Below are positions 1-53,956 of a stretch of 53,956 nucleotides of DNA, one piece after another. Below the pieces are notes generated by a model. The model did no database searches. It was not told where the DNA came from and saw nothing but the letters and a program-made list of their open reading frames with translations. Position numbers and translations under genes: made by a program. Each line of letters starts with the position of its first letter. Positions within the stretch are counted from its first letter, which is position 1. This stretch comes from an uncultured Pelagibacteraceae bacterium (GTDB lineage: Bacteria > Pseudomonadota > Alphaproteobacteria > Pelagibacterales > Pelagibacteraceae): NCBI GenBank assembly GCA_902514695.1, contig CABXRR010000004.1, positions 1-53,956 on the forward strand. Direction: 5' to 3'.

Positions 1-1253
1 ATTGTATATGCTGTAAAGTTTTTTGATCCAGAAGAAATGTTTACACTGATTTCAATATCATGATTTCTCATGTAAGTTGATGTCTCATCTTCGTTATAAT
101 TGACATTTAATTTTCCATTTTGAATAATATTTATATTTCCTAACTTTATTGATAATTTATCAATATTAAATGATACCCCAGCTTTACCAATTGCCATGAT
201 GATTCTACCCCAATTAGGATCTTCACCAGCAATTGCAGTTTTTACTAGTGGTGAGTTTGCAATTGAAAAAGCAATTTTTTTTGCATCAATTTCTGTTTTG
301 CAATTATTCAAATTAATTGTAATGAATTTGGATGCACCTTCTCCATCTGCAACAACTCTTTTAGCTAAATTTAATAATACTTTATTAATAGCTTCATCAA
401 ATTCTTTAATTTTAATATCATTAATATTATTTATTTTTGAATGATTTGCTTTACCGGTTGAAAAAATTGAAACCATATCATTTGTACTTGTATCACTGTC
501 ACAGCTAATTGCATTAAATGTGGTTTCAATGTTTTTTTTCAAAAGTTTTTTTAATATAGTATTTGGAATATTAGCGTCAGTGAATAAATATCCAAGAGTC
601 GTGGCCATATTTGGCTGGATCATTCCTGAACCTTTTGCAACTCCAAATATCTTTATCTCAGAATTTCCAATAAAACATTTTTCCATAGCCATCTTGGGTT
701 GAGTATCTGTTGTCATTATTCCAAGAGCTGCTTTCATCCAGATATATTTATTTTGTGTATATTTGATTTTGTTGACTAGATCTGGGACTGAATTAATTAT
801 TTTTTCTTCTGGGAAAATTTCACCAATTGTGCCTGTACATCCAAAAATAATTTCTCTAGGTTTAATTTTTTTTGGTTGATCCTCATCCTCAATCTGTTTT
901 TTAGTTAATTTTTCTGAAATATTTTCTGCAATTTTTTCTAAGCTACGGTATCCTTGTTTGCCTGTAAAGCAATTGGCATTACGTGTATTTACCACAAGGG
1001 AAAATACTTTTTGTATTTTTTGATTTAAATTCCATTTTATATTTTCAGAAACTATTTTTGATTGAGTATAAACTGAGGCAAAATTAGCTCCATCTCTAAA
1101 ATAAAACATTACAAGGTCGTCACGAGGATCTTTATATAAATCAGCACTTACAGTAGATATAGACACTCCATCAATATGATCTAAATCTTGGAATTCTGTC
1201 ATTCTCTTGTTTTTTGATTTCGATGACAAAAAATTAGTTAAATTAATACCCAT
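1..1253 (-). CDS. argJ: Glutamate N-acetyltransferase / amino-acid acetyltransferase (ArgJ), C-terminus cut by window edge
   Basis: Own reverse-strand translation gives MGINLTNFLSSKSKNKRMTEFQDLDHIDGVSIST...KGSGMIQPNMATTLGYLFTDA...GEDPNWGRIIMAIGKAG, containing the ArgJ autoprocessing motif MATTLGY. Absent from ORF track because it runs off the window. Confidence 0.93.
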   Translation of the reverse strand, partial: MGINLTNFLSSKSKNKRMTEFQDLDHIDGVSISTVSADLYKDPRDDLVMFYFRDGANFASVYTQSKIVSENIKWNLNQKIQKVFSLVVNTRNANCFTGKQGYRSLEKIAENISEKLTKKQIEDEDQPKKIKPREIIFGCTGTIGEIFPEEKIINSVPDLVNKIKYTQNKYIWMKAALGIMTTDTQPKMAMEKCFIGNSEIKIFGVAKGSGMIQPNMATTLGYLFTDANIPNTILKKLLKKNIETTFNAISCDSDTSTNDMVSIFSTGKANHSKINNINDIKIKEFDEAINKVLLNLAKRVVADGEGASKFITINLNNCKTEIDAKKIAFSIANSPLVKTAIAGEDPNWGRIIMAIGKAGVSFNIDKLSIKLGNINIIQNGKLNVNYNEDETSTYMRNHDIEISVNISSGSKNFTAYT

Positions 1254-1318
1254 AATGTTTAAAATAATTATTTAATGATTATATTAAAGGTTATAAGTAA
1301 ATAATATATCAAAAACTA

Positions 1319-3865
1319 ATGTTAAATCCTTTAAGCTTTTTTTCTAAGTTAATAAAGTCCAGTAATCAACGCGAGCTTGATAGAATAAGTAAAATTGTAT
1401 CAAAAATAAACGAATTAGAGGAGACTACAAAAAATTTGAGTGACACCGACTTTCCCAAAAGAACCTTGGAATTAAAAAAAATATTAAAAAATGGAAAAAA
1501 ATTGGATGATATATTACCTGATGCATTTGCGCTTGTTAGAGAAGCCTCTAGGAGAACAAGAAAAGAGCGTCATTTTGATGTTCAAATTATTGGTGGAATA
1601 GTTTTACACGAAGCAAAAATTGCTGAAATGCGAACTGGTGAGGGTAAAACCCTCACAATTACACTTGCAGCTTATTTAAATGCTTTAGAGGAAAAAGGAG
1701 TCCATATTGTTACTGTGAATGACTATTTAGCAAAAAGAGATTCTCAAGAAATGGGAAAAATATATAATTTTCTAGGTCTCACCTCTGGCTTTATAAATAA
1801 TGATCAAAATGATTATGAAAGAAAAAAAAATTACAATTGTGATGTAACTTATGCAACTAACAGTGAACTTGGCTTTGATTATCTAAGAGATAATATGAAA
1901 TATTCTCAAGATGAAATGGTTCAAAGAGATCATTTTTTTTCTATAGTTGATGAAATTGACTCTTGTTTAATTGATGAAGCAAGAACACCTTTAGTAATTT
2001 CAGGTGCAGCCGAAGATAAGACAAATCAATATTTAGCAATTGATAAATTAATTAAAGATTTAAACAATGGTGATTATGAGATTGATGAAAAAGATAAGAA
2101 TATTTTGTTAACAAATGATGGAATAAACAACGTAGAAAAAATTTTTTCAAAAGCAGGAATACTTAAGAATAATAATTTTTATGATCCAGAAAACTTGAGT
2201 TTAGTTCATCATGTAAATCAGGCTCTTAGAGCAAACCATTTGTTTGAAAAAGGTAAAGACTATATTATTCAAAATAATTCTTTAAAAATAATTGATGAAT
2301 TGACAGGAAGAATTTTGGAAGGAAGAAGGTTTGGAGATGGCCTACACCAAGCATTGGAAGCAAAAGAAAAAATTGATGTTCAGGCTGAAAATCAAACTTT
2401 AGCATCAATTACTTATCAAAATTTTTTCAAACTTTACAAAAAAATTGCAGGATGTACTGGTACTGCTGCAACAGAGGCTGAGGAATTTTTTGAAATTTAT
2501 AATCTCCCAGTTGTAATAATTCCAACAAATAAAAAAATGATAAGAAATGATTTAAACGATCAAATTTTTAGAACAGAAAAAGAAAAAAATAGAACTATTA
2601 TTAAAAAAATTAATGATTGTCATATATCAGGCCAACCTGTTTTAGTGTTTACATCCAGTATAAATAAATCTGAAATATATTCTAAACTATTAGATAAAGA
2701 AAATATCAAACATGTAGTTCTTAATGCAAAAAATCATGAAAATGAAGCTGAGATAATTGCTAATGCAGGTAAAGAAGGGTCTGTAATTATAACAACAAGT
2801 ATTTCTGGAAGGGGTGTAGATATTCAACTTGGTGGAAAAAAAGGATCAATTCCAGATGAAAAACTTAAAATCAATAAAGATAAAATAAAATCTCTTGGTG
2901 GATTATTTGTGATAGGGACTGAGAGAATGGAGTCTAGAAGAGTAGACAATCAGGCCAGAGGTAGATCTGGACGTCAGGGGGATGAAGGGAGCTCAATTTT
3001 TTATGTAAGTCTTGAGGATGATTTAATGAGAATTTTTGGATCTGAGTCTATGAATAATATTTTAGAAAAATTAGGTCTCAAAGATGGAGAAAGTATTGAT
3101 CACCCTTGGATTAATAAAGCATTAGAAAGAGCTCAGCAAAAGGTTGAGGCAAGAAATTTTGACATAAGAAAAACTTTGATAAAATTTGATAATGTTCTTA
3201 ATGATCAAAGACACGTGATTTTTTCACAAAGAAAAGAAGCAATGAATAGCGGTCAAATTTTTGAGTACTCAAACGATTTTTTGAATGAAATTATTGAAGA
3301 TTTAATTCAAACAAAGGTTAAGGAAAAATTAAACCCAAAAAGTAAGGTTTTTGAAAATAAAATTAAGCTTATCTTAGGTAAAAATTTTGAAGAGATTACA
3401 TTTAATAATCTTATATCTAATAATGATAATGAGATTAAAGATAAGATAATAAAAAAATTTTTAGAAGTAAGAAATGATCGAATTAAACTCTTAGGAGAGG
3501 ATCAATCTCAAGAAATCGAAAAAAGAATTTTTTTACAATCTATTGACTTAAATTGGAAATCCCATATCCAATATTTGGAACAATTAAGACAAGTTATTGG
3601 ATTACGATCGTACGGTCAAAGAGACCCTCTCATTGAATATAAAAAAGAAGCTTTTGAATTATTTGAAAATTTACTTAATAAATTGAAATTGGATTACATA
3701 ACAATTTTGATGAATCTTAAAGTAGTTCAGTCTATAGATGATAAAAAAGAGGATAAAAAACCTGCTAAGATAAATCCTAAATATATCAATAAAAAAATGA
3801 GTAGAAACGAACCATGTTTTTGTGGATCAGGAAAAAAGTATAAAAAGTGCTGTGGTTCTTTATAG
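1319..3865 (+). CDS. secA: Preprotein translocase ATPase SecA
   Basis: MRTGEGKTLTITLAAYLNAL, VDEIDSCLIDEARTPLVISG, GTERMESRRVDNQARGRSGRQGD, C-terminal zinc motif CFCGSGKKYKKCCG. Confidence 0.98.
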   Translation: MLNPLSFFSKLIKSSNQRELDRISKIVSKINELEETTKNLSDTDFPKRTLELKKILKNGKKLDDILPDAFALVREASRRTRKERHFDVQIIGGIVLHEAKIAEMRTGEGKTLTITLAAYLNALEEKGVHIVTVNDYLAKRDSQEMGKIYNFLGLTSGFINNDQNDYERKKNYNCDVTYATNSELGFDYLRDNMKYSQDEMVQRDHFFSIVDEIDSCLIDEARTPLVISGAAEDKTNQYLAIDKLIKDLNNGDYEIDEKDKNILLTNDGINNVEKIFSKAGILKNNNFYDPENLSLVHHVNQALRANHLFEKGKDYIIQNNSLKIIDELTGRILEGRRFGDGLHQALEAKEKIDVQAENQTLASITYQNFFKLYKKIAGCTGTAATEAEEFFEIYNLPVVIIPTNKKMIRNDLNDQIFRTEKEKNRTIIKKINDCHISGQPVLVFTSSINKSEIYSKLLDKENIKHVVLNAKNHENEAEIIANAGKEGSVIITTSISGRGVDIQLGGKKGSIPDEKLKINKDKIKSLGGLFVIGTERMESRRVDNQARGRSGRQGDEGSSIFYVSLEDDLMRIFGSESMNNILEKLGLKDGESIDHPWINKALERAQQKVEARNFDIRKTLIKFDNVLNDQRHVIFSQRKEAMNSGQIFEYSNDFLNEIIEDLIQTKVKEKLNPKSKVFENKIKLILGKNFEEITFNNLISNNDNEIKDKIIKKFLEVRNDRIKLLGEDQSQEIEKRIFLQSIDLNWKSHIQYLEQLRQVIGLRSYGQRDPLIEYKKEAFELFENLLNKLKLDYITILMNLKVVQSIDDKKEDKKPAKINPKYINKKMSRNEPCFCGSGKKYKKCCGSL

Positions 3866-4957
3866 AACAAAAATCAAAAATGCTAAAATAATTAGTCCCA
3901 GAATTGAGGATCCAATAAAAATCTTATTAGTTTCTAAAATTTGATTAAAGGTTTTTTCAATAGGTTTTAAAGAACTCAAATCCTCTGAATTATTCATAAA
4001 TCCTTTATTTCTTCCAATCTTTAAAAATTTGCTTTTTCTTTGATTGTAAATTTCATCAGATGATAAAGTTTTAAATAATTCCAAATTTTTTGAGAGCGAC
4101 TCTTTTAAATTTTGTAGCATAATATCTTTGTCCCTATGTGCGCCGCCAAGAGGCTCTTTTATAATTTCATCTATAATTTGAAGTTCCAATAAATCTTTTG
4201 CTGAAAGTTTCATTGCCTTTGCAGCATCAAGCATTTTTTTTGGATCTCTCCATAAAATAGTTGCACACCCTTCAGGAGATATTACTGAATATATTGCATT
4301 TTCTAACATTATGACTTTGCTTGCAGAGGCTAATGCAATTGCTCCACCAGAACCTCCTTCACCAATTATATAAGCTAAAGTTGGAACTTTTAATTGCATA
4401 CAACATTCAATTGATTTAGCTATCGCTTCTGCTTGTCCTCTCTCTTCTGCTCCAACGCCTGGGTAAGCTCCAGGTGTATCAATAAATGAAATAATTGGAA
4501 TATTAAATTTATTAGCCAATTCCATAAGGCGAATTGTTTTTCTATATCCCTCAGGTCTCATCATTCCAAAATTTCTCTCAATTCTACTATCAAGATCTTC
4601 ACCTTTTTCTTGCCCTATTACCAAAACTGATTGATTTTCAAATTTTGCAAAACCAGTCAAAACTGATTTATCTTCTCCATAGTTTCTGTCTCCTGATAAT
4701 GGAATAAAACTATCAAACAAATTATCAATAAAAAATTTTGATTTAGGTCTATCCTCATGTCTTGCAACCATAGTAGTTTGCCATGGATCCAAATTAGAAT
4801 AAATTAATTGTAATTTTTTATCTAATTCTAACTGAATATTTGAAATTTTTTGCGTATCAACCTCAGAGAGGCCACTTTGATTATAAGGATCTTTTAATTT
4901 TTCAATTTCATTCTCTAAATTTTTAATATCGTTTTCAAAATTAAGGTAGTTTTTCAT
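3860..4957 (-). CDS. accA: Acetyl-CoA carboxylase carboxyltransferase subunit alpha, with C-terminal hydrophobic extension
   Basis: GFAKFENQSVLVIGQEKG, FGMMRPEGYRKTIRLMELANKFNIPIISFIDTPGAYPGVGAEERGQAEAI, EGGSGGAIALA. Confidence 0.96.
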   Translation of the reverse strand: MKNYLNFENDIKNLENEIEKLKDPYNQSGLSEVDTQKISNIQLELDKKLQLIYSNLDPWQTTMVARHEDRPKSKFFIDNLFDSFIPLSGDRNYGEDKSVLTGFAKFENQSVLVIGQEKGEDLDSRIERNFGMMRPEGYRKTIRLMELANKFNIPIISFIDTPGAYPGVGAEERGQAEAIAKSIECCMQLKVPTLAYIIGEGGSGGAIALASASKVIMLENAIYSVISPEGCATILWRDPKKMLDAAKAMKLSAKDLLELQIIDEIIKEPLGGAHRDKDIMLQNLKESLSKNLELFKTLSSDEIYNQRKSKFLKIGRNKGFMNNSEDLSSLKPIEKTFNQILETNKIFIGSSILGLIILAFLIFVL

Positions 4958-5055
4958 AATTTATTAATTAATACATAAGCACGAAAAATGACAGCAAAAT
5001 GTCAATGCTTCTATTAATTAATTGACTTAATTTTATTGGAGTTTTAAAATTTCTT

Positions 5056-7212
5056 ATGTCGAAATATCAAAGTATCAACAACTTAAAAGTCTCTCAAAAG
5101 TTACTATCTTTTGTTAATGATGAATTATTGAATGACATAAATATTGATCCAAAAGACTTCTGGGCAGGCTTTGATAAAGTAGTTCATGAATTAACCCCCA
5201 GAAATAAGGAACTAATTCAAATTAGAGATGATATGCAAAAAAAAATTGATGATTGGCATATTCAGAATAAAGGAAATAAAATTAATATCGACGAATATAA
5301 AAAATTTTTAAAAAAAATTGGATACTTAAAAGATGAAGGTCCAGATTTTAAAATACAAACTGAAAATGTAGATAATGAAATAGCTCAAATTGCTGGCCCA
5401 CAATTAGTTGTGCCAATTATGAACGCACGATATACACTTAATGCAGCTAATGCAAGGTGGGTAAGTTTATATGATAGTTTATACGGGACCAATATTATAG
5501 AATCAGATGAAGGTGGAAGTGAAAGATATGACCCACTCCGAGGACAAGAAGTAATAAAATATGTCAGGGAGTTTTTTGACAATTATATTCCTTTGGAAGG
5601 GACAAGTTGGAAAAATATTGCAGGTCTAAAAGTTGTAAATAAAGACTTAGTAATTTTAAAGGATGACTATGAGTATAGTTTAAAAGACAAAAATAAATTT
5701 GTAGGACATAGAGGAGATGCTAATAAACCTAGTGCTATAATTATTAAAAATAATCAATTACATTTTGAAATAATTATTAACCCTAAAGCTTTTAGTGCTG
5801 CACATGACATTGCAGGCATAAGTGATGTAATTGCTGAGTCAGCAATTTCAACTATATGTGATAATGAAGATAGCGTTGCAGCAGTTGATGCTGAAGATAA
5901 AGTTGTTTGTTACAAAAATTGGCTTGGATTAATGAAAGGAGATTTAAAAATTCAATTTGAAAAAAATGGTAAAAAATTAGAGAGGAAATTAAATCCTGAC
6001 AGAAGTTATATTTCAAAAGATGGCAAAGGTTTAAAGTTACATGGAAGAAGCCTGCTTTTAATAAGAAATGTAGGGCACCTAATGACTAATCCATCAATTA
6101 TTCTAAAAGATGGAAGTGAAATCCCTGAGGGTATTATGGATGCATTTATAACAACAGCAGCAGCTCTCCATGATTTAAAAAGAAAAAAAAATTCAAGAAA
6201 AGGTTCAGTTTATATAGTCAAACCAAAGATGCATGGTCCAGAAGAAACTGCATTTACGGATTTAATTTTTTCAAAAGTTGAGGAATTATTAGGTCTTGAA
6301 AAATACACATGTAAAATTGGTATAATGGATGAGGAAAGAAGAACATCTGCAAATTTAAAAGAATGCATAAGATCACTCAAAAATAGAGTTTTTTTTATTA
6401 ATACTGGCTTTTTGGATAGAACTGGTGATGAAATGCATACTTCTATGGAAGCAGGACCAATGATTAAAAAGGGAGATATGAAATCGTCGAAATGGATATC
6501 TGCTTATGAGAATAATAATGTTGATATTGGTCTTAGATGTGGTTTTTCTGGTAAAGCCCAAATTGGAAAAGGTATGTGGGCAATGCCGGATAAGATGAAA
6601 GAAATGATGAGCGATAAGATAAGTCATTTAAAAGCTGGAGCTAATTGTGCTTGGGTCCCTTCACCAACTGCAGCTTCATTGCATGCACTGCATTATCATC
6701 AAATTAATATATTTGAGGAACAAAGAAAAATTATTAATAGGGATAAAGCTAAATTAGACGATCTTTTAAATATTCCTACAGCCGATAGGCCGAATTGGTC
6801 AGTTGATGAAATTAATTCAGAGATATCGAATTCTGCACAGACTCTGCTTGGGTACGTTGTGCGGTGGATAGATCAAGGAGTTGGTTGTTCCAAAGTTCCC
6901 GATATAAATAATGTTGGCCTAATGGAAGATAGAGCAACCTTGAGAATTTCGTCCCAGCACATTGCAAACTGGATTCATCATGGAATAACCACAAAAATGC
7001 AAGTAACAGAAATAATGAAAGAAATGGCAAAAATTGTAGATGAGCAAAACATAAATGATAAAAATTATATTAAAATGAGTGATGATTACGAAAGGTCTCT
7101 TGCCTTTAAAACAGCATGCGATTTAATTTTCAAGGGTAAAGATCAACCATCTGGCTATACTGAGCCCCTTTTACATTTAAATCGATTAAAAAAAAAAATT
7201 AATCAGAGTTAG
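5056..7212 (+). CDS. glcB: Malate synthase G
   Basis: 718 aa; LNAANARWVSLYDSLYGTN, GIMDEERRTSANLKECI, FINTGFLDRTGDEMHTSMEAGPM, GANCAWVPSPTAASLHALHYHQ. Confidence 0.97.
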   Translation: MSKYQSINNLKVSQKLLSFVNDELLNDINIDPKDFWAGFDKVVHELTPRNKELIQIRDDMQKKIDDWHIQNKGNKINIDEYKKFLKKIGYLKDEGPDFKIQTENVDNEIAQIAGPQLVVPIMNARYTLNAANARWVSLYDSLYGTNIIESDEGGSERYDPLRGQEVIKYVREFFDNYIPLEGTSWKNIAGLKVVNKDLVILKDDYEYSLKDKNKFVGHRGDANKPSAIIIKNNQLHFEIIINPKAFSAAHDIAGISDVIAESAISTICDNEDSVAAVDAEDKVVCYKNWLGLMKGDLKIQFEKNGKKLERKLNPDRSYISKDGKGLKLHGRSLLLIRNVGHLMTNPSIILKDGSEIPEGIMDAFITTAAALHDLKRKKNSRKGSVYIVKPKMHGPEETAFTDLIFSKVEELLGLEKYTCKIGIMDEERRTSANLKECIRSLKNRVFFINTGFLDRTGDEMHTSMEAGPMIKKGDMKSSKWISAYENNNVDIGLRCGFSGKAQIGKGMWAMPDKMKEMMSDKISHLKAGANCAWVPSPTAASLHALHYHQINIFEEQRKIINRDKAKLDDLLNIPTADRPNWSVDEINSEISNSAQTLLGYVVRWIDQGVGCSKVPDINNVGLMEDRATLRISSQHIANWIHHGITTKMQVTEIMKEMAKIVDEQNINDKNYIKMSDDYERSLAFKTACDLIFKGKDQPSGYTEPLLHLNRLKKKINQS

Positions 7213-7810
7213 AATTTAATTTAGACCTGTTTTTGAATGCAGAAAATAAGGTACCATCATCTAAACTTTCTATTTCTCCACCCACAGGAAGTCCTTGAGC
7301 CAATTTAGTTACTTTTACTTTAGAATTCTTAAGACTATCTTGGATATAATATGCGGTTGTTTGCCCCTCAACCGTAGCACTGGTTGCCAAAATTACCTCC
7401 TCAATATCATCTCTATTTACTCTTTCTATTAAAGAATTTATAAGCAAATCTTCTTTTCTTTGACCAACCGAAGATATTGTGCCACCTAATATATGAAAAT
7501 ACCCCTTAAATATATTAGAATTTTCAATGGACCATTGGTCTGCTATATCTTCAACAACACAAATTTTATTAAAATTTTCTTTAGTGTTTTCACAGTTATT
7601 GCATCCGTTGGAAATTGATTTCAAAGAACCACATGAATTACATCTTTTGACATTTTTATATACTTGAACTAAAGAATTTGCCATCGGTTTAACAAGTTCG
7701 TCTCTGTTATTTATCAATTTAAGAACAATTCTTTTAGCAGATTTTGGACCTAGACCAGGAAGTTTAGAAATTAATCTTATTAAATCCTCAATCTCATTTA
7801 TATTTTGCAT
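7199..7810 (-). CDS. recR: Recombination mediator RecR
   Basis: LISKLPGLGPKSAKRIVLKL, zinc finger CNSCGSLKSISNGCNNC, TOPRIM-like CVVEDIADQWSIE, GQTTAYYIQD. Confidence 0.96.
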   Translation of the reverse strand: MQNINEIEDLIRLISKLPGLGPKSAKRIVLKLINNRDELVKPMANSLVQVYKNVKRCNSCGSLKSISNGCNNCENTKENFNKICVVEDIADQWSIENSNIFKGYFHILGGTISSVGQRKEDLLINSLIERVNRDDIEEVILATSATVEGQTTAYYIQDSLKNSKVKVTKLAQGLPVGGEIESLDDGTLFSAFKNRSKLNSNSD

Positions 7811-7813
7811 TAT

Positions 7814-8131
7814 CTAAAGTGGCCACTTAAACCCCGGAATCCCAAGCCCACCTGTAGCTTTTGAAATTTCCTCTGATGTTTTGGTTTTGATTTGAGATTT
7901 TGCATTATTGTGTGCTGCTACGATTAAATCTTCAATAATAGATTTTTCTTCTTTTAGAATTTCGTCTGAAATCTCAATTTTTTGCATTTCACCTTCTCCA
8001 TCTAAAATTACCTTAACTGAATTTGAGCCAGATATTCCTTCGACTCTTATTTTTTTTATATTCTGTTGGCTTTCTTTCATTTTAGCTTCAAGCTCTTTTG
8101 CTTTGTCTAGTATTTTATTAAAATCTGTCAT
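7814..8131 (-). CDS. YbaB/EbfC family nucleoid-associated protein
   Basis: 105 aa between dnaX and recR; MTDFNKILDKAKELEAKMKESQQNIKKIRVEG...KATGGLGIPGFKWPL. Confidence 0.9.
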   Translation of the reverse strand: MTDFNKILDKAKELEAKMKESQQNIKKIRVEGISGSNSVKVILDGEGEMQKIEISDEILKEEKSIIEDLIVAAHNNAKSQIKTKTSEEISKATGGLGIPGFKWPL

Positions 8132-9790
8132 CTATTCTTTATGTTTTTTTTTTGATTCTATATCAAGTAAATTTGCATCTGGAAACTTTTCCACAACATT
8201 TTTATATAATTGCGAGTCCATTGCTTTTTTTATAAGATCTTTTTTATCATTTAAAATTTTCTCTTTGATTGAAATTTTACCTTTTGCTTTACTTAAAGTG
8301 ATAATCCATCTTTCTTTCGTCCACTCAAATAATTTAAGAGACAAATCTTTAACAAAATTTTTGTCTAAATTATCATTAAAAGATATTTCTATTCTGTTTT
8401 TCTCAAAACTAACAAGATTTACATTTTTCTCTAATTCATATTTAAGTTTCATTTCCTTGTTTGTTGCACAAACTTCTAAAAGTTTATCAAATGAGTTAAT
8501 TGAAGTATTTTCTTCTGCCTTAATATTCGATTGTGGTTCAACTTTAATTTTTTTTTCTTGTGTAACATTTTTAATTTGATTTACAGCTTCTTTTTTAAAT
8601 TCAGATAAATTATTTTTTTCCTCAGATTTCACGTTTGGATTATCATTTTCAATATTTTTTTTAGGTTTAGATGAGATGAGATAAAGTAATCTCATTAAAA
8701 ACATTTCAATCGACAAATTTTGATTTGAAACAATATCTAATTCCTCAAGAGTCTTAATTGTAAATTGCCAGAATAATATTAAGACTTGATCATCTACTTG
8801 ATTGGATAATTCTTTAATTCTAGAAAATTCGTCATCGTTTAATGAAAAATTTGTACTCTCCAAAGTTAATGAATTGATATTCTTAAAATAGTAGATTAAT
8901 TCTAAAAAATCGTTTATGAAAACTTTTGGCTCTACACCTTGATCATAAATTTTTCTATAAATCTCTATTACTTTTTTTTCTTCGCCTTTTAAAATTAGTT
9001 CAAAAAAGTTAATTAGTGAGGATTTGTCAAAATATCCAAAAATTTCTTGAGCAGTTTTTAAGTCCAATTCCTTATTATTATCTAAAGTTAATAATCCCCT
9101 ATCCAATAAAGATAGTGCATCTCTCACAGACCCTTCAGATATTTTAACTATTAGCTTTAAAGCCTCATCAGATACTTTCCCGCCTTCTTTTTCTTTTATA
9201 TCTTTTAAAAATTTAAATAATTCTGATGATTTAATTCTAGATAAATCAAATCTTTGACACCTTGAAACGACAGTGATTGGTATTTTTTTGATTTCTGTTG
9301 TTGCAAATATAAATTTTAGACTTCCTCCATTTTCGTATTGAGGTGGTTCTTCTAGTGTTTTAAGTAATGCGTTAAAAGCTTGCTTGCTTAACATGTGAAC
9401 TTCATCGACAATAAATATTTTATATTTTGATGACGTTGGTCCATATCTTGAAAACTCTATTAAATCTCTAACATCATCCACTCCTGTTTTGCTGGCTGCA
9501 TCCATCTCTAAAACGTCAATATGACTTGAATTTGAGATGGCTTCACAATTATCACATAATTTATCACTACATAATTTATCAACACCTCTTAAACAGTTTA
9601 ATGATTTAGCAACTATCCTAGCAATTGTTGTTTTTCCAACACCACGTATGCCAGTAAATAAATATGCATTTGGCGTTTTATTTACTTTAATTGAATTTAT
9701 AATTGTTTCTGCAATTAAATTTTGACCTATCAATTCATCAAAGTTTGATGGTCTATATTTTAGTGCTAAAACTTTTGAGTTTTTATTCAT
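8132..9790 (-). CDS. dnaX: DNA polymerase III subunit gamma/tau
   Basis: LALKYRPSNFDELIGQ, FTGIRGVGKTTIARI, zinc module C..C..C, KIFIVDEVHMLSKQAFNALLKTLEEPP. Confidence 0.97.
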   Translation of the reverse strand: MNKNSKVLALKYRPSNFDELIGQNLIAETIINSIKVNKTPNAYLFTGIRGVGKTTIARIVAKSLNCLRGVDKLCSDKLCDNCEAISNSSHIDVLEMDAASKTGVDDVRDLIEFSRYGPTSSKYKIFIVDEVHMLSKQAFNALLKTLEEPPQYENGGSLKFIFATTEIKKIPITVVSRCQRFDLSRIKSSELFKFLKDIKEKEGGKVSDEALKLIVKISEGSVRDALSLLDRGLLTLDNNKELDLKTAQEIFGYFDKSSLINFFELILKGEEKKVIEIYRKIYDQGVEPKVFINDFLELIYYFKNINSLTLESTNFSLNDDEFSRIKELSNQVDDQVLILFWQFTIKTLEELDIVSNQNLSIEMFLMRLLYLISSKPKKNIENDNPNVKSEEKNNLSEFKKEAVNQIKNVTQEKKIKVEPQSNIKAEENTSINSFDKLLEVCATNKEMKLKYELEKNVNLVSFEKNRIEISFNDNLDKNFVKDLSLKLFEWTKERWIITLSKAKGKISIKEKILNDKKDLIKKAMDSQLYKNVVEKFPDANLLDIESKKKHKE

Positions 9791-9797
9791 TATTTTT

Positions 9798-9885
9798 CCT
9801 AGGAGACTAGAACCTGAGTAACTGTCTTTACGACTGCTTCCGTTAAGATCTGGTCGGGTTCAAGCAGCACCCACCTCTAGCCTCC
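9798..9885 (-). ncRNA. ffs: Signal recognition particle RNA (small bacterial 4.5S type)
   Basis: Reverse strand GGAGGCTAGAGGTGGGTGCTGCTTGAACCCGACCAGATCTTAACGGAAGCAGTCGTAAAGACAG...GGTTCTAGTCTCC. It has the conserved GATC-[UUAACG]-GGAAGCAG apical core (URRC-type loop), closing helix GGAG.CTAGA/TCTAG.CTCC, and lies directly upstream of dnaX. Confidence 0.93.
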
Positions 9886-9891
9886 AAAACT

Positions 9892-9921
9892 ATTATAGCA
9901 GTAATGATTTCTAATCCACAA
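9892..9921 (-). promoter_or_regulatory. Sigma70-type promoter of SRP RNA / dnaX operon
   Basis: Reverse strand TTGTGG-N18-TATAAT, with the -10 box 6 nt upstream of the SRP RNA 5' helix. Confidence 0.75.
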
Positions 9922-9935
9922 GAAAAGATTAAAAA

Positions 9936-10766
9936 TTATTTATCTCTTTGTTTGTCAGCTTCAAAAACACCTAGGACGTGAAAATCCTGGCAGTGCAATC
10001 CTAATTCTTCAAGAGATTTTTGAACTTTAGGATCTTCTATATGTCCATCGAGGTCACATAAAAAAAAGAAAGAATCAAAAGAATTCTTTTCTGGATAACT
10101 TTGTAATTTTGTTAAATTAACTCCATTAATGGCAAAGCCACCTAACGATTGATATAGTGCAGCAGGTTTACTTTTTAATTTAAACAAAAAAGATGTAATA
10201 TATTTCTTGTTAGTAAAGTCAGGTTGAAAAATATCTTTCCCCATTATTAAAAACCTTGTGAGATTACCCTTCTCATTTTCAATATTTTTTTTAATAATTT
10301 GCAAGTTGTAAGTTTTTGCACTCAAAGATGACGCAATCGCAGCTTTGGTCTTGTCTGGATTTTTTGAAATCATTTCTGCTGATCCCGCTGTGTCCGCTCT
10401 TACATGTTCAATAAAATTATTAGATTTAATAAACTTAGAACATTGAGATAATGCTTGACCATGGGAATAAATATCCTTTATTTCAGAAAGTTTAGCTCCA
10501 TGGTGAGCTAATAGATTGTGTTCAATTTTTTGGAAATATTCTGCATAAATATTTAATCTATATTGAAATATTAAATATTCAATTCCTATGTTTCCTGTAA
10601 TTCTATTTGACTCTGGAATAATAATTTTAGAGTTTGAATCTTTAACAGCTTTTAAAAAACATTCATCAAAAGTTTTGCATGGAATGATTTCTGCTTTAGG
10701 TTCAATTGATAGCGCAGCTAAATGAGAATATGCTCCGAATGTTCCTTGAAAATAAATTTTACTCAT
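9936..10766 (-). CDS. pheA: Prephenate dehydratase
   Basis: MSKIYFQGTFGAYSHLAA, NLTRFLIMGKD, ACT domain KPAALYQSLGGFAINGVNLTKLQSYP. Confidence 0.94.
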   Translation of the reverse strand: MSKIYFQGTFGAYSHLAALSIEPKAEIIPCKTFDECFLKAVKDSNSKIIIPESNRITGNIGIEYLIFQYRLNIYAEYFQKIEHNLLAHHGAKLSEIKDIYSHGQALSQCSKFIKSNNFIEHVRADTAGSAEMISKNPDKTKAAIASSLSAKTYNLQIIKKNIENEKGNLTRFLIMGKDIFQPDFTNKKYITSFLFKLKSKPAALYQSLGGFAINGVNLTKLQSYPEKNSFDSFFFLCDLDGHIEDPKVQKSLEELGLHCQDFHVLGVFEADKQRDK

Positions 10767-11500
10767 TAGGACTTATATTCCATTATTTTTTTTATAGCTA
10801 CAAAATCCTCTTTTGTATCTACTCCAATCGGAGATGATTTAGCAAGTGCAACATTGATTTTTATATTGCTATCCAGTGCTCTTAACTGTTCAAGTCTATA
10901 TTTAATTTCATTTTGTGACTGACTCAACGAAACAAAATTTTCTAGAGTCTTTAGTTGATAACAATAAATTCCAAGATGATGATAAATATTTTTTTTAGTA
11001 TCGACCGATTTTCTTATAAAATTAATCGCTTCAGGAAATTCTGATTTGTTTAAATTTTCTTTTGTAATAACTTTAACTATATTTTCGTTTTGATGTAAAT
11101 TTTTATCTAAAATATTAGAGGCCAATGTACCCAAATTAGATTTTGTTTTTATCATTTGTGTATGAAGTTTTCTAATATCATCAATATCCATTAAAGGTTC
11201 GTCTCCTTGAAGGTTCATAACTAGGTCGATATCAAATTTTCTGAGCTTATTTATAGCCTCAAATATTCTATCAGTTCCAGTTTTGTGATTATTACCTGTC
11301 ATGATTGCTTGACCTCCATTACTATGAACATCATCCATTATTTCTTTATCTTCGGTTGCCACAAATACTTCTCCGATATTAGCCTTTAAAGCTTTTTTAA
11401 ATACATGGGAAATAATGGATAAACCATTAATCTTAAGCAAAGGCTTTCCTGGCAGCCTAGATGCCGATAACCTAGATGGAATTATGACTAATGTTTTCAT
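10766..11500 (-). CDS. kdsB: 3-deoxy-manno-octulosonate cytidylyltransferase
   Basis: VIIPSRLSASRLPGKPLLKINGLSII, MTGNNHKTGTDRI, NLQGDEPLMD, HLGIYCYQLKTLENFV. Confidence 0.96.
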   Translation of the reverse strand: MKTLVIIPSRLSASRLPGKPLLKINGLSIISHVFKKALKANIGEVFVATEDKEIMDDVHSNGGQAIMTGNNHKTGTDRIFEAINKLRKFDIDLVMNLQGDEPLMDIDDIRKLHTQMIKTKSNLGTLASNILDKNLHQNENIVKVITKENLNKSEFPEAINFIRKSVDTKKNIYHHLGIYCYQLKTLENFVSLSQSQNEIKYRLEQLRALDSNIKINVALAKSSPIGVDTKEDFVAIKKIMEYKS

Positions 11501-11607
11501 TCTTTTTTTTATTAAGAATTAGATTATAAACAGAGGCAAAATTGTACATTAAAATATAAGCAATTTTTTATTTATAATGTTATACGTTCAATTTAAATTT
11601 TAATAAA

Positions 11608-12147
11608 ATGGATTCTTTTGAACTAAATAAGATAATTGCTGCTGTTTTAATGGTCGCTCTCCTTATTATTGGAATTGGTAAAATTTCAAATATTATATTT
11701 TACGTAGAAAAACCTAAAACCCCAGGATATGCCATCGAAGTTGAGAAAGTTGCTAGCATCTCTGGTACTGAAGTAGAAGTTGCTGATGAAAAAGTTGATA
11801 TCGCCGCTCTAATGGCAATGGGCGATGTAACTAGTGGAGAAAAAATTTTTAAAAAATGTGCTGCATGTCATTCAATAGTTAAGGATGGAAAAAATAAAAT
11901 TGGTCCTGCACTGTACAATGTTGTTGGTAGACAGGTTGGTGGAGTAAGTGATTATAAATATTCAAAAGCTTTGGCTGGTTATGAAAAATCTTGGACATTT
12001 GAGGAACTTAATGGCTTTTTACTAAAACCAGCAAAATGGATTAAAGGCACTAAGATGGCTTATGCAGGTCTCAGAAAAGAAGAGGATAGAGCATCAATAA
12101 TTAAATATTTAAACCAAAATTCAGATAGTCCTCAACCATTACCTTAG
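11608..12147 (+). CDS. Membrane-anchored class I cytochrome c (CycM-like)
   Basis: N-terminal TM helix, heme motif KCAACHSI, KIGPALYNVVGRQVGG, GTKMAYAGL. Confidence 0.92.
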   Translation: MDSFELNKIIAAVLMVALLIIGIGKISNIIFYVEKPKTPGYAIEVEKVASISGTEVEVADEKVDIAALMAMGDVTSGEKIFKKCAACHSIVKDGKNKIGPALYNVVGRQVGGVSDYKYSKALAGYEKSWTFEELNGFLLKPAKWIKGTKMAYAGLRKEEDRASIIKYLNQNSDSPQPLP

Positions 12148-13068
12148 TTTTCCAAAACAATAAAGTAATATGGACTTTTGCACATGAATTCTATTTAAAG
12201 CCTGTTGCCAAACTTTAGATTGCTTACTTGAAAATACTTTTTCATCAACTTCATTTCCTCTTGGTAAGCAGTGAAGAAAAATAGAATCTTTTTTTGCAAA
12301 ACTCATTAATTTTCTATCAATTTTAAACTTTTTAAAACTTTTTAATTTTTTAATTTTGTTTCCTTTATCATTCATTGATATTACTTTATCTGAAAAAACT
12401 ACATCAGCACCTGTTGCAGCTTTTTTTGGATCATCATAAATAAAAATTTTATTTCTATTCCTTTTGATGTATCTAATAATTTTTTTATTAGGTTGGTAAT
12501 TCTTTGGACAGCCAATATTTAACTTAAAAGAAAACTTAATTGATGCAGCTATTAATGAATTTAAAACATTATTAGAATCTCCAATCCAAGTAATATTTAA
12601 CTTTGATATTGGTTTTTTTTTAATTTCTTCAACTGTGAAAACATCAGATAAAATTTGAGTTGCATGAGAACTTGGACTCAATCCATTAATAATTGGTATA
12701 GATAAATATTTCTTAAATTCTTCTAATTTTTTATCACTATCTGTTCGAAGCATAAAAGCATTACCAAAATTAGAGAGAATTTTTGCTGTATCCTCAATGC
12801 TCTCACCACCTTTGGATAAATGCAACTCATCTGGTCTTAGTGTCAGCGCACTACCACCAAGTTGTTTGATTGCCAAATAAAAACTTAATCTAGTTCTTAA
12901 GCTTGATTTTTCAAACATTTGTATTAATAATTTTCCTTTCAAGGGAGCTTCTTTATCAACTTCAAGGTTATTAAGTTTTTTTCTTGCATTTTTTCTTTTT
13001 TGGGCATCAGTAATAATTTTTCTAAGATCTTTAGATGGAATATCTTTTAAATTTATAAAATGTTTCAT
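12139..13068 (-). CDS. argF: Ornithine carbamoyltransferase
   Basis: FEKSSLRTRLSFYLAIKQLGG, SIEDTAKILS, INGLSPSSHATQILSDVFT, FLHCLPRGNEVDEKVF. Confidence 0.96.
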   Translation of the reverse strand: MKHFINLKDIPSKDLRKIITDAQKRKNARKKLNNLEVDKEAPLKGKLLIQMFEKSSLRTRLSFYLAIKQLGGSALTLRPDELHLSKGGESIEDTAKILSNFGNAFMLRTDSDKKLEEFKKYLSIPIINGLSPSSHATQILSDVFTVEEIKKKPISKLNITWIGDSNNVLNSLIAASIKFSFKLNIGCPKNYQPNKKIIRYIKRNRNKIFIYDDPKKAATGADVVFSDKVISMNDKGNKIKKLKSFKKFKIDRKLMSFAKKDSIFLHCLPRGNEVDEKVFSSKQSKVWQQALNRIHVQKSILLYCFGKLR

Positions 13069-13069
13069 T

Positions 13070-14236
13070 TTACTTTGATTCTAAACAAACTTTATTAATT
13101 ATTTTTAAAGCCTGATAGATCTCATTTTTTTTTACGTTTAAAGGAGGCAAAATACGAACAACATTTTCAGCTGCACGAATGGTCAAAAGTTTATTATCCA
13201 TTAATCTTTTTATAAACTTTGTTTGGTCTTTATGAAGCTGTATACCTATTAACAAACCTCTTCCTCTAATTTCTTTTATAATATGAGGATATTTTTCCTT
13301 TAGCTTATTTAAACTTGAAAGGAAATATTTTGATAAATTCTTTATATTTTTGAGAAATTTCTTATTAGAAACGATATCCATCACAGTATTTCCAACTGCC
13401 ATAGCCAAAGTATTTCCTCCAAAAGTAGAACCATGAGTTCCTGGTGTCATTCCTTTAGCAACTTTTTTATTCATTAGGACTGCACCAATGGGAAATCCAC
13501 CTCCAATTCCTTTTGCAATTGGGACTATATCTGGTTTTACTTTAGATTTTTCAAAAGCAAAAAAATCACCTGATCGAGAAATTCCACATTGTACTTCATC
13601 TAAAATAAGTAATATTTTTTTTTCATTACATAATTTTCTCAAATCTTTTAAACACCAATCTGGTATTTCTTTAATTCCACCTTCTCCCATAATTGTTTCA
13701 ACCATTATAGCTGCTGTATTTTTTGTTATCTTTTTCTTTAAAGACTTATGATCACCAAATCTAAAATGATCAAATCCTGGGACTTTAGGTCCAAATCCTT
13801 CTGTCATTTTTTTACTACCACTAGCAAAAATTGCTGCAATAGTTCTTCCATGAAATGAATTCTTAATACATAGTATTCTATTTTTTTTGGGTTTGCCAAT
13901 TGAGTAAAAGTATCTTCTTGCTACTTTAATAGCAGCTTCTGTTGCTTCAGCACCACTATTTTGAAACATTACATAATCAGCAAATGTTTTTTTACACAAT
14001 TTTTTAGCTAATTTTTCTCCCTCTGGAATTTGAAAAGCATTAGACACGTGCCAAAGTTTCTTTGATTGATCTTTGATAGTTTTTACCAATTTTGGATGAG
14101 CATGTCCTAAAGAATTAACCGCAATCCCACTAACAAAATCTAAATATTTTTTCCCATCAGTAGAATAAAGGTAGCTTCCTTTTCCGAATTTAAAGGAAAT
14201 TTTTTTTCTATTATAATTTTTTGCTAAATAACTCAT
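13070..14236 (-). CDS. argD: Acetylornithine aminotransferase
   Basis: FVSGIAVNSLGHAHPKLV, FQNSGAEATEAAIKVARRY, LILDEVQCGISRSG, IAKGIGGGFPIGAVL. Confidence 0.96.
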   Translation of the reverse strand: MSYLAKNYNRKKISFKFGKGSYLYSTDGKKYLDFVSGIAVNSLGHAHPKLVKTIKDQSKKLWHVSNAFQIPEGEKLAKKLCKKTFADYVMFQNSGAEATEAAIKVARRYFYSIGKPKKNRILCIKNSFHGRTIAAIFASGSKKMTEGFGPKVPGFDHFRFGDHKSLKKKITKNTAAIMVETIMGEGGIKEIPDWCLKDLRKLCNEKKILLILDEVQCGISRSGDFFAFEKSKVKPDIVPIAKGIGGGFPIGAVLMNKKVAKGMTPGTHGSTFGGNTLAMAVGNTVMDIVSNKKFLKNIKNLSKYFLSSLNKLKEKYPHIIKEIRGRGLLIGIQLHKDQTKFIKRLMDNKLLTIRAAENVVRILPPLNVKKNEIYQALKIINKVCLESK

Positions 14237-14414
14237 ATCTCTTATTAACTAAAATCTTTGTATAAACAAAAAAATTAAATACAAGCTAGGATTGTATATC
14301 TAATAAAATATTTTTCTAATTTATTGTTGATAACTGTAATTTATTACTTGTTTAAAAAAAACAAGTATCACTATATTGTATTATTATAAATGTTTAACAC
14401 AATATGTAGTCAAA

Positions 14415-14909
14415 ATGAGCTGGACAGAAGAAAAGGTTAATAAATTAAAAGAGTTATGGGGCAAGGGAAGCACTGCTAGTCAAATAGCAGAGATAATAGG
14501 TGGCATCAGTAGAAATGCTGTTATAGGAAAAGCTCATAGACTTAACCTGTCAGCAAAAATAAAAACACGAACAGCAACGTCTAATCAATCTTTTAAAAAT
14601 ACAATTGATGAAAAAAATTCAAAAAATAGATTAAGTAAAAGAAATAAATTTAAATCTTTAATTATAGATAAAGATTTTGAACCTGAAAATCCAAAACAAT
14701 TAGAGGAGTTAACTGACAATGATTGTAAATATCCTATAGGTCATCCTAATGAAAAGGATTTTTATTTTTGTGGCAGAACTTCACTAAAAGATTTTAGTTA
14801 TTGCAAATTACATCTTCTTTACAGTTATCAATCAAAAAATAAAAAGGACGAACCAATCGATAAGAACGAAATTCCTGAATTTATCGAAAAAAAAATTAAG
14901 TCTGCTTAA
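14415..14909 (+). CDS. gcrA: GcrA family cell-cycle regulator
   Basis: MSWTEEKVNKLKELWGKGSTASQIAEIIGGISRNAVIGKAHRLNL plus C-terminal CKYPIGHPNEKDFYFCG. Start moved from 14376 to 14415 by the conserved MSWT N-terminus. Confidence 0.94.
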   Translation: MSWTEEKVNKLKELWGKGSTASQIAEIIGGISRNAVIGKAHRLNLSAKIKTRTATSNQSFKNTIDEKNSKNRLSKRNKFKSLIIDKDFEPENPKQLEELTDNDCKYPIGHPNEKDFYFCGRTSLKDFSYCKLHLLYSYQSKNKKDEPIDKNEIPEFIEKKIKSA

Positions 14910-14922
14910 TTAAAATTTATTT

Positions 14923-15894
14923 TTATGGTGTCTCTTTGTTCTTATACTTTTCTGTAGAAAACTGCCCTCCCTCTTTCCACATATAACTATATTTCTTAAC
15001 CTCGGTATCAAAAAATTTTTTTGAAGGGATACCTAAATCTGAGTTTGTTTTATACTTACCTGATGTAATATTGTCATATTTTAAAAGTTTTATTTGATCC
15101 TTAGTAATTAATGGTTTTGGTAAAAGTTGAAAGAATGAAGCTGATAAATTTGCAATTAATAAAGGGAGTGGAAATAAAATTCTTTTTTTATCAATAAGTT
15201 TTAATAATTTCTCTAAAATTTCCCTAAACGTTATTGTCTCTGGACCGACACATTCTACTACATTTGAATAAATTCTATTAGATATTATATGGAAAATTAT
15301 ATCTGTTAAATCCGAACAATGAATTGGCATGAATTTTGTTTTTCCATTATGATAAAGTGGAAAACAAGGAAGTCTATTTAAAATAGTCATAAAACTTGTT
15401 GTAAAATTATCATCGATTGAATATACGATCGAGGGTCTCAATATTGTTATTAGAGAAAAATTATCTATAATATTTTTTTCCCCTTCTAATTTTGAAATAG
15501 CATATTTTGAATCTACTGCTTCATTAATACCAAGGGCAGATATATGAATAAAATGTTTAAGCTTATACTCTTTACAAAGTTTAGCCAATAATGAGGGGAA
15601 AATGGAGTGAATATTTTTAAAACTGTTTCCTCCTCTTTTCTCGAATAAAATTCCAATTAAATTTATACAAATATCAGCTTTTTCAAAAAGCTTTCTAATC
15701 TTTTTTTCATCAAATATATTTGCCTCTACTATATCTATATACCCTGCATTTGCTTGTGTTTTTATTACATAACTCTTTTGGTGAATATTTCGTGTCACTA
15801 CAGTCACTCTGTAGTTACTTTTGGTTAACTTTCTTATAAGTTGTCTGCCTATTTGACCGCTTCCACCAAAAATTAGACAATTTTTTGCTTTCAT
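14923..15894 (-). CDS. NAD-dependent epimerase / NDUFA9-like complex I assembly family protein
   Basis: Rossmann motif CLIFGGSGQIGRQLIRKL, HFIHISALGI, RPSIVYS, CVGPETITFREILEKL. Confidence 0.8.
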   Translation of the reverse strand: MKAKNCLIFGGSGQIGRQLIRKLTKSNYRVTVVTRNIHQKSYVIKTQANAGYIDIVEANIFDEKKIRKLFEKADICINLIGILFEKRGGNSFKNIHSIFPSLLAKLCKEYKLKHFIHISALGINEAVDSKYAISKLEGEKNIIDNFSLITILRPSIVYSIDDNFTTSFMTILNRLPCFPLYHNGKTKFMPIHCSDLTDIIFHIISNRIYSNVVECVGPETITFREILEKLLKLIDKKRILFPLPLLIANLSASFFQLLPKPLITKDQIKLLKYDNITSGKYKTNSDLGIPSKKFFDTEVKKYSYMWKEGGQFSTEKYKNKETP

Positions 15895-15910
15895 ATATAT
15901 ATAATTAAAA

Positions 15911-16522
15911 ATGAATATTGATATTAAACTTCACAAAGGTGATTTACCAGATGATTTAAAATTAGGCAATTTAATTGCAGTAGATGGAGAATTTATGGGT
16001 TTAAATGTTAGACGTGATCCTCTATGCTTAATTCAAATTTCAACTGGTAATTCTGATGCTCATGTAATTCAATTGGATAGATCAAAATATGAGGCACCAA
16101 ATTTAATTAAAGTGCTAGCTGATGAAAAAATTACAAAAATCTTTCACTATGGAAGAGCTGATATAGCACACATTAAATATTATTTAAAAACTGAAACAAA
16201 TAATATTTTAGATACCAAAATTGCCTCTAAGCTAGCCAGATCTTACTCTGACGTTCATTCATTAAAACATTTAATTAAAGAATTTGTTAACGTTGATATT
16301 AGCAAACAATTTCAAAGCTCGGATTTTGGTGGTGAATTATCGCCTGCACAATTAAAATATTGTGCAAATGATGTAATTTATCTTCATAAAATTCATGAAG
16401 AATTAAGCAAAATTTTAAAAAGAGAGAATAGAATTGAATTATATAATGAATGTTTAAATTTTTTAAAAACAAGAGTTAACCTGGATCTTGCACTATTTAA
16501 AGATGATATCTGGGCGCATTAA
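15911..16522 (+). CDS. rnd: Ribonuclease D family 3'-5' exonuclease
   Basis: VDGEFMGLNVRRDPLCLIQI, FHYGRADIAHIKYYL, SDFGGELSPAQLKYCANDVIYLHKIHEEL (DEDDy). Confidence 0.9.
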   Translation: MNIDIKLHKGDLPDDLKLGNLIAVDGEFMGLNVRRDPLCLIQISTGNSDAHVIQLDRSKYEAPNLIKVLADEKITKIFHYGRADIAHIKYYLKTETNNILDTKIASKLARSYSDVHSLKHLIKEFVNVDISKQFQSSDFGGELSPAQLKYCANDVIYLHKIHEELSKILKRENRIELYNECLNFLKTRVNLDLALFKDDIWAH

Positions 16523-16533
16523 TATAGTTTAAA

Positions 16534-17502
16534 ATGAAAAAAAAATTTATCAAAATTGGGAAACAAGTAATAGAATTACAAATTCAAGCATTAAAAAAAG
16601 TTAAAAAATCTCTAGGAAGTTCTTTTAATGAAACAATTAATGTAATTAGCAAATGTCAATCTAAAGTTATTTTATGTGGAGTAGGAAAGAGTGGTTTGAT
16701 AGCCTCAAAAATTTCTGCAACTTTATCTTCAGTTGGTGTGCCTTCATTTACAATTTCGGCAAGTAATAGTTCACATGGCGACTTAGGTTCAATATCAAAA
16801 AAAGATATTTTAATACTTATAAGTTATTCTGGCAATACAGATGAATTAAGAAATCTAATCCAATATGCTAATCGTAATAGAATTAAATTAATTGGAATAA
16901 TGTCAAAAAAAAATTCTGTATTATTTAAAAATTCAAACATTAAACTTTTAATCCCAGAGGTAAAAGAGTCTGGACATGGCATAGTGCCAACTTCAAGCAC
17001 AACTGCTCAACTTGCAATTGGTGATGCTATTGCAATATCCTTAATGTTCCAAAATAAATTTAGTAAATTAGATTTTAAAAAATTTCATCCGTCTGGAAAT
17101 TTAGGAAAAAAACTTAGAACAGTTGAAGATTTAATGCTGAGAGATAATAAAATTCCATTCATAAATGAAAATATGACAATTGATAAAACAATAAAACTTA
17201 TAAATTCAAAGAAATTAGGTGTAGTAATTATTAGAAATAAAAAAAAAGAAACAGTTGGTATATTTACTGATGGAGATATCAAAAGAACTATCCAAAAAAA
17301 TCCAAATTTTAAAAACCTTTTAGTGAAATCTTTCATGTCTAAAAAACCTATTAGTATTAATAAAGATATGCTTGCGGCAAAAGCGATTGGTTTGATGAAT
17401 GAAAAAAAAATTACTAGTTTATGTGTGCATAATAGATCAAACAGAAAAAAAACTATAGGAATTCTTCACATTCATAATTTAATTGACGCAGATATATCTT
17501 AA
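16534..17502 (+). CDS. kdsD: Arabinose-5-phosphate isomerase (SIS + 2 CBS domains)
   Basis: CGVGKSGLIASKISATLSSVGVPSF, HGDLGSISKKDILILISYSGNTDEL, FHPSGNLGKKL. Confidence 0.94.
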   Translation: MKKKFIKIGKQVIELQIQALKKVKKSLGSSFNETINVISKCQSKVILCGVGKSGLIASKISATLSSVGVPSFTISASNSSHGDLGSISKKDILILISYSGNTDELRNLIQYANRNRIKLIGIMSKKNSVLFKNSNIKLLIPEVKESGHGIVPTSSTTAQLAIGDAIAISLMFQNKFSKLDFKKFHPSGNLGKKLRTVEDLMLRDNKIPFINENMTIDKTIKLINSKKLGVVIIRNKKKETVGIFTDGDIKRTIQKNPNFKNLLVKSFMSKKPISINKDMLAAKAIGLMNEKKITSLCVHNRSNRKKTIGILHIHNLIDADIS

Positions 17503-17504
17503 CA

Positions 17505-18137
17505 ATGCGTAAAAAAACAATCACTCAAGTTGTCTTAATAATTTTTTTAATAGTTTTGACATATCTTGTATTTAAAAAATACTATATCAAAAATGAGATC
17601 GGGTCTGAGTTGAATAAAAAAGATGATACAATTTCTAAAAGTGACTCTGAGCAAAGTGATAAAAATATAATAAAAGACATAAGTTATACTGCAAATAATA
17701 GTAAAGGTGATGTTTATCTTTTGCTAGCTGACTATGGCGAGATTTATATGGATAACCCAGAATTAATGTTTTTGACAGAGGTAAATGGCAAAATCACCTT
17801 GCAAGATGGAGTGAAAATTACAATTAAATCAGATTTTGCAAATTTTAATACCAAAAGTTTTGAAACAACATTCATAAATAATGTGATAGTAGAAAGGGGT
17901 AAAGAAAAAATAACTGGTGATGAACTTTATTTAGTTTTGGAGAGAACTAAAAAAGAAATCCAAGATTCAATAAAAAAAGACGAAAACTTAGTACGAATGT
18001 CTAGAAATATTGTTTACAAAAAACCTGGATATAATCTCTCAGCAGATATTCTCGAAATTGATTTAATTACAAAAAATATCAAGATATATATGATGAATGA
18101 ATATAAAAAAGTTGTTGCTACAAGTGAAATTAAATAA
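17505..18137 (+). CDS. lptC: LptC-like LPS export periplasmic protein
   Basis: N-terminal TM anchor, beta-rich LPS-transport-like repeats, position between kdsD and lptB. Family call rests partly on synteny. Confidence 0.68.
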   Translation: MRKKTITQVVLIIFLIVLTYLVFKKYYIKNEIGSELNKKDDTISKSDSEQSDKNIIKDISYTANNSKGDVYLLLADYGEIYMDNPELMFLTEVNGKITLQDGVKITIKSDFANFNTKSFETTFINNVIVERGKEKITGDELYLVLERTKKEIQDSIKKDENLVRMSRNIVYKKPGYNLSADILEIDLITKNIKIYMMNEYKKVVATSEIK

Positions 18138-18916
18138 TGTCAGTAATTAAAAAATTCAGAATTACGAAAATTAAGAATAGTAAGCCCTTAATATCTTTAA
18201 GGAAAATTTCTTTGTCTTTTAAAAAAAACCATCTAATTTTAGATAATATTTCATTAGACATTTCAAAAGGTCAAGTAATAGGTTTATTGGGGCCAAACGG
18301 AGCAGGAAAAAGTTCATTAATGAATCTTATTACTGGAGTAATAAAACCAAATTTTGGTAATATAATTATTAATGGTGAGGATATTACTCAATATCCTGTT
18401 TATACTCGAACAAAAAAATTTAAAATCTCACTAGTTCCACAAATTGGTGGGTACTTCTCAGATTTATCTACTGAAGATAATTTAAATGCTGTCGGTGAAA
18501 TATTAATTAAGGATCCAAAACTTCGTAAAATGAAAGTGGAGGAGCTTATATTTAAATTTGAATTAGATGCAGTTAGAAAAGTTGAAGCAAAATTTTTAAG
18601 TGGCGGCATGAAAAGAAGGCTTGTAATAAGCATGTCACTATTGGGAGATCCTGAAATTCTACTTATGGATGAGCCTTTGGCAGCTCTTGATCCTCAAACT
18701 ATTCAAATGCTTCAAACAATTATTATTAAATTACAGTCTGATTATAACTTATCAATTTTAATTACTGATCACCAGGCAAGAGATCTTTTGGTGGTATGTG
18801 ACAAAGCTGTAATTTTATCCAACTCAAAAATTGTTGCGGAAGGAACACCAAGTGAACTTATGAAAAATGAAAATGCAACTAAATATTACTTTGGTGACAA
18901 CTTTAAATTCAAATAA
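18137..18916 (+). CDS. lptB: LPS export ABC transporter ATP-binding protein LptB
   Basis: LLGPNGAGKSSLMNLITG, FLSGGMKRRLVISMSLLGDPEILLMDEPLAALDPQTI. Confidence 0.93.
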   Translation: MSVIKKFRITKIKNSKPLISLRKISLSFKKNHLILDNISLDISKGQVIGLLGPNGAGKSSLMNLITGVIKPNFGNIIINGEDITQYPVYTRTKKFKISLVPQIGGYFSDLSTEDNLNAVGEILIKDPKLRKMKVEELIFKFELDAVRKVEAKFLSGGMKRRLVISMSLLGDPEILLMDEPLAALDPQTIQMLQTIIIKLQSDYNLSILITDHQARDLLVVCDKAVILSNSKIVAEGTPSELMKNENATKYYFGDNFKFK

Positions 18917-18924
18917 AAAATTCA

Positions 18925-20259
18925 GTGAGTAAGGTCGTACTAATAAAAAATAAAATTGAAAATTTTAAAAAAAAATCAATAAATGTTGATGGTGATAAAT
19001 CACTTAGTATTAGATTCGTGTTATTGTCCTCTTTAAGCAAGGGCAGAAGTGTTGCATCAAATTTATTGAGATCTGAGGATGTTGATAGTGCCATCAAAAG
19101 TATTAGAAAATTAGGAATTAAAATAAAAATTAAAAATGATTATTGTGAAGTGATTGGAAAAGGTCTGTATGGATTTAATTATAAAAAAAATTTAGTTTTA
19201 AATTTAGGAAATTCAGGTACTTCTGCAAGATTAATAACTTCGATGTTATCTAATACAAATTATTGGGTAAAAATCACTGGTGACAAATCTTTAAAAAGAA
19301 GAGACATGAGCAGGATTATTAAACCACTTAAATCTTTCGGTATTAATTTCAAAAACAATAGATCAAAACTTCCAATATGGGTAAAGGGACCAAAATTATT
19401 AAAACCTATAAAATACACTGAAAATTTAGGCTCTGCTCAGTGTAAGTCAGCAGTAATGATTGCTGCTCTTAAAGCTAATGGAAAAACTCAATTAAAATGT
19501 GTGCAGTCTAGAACTCATACGGAATTAATGTTTAAAAATGTTTTAAAAATCCCAATCAAATTAGAAAAGAAAAAAAATTTTGATATTATTGAGATAGATG
19601 GAATGAATGAATTTAGAGGGTTTAATTACAAGATTCCAGGTGATATTTCATCAGCTTCATTTTTTATAGTTCTAACTTTACTATCTAATAAAAATAGTCT
19701 CTCTATTAAAAATGTAAATATCAATCCATCAAGAACAGGAATAATTAAAATTCTGAATATGATGGGAGCTCAAATAAAGATTTTCAATAAAAAAAGTTAT
19801 AAAGGTGAGCCTACTGCTGATATATTTATACAATCAAACAAAAGGTTGAAAGCAATAAACCTCAATCCAAAATTTAACAGTTCTGCTATTGATGAATTCT
19901 TATTAATTTTTTTAGTTGCAAGTATGTGTAGGGGAATTAGTACTTTTAAAAATCTCTCTGAATTAAACAAAAAGGAATCTAAAAGATTAGATTGGGGTAT
20001 AAAAATCTTAAAGATGATGAATATTAAAGTAAAAAAAATAAATAATAATGGTTTAAAAATTTGGGGAAATCCAAATTTAAAGATTAAAAAATCATTTGAA
20101 ATTAAAAAATTTTTAAAGGACCATAGGATATTTATGCTTTCAACTATTGCAGCTCTCACTTTAGGTGGCAAGTGGAAAATTCATGATGCTTCTTGCTTTA
20201 AAACTTCTTTTCCAAAATATTTAGAAATATTAAAAACTTTAGGAGCAAAAATTAAATGA
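18925..20259 (+). CDS. aroA: 3-phosphoshikimate 1-carboxyvinyltransferase (EPSP synthase), GTG start
   Basis: INVDGDKSLSIRFVLLSSL, LGNSGTSARLITSML, GSAQCKSAVMIAALKANG. Confidence 0.93.
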   Translation: MSKVVLIKNKIENFKKKSINVDGDKSLSIRFVLLSSLSKGRSVASNLLRSEDVDSAIKSIRKLGIKIKIKNDYCEVIGKGLYGFNYKKNLVLNLGNSGTSARLITSMLSNTNYWVKITGDKSLKRRDMSRIIKPLKSFGINFKNNRSKLPIWVKGPKLLKPIKYTENLGSAQCKSAVMIAALKANGKTQLKCVQSRTHTELMFKNVLKIPIKLEKKKNFDIIEIDGMNEFRGFNYKIPGDISSASFFIVLTLLSNKNSLSIKNVNINPSRTGIIKILNMMGAQIKIFNKKSYKGEPTADIFIQSNKRLKAINLNPKFNSSAIDEFLLIFLVASMCRGISTFKNLSELNKKESKRLDWGIKILKMMNIKVKKINNNGLKIWGNPNLKIKKSFEIKKFLKDHRIFMLSTIAALTLGGKWKIHDASCFKTSFPKYLEILKTLGAKIK

Positions 20260-20903
20260 GTAAATTTATTCAGGTTGCAATAGATTCTCCTGCTGCAGCT
20301 GGTGCGGGAACTCAAGCAAAATTAATCGCAAAACATTATAATTTACTTTATCTTGATACTGGCAAAATATATAGATTTATTGGAAATTTAAAAATTAAAA
20401 ATAAAAAAGAGTTTAATTATAATTTAGTTAAAAAAAAAATTAGAAAATTAAAAATTCATAATTTACAAAGTAAAGTTTTATTGTCTAATAAAGTTGCTAT
20501 AGAAGCATCTATAGTAGCTAAAGATAAAAAAATTAGAAAAATTGTACATAATTTTCAAATTAAATGTGCCTACCGACCTTCAAAAAAATTTAGTGGTAGT
20601 ATTCTAGATGGAAGAGATATTACTAGTGTTATCATGAAAAACGCTATGTTCAAATTTTTTATTACTGCAAATATTAAAACTAGAGCCTTAAGGAGATATA
20701 AAGAGCTAAAATTACTCAACAAAAGAATAACGTACAAAGAGGTGCTAAAAAGCATCAAAATACGGGATAAAAACGACTATAATAGAAAAATCTCACCTTT
20801 GAAGAAAACAAAAGATTCAATCTTGATTAATACTACAAATTTAACTAAAAGATCATGTTTTTTAAAAATTAAACAAATAATGGATAAACAACTGAACAAT
20901 TAA
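20256..20903 (+). CDS. cmk: Cytidylate kinase
   Basis: VAIDSPAAAGAGTQAKLIAKHYNLLYLDTGKIYR, SILDGRDITSVI, ITANIKTRALRRYKEL. Confidence 0.9.
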   Translation: MSKFIQVAIDSPAAAGAGTQAKLIAKHYNLLYLDTGKIYRFIGNLKIKNKKEFNYNLVKKKIRKLKIHNLQSKVLLSNKVAIEASIVAKDKKIRKIVHNFQIKCAYRPSKKFSGSILDGRDITSVIMKNAMFKFFITANIKTRALRRYKELKLLNKRITYKEVLKSIKIRDKNDYNRKISPLKKTKDSILINTTNLTKRSCFLKIKQIMDKQLNN

Positions 20904-22621
20904 TGGAAATTTATAAAGATTTATCAAGCACAGCATCAAAAGAATTCGAACAGCTCTTAAACAGTCAACTTTCAAAAACTAAAATTGAAGAAGGTAAAGT
21001 TATTGAAGGTAAAATTAATAAAATAACTGAAAAGTTTGTTTTTTTATTTATTGAAGGATTAAAAAGTGAACCGGTTTTAGATATTAATGAATTAAAAAGT
21101 ATGGGCTGGAATGATAAAATTAAGATTGGTGAAAAAATTCCAGTTCTTCTTGAAAGAATTGAGGATAAAAACGGAGAAGTTTTAGTATCTGCTAGTAAAG
21201 CACAGAAAATTAAGGGTTGGGATAAGCTTGTTGAAGCTTATGAAAAAAATGAACCTATTATGGGAAAAATTACATCAAAATGTAAAGGAGGTGCTATCGT
21301 CGAGCATATCGATACTGGTTCATTAATGTTTTTGCCAGGATCACAAATTAGCGATAAACCATTAAAAGACATTAGTCATTTAATGAATGAGCCTCAAAAG
21401 TTTGCAGTAATAAAGCTCGATAAAATTCGTGGCAACTGTTGCGTTTCTCGAAGAGAAATAATTTCTTCATTTAAAAAAGAAGATAAAGCCAAGATAATAG
21501 AAAAATATAAAGTTGGTGATATCATTAAAGGAGCAGAGGTTAAAGGTTATAGTTCTTTTGGTTGTTTTTTTAATGTCAATGGAGAACTAGATGTATTGGT
21601 TCACTTACAAGAAATTTCTTACTCAAGGGTTAATCATCCTGATGAAGTATTTAATATAGGCGAAAAACATGATTTGAAAGTAATTTCTGTTGATAAAGAA
21701 AAATTACAAGTTGGTTGTTCTGTAAAACAACTTTCTCCAGACCCATTTGAACATATTGAAAATTACGAATTAAAAAAAATTTACAAAGTTAAAGTAGTAA
21801 AGATTATGGACTTTGGAGCATTTTGTGAATTAGAGCCTGGACTAACAACACTTTTACATAGTAGTGAGTTAAGTTGGACAAAAAAAAATGTTACAGCTAA
21901 AAAATTATTTAAGGTTGGTGATGAAATAGATTGTGTAATAACTGAAATTGATAAAGAAAAACGAAGAGTAGCAATTTCGCATCGATTAACTAAAGATAAT
22001 CCTTTTGATGTATTTGAAAAGAAATTCCCAGTAGGCACTGTTGTTGAGGGTAAAGTTGTTAATAAAAATGAGTACTCACTATTTGTTAACATTGAAGATT
22101 TAGAAATAGATGCATTCCTTCATTGTAATGATTTAACATATTTAAATAATGGTGAAGATGAATTAAAAAAATATAAAAAAGGTGATAAAATTAAAGTAAA
22201 AATACTAGAAATAAAAGTTTCTGAACAAAAAGTTAGAGTTGGCCTAAAACAAACCCAAAGTGATCCACTTGATTGGTTTGGAGATAAAAAAATAAATCAA
22301 ACAATTACAACAAAAATTATTTCGATCGATAATAAAGGTTTAGTTGTAAGACCAATAGGATGTGAAATGGATTTTTTAATAAAAAAATCTCAAATAGCAA
22401 TTAATGCTGCTGATGCAAGACCTTCAAGGTTTACAGGAGGTGAAAGTATCGATTGTGCAATATCTGATTTAGATCTGAATAAGAGAAAAGTAGGATTAAG
22501 TATAAAACTTTTAGAGGAAATTGAGAAAAAAGAAGCTTTAGAAAAATATGGCACTGAAGGATCTGGAAAGAATTTACCCTTTTCATCATTATCAGAGGAT
22601 TTAAAAAAGAAAGACAAGTAA
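20903..22621 (+). CDS. rpsA: 30S ribosomal protein S1
   Basis: Repeated S1/OB domains, e.g. VKVVKIMDFGAFCELEPGLTTLLHSSELSWTKKN; order cmk-rpsA-ihfB. Confidence 0.97.
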   Translation: MEIYKDLSSTASKEFEQLLNSQLSKTKIEEGKVIEGKINKITEKFVFLFIEGLKSEPVLDINELKSMGWNDKIKIGEKIPVLLERIEDKNGEVLVSASKAQKIKGWDKLVEAYEKNEPIMGKITSKCKGGAIVEHIDTGSLMFLPGSQISDKPLKDISHLMNEPQKFAVIKLDKIRGNCCVSRREIISSFKKEDKAKIIEKYKVGDIIKGAEVKGYSSFGCFFNVNGELDVLVHLQEISYSRVNHPDEVFNIGEKHDLKVISVDKEKLQVGCSVKQLSPDPFEHIENYELKKIYKVKVVKIMDFGAFCELEPGLTTLLHSSELSWTKKNVTAKKLFKVGDEIDCVITEIDKEKRRVAISHRLTKDNPFDVFEKKFPVGTVVEGKVVNKNEYSLFVNIEDLEIDAFLHCNDLTYLNNGEDELKKYKKGDKIKVKILEIKVSEQKVRVGLKQTQSDPLDWFGDKKINQTITTKIISIDNKGLVVRPIGCEMDFLIKKSQIAINAADARPSRFTGGESIDCAISDLDLNKRKVGLSIKLLEEIEKKEALEKYGTEGSGKNLPFSSLSEDLKKKDK

Positions 22622-22643
22622 AATTAGAAACTAAGTAGTAAAA

Positions 22644-22934
22644 TTGGCAGTTGTAAAATCTAAACTTTTAAAAGACCTATCAAAAAACTATCCAAATTTT
22701 TTAAAAAAAGATCTTGAAAAATTCACAAATATTATTTTGAAAGAAATTAAGAATACTCTTAAAAAAGGTGACAGGGTAGAATTAAGAGGATTTGGAGTAT
22801 TTTCAACTAAAACTCAAAAACCTAGGATTTCTAGGAACCCAAAAACAGGTGAAAAAGTTAATACTCCAGAAAAAAAAACAATTCACTTTAAAATGTCAAA
22901 AGACTTGTTTAAAAAATTAAACGATGAAACATAA
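22644..22934 (+). CDS. ihfB: Integration host factor / HU family protein, probable beta subunit (TTG start)
   Basis: GDRVELRGFGVFSTKTQKPRISRNPKTGEKVNTPEKKTIHFKMSKDL, downstream of rpsA. Confidence 0.92.
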   Translation: MAVVKSKLLKDLSKNYPNFLKKDLEKFTNIILKEIKNTLKKGDRVELRGFGVFSTKTQKPRISRNPKTGEKVNTPEKKTIHFKMSKDLFKKLNDET

Positions 22935-23616
22935 AAACATTTTTGTTGCCTGTGATACTTCTAATTTAAGCGAAATAAAAAAAATTATAAAACAAACACA
23001 GACAAACAAGCTCAAAACTATACCGAAATTTGGAATACAATTTTTTTACTCTAAAAACGGAAGAAAATTTTTAGAAAATTTTAAAAAAGATTTTTGGCTA
23101 GATCTAAAAATTAATGATATACCACAAACAGCATTATCAGCAGTAGATAGTTTAAAAGATTTAAAAAATTGTAAATTTATTACTGTCCATACGAACGGTG
23201 GGCTTGAAATGTTAAAAGCTATTAAAAAAAAAGCTAAATCAATTAATAAAGATTTAAAAGTACTTGGTGTTACAATTTTAACAAGTCTTAATAATAAATC
23301 ACTTAAAGAAATAGGTTATACGAAATCTGTAAAACAATTAGTTTTAAGACAAGTCGGTCTAATAAAAAAATCAGGTTGTGATGGTGTTGTTTGCTCTGCA
23401 CAAGAGGCAAAAATAATTAAAAAAAAATATAAAAACTTGTTTATAGTAACTCCAGGAATAAGGTTGCCTGGTGATAAAGCTAATGATCAGTTGAGAGTAA
23501 TGACTCCAAATGATGCTTTTAAAAATAAAGTATCTGGAATTGTAATAGGGAGATCTCTTATTAGAGGAAATATTAAAAAAAATATTCAAAGATTAATTGA
23601 TCACTTAAATAAATGA
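22924..23616 (+). CDS. pyrF: Orotidine 5'-phosphate decarboxylase
   Basis: FVACDTSNLSE, FWLDLKINDIPQTA, FITVHTNGG, GDGVVCSAQEA, IVTPGIRLPGDKANDQLRVMTP. Confidence 0.93.
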   Translation: MKHKNIFVACDTSNLSEIKKIIKQTQTNKLKTIPKFGIQFFYSKNGRKFLENFKKDFWLDLKINDIPQTALSAVDSLKDLKNCKFITVHTNGGLEMLKAIKKKAKSINKDLKVLGVTILTSLNNKSLKEIGYTKSVKQLVLRQVGLIKKSGCDGVVCSAQEAKIIKKKYKNLFIVTPGIRLPGDKANDQLRVMTPNDAFKNKVSGIVIGRSLIRGNIKKNIQRLIDHLNK

Positions 23617-24242
23617 TCAAGGGATCCAAAATCTGTGGTATTTCAGATCATGAGACTCTTAATTTTATAATTAATCATCCCTGCCCACCTCAATTTATTG
23701 GTTTCATCTGCAACTATAAAAAAAGTCCAAGATTTGTTGATGTTGATAAACTGAATAAGCTATTAAAATTAGATAAAAAAAAATCAAAATTTGTGGCAGT
23801 TCTTGTTAAACCTAATCAAGATATTTTAGAAAAAATTAAGCTACTTCCATTTGATTATTATCAAATTTATGATTGCTCACCCGAGGAAATAAAAATAATT
23901 AAAAAAAAATATAATAAAAAAATTATTACTGCCTTAACTATAAAAAATGAAAATGATGTTAAAAAATATCACTTATTTTCTGAGGTTACTGATATTTATT
24001 TGTTTGATAGCAAGGGTTATGAGAAAAGTATGACTTTTGATCATGAGCTTATTGAAAATATCAAAGTCAATAAGCCATTAATGATAGCAGGCAACATACA
24101 AATAAATGATGATCTTGAAAATTATAAAAAAATAGCAGATATTATAGATATATCTGGGGGTCTTGAAACTTCTGGGGTAAAAGATAAATCCAAAATAGAT
24201 ATATTTTTAAATAAAATAAAACAGGTACAAAATGAGACTTAA
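23613..24242 (+). CDS. trpF: Phosphoribosylanthranilate isomerase (divergent)
   Basis: KICGISDHETLNFI, IGFICNYKKSPRFV, DISGGLETSGVKDKSKIDIFLNKIKQ; adjacent to trpBA. Confidence 0.87.
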   Translation: MIKGSKICGISDHETLNFIINHPCPPQFIGFICNYKKSPRFVDVDKLNKLLKLDKKKSKFVAVLVKPNQDILEKIKLLPFDYYQIYDCSPEEIKIIKKKYNKKIITALTIKNENDVKKYHLFSEVTDIYLFDSKGYEKSMTFDHELIENIKVNKPLMIAGNIQINDDLENYKKIADIIDISGGLETSGVKDKSKIDIFLNKIKQVQNET

Positions 24243-25464
24243 AAGAGGGATTCCATTAATTGACCAACATGATCAGCAAGGCTTTTGGGGTGGTAAATTT
24301 GGAGGAAGCTTTATTCCTGAAACTTTAAAAAAACCTGTAGAAGATTTAACAAATCAATTTAAAAAACTGAGAAAAAATAAAAAATTTTTAAAAAAAAGAG
24401 ATTTTTATTTCAAAAATTATGTCGGAAGTCCTACTTCGTTTATAAAACTTGAGAATCTAACAAATCATTTAGGGGGTGCTCAAATTTGGGCAAAAGTTGT
24501 ATCAGAAGCAAATGGAGGTGCACACAAAATATATAATGCAACTGTCCACGCTCTAATCTGTAAAACAATGGGTAAAAAATATATCATAGGTGATACAGGT
24601 GCCGGTTATGCGGGCAAAATGCTGAGCATGGCTGCTAAAAAATTTGGCCTAAAATGTAAAATATTTATGGGTGCAAAAGATATTAAAAGACAAAAACCTA
24701 ACTGTGATGCAATGAGAAAAAATGGAGCTGAAATAGTTCCAGTTTATTCAGGCAGTCAAACGCTAGTTGATGCTGTAAGTGAATGTATGAGATATTGGGT
24801 ATCTAATTGTAATAATACTCATATGTGCGTAGGTAGCACTGTGGGTCCAAATATATTTGTTAAGATATGTGGGTGGAGTACTGCACAAATCTCTAGAGAA
24901 TTAAAACTTCAATTAAAATCGCAATTTAAAAAAATTCCTAAGAAAATAAAATTAATAAATTGTGTTGGTGGAGGTAGCTCTGCCTACGGTTTTTGGAGCG
25001 AATTTATTGATTATAAAAAAAGCCAAATTGAATTAATTGGTGTTGAAGCTGGTGGACCAAAAAATTCTAAACTTCATGCAGCACCATTAAGTAGAAATGC
25101 TAAAATTGGAATTCTACATGGAGCAGCATCTTATCTTTGCCAAAATAATGAAGGGCAAATAAATGATACTGAGTCTATTAGCGCTGGGTTAGATTATCCT
25201 GGAGTAAGCCCTATTCATTGTTTTTTAAAAGATTCTAAAAGAGCTAGATATACTTATGCAACGGATGAAGAGGCTCTTAATGCACATGTCATGGTTACTA
25301 AATATGAAAATTTAAATCCTAGTCTTGAGCCAAGCCATGCATTTGCGGAAGCTATTAAAATTGCCCCCAAGCTAAGTAAGGATACCATCATAATTGTGAA
25401 CTCATGTGGTGATGCAAAAAAAGACAGGGATATTTTGAAAGAAAGATTAGGTAAAAGAAAATGA
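24232..25464 (+). CDS. trpB: Tryptophan synthase beta chain (divergent active site)
   Basis: GGKFGGSFIPETL, GGAHKIYNATVHAL (PLP lysine), CVGGGSSAYGFW, SISAGLDYPGVSP, PSLEPSHAFAEAIK. Confidence 0.9.
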   Translation: MRLKRGIPLIDQHDQQGFWGGKFGGSFIPETLKKPVEDLTNQFKKLRKNKKFLKKRDFYFKNYVGSPTSFIKLENLTNHLGGAQIWAKVVSEANGGAHKIYNATVHALICKTMGKKYIIGDTGAGYAGKMLSMAAKKFGLKCKIFMGAKDIKRQKPNCDAMRKNGAEIVPVYSGSQTLVDAVSECMRYWVSNCNNTHMCVGSTVGPNIFVKICGWSTAQISRELKLQLKSQFKKIPKKIKLINCVGGGSSAYGFWSEFIDYKKSQIELIGVEAGGPKNSKLHAAPLSRNAKIGILHGAASYLCQNNEGQINDTESISAGLDYPGVSPIHCFLKDSKRARYTYATDEEALNAHVMVTKYENLNPSLEPSHAFAEAIKIAPKLSKDTIIIVNSCGDAKKDRDILKERLGKRK

Positions 25465-26261
25465 ATTCTTTATTAAATCAAGCATTTCAAAATGCAAAAA
25501 AAGAAAACAGACCTGCTTTACTTACTTATACTGTTGCTGGTGACAATACTAAAAAGAAATCATTAGAAATTCTCAAATCAATTTCTAATTATGCAGATAT
25601 TTGTGAACTAGGATTTCCACATAACACTCCTATTGCTGACGGAGGCCAAATCCAAACAAGTGCTTATAGAGCAATAAAGAATGGGATTAAAATTAATGAT
25701 GTTTTTTCTATAGCAAAAGATTTTAAAAAATTTAAAAAATCTAAACCGATTATTTTGATGGGTTATTACAACATGATTTTTCAGTTTGACGAAAATAAAT
25801 TTTTAGATAAATGCAAAAATGCGAAAGTTGATGGGTTAATTGTAGTTGATCTACCTTATCCAGAAAATAGGAAATTTGCTTCAAAATGTAAAAAAAGAGG
25901 AATTAACTTTATTCAATTAGTTTCCCCAACAACATCATCTACAAGATTGAAAAGAATAATCAAAGATTCTCATGATATGATTTATTATATAAGTATGCTT
26001 TCAACCACTGGAGGTAAATTAAAAGTTTCACCTAAAAAAATTTTAAAAGAGTACAAGAAAATTAAGAATCAAAATAAGTCTAAAAATGTTGTTATAGGAT
26101 TTGGAATCACCAAAAAAACAATAAAATCATTAAAAAAAGCTGATGGATTAGTAGTTGGGAGTGCAATTTGTAAAGAAATAACAAATTCTATTAAAAAAAG
26201 ACAAAATACTGTCATAAATGTTATTAATGTTGTTAGAAAATTAAGAAATGAAATAAAATGA
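25461..26261 (+). CDS. trpA: Tryptophan synthase alpha chain (divergent)
   Basis: ICELGFPHNTPIADGGQIQTSAYRAIKNG, GYYNMIFQF, LIVVDLPYPENRKF, VSPTTSSTRLKRI, IGFGITKKTIKSLKKADGLVVGSAI. Confidence 0.92.
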   Translation: MNSLLNQAFQNAKKENRPALLTYTVAGDNTKKKSLEILKSISNYADICELGFPHNTPIADGGQIQTSAYRAIKNGIKINDVFSIAKDFKKFKKSKPIILMGYYNMIFQFDENKFLDKCKNAKVDGLIVVDLPYPENRKFASKCKKRGINFIQLVSPTTSSTRLKRIIKDSHDMIYYISMLSTTGGKLKVSPKKILKEYKKIKNQNKSKNVVIGFGITKKTIKSLKKADGLVVGSAICKEITNSIKKRQNTVINVINVVRKLRNEIK

Positions 26262-27187
26262 ACTGGATTACTAAAATAATAAAAGCAGGTGAAAAGATTA
26301 AATCTGCAATACATAAGAGAGCTACTAAGGAAGATATTGCAAATAGTGACTGGACTTCATGTTGTAAAGGACCAATACTTAAAAAAAATTTAGAGGATAA
26401 TCTTTGGGTTTGCCCAGATTGTAATAAACATCATAGAATAAAACCAAAACAAAGATTTGATATTTTGTTTGGAAAAAATAATTATGAAATATTTAAAACT
26501 CCCATACCAAAGGATGACCCTTTAAATTGGACAGACTCAAAGCCATATAAAGATAGATTAAAAAGTGCCAGAAAAAAAACTGGTTTAAATTGCGGAATGA
26601 TGGTTGTTTGTGGAACAATCAACAATATTAAAGTCACTGCTGTAGCTTCTGACTTTGATTTCTTGGGTGCATCAATGGCAGCTGCAGAAGGTGAAGCTTT
26701 TTTGTACGGTGTTCAATATGCAATTGAAAATAAAACTCCATTTATATGTATTAGCGCTGGGGGTGGAATGAGAATGATGGAAAGTTTAGTTTCTTTATCT
26801 CAAATGACCAGAACAACTCTTGCTATAAATGAACTAAAAAAGAATAATCTTCCTTACTTAGTTTGTATAACAGATCCTACCGCAGGAGGAATTACTGCTT
26901 CTTATGCGATGCTTGGGGATATTCATTTAGCAGAGCCTGGTGCTTTAATTGCTTTTGCAGGAGCCAGGGTAATACAAGGAACAGTTAAAGAAGAATTACC
27001 AGAAGGATTTCAAAAAAGCGAATATGTTGAAAAGACAGGTTTTGTGGATTTAATTGTTGAAAGAAAAGAACTCTCTGAAAAAATAGGAACTATATTATCA
27101 ATATTGTTAAAGAAAAACTCTGTTATAAGCACTGATGAAAATGAAATTACAGAAAATTCTCAGTCGCTTTCTAAAGTTGCATCCTAA
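26258..27187 (+). CDS. accD: Acetyl-CoA carboxylase carboxyltransferase subunit beta
   Basis: WVCPDCNKHHRI zinc ribbon, MAAAEGEAFLYGVQYAIENKTPFICISAGGGMRMMESLVSLSQM, ITDPTAGGITASYAMLGDIHLAEPGALIAFAGARVI. Confidence 0.97.
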   Translation: MNWITKIIKAGEKIKSAIHKRATKEDIANSDWTSCCKGPILKKNLEDNLWVCPDCNKHHRIKPKQRFDILFGKNNYEIFKTPIPKDDPLNWTDSKPYKDRLKSARKKTGLNCGMMVVCGTINNIKVTAVASDFDFLGASMAAAEGEAFLYGVQYAIENKTPFICISAGGGMRMMESLVSLSQMTRTTLAINELKKNNLPYLVCITDPTAGGITASYAMLGDIHLAEPGALIAFAGARVIQGTVKEELPEGFQKSEYVEKTGFVDLIVERKELSEKIGTILSILLKKNSVISTDENEITENSQSLSKVAS

Positions 27188-28406
27188 GGAAATAGATCTT
27201 AGCTTAGATCGTATTAAGCTTCTCTGTGAAAAATTAAGCAACCCTCAGGATAAGATTAAAGCAATTTCTGTTGTGGGTACTAATGGTAAACAATCCACGA
27301 TAAATGCACTTTTTTCAATACTCAAAGAAGCAAATATAAAATGTAATGTTTATACTAGCCCTCATATTCAAAGAATTAATGAGAGATTTATTTTTAACAA
27401 TCAAGAATTAGAAGATGAAAAACTAGCTGATCTTTTTGAAGAAGTTGAAAAGATTAATGATAACCAAAAAATTACATTTTTTGAAATCTTATCAACATGT
27501 TTTTTTTATAAAGCGGCCCGATACCCTGAGAATTTAAATTTAATTGAAGCAGGTTTATTTCATAGATTTGATGCAACTAATATCTTGAAAAAAAATTTAG
27601 CAAGTGTTGTTACATCAATTAGCAAAGACCATTTAGACTGGCTCCCAAAGAATGAGCAAACGATAGAAAAAATTGTATTTGAAAAAACATCATCACTTTT
27701 AAATTCAAATATCATTGTCTCTAAACAAAACTCGATTAATACAACTGAATGTATTAAAAAAACAACTTATAATAATTCAGCAAAAAAATTATTCTTTAAT
27801 GAAGATTTTAGTTATTCTAATGGTGAGAATGGTTTTTTTTATTATGAGGATAAATTTGGAGGATTAAAACTTCCTTTACCAAATATTTTGGGTCAATTTC
27901 AACTAGAAAATATATCTACTGCAATTGCAACTCTAAGATTGTTAGATATTGATATCAAAGATAATGATATCAAAAATGGAATAAGAAAAATTAAGAGTAT
28001 CGCAAGACTACAAGAGATAAAGTCTGGAAAATTAAAAGAATTAATAAAAGATAATCGATTAATTATAGATGGAACTCACAATGAGGATGGTGCAAGAGTG
28101 TTAAATGAATATCTTCAAACTCTAAATTGCAACAAGCATATTATTGTGGGAATGATGGCTAACAAGGATCATGAAAAATATATAAGTTATTTTAAAGATA
28201 TTTCTTCTTTGACGACAATAGATATTCCTGGACAACCAAATTCTATAAGTGGAAAAGATTTAAAAGAGAAATTTAAAAGTATTACTAATGTTCAATACAA
28301 AGAAAGTATTGAACAAGCGATTGAGTCCATACCCTTAAAAGAAAATGATTTAGTGATTATAACTGGATCTTTATATTTAGCGGGTGAAATATTGAATTTA
28401 AATTAG
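27135..28406 (+). CDS. folC: Folylpolyglutamate synthase / dihydrofolate synthase
   Basis: FLKLHPKEIDLSLDRIKLL, VVGTNGKQSTINALFSIL, SKDHLDWL, DGTHNEDGARVL; overlaps accD by about 50 nt. Confidence 0.92.
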   Translation: MKMKLQKILSRFLKLHPKEIDLSLDRIKLLCEKLSNPQDKIKAISVVGTNGKQSTINALFSILKEANIKCNVYTSPHIQRINERFIFNNQELEDEKLADLFEEVEKINDNQKITFFEILSTCFFYKAARYPENLNLIEAGLFHRFDATNILKKNLASVVTSISKDHLDWLPKNEQTIEKIVFEKTSSLLNSNIIVSKQNSINTTECIKKTTYNNSAKKLFFNEDFSYSNGENGFFYYEDKFGGLKLPLPNILGQFQLENISTAIATLRLLDIDIKDNDIKNGIRKIKSIARLQEIKSGKLKELIKDNRLIIDGTHNEDGARVLNEYLQTLNCNKHIIVGMMANKDHEKYISYFKDISSLTTIDIPGQPNSISGKDLKEKFKSITNVQYKESIEQAIESIPLKENDLVIITGSLYLAGEILNLN

Positions 28407-28720
28407 ATATTTTTTTCTAAAAATTCTTTCATATTACTTTCAGGAACTCCACCAACTTTTCTATCTACTTCAACACCCTTTTTATAGATTATAACTGTTG
28501 GCACACCTCTTATTCCTGCGGCACTGCCAGTGTTAATTCCACCATCTTCAATATCAGCATAATAAAAACCAGCTTTATCTTTATACTCAACAGCTAATTT
28601 ATCCATAACTGGTTTCAAAGCTTTACACGGACCACACCATGCGGCACTAAATTGAATTACAGAAACATCTTCATTTTTGATTTTGTTATCAAAATCATCA
28701 TCTTTAAAATCTATTAGCAT
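28403..28720 (-). CDS. trxA: Thioredoxin
   Basis: VIQFSAAWCGPCKALKPVMDKLA, IRGVPTVIIYKKG. Confidence 0.96.
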   Translation of the reverse strand: MLIDFKDDDFDNKIKNEDVSVIQFSAAWCGPCKALKPVMDKLAVEYKDKAGFYYADIEDGGINTGSAAGIRGVPTVIIYKKGVEVDRKVGGVPESNMKEFLEKNI

Positions 28721-28754
28721 ATAATTTATTTATAATTATTATTATTAAAGTCAA

Positions 28755-30191
28755 CTATGCAATTTCATATTTTTTTTCAATTGACATAATAAATTGATTA
28801 ATTTCATCTAATTTTTTTAATTCTTCCTCATCATCTCTATTAGAGGCTTGGTCTCTTAAATAGTCTATCTCAGTATAGGCCATATTTACTGTTTGCCACT
28901 TCTCTTTATTTTTACTCAAGATTCTCCTCGCAATTTCACTCTTAATATTTTTATATAAATCAGGTGGTAAAATTTGTGGAGCTTCTTGATAAATGATTTT
29001 TTGTCCAAACCAACTACATCTTTTATCTTGAAATTTGTCCAATAATCTTAATTTATCTTCCCAGGATGAGCTGTGCCATGTTTTGAATAAAGCTGTATCT
29101 TTGTTAGGAATAAATTTTTCATATAAGGTTTCCTCAGGTAATAAATCCTCTTGTGTTTTAGTTTGTTCTTTTTCCTCTGCAGCTTCTCTATTTATAATTT
29201 GAATATTTTTACAAAAATTTTCGCTATTTCTTACTAAATGAGCTCTTTTTTTAATTGTCTCTAAATCTAATTCTGAATAGGGTTTTTGTTTTAAAGCAAA
29301 TTCTTTATCTAAAACTACTGGTGCTTTATTTGTTTTTAAAACTCTTAACGCTTTTGGACTGATTTTTTTTAATGTATCTTTTAATTGATTAACCGATAAA
29401 TTTAATAAAGGTTCTGGATCTCTTCTTAAGTCCCAAAGGTATCCCCATGATGCATATGATGGATGAAACGCGTGCTTAGGGTGCAAAGTGCAAGTAAGAT
29501 ACATCATGTTTCTACCCTTGACGTTTTCAAAAATAGAATAAACTCCTTCATTTGTTAAAAGTGTTTCAACACTTGATTTTGTTGATGTTTTTATAAAATT
29601 TTCCCAATTTTCTTTATGCTTGTCTTTTATAATTCTAAGAACACGCAATGAATTTAGAGCATCTACATAAGCGGTATGACTTGCTGAAGTATCAAAACCC
29701 TGCATTCTAGATAATGACTCTAATGCAAGACTTGGGTTGCCAGCTTCTGTTAACTCTGTTTTTAAAGTCTCAGGATTTAATGTTTGAGCTGCTCTTGCAA
29801 TGTGAAGTCCGTCGTGTTCTTTATTAGGTGATGAATGAGTAGCATATGGGTATCGATTTCCTTTAAAGAAATTAAAATGAAACATTCTTCGATCAAAATT
29901 TAAGTTTGACCAACCCATAAACGTTGCTGGAGCACATTTTGAAAAAAAATTTTCAACAGCCCCTAAAAAGTCATAATGTGAATAATTACCTTTCGTTAGT
30001 AAATCAATACTGGTTGAATTTACTAGTAAAGCTTTAGCGCTCGGAACCTCACCCTCTGGCATTCTACCTCTGATATTTAATTTTCCTATCTCTTTTAGAT
30101 TTTTATCTACTACAACTGCACCAACCTCAATTATAGAACCCCAAATAGTACTATTGGTTGTTTCTGTATCGTAAATAACAATTTTATCCAT
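28755..30191 (-). CDS. sbcB: Exodeoxyribonuclease I
   Basis: VIYDTETTNSTIWGSIIEVGAVVVD (DEDD), FMGWSNLNFDRRMFHFNFFKGNRYPY, ASHTAYVDALNSLRV, KAPVVLDKEFAL. Confidence 0.9.
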   Translation of the reverse strand: MDKIVIYDTETTNSTIWGSIIEVGAVVVDKNLKEIGKLNIRGRMPEGEVPSAKALLVNSTSIDLLTKGNYSHYDFLGAVENFFSKCAPATFMGWSNLNFDRRMFHFNFFKGNRYPYATHSSPNKEHDGLHIARAAQTLNPETLKTELTEAGNPSLALESLSRMQGFDTSASHTAYVDALNSLRVLRIIKDKHKENWENFIKTSTKSSVETLLTNEGVYSIFENVKGRNMMYLTCTLHPKHAFHPSYASWGYLWDLRRDPEPLLNLSVNQLKDTLKKISPKALRVLKTNKAPVVLDKEFALKQKPYSELDLETIKKRAHLVRNSENFCKNIQIINREAAEEKEQTKTQEDLLPEETLYEKFIPNKDTALFKTWHSSSWEDKLRLLDKFQDKRCSWFGQKIIYQEAPQILPPDLYKNIKSEIARRILSKNKEKWQTVNMAYTEIDYLRDQASNRDDEEELKKLDEINQFIMSIEKKYEIA

Positions 30192-30197
30192 TTTTTG

Positions 30198-30884
30198 TTA
30201 ATATGAATTATTCATTTCATTAAATTTTTTTAATCTTCCCAAAAATAAATTTTGATAAGTTATCATTTCGGGGCCTTGAATTTTAAATTCTTGAAACAAA
30301 TTATCTACTGTGCAAACAAGTATAACACAAGCAGTGATATTGGACCTATACACAACATTATGGGCTAAAGAATAAGCTGCCGTTTGTAGTAGCCAAGAAT
30401 CTATATACTCAACTTTTTTAGGTTTGTTGGATTGTTTAAAATCAATTATCGTTTCTTTTCCCTCAAATATACCAACACAATCAGCAGTCCCCGCATACTT
30501 TTCTGGGTAATAAAGGGTACACTCAGTTCCATATATTTCTTCTAGTCTATTTTTTAAACCTTTCTCAATTATTTCTTTAGCCATCATCTTGTATTGCTCT
30601 TTATCATCAAAAAAACTTAAATTTTCTCTTCCTAACAAAAATGACTCTAAATAGTTGTGCATCTGTGAACCTCTGCTACTTGCCGCTTTTGTAATTGCTT
30701 CAGCTTCTTTATAGCCAGTTCTTTCTCTCCAATTAGCTAAAGCTGCTTTATCTTCTTCAGATTTTGTTGCATCGAGAATTGATGTAACACTTGGTAGTTT
30801 GGTTTCTCCTAATACATATCTTCTTATCCCGCCCTCTGTTGCTCGTGATGATGTAGGATAATTATATTTTTTATTCCACTGCAT
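30198..30884 (-). CDS. PD-(D/E)XK superfamily exonuclease, MGME1/phage-exonuclease-like
   Basis: MQWNKKYNYPTSSRATEGGIRRYVLGETKLPSVTSIL, RGSQMHNYLESFL, KYAGTADCVGIFEGKETIIDFKQSNKPK, LLQTAAYSLAHN. Start moved from 30953 to 30884. Confidence 0.82.
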   Translation of the reverse strand: MQWNKKYNYPTSSRATEGGIRRYVLGETKLPSVTSILDATKSEEDKAALANWRERTGYKEAEAITKAASSRGSQMHNYLESFLLGRENLSFFDDKEQYKMMAKEIIEKGLKNRLEEIYGTECTLYYPEKYAGTADCVGIFEGKETIIDFKQSNKPKKVEYIDSWLLQTAAYSLAHNVVYRSNITACVILVCTVDNLFQEFKIQGPEMITYQNLFLGRLKKFNEMNNSY

Positions 30885-30921
30885 TTGATTTCTTATAATC
30901 GGTATTTTTGGAAAAAAGAAA

Positions 30922-32013
30922 TTAATTTTTAAACTGTTTATTTCTTTCAACAAATTTTTCTACATTTTCTGTTTGAACAGCTTTCTCAACCTGCTCGGGA
31001 TCTTTTATATTTTCTAAAGTTCTGCTTATTGATCTTGCATCAGTTCCAAACTTATCTACCACACTCATAGCTTCCTCTAATTTTTTTCTAAGTGTAATTA
31101 TATTATCAAAATGTTTTCCAAATCTGGTGGTAATAGTTTTGAGATGATTATATATTTCTGTAGCTCCTTTTTGAACTTTAAGAGATTGAAAACCCATATG
31201 TAAGGATTGCAAATAAGCTGAAAGAGTATTTGGGCCACAAATTACTATTTTGTATTTTTTCATTAATTCTTGGGTTAATAATTCTTTAGTGCTTGGATCC
31301 TGATATTCGGTTAATTCTTTATAAAGACTTTCTGTGGGCGCATATACTATTGCAAAATCAGTTGTCTTAGGTGGAACAATATATTTTTCCATAACATTTT
31401 TTGCTTTAGCCTTAAATGCACTTGCTAATTTTGTTCTAGCATCAGCAACAGCTTTTTTATCATCTGCATCATAAGCATCTGTGATTGCTTTAAATTTTTC
31501 TACTGGAAAATGAGAGTCTACTGGAACCAAAATATCTCCTTGTAGCCTGATTGCAAATTCAACATTTTCACTAGTATCTTCTTTCATCTTTACATTTGTC
31601 ATAAATTGAGATGCTGGCAACAAATCTTTGATTAGTGCATCTAAAGAATACTCAGCAAGAGTTCCATATTTTTTAACACCTGCTAGAATTTTAGTAATTC
31701 CTTCTTGGCTTTGATTTAGTAATTGTACTTGCTGATTAAAATTTCCTACTTTTTCATCCACTTTAGTCAAAGCTTCTGTCATGTCTTTAGTAACGCCAGT
31801 TGAAAGAGCATTAAATGAAGTCGACATTGAGCCTAGAGATGTATTGATTGTAGTATTTAAACTATCTTTAAGTCGAACTATTTCGTTATTTAAATTTGCT
31901 ATTTCTTCAACCTCTTTACTGTCACCCCTTGGTTTGGATCTTATATTTAAATACAAAGTTGCTAGAGTTGCTACTAGCAATAAAATTAAGATAGTTAATA
32001 AAATAGTGTCCAT
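30922..32013 (-). CDS. rmuC: DNA recombination protein RmuC family
   Basis: N-terminal TM plus coiled coil, then LPASQFMTNVKMKEDTSENVEFAIRL, LVPVDSHFPVEKFKAI, FAIVYAPTESLYKEL, VICGPNTLSAYLQSLHMGFQSL. Confidence 0.9.
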   Translation of the reverse strand: MDTILLTILILLLVATLATLYLNIRSKPRGDSKEVEEIANLNNEIVRLKDSLNTTINTSLGSMSTSFNALSTGVTKDMTEALTKVDEKVGNFNQQVQLLNQSQEGITKILAGVKKYGTLAEYSLDALIKDLLPASQFMTNVKMKEDTSENVEFAIRLQGDILVPVDSHFPVEKFKAITDAYDADDKKAVADARTKLASAFKAKAKNVMEKYIVPPKTTDFAIVYAPTESLYKELTEYQDPSTKELLTQELMKKYKIVICGPNTLSAYLQSLHMGFQSLKVQKGATEIYNHLKTITTRFGKHFDNIITLRKKLEEAMSVVDKFGTDARSISRTLENIKDPEQVEKAVQTENVEKFVERNKQFKN

Positions 32014-32043
32014 GATTCGTAAGTTGTATTATAAGGTTTTTTT

Positions 32044-32175
32044 ATGGAATTATATCTAATTTTAAAAATTATATTTGTAATAGGAGTTTTAGTAGCTCTT
32101 TATGCAATATTAAGAAATTTAGATATTATCAAAATAATCCTTGTTTATTTTAAGGATAAATTATTTGGAAAGTAA
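32044..32175 (+). CDS. Candidate 43-aa single-pass membrane protein
   Basis: MELYLILKIIFVIGVLVALYAILRNLDIIKIILVYFKDKLFGK; fills most of the rmuC-hisG gap and overlaps the hisG 3' end by 15 nt. Confidence 0.4.
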   Translation: MELYLILKIIFVIGVLVALYAILRNLDIIKIILVYFKDKLFGK

Positions 32176-32847
32176 TTGGATTAATTTTTTTAATCCTTTT
32201 TTTTTTGAATTTTTCTTTGATGTAAAAATACATGCTTGAGACTTGAGAATTTCACCATCTTTTAAAACTCTCAAATTATTAGCTTTTAAAGTTTCACCTG
32301 TTGAACTGATATCAGTGATTAATTCTGCTGATCCTGTAAAAGGATATGCTTCCGTTGCCCCAAGACTTTCTACCAATCTAAATTGGGTAACACCTTTTGA
32401 AAATAAAAATTCTCTTGTTAAATTTGGATACTTAGTGGCAACTCTTAATCTTTTTTTCTTTTTATCTCTAAATTCAAAAGCAATTTCCTCAAGATCAGTT
32501 ATTGTTTGAACATCAATCCAAGGGTCAGGAATAGCAACGACTAAATCAGCTTTTCCAAAACTTAATTTTTTATTTACATAAATTTTCTTTTGAGTGTTAA
32601 TTTCACTTTCTTTAAATAGATCGAACCCTGAAAAACCAATATCTAAAGAATTATCCCCTAATCTCTCTATAATTTCTCTTGCGTGTAAATATAAAATTTT
32701 GATATTTTTTTTGTTCTTAATTGAACCAATTAAATCTCTCTCTCCTCTTTCTGAAACAAGGTTCAATTTTTTATTTTTAAAAATCTTTAAAACGTCTTTT
32801 CTTAGTCTGCCTTTACTAGGAATTCCTATGTTTATCATATTGTTCAT
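32161..32847 (-). CDS. hisG: ATP phosphoribosyltransferase, short form
   Basis: MINIGIPSKGRLRKDVL, LGDNSLDIGFSGFDLF, FRLVESLGATEAYPFTGSAELITDISSTGETLKANNL. Confidence 0.95.
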   Translation of the reverse strand: MNNMINIGIPSKGRLRKDVLKIFKNKKLNLVSERGERDLIGSIKNKKNIKILYLHAREIIERLGDNSLDIGFSGFDLFKESEINTQKKIYVNKKLSFGKADLVVAIPDPWIDVQTITDLEEIAFEFRDKKKKRLRVATKYPNLTREFLFSKGVTQFRLVESLGATEAYPFTGSAELITDISSTGETLKANNLRVLKDGEILKSQACIFTSKKNSKKKGLKKLIQLLSK

Positions 32848-32849
32848 GA

Positions 32850-33902
32850 TTAGTAATTTAAGTTTAAAGCAGCTCCTACTGCTGATACTTGATTTTTAGA
32901 ACCTAGATCAGAGATTAATTGATCATATCTGCCACCATTAATAATATTCTTAATTTTATTATTTGATTTAATATCAATTTTAAAAACCATTCCCGTATAA
33001 TATTCAAGCTGTCTTCCAAAGGAAGTTGAAAAAATTACATTTAGTTTCGATACTTTGTTTTTCAAAATTGGAAAATATTTTTGATCTACCACCAAATTAA
33101 TATGATATTTTTTAAAAAATTTATTTAGTTCTTTAGCAGCTTTATTTATTGGACATTTAATTTTTAAAAACTCTTTAATAATTTTAGATACATTTTTTCC
33201 CTTACTTGTGCGTCTTGGGTCTTTAATTTTATTATCAAACCTACTTAAAATTTCTTTAATAGATCTGCCAGCTATGATCAATGATTTGTCCTCTTCTAGC
33301 ATTTTAAGATAACGTTTCTTATCAATTTCAACTATAGTTGGGTCTACATCTGAATTAGTCTCTAATCTTTTTAGTAAATCATTAAAATAATCTTCCCTCC
33401 AAAAGTGTCTATATAATCTTAACTTCCATCTTTTTGGAATATCTAATTTTGATATTAAAAGATTGAAAATTTCTACATTTCCAAGTGTTAGTTTTCCTGA
33501 AGAATATTTTAATTTTGTTAAAGAATTTAAAGATGTATTTATTATTTCTTTGTCGTCAATTTTTTCATTTTTTGAACCAATAATTTCAAATCCTATTTGA
33601 TCTCTAATAATAGAATCTTTTTTATTTTGAGATTTTCTATAAGCCTGACCGCTATAAAATATTTTTTCCTTTCCTTTGAAATTATTTTCTAAATATCTAA
33701 GGCATGAAACTATTGTTAAATCAGGACGTAAACATAGTTCATTTCCATTTTGATCACTAAATGAAAAGATAAATTTTCTAAAATTCTCGCCTGATCTTTG
33801 TACAATATGATTTGTTTCAACTACCGATGGCAATTCGATATACTTAAATCCTTTAGATTTTACAGATCTAAGGATTTTATCAGATAAGTTTTTTGATTTC
33901 AT
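32850..33902 (-). CDS. hisZ: ATP phosphoribosyltransferase regulatory subunit (HisRS-like)
   Basis: HisRS-like catalytic fold: FIFSFSDQNGNELCLRPDLTIVSCLRYLE; YYTGMVFKIDI; between hisS and hisG-short. Confidence 0.88.
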   Translation of the reverse strand: MKSKNLSDKILRSVKSKGFKYIELPSVVETNHIVQRSGENFRKFIFSFSDQNGNELCLRPDLTIVSCLRYLENNFKGKEKIFYSGQAYRKSQNKKDSIIRDQIGFEIIGSKNEKIDDKEIINTSLNSLTKLKYSSGKLTLGNVEIFNLLISKLDIPKRWKLRLYRHFWREDYFNDLLKRLETNSDVDPTIVEIDKKRYLKMLEEDKSLIIAGRSIKEILSRFDNKIKDPRRTSKGKNVSKIIKEFLKIKCPINKAAKELNKFFKKYHINLVVDQKYFPILKNKVSKLNVIFSTSFGRQLEYYTGMVFKIDIKSNNKIKNIINGGRYDQLISDLGSKNQVSAVGAALNLNY

Positions 33903-35274
33903 TTATCAAATTCGATTTTGGAATTGTTTGGCTGTTTTCACCCTTAACACCTCTAAGATTTTTAATAGTTACAGTATTATCTTTAAATTCATTTTCTCCA
34001 CAAATGACCGCAATTGGTAATTCACGTTTATTTGCTAGTTCTAGCTGCTTTCCTAAATTTTTTTTGGTACTTAAAAATACTTCAGCGTTTATATTATTTT
34101 CTCTTAATAAATCGACTATCTCATAATAATTATTCAAAAATTTTTGATCCATTACACAAACTAAAACAGGTTTTTGATCCTCTACTTTAATTTGATCCAG
34201 CTGCATTAATGCAAATAGTAATCGATCAACTCCAAAACTAATTCCTGTACCAGGAACATCAACCCCTCTAAATCTTGAAATAAGTTTGGCATATGAGCCT
34301 CCTGAACAGACACTGCCCAAATCTATTTCCTTACCTTTATTATTAGTGACTTTAAAATCTAAGTTAGTTTCAACTATAAAGTCAGAATAATAAGCAAGCC
34401 CCCTCACTATAGTAAAATTTGTTTTAACTTGTTTTAAATTTGATCCAAATCCAAGTATCTCAAATACATCTTCTAATTCTTTTATTCCTTCTTGAGATAA
34501 AGGATTTTTTAAAGTTTCTTTTAATTCTTTTAGATCTTTTATCTTAAGAAAATTTAATATTTGTGCTGCTTGATCATCTGACAACTCAGCTCCTTTTGTA
34601 ATGGCACCACTTTTGTCTTTTCTCTCTTTTTTGAGTAAATCTTCAACTCCTTTTAGACCAAATCCAGGCTTATCAAGTTTATCTATAGCTCTAATAACTT
34701 TAGTTTGTTTTTCTTCAGAAATTTTTAATTCATTAATTAAGCCCTGCACTATTTTTCTATTACTTACATTAATGGTAAATTGATCTTTGTTTAATCCACA
34801 ATCTGATAATGTACTTGATATTAAGTTACAAAGCTCTGCATTTGCTTGGGCAGGATTAACATTTCCTATAATGTCAAAATCTGCTTGCATAAATTCTCTA
34901 TATCGACCGTTTCCTGCCTTTTCATTCCTAAATACATTTTGAATTTGATATCGCTTAAAGATTGATGGTAGTTCTTGGTTATTTTGAGCATAAAATCTTG
35001 CAAGCGGGCTTGAAAGATCATAACGAAGAGTTATGTTTTTGTCTCCATCTTCAAATGAGAATACATCAGACATAGGATTAGCCTCATCTTCTGCCAAAAA
35101 AGAGCCAATATTTTCCGCTGTTTCAAACGAAGGAGTTTCAAGAGCTTCTGCTCCAAATTTAATAAAATTATTCTCAATAGCTTTTAAAAGCTTTTTTTTA
35201 AGAAGAACTTTTTTTCCCCAACGATCTTCAAATCCTGAAGGCAATCCAGGAATTAATTTATTTTCTTTGTTCAT
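33880..35274 (-). CDS. hisS: Histidyl-tRNA synthetase
   Basis: LIPGLPSGFEDRWGKK, DVFSFEDGDKNITLRYDLSSPLARF, FQIQNVFRNEKAGNGRYREFMQADFDIIG, GGSYAKLISRFRGVDVPGTGISFGVDRL. Start placed at MNKENK (35274). Confidence 0.95.
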   Translation of the reverse strand: MNKENKLIPGLPSGFEDRWGKKVLLKKKLLKAIENNFIKFGAEALETPSFETAENIGSFLAEDEANPMSDVFSFEDGDKNITLRYDLSSPLARFYAQNNQELPSIFKRYQIQNVFRNEKAGNGRYREFMQADFDIIGNVNPAQANAELCNLISSTLSDCGLNKDQFTINVSNRKIVQGLINELKISEEKQTKVIRAIDKLDKPGFGLKGVEDLLKKERKDKSGAITKGAELSDDQAAQILNFLKIKDLKELKETLKNPLSQEGIKELEDVFEILGFGSNLKQVKTNFTIVRGLAYYSDFIVETNLDFKVTNNKGKEIDLGSVCSGGSYAKLISRFRGVDVPGTGISFGVDRLLFALMQLDQIKVEDQKPVLVCVMDQKFLNNYYEIVDLLRENNINAEVFLSTKKNLGKQLELANKRELPIAVICGENEFKDNTVTIKNLRGVKGENSQTIPKSNLINEIKKLI

Positions 35275-35279
35275 TTTTT

Positions 35280-35354
35280 TGGTACCCGGGCTGAGAATCG
35301 AACTCAAACTTAAAGTTCCACAAACTTTCGTGCTAACCGTTACACCACCCAGGC
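35280..35354 (-). tRNA. tRNA-His(GUG), CCA encoded
   Basis: Reverse strand GCCTGGGTGGTGTAACGGTTAGCACGAAAGTTTGTGGAACTTTAAGTTTGAGTTCGATTCTCAGCCCGGGTACCA; all four arms fold, loop TTGTGGA gives anticodon GUG. Confidence 0.95.
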
Positions 35355-35406
35355 ATTCCTTGTTTTTATATTATTTTTGTGTGAAATAAAATTATATTAT
35401 AAATAA

Positions 35407-35422
35407 ATAGCCTATAGGCTAT
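35407..35422. repeat. 16-bp perfect palindrome ATAGCCTATAGGCTAT
   Basis: Self-complementary in full; upstream of tRNA-His. Confidence 0.8.
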
Positions 35423-35525
35423 GGAAACAGATTCTATGAGAGCTGTTTGAAATTACTTTAAATGTAATATTTATAATCATGATCAATCTTTTAGACAAAA
35501 ATTGAGATTATTCAACCCATAAAAG

Positions 35526-35564
35526 AAAAGGACGTAGATCTATTTTGTAGAAAAACGTCCTTTT
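35526..35564 (-). terminator. Intrinsic terminator downstream of cspA, potentially bidirectional
   Basis: Perfect 10-bp stem AAAAGGACGT...ACGTCCTTTT with 19-nt loop, 12 nt after the cspA stop, flanked by A/T runs. Confidence 0.75.
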
Positions 35565-35576
35565 AAAATTTTATAG

Positions 35577-35789
35577 CTAGTCTATTTTTTTCAGATTTAC
35601 AGCTGAAGGGCCTTTTGGACCATCCTCAAGAGTAAACTCTAATTTATCTCCTTCATTCAAAAATCTCATACCTGCAGCTTTAACTGCGCTTGCATGTACA
35701 AATGCATCCTTCTCTTTGTCTTCTCTTTCGATAAATCCAAAGCCTTTCTTTCCGTTAAACCATTTAACGGTTCCTTTTAATGTACTCAT
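35577..35789 (-). CDS. Cold-shock domain protein
   Basis: GTVKWFNGKKGFGFIEREDKEKDAFVHASAV. Confidence 0.96.
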   Translation of the reverse strand: MSTLKGTVKWFNGKKGFGFIEREDKEKDAFVHASAVKAAGMRFLNEGDKLEFTLEDGPKGPSAVNLKKID

Positions 35790-35865
35790 CTTATTTCTTA
35801 GTCCTTTGTTTTATTTATTATCATGTGAGGTTAATTTCTTTTTAGCGAATTTCAAGATGTTTTGG

Positions 35866-35940
35866 TGGTGCCTCGGGAAGGATTCGCACCTCCGACACAA
35901 GCCTTTTCAGGGCTCTGCTCTACTCCTGAGCTACCGAGGC
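35866..35940 (-). tRNA. tRNA-Phe(GAA), CCA encoded
   Basis: Reverse strand GCCTCGGTAGCTCAGGAGTAGAGCAGAGCCCTGAAAAGGCTTGTGTCGGAGGTGCGAATCCTTCCCGAGGCACCA; loop CTGAAAA, anticodon GAA. Confidence 0.95.
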
Positions 35941-35945
35941 AAAAT

Positions 35946-36161
35946 TTAACCTCTAAAGATTATTCTGCCTTTTGTAAGGTCATATGGTGTCATCTCAACA
36001 GTGACATTATCACCTTGTAATACTCTAATTCTATTTTTTCTTAATTTTCCTGCTGTATGAGCTGTTACTACATGGCCATTTTCTAACTGAACTCTAAACA
36101 TAGCATTTGGTAACAAGTCAGTTACCTTACCTTTAAACTCAAGCAAATCTTGTTTCGACAA
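35946..36161 (-). CDS. infA: Translation initiation factor IF-1
   Basis: [61 protein letters not shown]. Confidence 0.98.
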
Positions 36162-36163
36162 AT

Positions 36164-37447
36164 TTATTTTCTCCTAATTCTTTTTTTTACGGATTGAGCA
36201 TGTCCTACTAATCCTTCATAATTTGCAAGAGTTATAACTGATGGTCCAAGACTTTCAATACCCTTTTTTGTTAGGTTTATATATGAAATTCTTTTATAAA
36301 ATTCGTTCACACTAATGCCACTAGAATATTTTGCAGAGCCGTTGGTGGGTAATATATGGTTTGATCCAATATTATAGTCTGTCATTGCCATAACAGCATA
36401 TTTTCCTAAACAAATAGATCCTGCATTTTTAATTTTTGGAATAAATGATTTATAATTCTTAATATTTAGTTCCAAGTGTTCAGGAGATATTTTATTTAAA
36501 ACTTCAATTATCTTTTTATCAAAATTAATATGCATTAAAATTCCATTATCTGCTAAACTTTTTCTAGCAATAGATGACCTTGGAATTTCTTTTAATTGTT
36601 TAGAAACTTCATTTTGAACATTATTAATCAAAGATTTATCTTTTGAAATTAAAATACATTGTGCAAGATTATCATGTTCTGCTTGCCCTATTAAATCGCT
36701 TGCAACCCATTCTGGATTTGAAAAATTATCACAAACAATGGTAACTTCAGAAGGGCCTGCAGTCATTCCTTCAATTCCAACATCTCCAAAAACTTCTTTT
36801 TTAGCTGCTGCTACATAAGCATTACCAGGGCCTACTATCTTATTAACTTTATTTATTTTCTTTGTACCGTAAGCTACGGCTGCGATCGCAGAAGGGCCAC
36901 CTATTGAATAAATTTCTTTAATTTTACACTTACGGGCAGCATATAATACTGCCGGATTTAGTTTTCCTTTTAATCCAGGATTAATCATTACAATTCTCTT
37001 AACTCCCGCAACAATTGCTGGGATCGCATTCATTAATACACTTGATGGATATGAGGCGGTTGAACCTGGCACATAAATTGCAACAGAATCTAAAGGTATA
37101 TATTTATAATCAAGTTTATTTTTATACTTATCAACGTATGAGATATTTTTAAATTTTTGAAGTGAATGAAATTTGTAAATTCTATTATAAGCAATATCAA
37201 TTGCTCGCTTCACTTTTTTATCTAATGATTTAATCAAATTAGAAATTTGTTTTTTAGAAGGAATTATTTTGTTGTTTTGATTAAATCTCTTTTCATATTT
37301 TAATATAGCTTTGTCTCCATTTTTTCTGACATCATTAATGATACTTGAAACTGAAACTGAACTTGATTGTACTTTTTTCTTTCTTTGTAAAAGCAAACTA
37401 TCTAAATTTTTATCAAAATTTTTATTATTACTATCTAATACTTTCAT
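36164..37447 (-). CDS. hisD: Histidinol dehydrogenase
   Basis: [67 protein letters not shown]. Confidence 0.97.
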
Positions 37448-37845
37448 TAATTTTCAATTTCGTTTTGATCTTCTAGTCTTACTTCAATTGTTTCTGTAGT
37501 CAAAGCAATGTGAGAATTATTATTAAATATAAGATTAATTTCATAATCTTCATTGTTTTTCATATAGTCTATAGCCATTAATTCTAAGGATAAATCGTTA
37601 TTCTTTTGATCAATATTTTTAGACTTCACCTTATCAACAAAATCAAACCTACATATACTATTTATCTTTTTATTCTTTTGGTCGGACTCAATTTTAGTTC
37701 GTTCTATTGATAATAAAAAAACCTTGTTGGTTGCAAGATATTTAATTGCTGATATTTTTACTTTTGCACCAGCTGTATATGCTGAAATCATTTGCAGACC
37801 TTCGTTATCTGTTGCAATAATTTTTGCTAAATATTTTTTATCCAT
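37447..37845 (-). CDS. DUF2948-like family protein
   Basis: 132 aa between murA and hisD, a conserved alphaproteobacterial position; DNEGLQMISAYTAGAKVKISAIKYLATNKVFLLSIER. Confidence 0.65.
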   Translation of the reverse strand: MDKKYLAKIIATDNEGLQMISAYTAGAKVKISAIKYLATNKVFLLSIERTKIESDQKNKKINSICRFDFVDKVKSKNIDQKNNDLSLELMAIDYMKNNEDYEINLIFNNNSHIALTTETIEVRLEDQNEIEN

Positions 37846-37847
37846 AA

Positions 37848-39098
37848 TTAGATTCTTCTAATTTTTGCTCCAACTTTTTTTAATTTTTTTTCTATATTTT
37901 CATACCCACGATCTAAGTGATAAATTCTATTAATTACTGATTTTCCTTTTGTTGTTAGTGCTGCTAAAATTAATGAAACTGATGCTCTTAAATCTGTTGC
38001 CATTAATTCAGCTGCAGCAAACTTTGTATTTCCCTTCACTATTGCCTGATTACCTTTTATTAAAATTTGACCTCCCATTCGATTTAGTTCTGCAACATGC
38101 ATAAACCTATTTTCAAAAATATCCTCTTTTATTAAAGAATTTTTATTTGCTTTACACAGTAGTACCATGATTTGTGCTTGAAGATCTGTCGGGAAACCTG
38201 GGTAGGGAGCAGTCTTTATATTGATATTTTTAATCTTTTTACTACCAATAATGTGAACTTCATCTTTTTTAATATTAATTTTAGCACCAATATTTTTTAA
38301 AATATTAATTTCTGTTTTGATAACATTTGGTAAAATATTTTTAACTTTTAAATTTCCTTCGGTAACTGCTGCTGCAATTAAGTAAGTTCCAGCCTCAATT
38401 CGATCAAACATAACTGAATAAGTTGCTTCTTTGGTATCGTTAACACCAACAATTTTAACTGAACGCTTAGCAACCCACTTTATATTACAACCAATTGTAG
38501 TCAAAAAATTTACTAAATCTTTTATTTCAGGTTCAATAGCACAATTAGTTAAAATAGTAGTGCCCTTAGCTAAACATGCTGCAATAATTAAATTTTCTGT
38601 AGCACCAACTGAAATTTTTGAAAAATTAATTTTAGACCCAATTAATCCTTTTGGTGCATTTGCATGAACATAGCCCTGATTAATTTTATATTTTACCCCA
38701 AGTTTTGATAAAGCTTTTAGATGTATATCAATGGGTCTTGTACCAATAGCACATCCACCTGGTAGAGAAACTTTTGCATTTTTAAACTTCGCAAGTAGAG
38801 GTCCTAAAACTAATATTCCTGCTCGCATAGTCTTGACCAAGTTATATGATGCAAATTTTTTTTTCTGGCTAGAATTATCAATAATAAATTTCTTTTTATG
38901 AAATTTTACTTTTGAACCTAACGATTCTAATAAATTAATCATTGTTTCAATATCTTTTACTTTTGGTAAGTTCTTTAAATAAATCTTTTTATTTGAGAGT
39001 AAAGTTGCTGCCAAAATAGGCAACGAGGCATTTTTAGAACCTGATATGCTAATTTGCCCTTTGAGCTTGTTTGCTCCAAAGACTTCTAATTTTTGCAT
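37848..39098 (-). CDS. murA: UDP-N-acetylglucosamine 1-carboxyvinyltransferase
   Basis: LKGQISISGSKNASLPILAATLL, LPGGCAIGTRPIDIHL, APYPGFPTDLQAQIM. Confidence 0.96.
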   Translation of the reverse strand: MQKLEVFGANKLKGQISISGSKNASLPILAATLLSNKKIYLKNLPKVKDIETMINLLESLGSKVKFHKKKFIIDNSSQKKKFASYNLVKTMRAGILVLGPLLAKFKNAKVSLPGGCAIGTRPIDIHLKALSKLGVKYKINQGYVHANAPKGLIGSKINFSKISVGATENLIIAACLAKGTTILTNCAIEPEIKDLVNFLTTIGCNIKWVAKRSVKIVGVNDTKEATYSVMFDRIEAGTYLIAAAVTEGNLKVKNILPNVIKTEINILKNIGAKINIKKDEVHIIGSKKIKNINIKTAPYPGFPTDLQAQIMVLLCKANKNSLIKEDIFENRFMHVAELNRMGGQILIKGNQAIVKGNTKFAAAELMATDLRASVSLILAALTTKGKSVINRIYHLDRGYENIEKKLKKVGAKIRRI

Positions 39099-39100
39099 GA

Positions 39101-39655
39101 TTAAACTTTTGGTAGGGTTACTCCAGTTTGACCCATATATTTTCCATCTCTATCCGCATATGTAACCTCAGGTTTTTCATTTCCTTTTAAAAAAATGAAT
39201 TGTGCAACACCTTCATTAGCATAAATTTTTGCAGGTAACGGTGTTGTATTAGAAAATTCTAGTGTCACATAACCTTCCCAACCTGGTTCCAAAGGTGTTA
39301 CATTGACAATAATACCACATCTAGCATATGTGGATTTACCAAGACAAATTACTAAAACATCGTTTGGTATTTTAAATCTTTCAACAGTTCTAGCTAACAC
39401 AAAAGAGTTGGGTGGAATAATGCATTCTGAAACATTTTTGGTTACAAAGTTTGTTGGTTTAAAATTTTTAGGATCAACTATTTCAGAATTCACATTAGTA
39501 AAAATTTTGAATTCATTGGACACCCTAGCATCATATCCAAAAGACGAGAGACCATAAGATATACTATCTCCTCTTATTTGCTTCTCTTCAAAAGGAGAAA
39601 TCATTTTTTGTTCTTTGGACATTTTTCTTATCCATTTGTCTGACAGGACTGACAT
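39101..39655 (-). CDS. dcd: dCTP deaminase
   Basis: [56 protein letters not shown]. Confidence 0.96.
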
Positions 39656-39657
39656 TA

Positions 39658-39756
39658 CTATTTATTTTTTTTCTTTTTTTTATGAAATAGCTTTCTTTTT
39701 TTTAAATTTTTCTTTAAGGCCAAACTTAATCGCTCATATTTATTTTTGTTGCTCAT
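39658..39756 (-). CDS. Candidate 32-aa Lys/Arg-rich small protein
   Basis: [35 protein letters not shown] overlaps the stop of the upstream ORF as ATGA. Confidence 0.55.
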
Positions 39757-39956
39757 TCTTTATTCGGATTAGTCAGAAAATCTAAGGTTATTGGTTTTGA
39801 TGCATCTAATGATTTTTGTTTTTGTTCCTCATCATTCTTATTCCCCTCTTTAGCTAATCTTTTGGCTTTCTTTTCCGCAAGTTTTTTTTCTCTTTTTGCT
39901 TGCTTCTCCATAAGCTTTGCACTTTTTGTAGATTTGTAATCGTAATGAATACCCAT
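39753..39956 (-). CDS. Hypothetical 67-aa Lys-rich protein
   Basis: [67 protein letters not shown]. Start moved to 39956 because the longer ORF begins inside antisense tRNA-Thr. Confidence 0.65.
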   Translation of the reverse strand: MGIHYDYKSTKSAKLMEKQAKREKKLAEKKAKRLAKEGNKNDEEQKQKSLDASKPITLDFLTNPNKE

Positions 39957-40055
39957 AAAATTCCTTAAGTAGATATAAATCATATTGATCAAAAAATTAA
40001 GGCAATAATTTGAGAAAAATGCTTTATTATCAATAAAATACAATTTGTGATAATT

Positions 40056-40129
40056 GCTCCTGTAGTTAAATGGTATAACAAGTCCTTGGTAAGGACTAGT
40101 TCCCTGGTCAGTACAGGGTGGGAGCACCA
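40056..40129 (+). tRNA. tRNA-Thr(GGU), CCA encoded, atypical T-loop
   Basis: GCTCCTGTAGTTAAATGGTATAACAAGTCCTTGGTAAGGACTAGTTCCCTGGTCAGTACAGGGTGGGAGCACCA; all arms fold, loop TTGGTAA; G1-C72, C2-G71, G35 and U36 fit Thr identity. Confidence 0.88.
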
Positions 40130-40852
40130 TTAGTTTTTATAAAATATTTTTCTGAAAAAAATTGTTGTTCCTAATAAAGCAAAAAAAGCAATCATGGGTA
40201 TATAAATAGATGGAGAGGTTAATAAATCAATCATACTTGGTGCCTCTAAATTTTGATCAATTATCTCTTCGAGGCCACTTCCAATAGAAATTACTATGAA
40301 CAATGAAGGTATTATTCCTAAAAATGTAGACCAAAAAAAATTATAAACTTTTACATCAAAAATACACGGTAAAACATTTTGTATTTGAAATGGAATTCCT
40401 CCAACGAATCTATAAATTAATAAATATATAAATTCAGATTTTCTAAATTTTTCTTCAAGTTTTTTAAACCGGTTTAAAAATTTATCTCTTATCATTTCCT
40501 TTAAAAAGAAATTTGCAAATAGATAAAGTAAAGTTGCACCTAATGTCATTCCTACAACAGCAAACAACAAGCCAAACCATTTACCAAAAATAAATCCAGC
40601 AAATAATGCCAATGGAGATCCAAACCCTGCAGCAAAAACCCATAAAGTAGAAAACAAGATGAATATTATGCCTAATAAAAATACATTTGATTGTCTCAGC
40701 TCATAAAAATAATCTCGATTATTTTTTATAAATTCATAACTAGTAATCTCTTGAAGGCTAAAATTTGAGAGCAAGAAATATAAAAATATAACAACAGCAA
40801 AAATATAAAATAGACCAATAAATAATTTAATTTTTTTTGCTTTTTCCATCAA
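40130..40852 (-). CDS. VTT-domain (TVP38/TMEM64, DedA-like) membrane protein
   Basis: FAAGFGSPLALFAGFIFGKWFGLLFAVVGMTLGATLLYLFANFFL, YRFVGGIPFQIQNVLPCIFDV. Confidence 0.85.
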   Translation of the reverse strand: MMEKAKKIKLFIGLFYIFAVVIFLYFLLSNFSLQEITSYEFIKNNRDYFYELRQSNVFLLGIIFILFSTLWVFAAGFGSPLALFAGFIFGKWFGLLFAVVGMTLGATLLYLFANFFLKEMIRDKFLNRFKKLEEKFRKSEFIYLLIYRFVGGIPFQIQNVLPCIFDVKVYNFFWSTFLGIIPSLFIVISIGSGLEEIIDQNLEAPSMIDLLTSPSIYIPMIAFFALLGTTIFFRKIFYKN

Positions 40853-40942
40853 TACTTATCGTATTTATAAAATCTTCTATTTGCTATTTATATATTTAAT
40901 TACTATAAAGAGCCAAATTTAATTAAAACTTAATCACATTAT

Positions 40943-41083
40943 ATGAAAAGAACATATCAACCATCAAAAATTAAAAGAGCTAGAAAACACGGTTTTAGAT
41001 CAAAAATGAAAACTAAAGGTGGAAAAAAACTTTTAGCCAGAAGACGTGCAAGAGGAAGAAAGTCATTGACTGTCTCTGGTTAA
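40943..41083 (+). CDS. rpmH: 50S ribosomal protein L34
   Basis: Own translation [46 protein letters not shown]; below ORF-track cutoff. Confidence 0.98.
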
Positions 41084-41087
41084 TTAA

Positions 41088-41429
41088 ATGAAAAGCAAAA
41101 TACTTGCTCTTTCCAATAATCAAGAATTCAAAGATTTACTTAAAAAGAGAAAGGTTTCAAATAAGTTTGTTACAATTTTTTTTGGAAACTTAAATAATAA
41201 AAATAAAAAAATGCTAAATATTAGCTTTGTAACCAAAAAAAAGTTGGGAAATGCTGTTAAGAGAAATAAAATAAAAAGAAGGCTTAGAAATATTATGAAT
41301 GATAGCTTTAAAAAAATATCAATAAAATTAGATTATTCATATCTTGTTATTGCTAAGCCAACTATGTTAAACAGTGAATTTAAAGATATAAAAGAAACTT
41401 TATTTCAAGAATTTAATAATATTAAGTAA
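41088..41429 (+). CDS. rnpA: Ribonuclease P protein component
   Basis: FVTKKKLGNAVKRNKIKRRLRNIM, between rpmH and yidD. Confidence 0.94.
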   Translation: MKSKILALSNNQEFKDLLKKRKVSNKFVTIFFGNLNNKNKKMLNISFVTKKKLGNAVKRNKIKRRLRNIMNDSFKKISIKLDYSYLVIAKPTMLNSEFKDIKETLFQEFNNIK

Positions 41430-41665
41430 TGAGAATAATTAATCAAATCTTTATCATTCCTATCAAGCTTTATAAATTTTTTTTAAGTCCATTCTTTTAT
41501 AACTCATGCAAATTTGAGCCATCTTGTAGTAGTTATTGCTTGGAATGTTTTGAAAAATATAATTTTGTTAAAGCAATTTTTAAATCAATATCAAGAATCA
41601 TAAGATGTAATCCTTGGTTTGGTCATGGTGGACATGATCCAGTCGAAAGAAAGGACGTGGTGTAA
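41429..41665 (+). CDS. yidD: Membrane protein insertion efficiency factor YidD
   Basis: YKFFLSPFFYNSCKFEPSCSSYCLECFEKYNFVKAIFKSISRIIRCNPWFGHGGHDPV. Confidence 0.95.
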   Translation: MRIINQIFIIPIKLYKFFLSPFFYNSCKFEPSCSSYCLECFEKYNFVKAIFKSISRIIRCNPWFGHGGHDPVERKDVV

Positions 41666-41667
41666 AT

Positions 41668-43350
41668 ATGGATTCTAAAAATGTCATAGCTGCTATAGCA
41701 TTATCTTCAGCTGTAATTGTTTTGTACTCTTTATTTTTTGTACCCGAAAAATCAATAACAAAACAAAATTTAGCAGAAAAAAATAAAATTGAACAAAATA
41801 CTGATACACCAACTTTAGATGAAAAAGAGACTTTAGTTCAAGTCTCTAGAGATGATGCATTAAAAGAAAGTAAAAGAATTCAGTTTGAAAATCAAAGTAT
41901 CATTGGAACAATATCTCTTAAAGGTGCAGTAATAGACGATTTAACATTTAAAGATTATAAAGTCAGTCTTGAAAATCAGGAAAAAATTACTTTGTTAAAT
42001 CCAAGAAATGTTGAAGATGGTTATTTTATTGAAAGTGGGTTTGTTACAACTGATAAAAATATCGATATCCCAGACTCAAATTCAATTTGGTCAGTTGTAG
42101 GAAATAATAAATTAACTGAACAATCTCCAATAAAATTATCATGGTCAAATAATCAAGGTATCACTTTCGAAAAAGAAATTTCATTAGATGATAAATTTTT
42201 ATTCACAATAAAACAAAAAGTAATCAATTCTACAGACAAAAAATATGACTTTTATTCTTATGGCCAAATAATAAGAAATAAAATTCCAGAGGACTTGTTG
42301 AATTTTTTTATATTACATGAAGGTCCAATTGCTACGCTAGATGATGAGCTCATTGAGGAAGATTATGATGATATTCAAGATAAAAAGTTTTCAAAAACTG
42401 CTCAAAAAGGATGGTTAGGTATTAGTGATAAATACTTTATTGCATCTATAGTTCCACCAAAAGATAAAGAATTTAAAACTACATTTGATTATAAAAATAA
42501 ATTTAGAATAAATTTTATTACGACAGATCCTAAAGAATTAAATCAAAATAGTTTTATTGAAGATAAATTTCAGGCAATTGTTGGAGCAAAAAGGGTTAGG
42601 GCAATAGATGGTTATGCTGAATCTTTAAAAATAGAAAAATTTGATTTAGTGATTGATTGGGGATTCCTGTATTTTTTGACAAAGCCCATGTGGTATGCAT
42701 TGGATTATTTCTTTAAAATGTTTGGTAATTATGGTTTAGCTATTATTGCTGTAACTGTTTGTATTAGATTAGCAGTATTTCCATTAGCAAATTATTCTTT
42801 TAAAAGTATGGCAAAAATGAAAGCTTTACAGCCTGAAATGGTAAGACTTAAAGAGCTGCATAAAGATGACAAAATGAAATTACAACAGTCAATGATGTCT
42901 TTATATAAAAAAGAGGGGGTCAATCCTATGTCTGGATGCTTACCGATAATCCCCCAGATTTTTATCTTTTTTAGTCTATATAAAGTTTTGTTTGTAACTA
43001 TCGAAATGAGACAAATGCCATTCTTTGGATGGATTGCCGACTTAAGCGAACGTGATCCCACCAGCATTTTCAACTTGTTTGGTTTATTACCATATGACGT
43101 ACCCTCATTTTTAGTTATTGGAGTGTGGCCCGTAGCTATGGGCGTGTCCATGTGGATACAACAGAAACTGAATCCGGCTCCAACAGATCCAATGCAAGCA
43201 AAAATATTTATGTTTTTCCCATTATTCCTAACTGTTATTCTTGCACCATTTCCGAGTGGCTTGGTAATCTACTGGACTGTAAATAATATATTAACAATGG
43301 CTCAACAAGTAGTTATCATGAAAAGAACAACAGTTAAAACTGTAACTTAA
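41668..43350 (+). CDS. yidC: Membrane protein insertase YidC
   Basis: DWGFLYFLTKPMWYALDYFFKMFGNYGLAIIAVTVCIRLAVFPLANYSFKSMAKMKALQPEM...MSGCLPIIPQIFIFFSLYKVL. Confidence 0.97.
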   Translation: MDSKNVIAAIALSSAVIVLYSLFFVPEKSITKQNLAEKNKIEQNTDTPTLDEKETLVQVSRDDALKESKRIQFENQSIIGTISLKGAVIDDLTFKDYKVSLENQEKITLLNPRNVEDGYFIESGFVTTDKNIDIPDSNSIWSVVGNNKLTEQSPIKLSWSNNQGITFEKEISLDDKFLFTIKQKVINSTDKKYDFYSYGQIIRNKIPEDLLNFFILHEGPIATLDDELIEEDYDDIQDKKFSKTAQKGWLGISDKYFIASIVPPKDKEFKTTFDYKNKFRINFITTDPKELNQNSFIEDKFQAIVGAKRVRAIDGYAESLKIEKFDLVIDWGFLYFLTKPMWYALDYFFKMFGNYGLAIIAVTVCIRLAVFPLANYSFKSMAKMKALQPEMVRLKELHKDDKMKLQQSMMSLYKKEGVNPMSGCLPIIPQIFIFFSLYKVLFVTIEMRQMPFFGWIADLSERDPTSIFNLFGLLPYDVPSFLVIGVWPVAMGVSMWIQQKLNPAPTDPMQAKIFMFFPLFLTVILAPFPSGLVIYWTVNNILTMAQQVVIMKRTTVKTVT

Positions 43351-44216
43351 TGTCAAAGATTACAGAGGAAGAAATTAAAAAAATCTTACCAATAAATGGT
43401 CCTTCTTTTGAAGAAGTTAAAAATTATCTGGATAAATACAATGATGAATACATTGTTATTAAATGTGGTGGTAGTGTTTTAATTGATCAAAATTTATTTA
43501 ATAATTTTGTTAATGATATTTCAATACTTAATAAATTAGGTTTCATACCTGTCATAATACATGGTGGAGGCAAAAGAATTTCAAATAAACTAAATGAAGC
43601 TGGAATTAAAAGTGATTTTATTAATGGATTAAGGGTTACGGATGCAAAATCTATAATTGTTGTTGAGGAGGTTTTAAACGAATTTAATATAGAAATATTG
43701 GATGCATTAAAAAAAAATGATTGTGATGGCCAAGGTATAACTAATAAACAAAATAATATTTTACTGGTTAAACAAGAAAATCAAGATCTAGGTTTTGTTG
43801 GTTTTCCAAAAGAAGTAGATCTATCAATCATTGAACAAATTGTAAGCAAAAAAAAGGTTCCTGTAATAGCTCCTTTAGGGCTAGATGAGAATAATCAAGT
43901 TTTTAATATCAATGCTGATACAGCCGCTGGTGCTATTGCAAAAAAACTAAATGCTAGAAGATTAATTATAATTAGTGATGTAGAGGGTGTATTGGATAAT
44001 GATAAAAAATTAATATCTGAAATTAATACTAATAAAATTAATGAGCTAATAAAAAAAGAAATAATTAGTGGTGGCATGATTCCAAAAATTAATAATTGTT
44101 TAGATGTAGCAAATAATGGTGTTAAGGGAGTTTGTATTATAGATGGACGTCTGAAACACTCTGTTTTATTTGAATTACTCTCAGATAAAGGTTCAGGAAC
44201 ACTAATCAGATCATGA
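43350..44216 (+). CDS. argB: Acetylglutamate kinase
   Basis: IVIKCGGSVLIDQ, IIHGGGKRISNKL, NINADTAAGAIAKKLNARRLIIISDVEGV, SGGMIPKINNCLDVANNGV. Confidence 0.95.
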   Translation: MSKITEEEIKKILPINGPSFEEVKNYLDKYNDEYIVIKCGGSVLIDQNLFNNFVNDISILNKLGFIPVIIHGGGKRISNKLNEAGIKSDFINGLRVTDAKSIIVVEEVLNEFNIEILDALKKNDCDGQGITNKQNNILLVKQENQDLGFVGFPKEVDLSIIEQIVSKKKVPVIAPLGLDENNQVFNINADTAAGAIAKKLNARRLIIISDVEGVLDNDKKLISEINTNKINELIKKEIISGGMIPKINNCLDVANNGVKGVCIIDGRLKHSVLFELLSDKGSGTLIRS

Positions 44217-44902
44217 ATTTAAAAGAAAAAAAATATCTTTTATTAGATCTTGATGGAGTATGTTATGGCAAACATAATAACTATTCTCTTGAAAAAGTTT
44301 TTGGTCAAGTATCACAAAGAATGACCAAGTTTATTTCTGAAAGACTTAAGATAGATTTAAATGCAGCAAAGAAGCTTCAAACTAATTATTTTTATAAATA
44401 CAACACTAGTTTAAATGGTCTCATGATTCACCATAACATACCGCCTCAAGAATTTTTAAAATATGTGCATACAATCGATCTTTCATTTATGAAAGAAGAT
44501 ACAGTTATGAGAAAAGAGCTAGAACAATTAGATATGGAAAAATTTATTTTCACCAATGGAAGTGCAGAGCATGCAGAAAATATTTTAACTCACCTTGGAA
44601 TATATGATTTATTTGGTCGTGATAAAATATTTGATATAGAAGACGCTGGTTATGTACCAAAACCTGAAGCAAAAACTTTTGATCTCATGGTCAAAAAATT
44701 TGGTATTAACCCAAAAGAAACGGTCTATATAGAAGATATTGCAAAGAACCTTAGCATTGGGCATAAACGGGGCTGTACAACTGTTTGGTTAATTAATGAT
44801 GAACATTTTGGAAAGATGGATGCTGATAAAGATTTTATTTCACACAAAATTGAAAATCTGTCTTTATTTCTTAAGGAAATAAGGTTATTAAAAAGTCAGT
44901 AA
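44213..44902 (+). CDS. HAD-family pyrimidine 5'-nucleotidase-like hydrolase
   Basis: LLLDLDGVCYG, FIFTNGSAEHAENILTHLGIYDLF, KPEAKTFDLMVKKFG, YIEDIAKNLSIGHKRGCTTVW. Confidence 0.85.
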   Translation: MNLKEKKYLLLDLDGVCYGKHNNYSLEKVFGQVSQRMTKFISERLKIDLNAAKKLQTNYFYKYNTSLNGLMIHHNIPPQEFLKYVHTIDLSFMKEDTVMRKELEQLDMEKFIFTNGSAEHAENILTHLGIYDLFGRDKIFDIEDAGYVPKPEAKTFDLMVKKFGINPKETVYIEDIAKNLSIGHKRGCTTVWLINDEHFGKMDADKDFISHKIENLSLFLKEIRLLKSQ

Positions 44903-44905
44903 ATT

Positions 44906-45709
44906 ATGTCTTTAGAAAAAATTATAAATGATGCTTGGGAAAGCAAAGATCAAGTGAGTCCTAATTCGGATCAGTCTTTAAAGGATGCAATCAATCAAGT
45001 AATTAATGACTTGGATAGTGGCAAATCAAGAGTTGCTGAAAAAATAAATGGGGAATGGATAACTCATCAACACCTAAAGAAAGCAATTATGCTAAGTTTT
45101 AGAATTTATCCAATGGAAAATTTAAATGGACCATATTCTAGTTGGTATGACAAAGCTCATTTGTTAAAAGGAAAAACAGCTGGCTGGACGAAAGAAGATC
45201 ATGAAAAAGCAGGATTTAGAATGGTGCCAAATTCACCAGTGAGAAAAGGATCTTTTGTGGGAAAAAATGCTGTTTTGATGCCATGCTATGTAAATATAGG
45301 TGCTTATATTGATGAAGGCACAATGTTAGATACATTCTCACGGGCGGGGTCATGCGCTCAAATAGGAAAAAATTGTCATATATCTGCTGGCTCAGGAATA
45401 GGTGGAGTATTGGAACCCGCTCAGGCACTACCAACTATCATTGAGGATAATGTTTTTGTTGGAGCTATGTCTGAAGTTGTCGAAGGTGTTATTGTCGAGG
45501 AAGGAAGCGTTCTTTCAATGGGGTGCTACATTGGGCAAAGTACAAAAATTATAAACAGATCTAACGGAGAAATTACAAAAGGACGTATACCACCTTATTC
45601 AGTAGTAGTACCAGGAACGCATAAAGATCTTTATGCTGTTCATATAATTAAAACAGTCGATTCAAAAACAAGGTCAAAGACATCAATTAACGATCTTTTA
45701 AGAGATTAA
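44906..45709 (+). CDS. dapD: 2,3,4,5-tetrahydropyridine-2,6-dicarboxylate N-succinyltransferase
   Basis: GFRMVPNSPVRKGSFVGKNAVLMPCYVNIGAYIDEGTMLDTFSRAGSCAQIGKNCHISAGSGIGGVLEP. Confidence 0.97.
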   Translation: MSLEKIINDAWESKDQVSPNSDQSLKDAINQVINDLDSGKSRVAEKINGEWITHQHLKKAIMLSFRIYPMENLNGPYSSWYDKAHLLKGKTAGWTKEDHEKAGFRMVPNSPVRKGSFVGKNAVLMPCYVNIGAYIDEGTMLDTFSRAGSCAQIGKNCHISAGSGIGGVLEPAQALPTIIEDNVFVGAMSEVVEGVIVEEGSVLSMGCYIGQSTKIINRSNGEITKGRIPPYSVVVPGTHKDLYAVHIIKTVDSKTRSKTSINDLLRD

Positions 45710-45711
45710 AT

Positions 45712-46869
45712 ATGCAAAAGTTAAATGAATTACAATTAGCTAAAGAGCTAATTAGATTTCCAACTATAACTCCAGTGGACGCTGGGGTAATGAAATTTTT
45801 AGAAAAAAAATTAAAAAAACTCGGTTTCAAAACAAAAATACTAGAGTTTAAAGAAAAAGGTTTCAAGCCAGTTAAGAATTTATATGCAAGGTTAGGAGTA
45901 AAAGAGCCAAATTTATGTTATGCCGGTCACTTAGATGTTGTCCCCCCAGGCAATATAAAAGATTGGACAATAAATCCATTTGGACCATCTGTAAAAAAGG
46001 GTCATTTAATTGGAAGAGGAGCTAATGACATGAAAAGCTCTATTGCAGCTTTTGTTTCTGCTGTAAGTATTTTTTTATCACAAAATAAAAAATTTAATGG
46101 ATCAATTAGTTTATTAATTACCGGAGATGAAGAAGGTGATGCAGTGAATGGAACAAAAAAGGTAGTAGAATATTTAAAAAGAAAAAAGGAAAAAATTAAT
46201 TTCTGTTTAGTTGGTGAACCAACAAATCCAAATAGATTAGGTGAAATGATCAAAATTGGACGTAGAGGAAGTTTAACTGGAAAATTGATTATATTTGGCT
46301 TGCAAGGTCACGTTGCATACCCTCAAAGAGCTAATAATCCTTCAACTATTATTGTTAAAATTTTGAAAGAAATAAAGGATATTAAATTTGATAAAGGAAC
46401 AAAAGATTTTCAGCCTACAAACTTAGAAGTTACAAAAATTAATATAGATAATACTGCAGACAATGTTATTCCTGCTAAAGCTGAAGCAACATTTAATATT
46501 AGATTTAATAACAAACATTCATCAAATTCTATTAAAAAAAGATTAAATAAAATTTTTGTTAAGATTAATAAAAAATATAAATCAAAATTCAAAATTGATT
46601 ATCGGGTTTCTGGTGAAGCTTTTTTAACCAAGCCAAATAAAACAACTTATATGATACAAAATATCGTAAAAAAGATTACCAAAATAAAACCAAAATTATC
46701 TACCACAGGTGGAACCTCGGACCTAAGATTTATAAAAGCTATATCGCCAGGTCTAGAATTTGGTTTAGTTGGAAAAACTATGCATAAAGTTGATGAAGCA
46801 GTATCTTTGAAAGATTTAAAAAATTTAACAAAGATTTATCAAAATATTTTACAAAATTATTTTAAGTGA
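45712..46869 (+). CDS. dapE: Succinyl-diaminopimelate desuccinylase
   Basis: YAGHLDVVPPGNIKDWTINPFGP, GRGANDMKSSIAAFVSA, LITGDEEGDAVNGTKKV, STTGGTSDLRFIK. Confidence 0.95.
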   Translation: MQKLNELQLAKELIRFPTITPVDAGVMKFLEKKLKKLGFKTKILEFKEKGFKPVKNLYARLGVKEPNLCYAGHLDVVPPGNIKDWTINPFGPSVKKGHLIGRGANDMKSSIAAFVSAVSIFLSQNKKFNGSISLLITGDEEGDAVNGTKKVVEYLKRKKEKINFCLVGEPTNPNRLGEMIKIGRRGSLTGKLIIFGLQGHVAYPQRANNPSTIIVKILKEIKDIKFDKGTKDFQPTNLEVTKINIDNTADNVIPAKAEATFNIRFNNKHSSNSIKKRLNKIFVKINKKYKSKFKIDYRVSGEAFLTKPNKTTYMIQNIVKKITKIKPKLSTTGGTSDLRFIKAISPGLEFGLVGKTMHKVDEAVSLKDLKNLTKIYQNILQNYFK

Positions 46870-47795
46870 AAACTGGTTTAATAACTTCTGCAACATATCA
46901 AAATCATGACACAGGTCCTGGACATCCAGAACAAATAGCTAGAGTAACCGTTATCAATGAAAATTTTAAAAAATTAGATAATCCAAACCTTTTATGGAAA
47001 AAACCATCAATAATTTCTGACGAAATTATCAAAAACACACATGATGCAAAATATGTTGATTTAGTAAAAAGTTCTTTTCCATCAAAAGGTTTTTCTTCAC
47101 TAGACGGAGATACTATTATTTCACCAGGAAGTAAGGAGGCTACATTTGATGCAGCAGGTTCAATTATTGCAGCTATAGATGGCGTTCAAAATAAAGAATT
47201 TAAAAATGCTTTTGCAAGTGTACGCCCACCAGGTCACCATTGTAATCAAAGCAAGGCAGCTGGTTTCTGTATCTTAAATAATGTTGCAATTGGAGCAAAA
47301 TATTTATTGAACAAATACAAATATAAAAAAATTGCCATCATTGATTTTGATGTTCATCATGGCAACGGCACACAAGACATTTTTTATGAAAATGAAAATG
47401 TTTTATTTATATCAACCCATCAATACCCTTACTATCCAGGATCAGGATCTGAAAAGGAAAAAGGGAAATTTAATAATATTTATAATATACCTCTACCTGC
47501 AGGTACAAATTCTGAAGAATATTTAAATGCTTTTGAATTTGCTTTAAAAAAATTAAAAGAATTTAAACCAGAGTTTGTACTCATAAGTGCTGGATTTGAC
47601 TCTCATGTCAAAGATCCTCTTGCACAGTTCAAACTTAAAACAGAAGATTTTTATATTATTACAAAGAGAATATTGGAAGCATCAAAAAAATTTTGTAATG
47701 GTAAAGTTGTTTCAATTCTTGAGGGTGGGTATGATTTAGAGGCGCTAAGAGATAGTACTAAAAGACACGTTGATGCATTAATAGAATTCAATTGA
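46866..47795 (+). CDS. Histone-deacetylase-family (class II HDAC/APAH-like) protein, GTG start overlapping dapE stop
   Basis: ASVRPPGHHCNQSKAAGFCILNNVAIGA, IIDFDVHHGNGTQDIFYE, STHQYPYYPGSGSE, LISAGFDSHVKDPLAQF, LEGGYDLEAL. Confidence 0.93.
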   Translation: MKTGLITSATYQNHDTGPGHPEQIARVTVINENFKKLDNPNLLWKKPSIISDEIIKNTHDAKYVDLVKSSFPSKGFSSLDGDTIISPGSKEATFDAAGSIIAAIDGVQNKEFKNAFASVRPPGHHCNQSKAAGFCILNNVAIGAKYLLNKYKYKKIAIIDFDVHHGNGTQDIFYENENVLFISTHQYPYYPGSGSEKEKGKFNNIYNIPLPAGTNSEEYLNAFEFALKKLKEFKPEFVLISAGFDSHVKDPLAQFKLKTEDFYIITKRILEASKKFCNGKVVSILEGGYDLEALRDSTKRHVDALIEFN

Positions 47796-47825
47796 TAAAT
47801 ATTTAATTAAATATAAATAGCCCTC

Positions 47826-48317
47826 ATGAAATTATACAGTATTAAAAAATCTAAAATTGATAATAAAGGAAGAGGTCTTTATGCAACAAAAGATATTAAA
47901 GCTGGTACAAAAATTATTAATTACGTTGGTAAAATTATTACAAACAAGCAAGTAGATGAGTCAGATAAATTCGATAATAAAAAACCAATATATTTATTCA
48001 CTCTAAATAAAAGATACACTTTGGATGGAGATTTCTCATGGAATACAGCTGGATTAATAAATCACTCCTGCGATAATAATTGTGATTATGAGGGAAAAGG
48101 TCTTAAAATTTGGGTTACTGCAATAAAAGATATAAAAAAAGGTGAAGAATTTACATGTGATTACGGGTTTGGTTACGATGAAGATTATAAACAATTTCCA
48201 TGTAAATGCCGGTCAAAAAACTGCTGTGGTTATATTGTAAGAGCTGAATCGAGATGGAGAATTAATAAAAGGTACTCAATGTCAAATAAAAAAAAACTAG
48301 TAAATAACTCTCGCTAA
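47826..48317 (+). CDS. SET-domain protein (putative lysine methyltransferase) with post-SET cysteines
   Basis: KGRGLYATKDIKAGTKIINYVG, LINHSCDNNCDYE, IKKGEEFTCDYGFGYDEDYKQFPCKCRSKNCCGYI. Confidence 0.93.
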   Translation: MKLYSIKKSKIDNKGRGLYATKDIKAGTKIINYVGKIITNKQVDESDKFDNKKPIYLFTLNKRYTLDGDFSWNTAGLINHSCDNNCDYEGKGLKIWVTAIKDIKKGEEFTCDYGFGYDEDYKQFPCKCRSKNCCGYIVRAESRWRINKRYSMSNKKKLVNNSR

Positions 48318-49037
48318 ATAAAGTCCTTCAGGTGGTGCTGGTGGTGCACACAAAATTCTTTTTTTTGAATTCATTATGAAAATAAATTTTTTTAAAGTCC
48401 ATTTTTTTTCTCCCACATATTTTAAACATCCTACCATTGACCTAACTTGTTGTTGTAAAAAAGATTGCGATTGAAATTCTATCTCTATTTTACTATTCTT
48501 AGATCTTATTTTAACAGATTTCATTGTCTTTATCGGACTTTTTGCTCTACAACTAGAAGCTCTAAAAGTAGAAAAATCATTTGTACCTTCTAATTTTTTT
48601 GCTGCCTTTTTCATAATTTTTAAATCAAGATTTTTTATTATATGCCATCCTCTATTTTTATATAAGACCGGTCCACTTAAACGATTAAAAATAACATATC
48701 TATATATTCGCATCTTTGCAGAAAATCTTGCATGAAAATCTTTGTGTCTTTTCTTAATTTTGAGAACTGTAACTAATTCTTTATTTAAAAAAAAATTCAA
48801 AGATTTTAAAAATTTATCTAAATTTACTATTTTATTTGTACAATCAAAATGTGCAGAATGTTCAATAGCATGGACTCCTTTATCTAACCTGCCAGCTCCA
48901 AACACAATAATTTTTTCTTTCAATAGTTTCGAAATTTTATCTTCAATAAGCCCTTGGATAGTTTTACCTTTTGTTTGAACTTGCCAACCTCTAAAATTAG
49001 TTCCAACATATTCAATTAATATTTGATACCTAAACAT
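48297..49037 (-). CDS. truA: tRNA pseudouridine synthase A
   Basis: IEYVGTNFRGWQVQTKGKTIQGLIE, FGAGRLDKGVHAIEHSAHFD, FRASSCRAKSPIKTM, APPAPPEGLYLARVIY. Confidence 0.95.
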   Translation of the reverse strand: MFRYQILIEYVGTNFRGWQVQTKGKTIQGLIEDKISKLLKEKIIVFGAGRLDKGVHAIEHSAHFDCTNKIVNLDKFLKSLNFFLNKELVTVLKIKKRHKDFHARFSAKMRIYRYVIFNRLSGPVLYKNRGWHIIKNLDLKIMKKAAKKLEGTNDFSTFRASSCRAKSPIKTMKSVKIRSKNSKIEIEFQSQSFLQQQVRSMVGCLKYVGEKKWTLKKFIFIMNSKKRILCAPPAPPEGLYLARVIY

Positions 49038-49962
49038 TAGATATTATTGAACCTTTTCTAATTTGGGACCCAAGCATGAACTCTCCAACTTTTTGTACTT
49101 TTTTTCCTTCTCTTTGAATTTCAAGAATCTTGATAGATTTTTTATTAGCACATGCTATTTCAAGACTGTCTGTTATAACTTCACCACTTTCACCAATGCC
49201 ATTAGCAATTTCAGCTTTTAAAATTTTATATCTCTCACCTTTAAAATTAAAAAAAGCTCCTGGAGACGAATACAAACCGTTTATTTTTCCAATGATTTTT
49301 GAAGCATCATCATTCCAATCAATTTGTCCCTCACTTTTAAGAATTTTTTTTGCGTAAGTAGCTTTCGAATGATCTTGCTCAGTAAACTCTGATTTTCCAT
49401 CCAAAATATCATCCACGCAATCTAAAATTTTATCAGCTGCTAAGAGTGATAGTTTTTCTGAGACCTCCGTTGCATTAAGTTTTTGATCAAGTTTTATCTT
49501 ATATATTTTACTTATAGGTCCACTATCTAATTCTTCATTAATTTTCATTATACTTATCCCAGTTTCTTCATCTAAATTCATTATCGATCTTTGAATAGGT
49601 GCTGCACCTCTCCATTTCGGAAGTATTGAGGCATGAATATTGATAAAACCTTTTTTAGTTAAGCTTAAAAATTTCTTTGGAATTATTTGTCCATAAGCAA
49701 CAACAATTGCAAGATCAGCATCTATTTTTTTTATAAAATCATATTCTTCATTATTGTTGTTCAAATTTTCTGGAGATCTAAAATCTATATTTAAAGTTTC
49801 TGAAATACCTTGAATAGGAGATTTGTTAATTTTCTGACCTCGATGAGATTTTTGAGGAGGCTGAGTATATATAACTGATATTGGATAACCATTTTGATAT
49901 AAAGATTTCAGGATTGGTACAGCAAAAATAGGTGTACCCATAAAAATAATTTTTTTTGGCAT
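49030..49962 (-). CDS. fmt: Methionyl-tRNA formyltransferase
   Basis: IIFMGTPIFAVPILKSL, VVAYGQIIPKKFLSLTKKGFINIHASILPKWRGAAPIQRSI. Confidence 0.96.
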   Translation of the reverse strand: MPKKIIFMGTPIFAVPILKSLYQNGYPISVIYTQPPQKSHRGQKINKSPIQGISETLNIDFRSPENLNNNNEEYDFIKKIDADLAIVVAYGQIIPKKFLSLTKKGFINIHASILPKWRGAAPIQRSIMNLDEETGISIMKINEELDSGPISKIYKIKLDQKLNATEVSEKLSLLAADKILDCVDDILDGKSEFTEQDHSKATYAKKILKSEGQIDWNDDASKIIGKINGLYSSPGAFFNFKGERYKILKAEIANGIGESGEVITDSLEIACANKKSIKILEIQREGKKVQKVGEFMLGSQIRKGSIISNV

Positions 49963-49965
49963 TTT

Positions 49966-50490
49966 TTAAACCAATATTCTATCAGGGTTTTTTTTTGATT
50001 TTGAAATTCTTTTAATAATTATGTCTTTTTTCAGTTTTGATAAATGGTCAATTATCAATTTCCCATCTAAATGATTTATTTCATGCTGGAGACAAGTTGA
50101 TAACAGACCATCACACTTTAAGTTTCTTTTTTTTCCATCGATATCAATATATTCTACTTCACAAATTTTCGGTCTTTCAATTTCTATAAAAGTCTCAGGA
50201 ATTGATAAACATCCTTCTTCATAAATTGAAGTTTCATCACTTACTTTTTTAATAGTAGGATTTATAAAACTTAAAGGATTATTTTTTTCATCTTTCGTAG
50301 ATACATCAATAACTAAAATTCTTTTAAGAATTCCCACCTGTACTGCAGCTAGACCAATACCCTTTGAATTGTACATAGTTTCAAATAAGTCATTTATAAG
50401 TTTTTTTTCATTAGTACTAACTTTCTCAATTGGTTCTGAGATTTTTTTTAGCATTTCATTTGGTACAGTGATGATATCTTTAATGCTCAT
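49966..50490 (-). CDS. def: Peptide deformylase
   Basis: GIGLAAVQVGILKRILVIDV, EEGCLSIPE, CLQHEINHLDGKLIIDHLS. Confidence 0.97.
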   Translation of the reverse strand: MSIKDIITVPNEMLKKISEPIEKVSTNEKKLINDLFETMYNSKGIGLAAVQVGILKRILVIDVSTKDEKNNPLSFINPTIKKVSDETSIYEEGCLSIPETFIEIERPKICEVEYIDIDGKKRNLKCDGLLSTCLQHEINHLDGKLIIDHLSKLKKDIIIKRISKSKKNPDRILV

Positions 50491-50513
50491 ATAAATAATA
50501 GATAAACTAATTT

Positions 50514-52283
50514 CTAAACTTTTAAAGGTAGAACTTTAAGTAATATTTTATTTCTCAATTGATCTATGTTTAATTGATTTAGTGTTCTTATTATGAAATA
50601 AATAGTATCTTCGTCAATTCTCTCTAATTTATCTTGTCCAATAACCTCTGCAATTCTCAATAGGACTAGACCTTTTTCATCATTATTAATCATTACCTGA
50701 ATATCTGAGGGTATTTCAGAGTCATCAGATTGATATAAATCATCATATTTTTTAGAAATTTTAATACCATCAAATTTTAATGATTCTAAAAATATTTGAT
50801 CCTTTTTAGAAAAAAAATATTTTTTGTTTTTCTTTATCTTTTTGAGAAAATTATTTACATCTTTTTCAATTTTAGATTTTGAAAAATCTCCATTAAAATA
50901 ATTAATGAGTTTTGATTGATGTAGCACATCTTTATTAAATTTTTTCTCAGAATTATCATTTTCCTTAATTTCTATATTCGTGTAGTAAAAACTCGTCAGA
51001 TTATCAGGAACTTCAGTAGGATTAATTTGTTCCAGAAATTTTTTTAATTCAATATCAAAAGCATTTTCTAGGTTATCATTTTTAAAGGAGTCTTTTAATA
51101 ATTTTAATAATTTGAGTTTTTCAACTAATTCTGATTCGAGAAGTATCTTTTGATAAATTAAAGCTCTTCCCTCAATATTAGATAATGTTTTATAAGACTG
51201 TTTTACATTCAAGAGCTGATTTATATTAAATTGAAAACGTTTATATATTTCAAGTAAGTCTTTTTCAGGATAATTTTTATCATTTGTAGCCTTTTCTAAA
51301 GTTGAAATTTTATTTAACTCTGAAATCTCAATTAATTCAAATGACTTTAATAAGCCAGAAGAAGAAAGATATTTCCAAATTATTTTTTTCGTGGAATCTT
51401 TTGGCTCATAAACAAAATTAGGATCTGATTGATGTGCTAAATAAAAATCAAAAATAGATTTTTCTGATATTGTATTATCTATTTCAGATGTATATCCCAA
51501 TAAATAATTAATTTTTTTTTCAAAATATTTGTTACTAAAACCCAATTCTTTTTTTAGATCAAAGATAAGTTGTGCTTCTTCTTTTTTACCTAAATATATC
51601 AAACAATAAATATTAAACTTAGACAGATATTCATTGTTAAATGATTCTAAATTTTGAGAGAGAATTTCACATGCTTTTTCAATATTTGTTTCAGACAAAT
51701 ATTGGTCAACTAAATATTTAGTCAAATTTGGTTGTAAATTAAACATTTGATTTTTAATTAAATATTCTTCAATTAAATCTAAATCTGAATTTTTTATTAA
51801 CCAATTAGATTTAAAATTTAAAAATTCTTTTTCAGAAATATTTTTTGTTGGATTTTGTGCATTTGTTAATAAAGCAATTTTAATTATTTCAGTTGAGTCT
51901 TTTGAAAGTTTTATTTTATCTAATTTTAAAAAGATATTTTTGATTTGATCTCCATCAGAATTTGACCACATATCTATATCTAAATCATAGTTTTGTGGAT
52001 CATATAAACCATATATTTTTATTTCTTTTGAATTTAAATTTTCATCTGAGGTAACTAAAATATCATTTTTTTGTTTTTGCATATTAAAAATTTCAAATTC
52101 ATTTTTTGAATTAATTTCAATATCTTCTTGAGAAGATTGTGATACTGATGAGTTACTCTCTGAACTTTTTTTTTCAATATTCCAAATATCTACAGGCTGA
52201 TCTTCTGCATAAGCTAAAGATGTAAAAAAAACGATAAATATTAAAAAAAGATTTTTTTTATTTAACGATTTTAAAATTTTCAT
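50514..52283 (-). CDS. Uncharacterised 589-aa predicted secreted/periplasmic protein
   Basis: Sec-type signal peptide MKILKSLNKKNLFLIFIVFFTSLAYAEDQ; alpha-helical Asn/Lys/Glu-rich remainder; no recognised domain. Confidence 0.75.
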   Translation of the reverse strand: MKILKSLNKKNLFLIFIVFFTSLAYAEDQPVDIWNIEKKSSESNSSVSQSSQEDIEINSKNEFEIFNMQKQKNDILVTSDENLNSKEIKIYGLYDPQNYDLDIDMWSNSDGDQIKNIFLKLDKIKLSKDSTEIIKIALLTNAQNPTKNISEKEFLNFKSNWLIKNSDLDLIEEYLIKNQMFNLQPNLTKYLVDQYLSETNIEKACEILSQNLESFNNEYLSKFNIYCLIYLGKKEEAQLIFDLKKELGFSNKYFEKKINYLLGYTSEIDNTISEKSIFDFYLAHQSDPNFVYEPKDSTKKIIWKYLSSSGLLKSFELIEISELNKISTLEKATNDKNYPEKDLLEIYKRFQFNINQLLNVKQSYKTLSNIEGRALIYQKILLESELVEKLKLLKLLKDSFKNDNLENAFDIELKKFLEQINPTEVPDNLTSFYYTNIEIKENDNSEKKFNKDVLHQSKLINYFNGDFSKSKIEKDVNNFLKKIKKNKKYFFSKKDQIFLESLKFDGIKISKKYDDLYQSDDSEIPSDIQVMINNDEKGLVLLRIAEVIGQDKLERIDEDTIYFIIRTLNQLNIDQLRNKILLKVLPLKV

Positions 52284-52437
52284 TAGGAATTATTTTTTCT
52301 ATTTCTTTTTTTGGAGCTGGAAAATCTATTTTATTTAATAAAAAAACAATTACTATTATTGCTACTAAAGCCAAAGTTAATTTAACTATTAACCCAAGAA
52401 TATTAGTTCTCAAACTTGTTTTTTTTATAAATTGCAT
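52258..52437 (-). CDS. Candidate 59-aa single-TM protein overlapping the 589-aa ORF
   Basis: MQFIKKTSLRTNILGLIVKLTLALVAIIVIVFLLNKIDFPAPKKEIEKIIPNENFKIVK; overlaps the downstream ORF by 26 nt; just below the ORF-track cutoff. Confidence 0.6.
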   Translation of the reverse strand: MQFIKKTSLRTNILGLIVKLTLALVAIIVIVFLLNKIDFPAPKKEIEKIIPNENFKIVK

Positions 52438-52494
52438 ATAACTTTAGTTATTTTCAAATTAAGACATATTTGTGTTTTTTCAATACAGAAAATT

Positions 52495-53007
52495 ATGAAA
52501 TCAAAAGGAAATATTGTTTTTTTAGGAATGATGGGCTCAGGAAAGACCTCGATTGGTTCATTAGTTTCGAAAAAATTTAAAATGGATTTTTATGATACTG
52601 ATCAATTGATAGAAAAAAAACTTAACACCAAAATATCAAAAATATTCCAAGAAAAAGGTGAAAAGTTTTTCAGAAACTTAGAGGAGAAAATAACATTACA
52701 AATATTAAAAAATAGAAATATAGTTATTGCTCTGGGAGGTGGAACGTTTTTAAATAAAAAAATTAGAAGTGAAATTCTTAAAAATCATGACTCCATTTGG
52801 TTAGATTGGGAGACAGAGACCCTTTTAAAAAGAATCAAAAATAACCCCAAAAGACCAATTGCATTTAATTCAACCAATACAGAATTAATAAATCTAATTA
52901 AAAAACGCGCTAACATCTATTCAAAGGCATTATATAATATTAACTGTAACAATCTTACAAAAAAACAGATTGTTGATAAAGTTGTAAAAATTTATGAAAC
53001 CAATTAA
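52495..53007 (+). CDS. aroK: Shikimate kinase
   Basis: IVFLGMMGSGKTSIGSLVSKKF, FYDTDQLIEKK, FRNLEEKITLQIL, ALGGGTFLN. Start moved to 52495. Confidence 0.94.
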   Translation: MKSKGNIVFLGMMGSGKTSIGSLVSKKFKMDFYDTDQLIEKKLNTKISKIFQEKGEKFFRNLEEKITLQILKNRNIVIALGGGTFLNKKIRSEILKNHDSIWLDWETETLLKRIKNNPKRPIAFNSTNTELINLIKKRANIYSKALYNINCNNLTKKQIVDKVVKIYETN

Positions 53008-53956
53008 ATTAAAAGTCAATACAAGTAAAGACAGTTATCCAATTATAATTGGGGCAAAACTTTTTTCTCAATTTTCAAAACTAATTAATCAAAATTTAAT
53101 GAAATTTAAAAAATGCTTGTTAGTTATAGACAAAAATGTTCCTAAAAAAAAAATTACTCAAATTAAAAAGGCTTTAAAAAATAAAAAGATATTTATTCAA
53201 TTAATTGAAGCTAACGAAAAAAATAAAAATCAAAAAAATTTAGATTTAATAATAAAAACTTTATTAGAGAAAAATTTTTCTCGACAAGATTGTTTAATTT
53301 CTATTGGTGGTGGTATTACAGGAGATGTAAGTGGGTTTGCTGCAAGTATATTTAAAAGAGGACTGCAATTTATAAATATTCCCACAACTTTATTATCTCA
53401 AGTCGATTCATCTATTGGAGGAAAAACTGGAATTAATACTAATTACGGCAAAAATCTTATAGGAAACTTTTATCAGCCAAAATTAGTTATAAGTGATATT
53501 GACTTTTTAAAATCTCTTCCAAGGAGAGAAATTATTTGTGGTTATGCAGAAATTTTAAAACACTCATTAATCTCAAATAAAAAACTATATCAATTTTTAA
53601 ACAGTAATATTTTAAAAATTTTAGATTTAAAATCTCCTTTTATTGAAAAAGCAATATATGAAAGTTGTAAAATTAAAAAAATGATAGTCGAAAAAGATGA
53701 AAAAGAAAATAATTTGAGAAAAGTTTTAAACTTTGGTCATACTTTTGCTCATGCCTACGAAGCTTCTTTAGGTTATTCAAAAAAATTGAATCATGGAGAA
53801 GCGGTTCTTTTGGGAATTTATTCAGCCATTAATTTTAGTTTAAATAATAATTATTTAAATCAAAGAGATTATAATCTTATTGCTAAACATATTATAAATT
53901 CAAAACTTCCTTATAATATAAAAAATTATTTCAAAAAAAACGATCTTAAAAAAATC
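52994..53956 (+). CDS. aroB: 3-dehydroquinate synthase, C-terminus cut by window edge
   Basis: Own translation MKPIKLKVNTSKDSYPIIIGAK...SIGGGITGDVSGFAASIFKRGLQFINIPTTLLSQVDSSIGGKTGINTNYGKNLIG...LNFGHTFAHAYE; overlaps aroK by 14 nt. Confidence 0.96.
   Translation, partial: MKPIKLKVNTSKDSYPIIIGAKLFSQFSKLINQNLMKFKKCLLVIDKNVPKKKITQIKKALKNKKIFIQLIEANEKNKNQKNLDLIIKTLLEKNFSRQDCLISIGGGITGDVSGFAASIFKRGLQFINIPTTLLSQVDSSIGGKTGINTNYGKNLIGNFYQPKLVISDIDFLKSLPRREIICGYAEILKHSLISNKKLYQFLNSNILKILDLKSPFIEKAIYESCKIKKMIVEKDEKENNLRKVLNFGHTFAHAYEASLGYSKKLNHGEAVLLGIYSAINFSLNNNYLNQRDYNLIAKHIINSKLPYNIKNYFKKNDLKKI

Follow-up and report, generated by a model that had tools for sequence, protein, structure and literature searches.

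Tryptophan synthase is a model system in which PLP chemistry, the channelling of substrates and allostery between subunits are studied. Glu109 of its beta subunit (TrpB) is treated as essential for indole activation. Alpha-Asp56 and beta-Lys167 form a well-studied inter-subunit salt bridge, which has been examined by site-directed mutagenesis. In the Salmonella enzyme, it is the Glu109 carboxylate that stabilises the charge on N1 of indole while the C-C bond forms; in the closed state, Gln114 hydrogen bonds to Asn145 and Arg148, this state is stabilised by Arg141-Asp305, and the indole site is framed by His115 and Phe306 (PMC9512447). The laboratory mutant beta-E109D, which carries this one exchange in an otherwise canonical pocket, is altered in substrate specificity and catalytic activity, going by how Brzovic et al. 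1992c title their paper (in PMC9512447); no open paper on TrpB E109D or on alpha-D56/beta-K167 in tryptophan synthase was found in our literature search. In eudicots, a TSB-like paralogue beside the working TSB carries mostly Ala (Ser or Pro in Solanaceae) at the equivalent of Glu109 and Glu at that of Asp305, and it binds and activates TSA; bacterial TrpB has been turned to phenols by an exchange of the Glu109 equivalent for Gly, Ala or Ser (PMC12727527). With respect to marine bacteria, a distinct trpB_1 cluster around HTCC1062 was reported from the Sargasso Sea metagenome, in the accessible part of the paper without an analysis of the active site, of TrpA co-variation or of cassettes (Kagan et al. 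2008, PMC2395257).

The current study concerns a window of 53,956 nucleotides, i.e., the whole stretch of DNA that was analysed, which represents one contig of a 754-kb Pelagibacterales (SAR11) assembly (68% complete, 39 contigs); its nearest named relatives belong to Pelagibacteraceae / Candidatus Pelagibacter. Its trpB gene belongs to a clade, here called type A, in which position 109 is Asp, and which is not the canonical Glu109 TrpB.

The trp locus of the window and the active site of its TrpB

The open reading frame proposed in the initial annotation, as well as each motif quoted for it, is present in the sequence, and the gene string around trpB is the standard one. The same gene order as in the run at 18925..28406 is given for P. 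ubique by Kagan et al. 2008 (PMC2395257). The features are as follows, with residue numbers of the Salmonella enzyme after the prefix beta or alpha.

18925..28406, + strand: gene run including trpF-trpB-trpA (profile matches, neighbouring-gene comparison)
23613..24242, + strand: trpF, phosphoribosylanthranilate isomerase, overlapping the trpB start (PF00697)
24232..25464, + strand: trpB, predicted type A ("Asp109") tryptophan synthase beta subunit, 410 aa (ORF, TIGR00263, alignment, AlphaFold2 model)
24526..24528, + strand: Lys99, beta-Lys87, PLP Schiff-base lysine, kept (alignment; 155/155 SAR11, 54/54 canonical)
24592..24594, + strand: Asp121, beta-109, catalytic carboxylate position, Glu in canonical TrpB (alignment)
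24607..24612, + strand: Tyr126-Ala127, beta-114/115, substrate-carboxylate loop, canonical Gln-His (alignment)
24688..24690, + strand: Arg153, beta-Arg141, kept, closed-state salt bridge partner of Asp305 (alignment)
24766..24768, + strand: Val179, beta-167, canonical Lys and partner of alpha-Asp56 (Val in 155/155 type A)
25192..25194, + strand: Asp321, beta-Asp305, kept (alignment)
25327..25329, + strand: Glu366, beta-Glu350, kept (alignment)
25405..25407, + strand: Cys392, beta-377, adjoining the PLP ring nitrogen (Cys common at 377 in canonical TrpB)
25461..26261, + strand: trpA, alpha subunit (TIGR00262, 210 bits, cut-off 102)
25626..25628, + strand: alpha-Thr56, canonical Asp and partner of beta-Lys167 (alignment)

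The protein passes the TrpB1 model TIGR00263 with a margin of only 0.05 bits (392.5 bits, cut-off 392.45). Membership in TrpB2, a TrpB-like PLP enzyme of the same superfamily, was rejected, since the score against TIGR01415 (89.7 bits) is far below the cut-off of 518.85. An AlphaFold2 model reached a pLDDT of 93.4 with an alignment of 46 sequences (76 with 13 sequences) and superimposes on P. furiosus TrpB with a TM-score of 0.92 and an rmsd of 1.2. Type A thus has the fold in common with the TrpB1 enzymes of Salmonella, E. coli and P. furiosus, and it also shares with them Lys87, the GGGS phosphate loop, Arg141-Asp305, Glu350, the trpFBA operon and a TrpA partner with catalytic Glu49/Asp60.

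The window protein aligns to solved TrpBs without gaps across the active site; the numbering is that of Salmonella TrpB, whose sequence was checked at the landmarks K87, E109, D305, E350 and S377. This alignment bears out the initial annotation with respect to the retained PLP lysine, the exchange of Glu109 for Asp (residue D121, with no Glu aligned at position 109) and the loss of the QHG, HPYP and RGD motifs. The exchanges comprise E109D, Q114Y, H115A, N89Y and N236S, as well as R379D, G380A, D381K, P196I, P198V and R202G. Cys at position 377, which had been regarded as unusual, turned out to be ordinary, because 33 of 54 canonical proteobacterial TrpBs have Cys and 21 have Ser.

For comparison, 155 SAR11 type A TrpBs, a redundant set in which some loci represent one genome fetched twice, were set against the 54 canonical TrpBs, which had been drawn from the samples of the class and of the phylum; since the latter are the best matches to the query in their samples, the contrast is conservative. 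Position 109 is Asp in 155/155 type A sequences and Glu in 54/54 canonical ones, and the type A motif DTGAGYAG stands where canonical TrpB has ETGAGQHG. Lys87 occurs in its GxHK context in all 155 type A proteins, which also retain Arg141 and Asp305 (155/155 each), Glu350 and Lys382. Conversely, H115, N89, N236, K167, P196, R202 and R379, each found in 54/54 canonical TrpBs, are absent or nearly so in type A. Altogether, 36 of the 104 canonically invariant positions are changed in type A and 37 in the window protein. When members of the canonical set were left out one at a time, the median number of such changes was 0 and the highest 11. Gln114 and Arg148 are changed in most members, Tyr114 being paired with Ala148 or Ser148 in 153 sequences. 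In the wider type A, as seen with locus L231 (55% identical), positions 114 (Y/M) and 115 (A/N/Q/F) vary, but position 109 does not, and D109 is held in every additional, more distant type A locus that was read.

Distribution of type A and its TrpA partner

SAR11 bacteria are among the commonest cells in the ocean. Type A was found in about 335 of the 399 genomes of the window's genus (counted from the table, fragments included), as well as in five more genera of the same family and in a second family that had been sampled; the remaining genomes of the genus either have a different TrpB type or TrpB2 alone, or are incomplete assemblies without a TrpB. The substitutions described above are not the oddity of one genome, since they have become fixed in most of SAR11. 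Beyond SAR11, no type A was found among 288 genomes of the class and 199 of the phylum, where the best match scored 337 bits, compared to at least 457 bits for complete type A genes. In a quick tree with long branches and no outgroup, type A forms one clade with a stem of 1.2 changes per site. SAR11 locus L112 encodes a fully canonical TrpB (0 changes at the invariant positions) that nests among canonical alphaproteobacterial sequences. The trpB_1 cluster of Kagan et al. 2008 (PMC2395257) is very probably the same clade as type A. The clade has accordingly been known since 2008, and no residue-level description of it was found in the literature.

The window TrpA has kept Glu49, Asp60, Tyr175 and Thr183, which are present in 154/154 type A loci, and shows the changes Asp56 to Thr, Phe54 to His and Gly181 to Ser. 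The K167V exchange in TrpB, matched by D56T in TrpA, had been overlooked in the initial annotation. Type A combines Thr, Ala or Cys at alpha-56 with Val at beta-167, so the salt bridge is gone on both sides. Among 207 TrpA/TrpB pairs, an acidic residue at alpha-56 accompanies Lys167 in 45 and a non-acidic one accompanies Val or Leu in 162, with 0 exceptions. These counts are not phylogenetically independent; instead of 162 separate losses, they stand for a minimum of two, in types A and C. Glu56/Lys167 is retained in two lineages, type B and L113/L246 (see below). Since the loss on the alpha and beta sides is joint and without exception, the two subunits have co-evolved as a complex, and the co-variation favours a functional alpha-beta complex whose coupling is rewired and speaks against repurposing. 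Judging from the gene sequences, the only linked TrpB of most SAR11 is the Asp109 form with the TrpA contact altered on both sides.

Probable function of the Asp109 enzyme and alternative readings

Type A trpB is under strong purifying selection (median dN/dS of 0.036 over 1403 unsaturated pairs). In seven complete single-contig genomes (G405, G266, G091, G416, G423, G212, and G522), type A is the only TrpB, no TrpB2 exceeds the cut-off, and trpC is present; G405 is presumably HTCC1062 and G266 presumably HTCC7211. Both strains have been cultivated in an artificial seawater medium that contained pyruvate, glycine, methionine and vitamins and for which no tryptophan is listed (PMC8437039). Since type A is the sole copy and these strains grow without added tryptophan, it would be the enzyme that produces tryptophan. 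Similarly, Kagan et al. 2008 (PMC2395257) report one trpB in P. ubique and conclude from this single-copy status that the gene must work.

The gene of the window therefore very probably encodes a functional beta subunit of tryptophan synthase, from a variant TrpB1 clade that uses Asp109. Of the two readings offered in the initial annotation, the divergent tryptophan synthase is favoured by the TrpB fold, the trpF-trpB-trpA operon, a TrpA that has co-evolved and whose alpha active site is intact, and the fact that strains growing without tryptophan have no other trpB in their complete genomes. As the enzyme almost certainly still makes tryptophan, the observations point to a textbook enzyme that nature has redesigned and not to a novel function. 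The reported alteration of the Salmonella E109D mutant was counted against this reading, as was the margin of only 0.05 bits for TIGR00263. That mutant has the same single catalytic change as type A, whereas the change in SAR11 is fixed, sits in a remodelled pocket and is accompanied by a co-evolved TrpA; since E109D alters the canonical enzyme, the changes around Asp109 are presumably compensatory. In addition to Asp109, type A differs from TrpB1 in the loss of Gln114-His115, the exchange of Asn236 for Ser, and Lys167 to Val with alpha-Asp56 to Thr.

In the proposed mechanism, PLP on Lys87 would form the aminoacrylate from L-serine as usual, and indole would be delivered by the adjoining co-evolved TrpA. 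The Asp109 carboxylate would pair with indole N1 while the C-C bond is formed, and Tyr114, Ala115, Gly108 and about 30 more changes would have reshaped the pocket to suit the shorter side chain. The Arg141-Asp305 closed-state switch is kept; with the alpha-Asp56/beta-Lys167 bridge and the Gln114-Arg148 link gone, subunit coupling would have to use other contacts. The data show the exchanges, their fixation and constraint, the co-evolution with TrpA and the lack of a further TrpB; from these we infer that the product in vivo is tryptophan, that Asp109 does the job of Glu109, and that allostery is rewired.

A functional synthase might additionally have a broadened or second reaction with another nucleophile or donor, which would be the reason for the pocket change. 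The altered substrate specificity in the title on Salmonella E109D, the remodelled loop that binds the substrate carboxylate, and the argument that SAR11 cells rely on enzyme multifunctionality (PMC8437039) would fit this idea, but the gene string is standard and neither a partner gene nor the genomic context suggests another substrate, so that we regard it as unlikely.

The other reading of the initial annotation, a repurposed PLP enzyme with a changed nucleophile or amino-acid donor that no longer makes tryptophan, found no support and is very unlikely. The alteration of 36 of 104 canonical invariants, several of them in the indole and carboxylate sub-sites, and the bacterial TrpBs turned to phenols at the same position would be in its favour, but the carboxylate is retained by Asp, trpC and trpF are present, and the sole TrpB of strains grown without tryptophan has a co-evolved TrpA with intact catalytic residues. 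A second canonical trpB, the search for which had been suggested as a check, was found neither in the 68%-complete genome of the window nor in the complete type A genomes examined.

Even less probable is a pseudoenzyme whose beta chain merely activates TrpA to release indole, in analogy to eudicot TSB-like. The latter resembles type A in the changed Glu109 equivalent and the retained TrpA/TSA partnership, but it lacks a carboxylate at 109 and has Glu for Asp305 (PMC12727527), whereas type A has both Asp109 and Asp305. Moreover, TSB-like is a paralogue beside a working TSB, and no second TrpB1 or TrpB2 was found in the complete type A genomes tested. Finally, a degenerating gene or a sequencing or assembly artefact, conceivable in a fragmentary assembly such as that of the window, was rejected and has a negligible probability given the occurrence of type A in most genomes of the genus, the invariant D109 (155/155 and all further loci read) and a dN/dS near 0.04.

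Type A represents a natural experiment on which parts of tryptophan synthase are required, in that a natural clade from one of the most abundant groups of ocean bacteria has Asp in place of Glu109 and retains neither half of the alpha-beta salt bridge. It also offers a new starting point for the engineering of biocatalysts, in which position 109 controls the choice of the nucleophile.

Other TrpBA types and their putative exchange

Within the present sampling, type A alone departs from Glu109; two further types are nevertheless also far from canonical TrpB. Type B (loci L138, L137, L140, L111, L114, and L139; also L243 and L247) has kept Glu109, has Gln or Thr for Asp305 and lacks a few residues near 160-163; its TrpA has Glu60, and it is the only TrpB in the complete genome G012 (L111). 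Type C (L141, L142, L143, L144, L145, L148, and L115) has kept Glu109 and has Lys141 and Asn115. A source outside SAR11 was found for neither type A nor type C, for which the best match scored 272 bits.

Some Pelagibacter genomes that are closely related elsewhere differ in trpB and trpA, both of which have been exchanged jointly at one fixed position. The genomes G266 and G402 (L131 and L138) are 94% identical in rpsA, 92% in accD and 85% in folC, but only 36% in trpB and 28% in trpA. The reverse applies to L246 from the genus of the window and L113 from another family, both with Asn for Asp305 and the motif ETGAGAHL, which share 80% identity in trpB and 73% in trpA, compared to 41% in accD and 40% in folC, and which are therefore indicative of horizontal trpBA transfer within the order. 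The simplest reading would be that trpBA has undergone homologous replacement and has been transferred from one SAR11 lineage to another, i.e., a cassette exchange. It is a tentative and rather doubtful extension that SAR11 keeps several radically different, co-evolved TrpBA pairs (types A, B and C) that move as cassettes between species and families at a single locus, each with rewired catalysis and allostery, and maybe with its own substrate range or resistance to a tryptophan synthase inhibitor driving the exchange.

The neighbouring genes accD and folC have been swapped as well in L141, L142, L148, L140 and L242; L141 and L131 share 47% and 32% identity in these genes, respectively, and 89% in rpsA. 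As accD and folC are replaced by distant versions, the replacement hotspot would extend downstream of trpBA.

A few Pelagibacter genomes have true TrpB2 genes separate from the trp locus. These unlinked TrpB2s with intact Glu109 are present in G024, G023, G045 and G108 (L120, L121, L244, and L245) and in G328, score about 622 bits against TIGR01415 in G024, G108 and G328, occur in some cases beside type A and are confined to a minority of SAR11. In G238 (96% complete) and G153 (90%), trpC is present and neither trpF nor TrpB was found, reflecting either an assembly gap at the locus or a partial loss of the pathway. In L235 (G753, complete, 1,284,727 bp), trpB is intact, but trpA is cut short to a frame of 177 aa and trpC falls into two separate frames, which may be due either to frameshift errors or to decaying trp genes.
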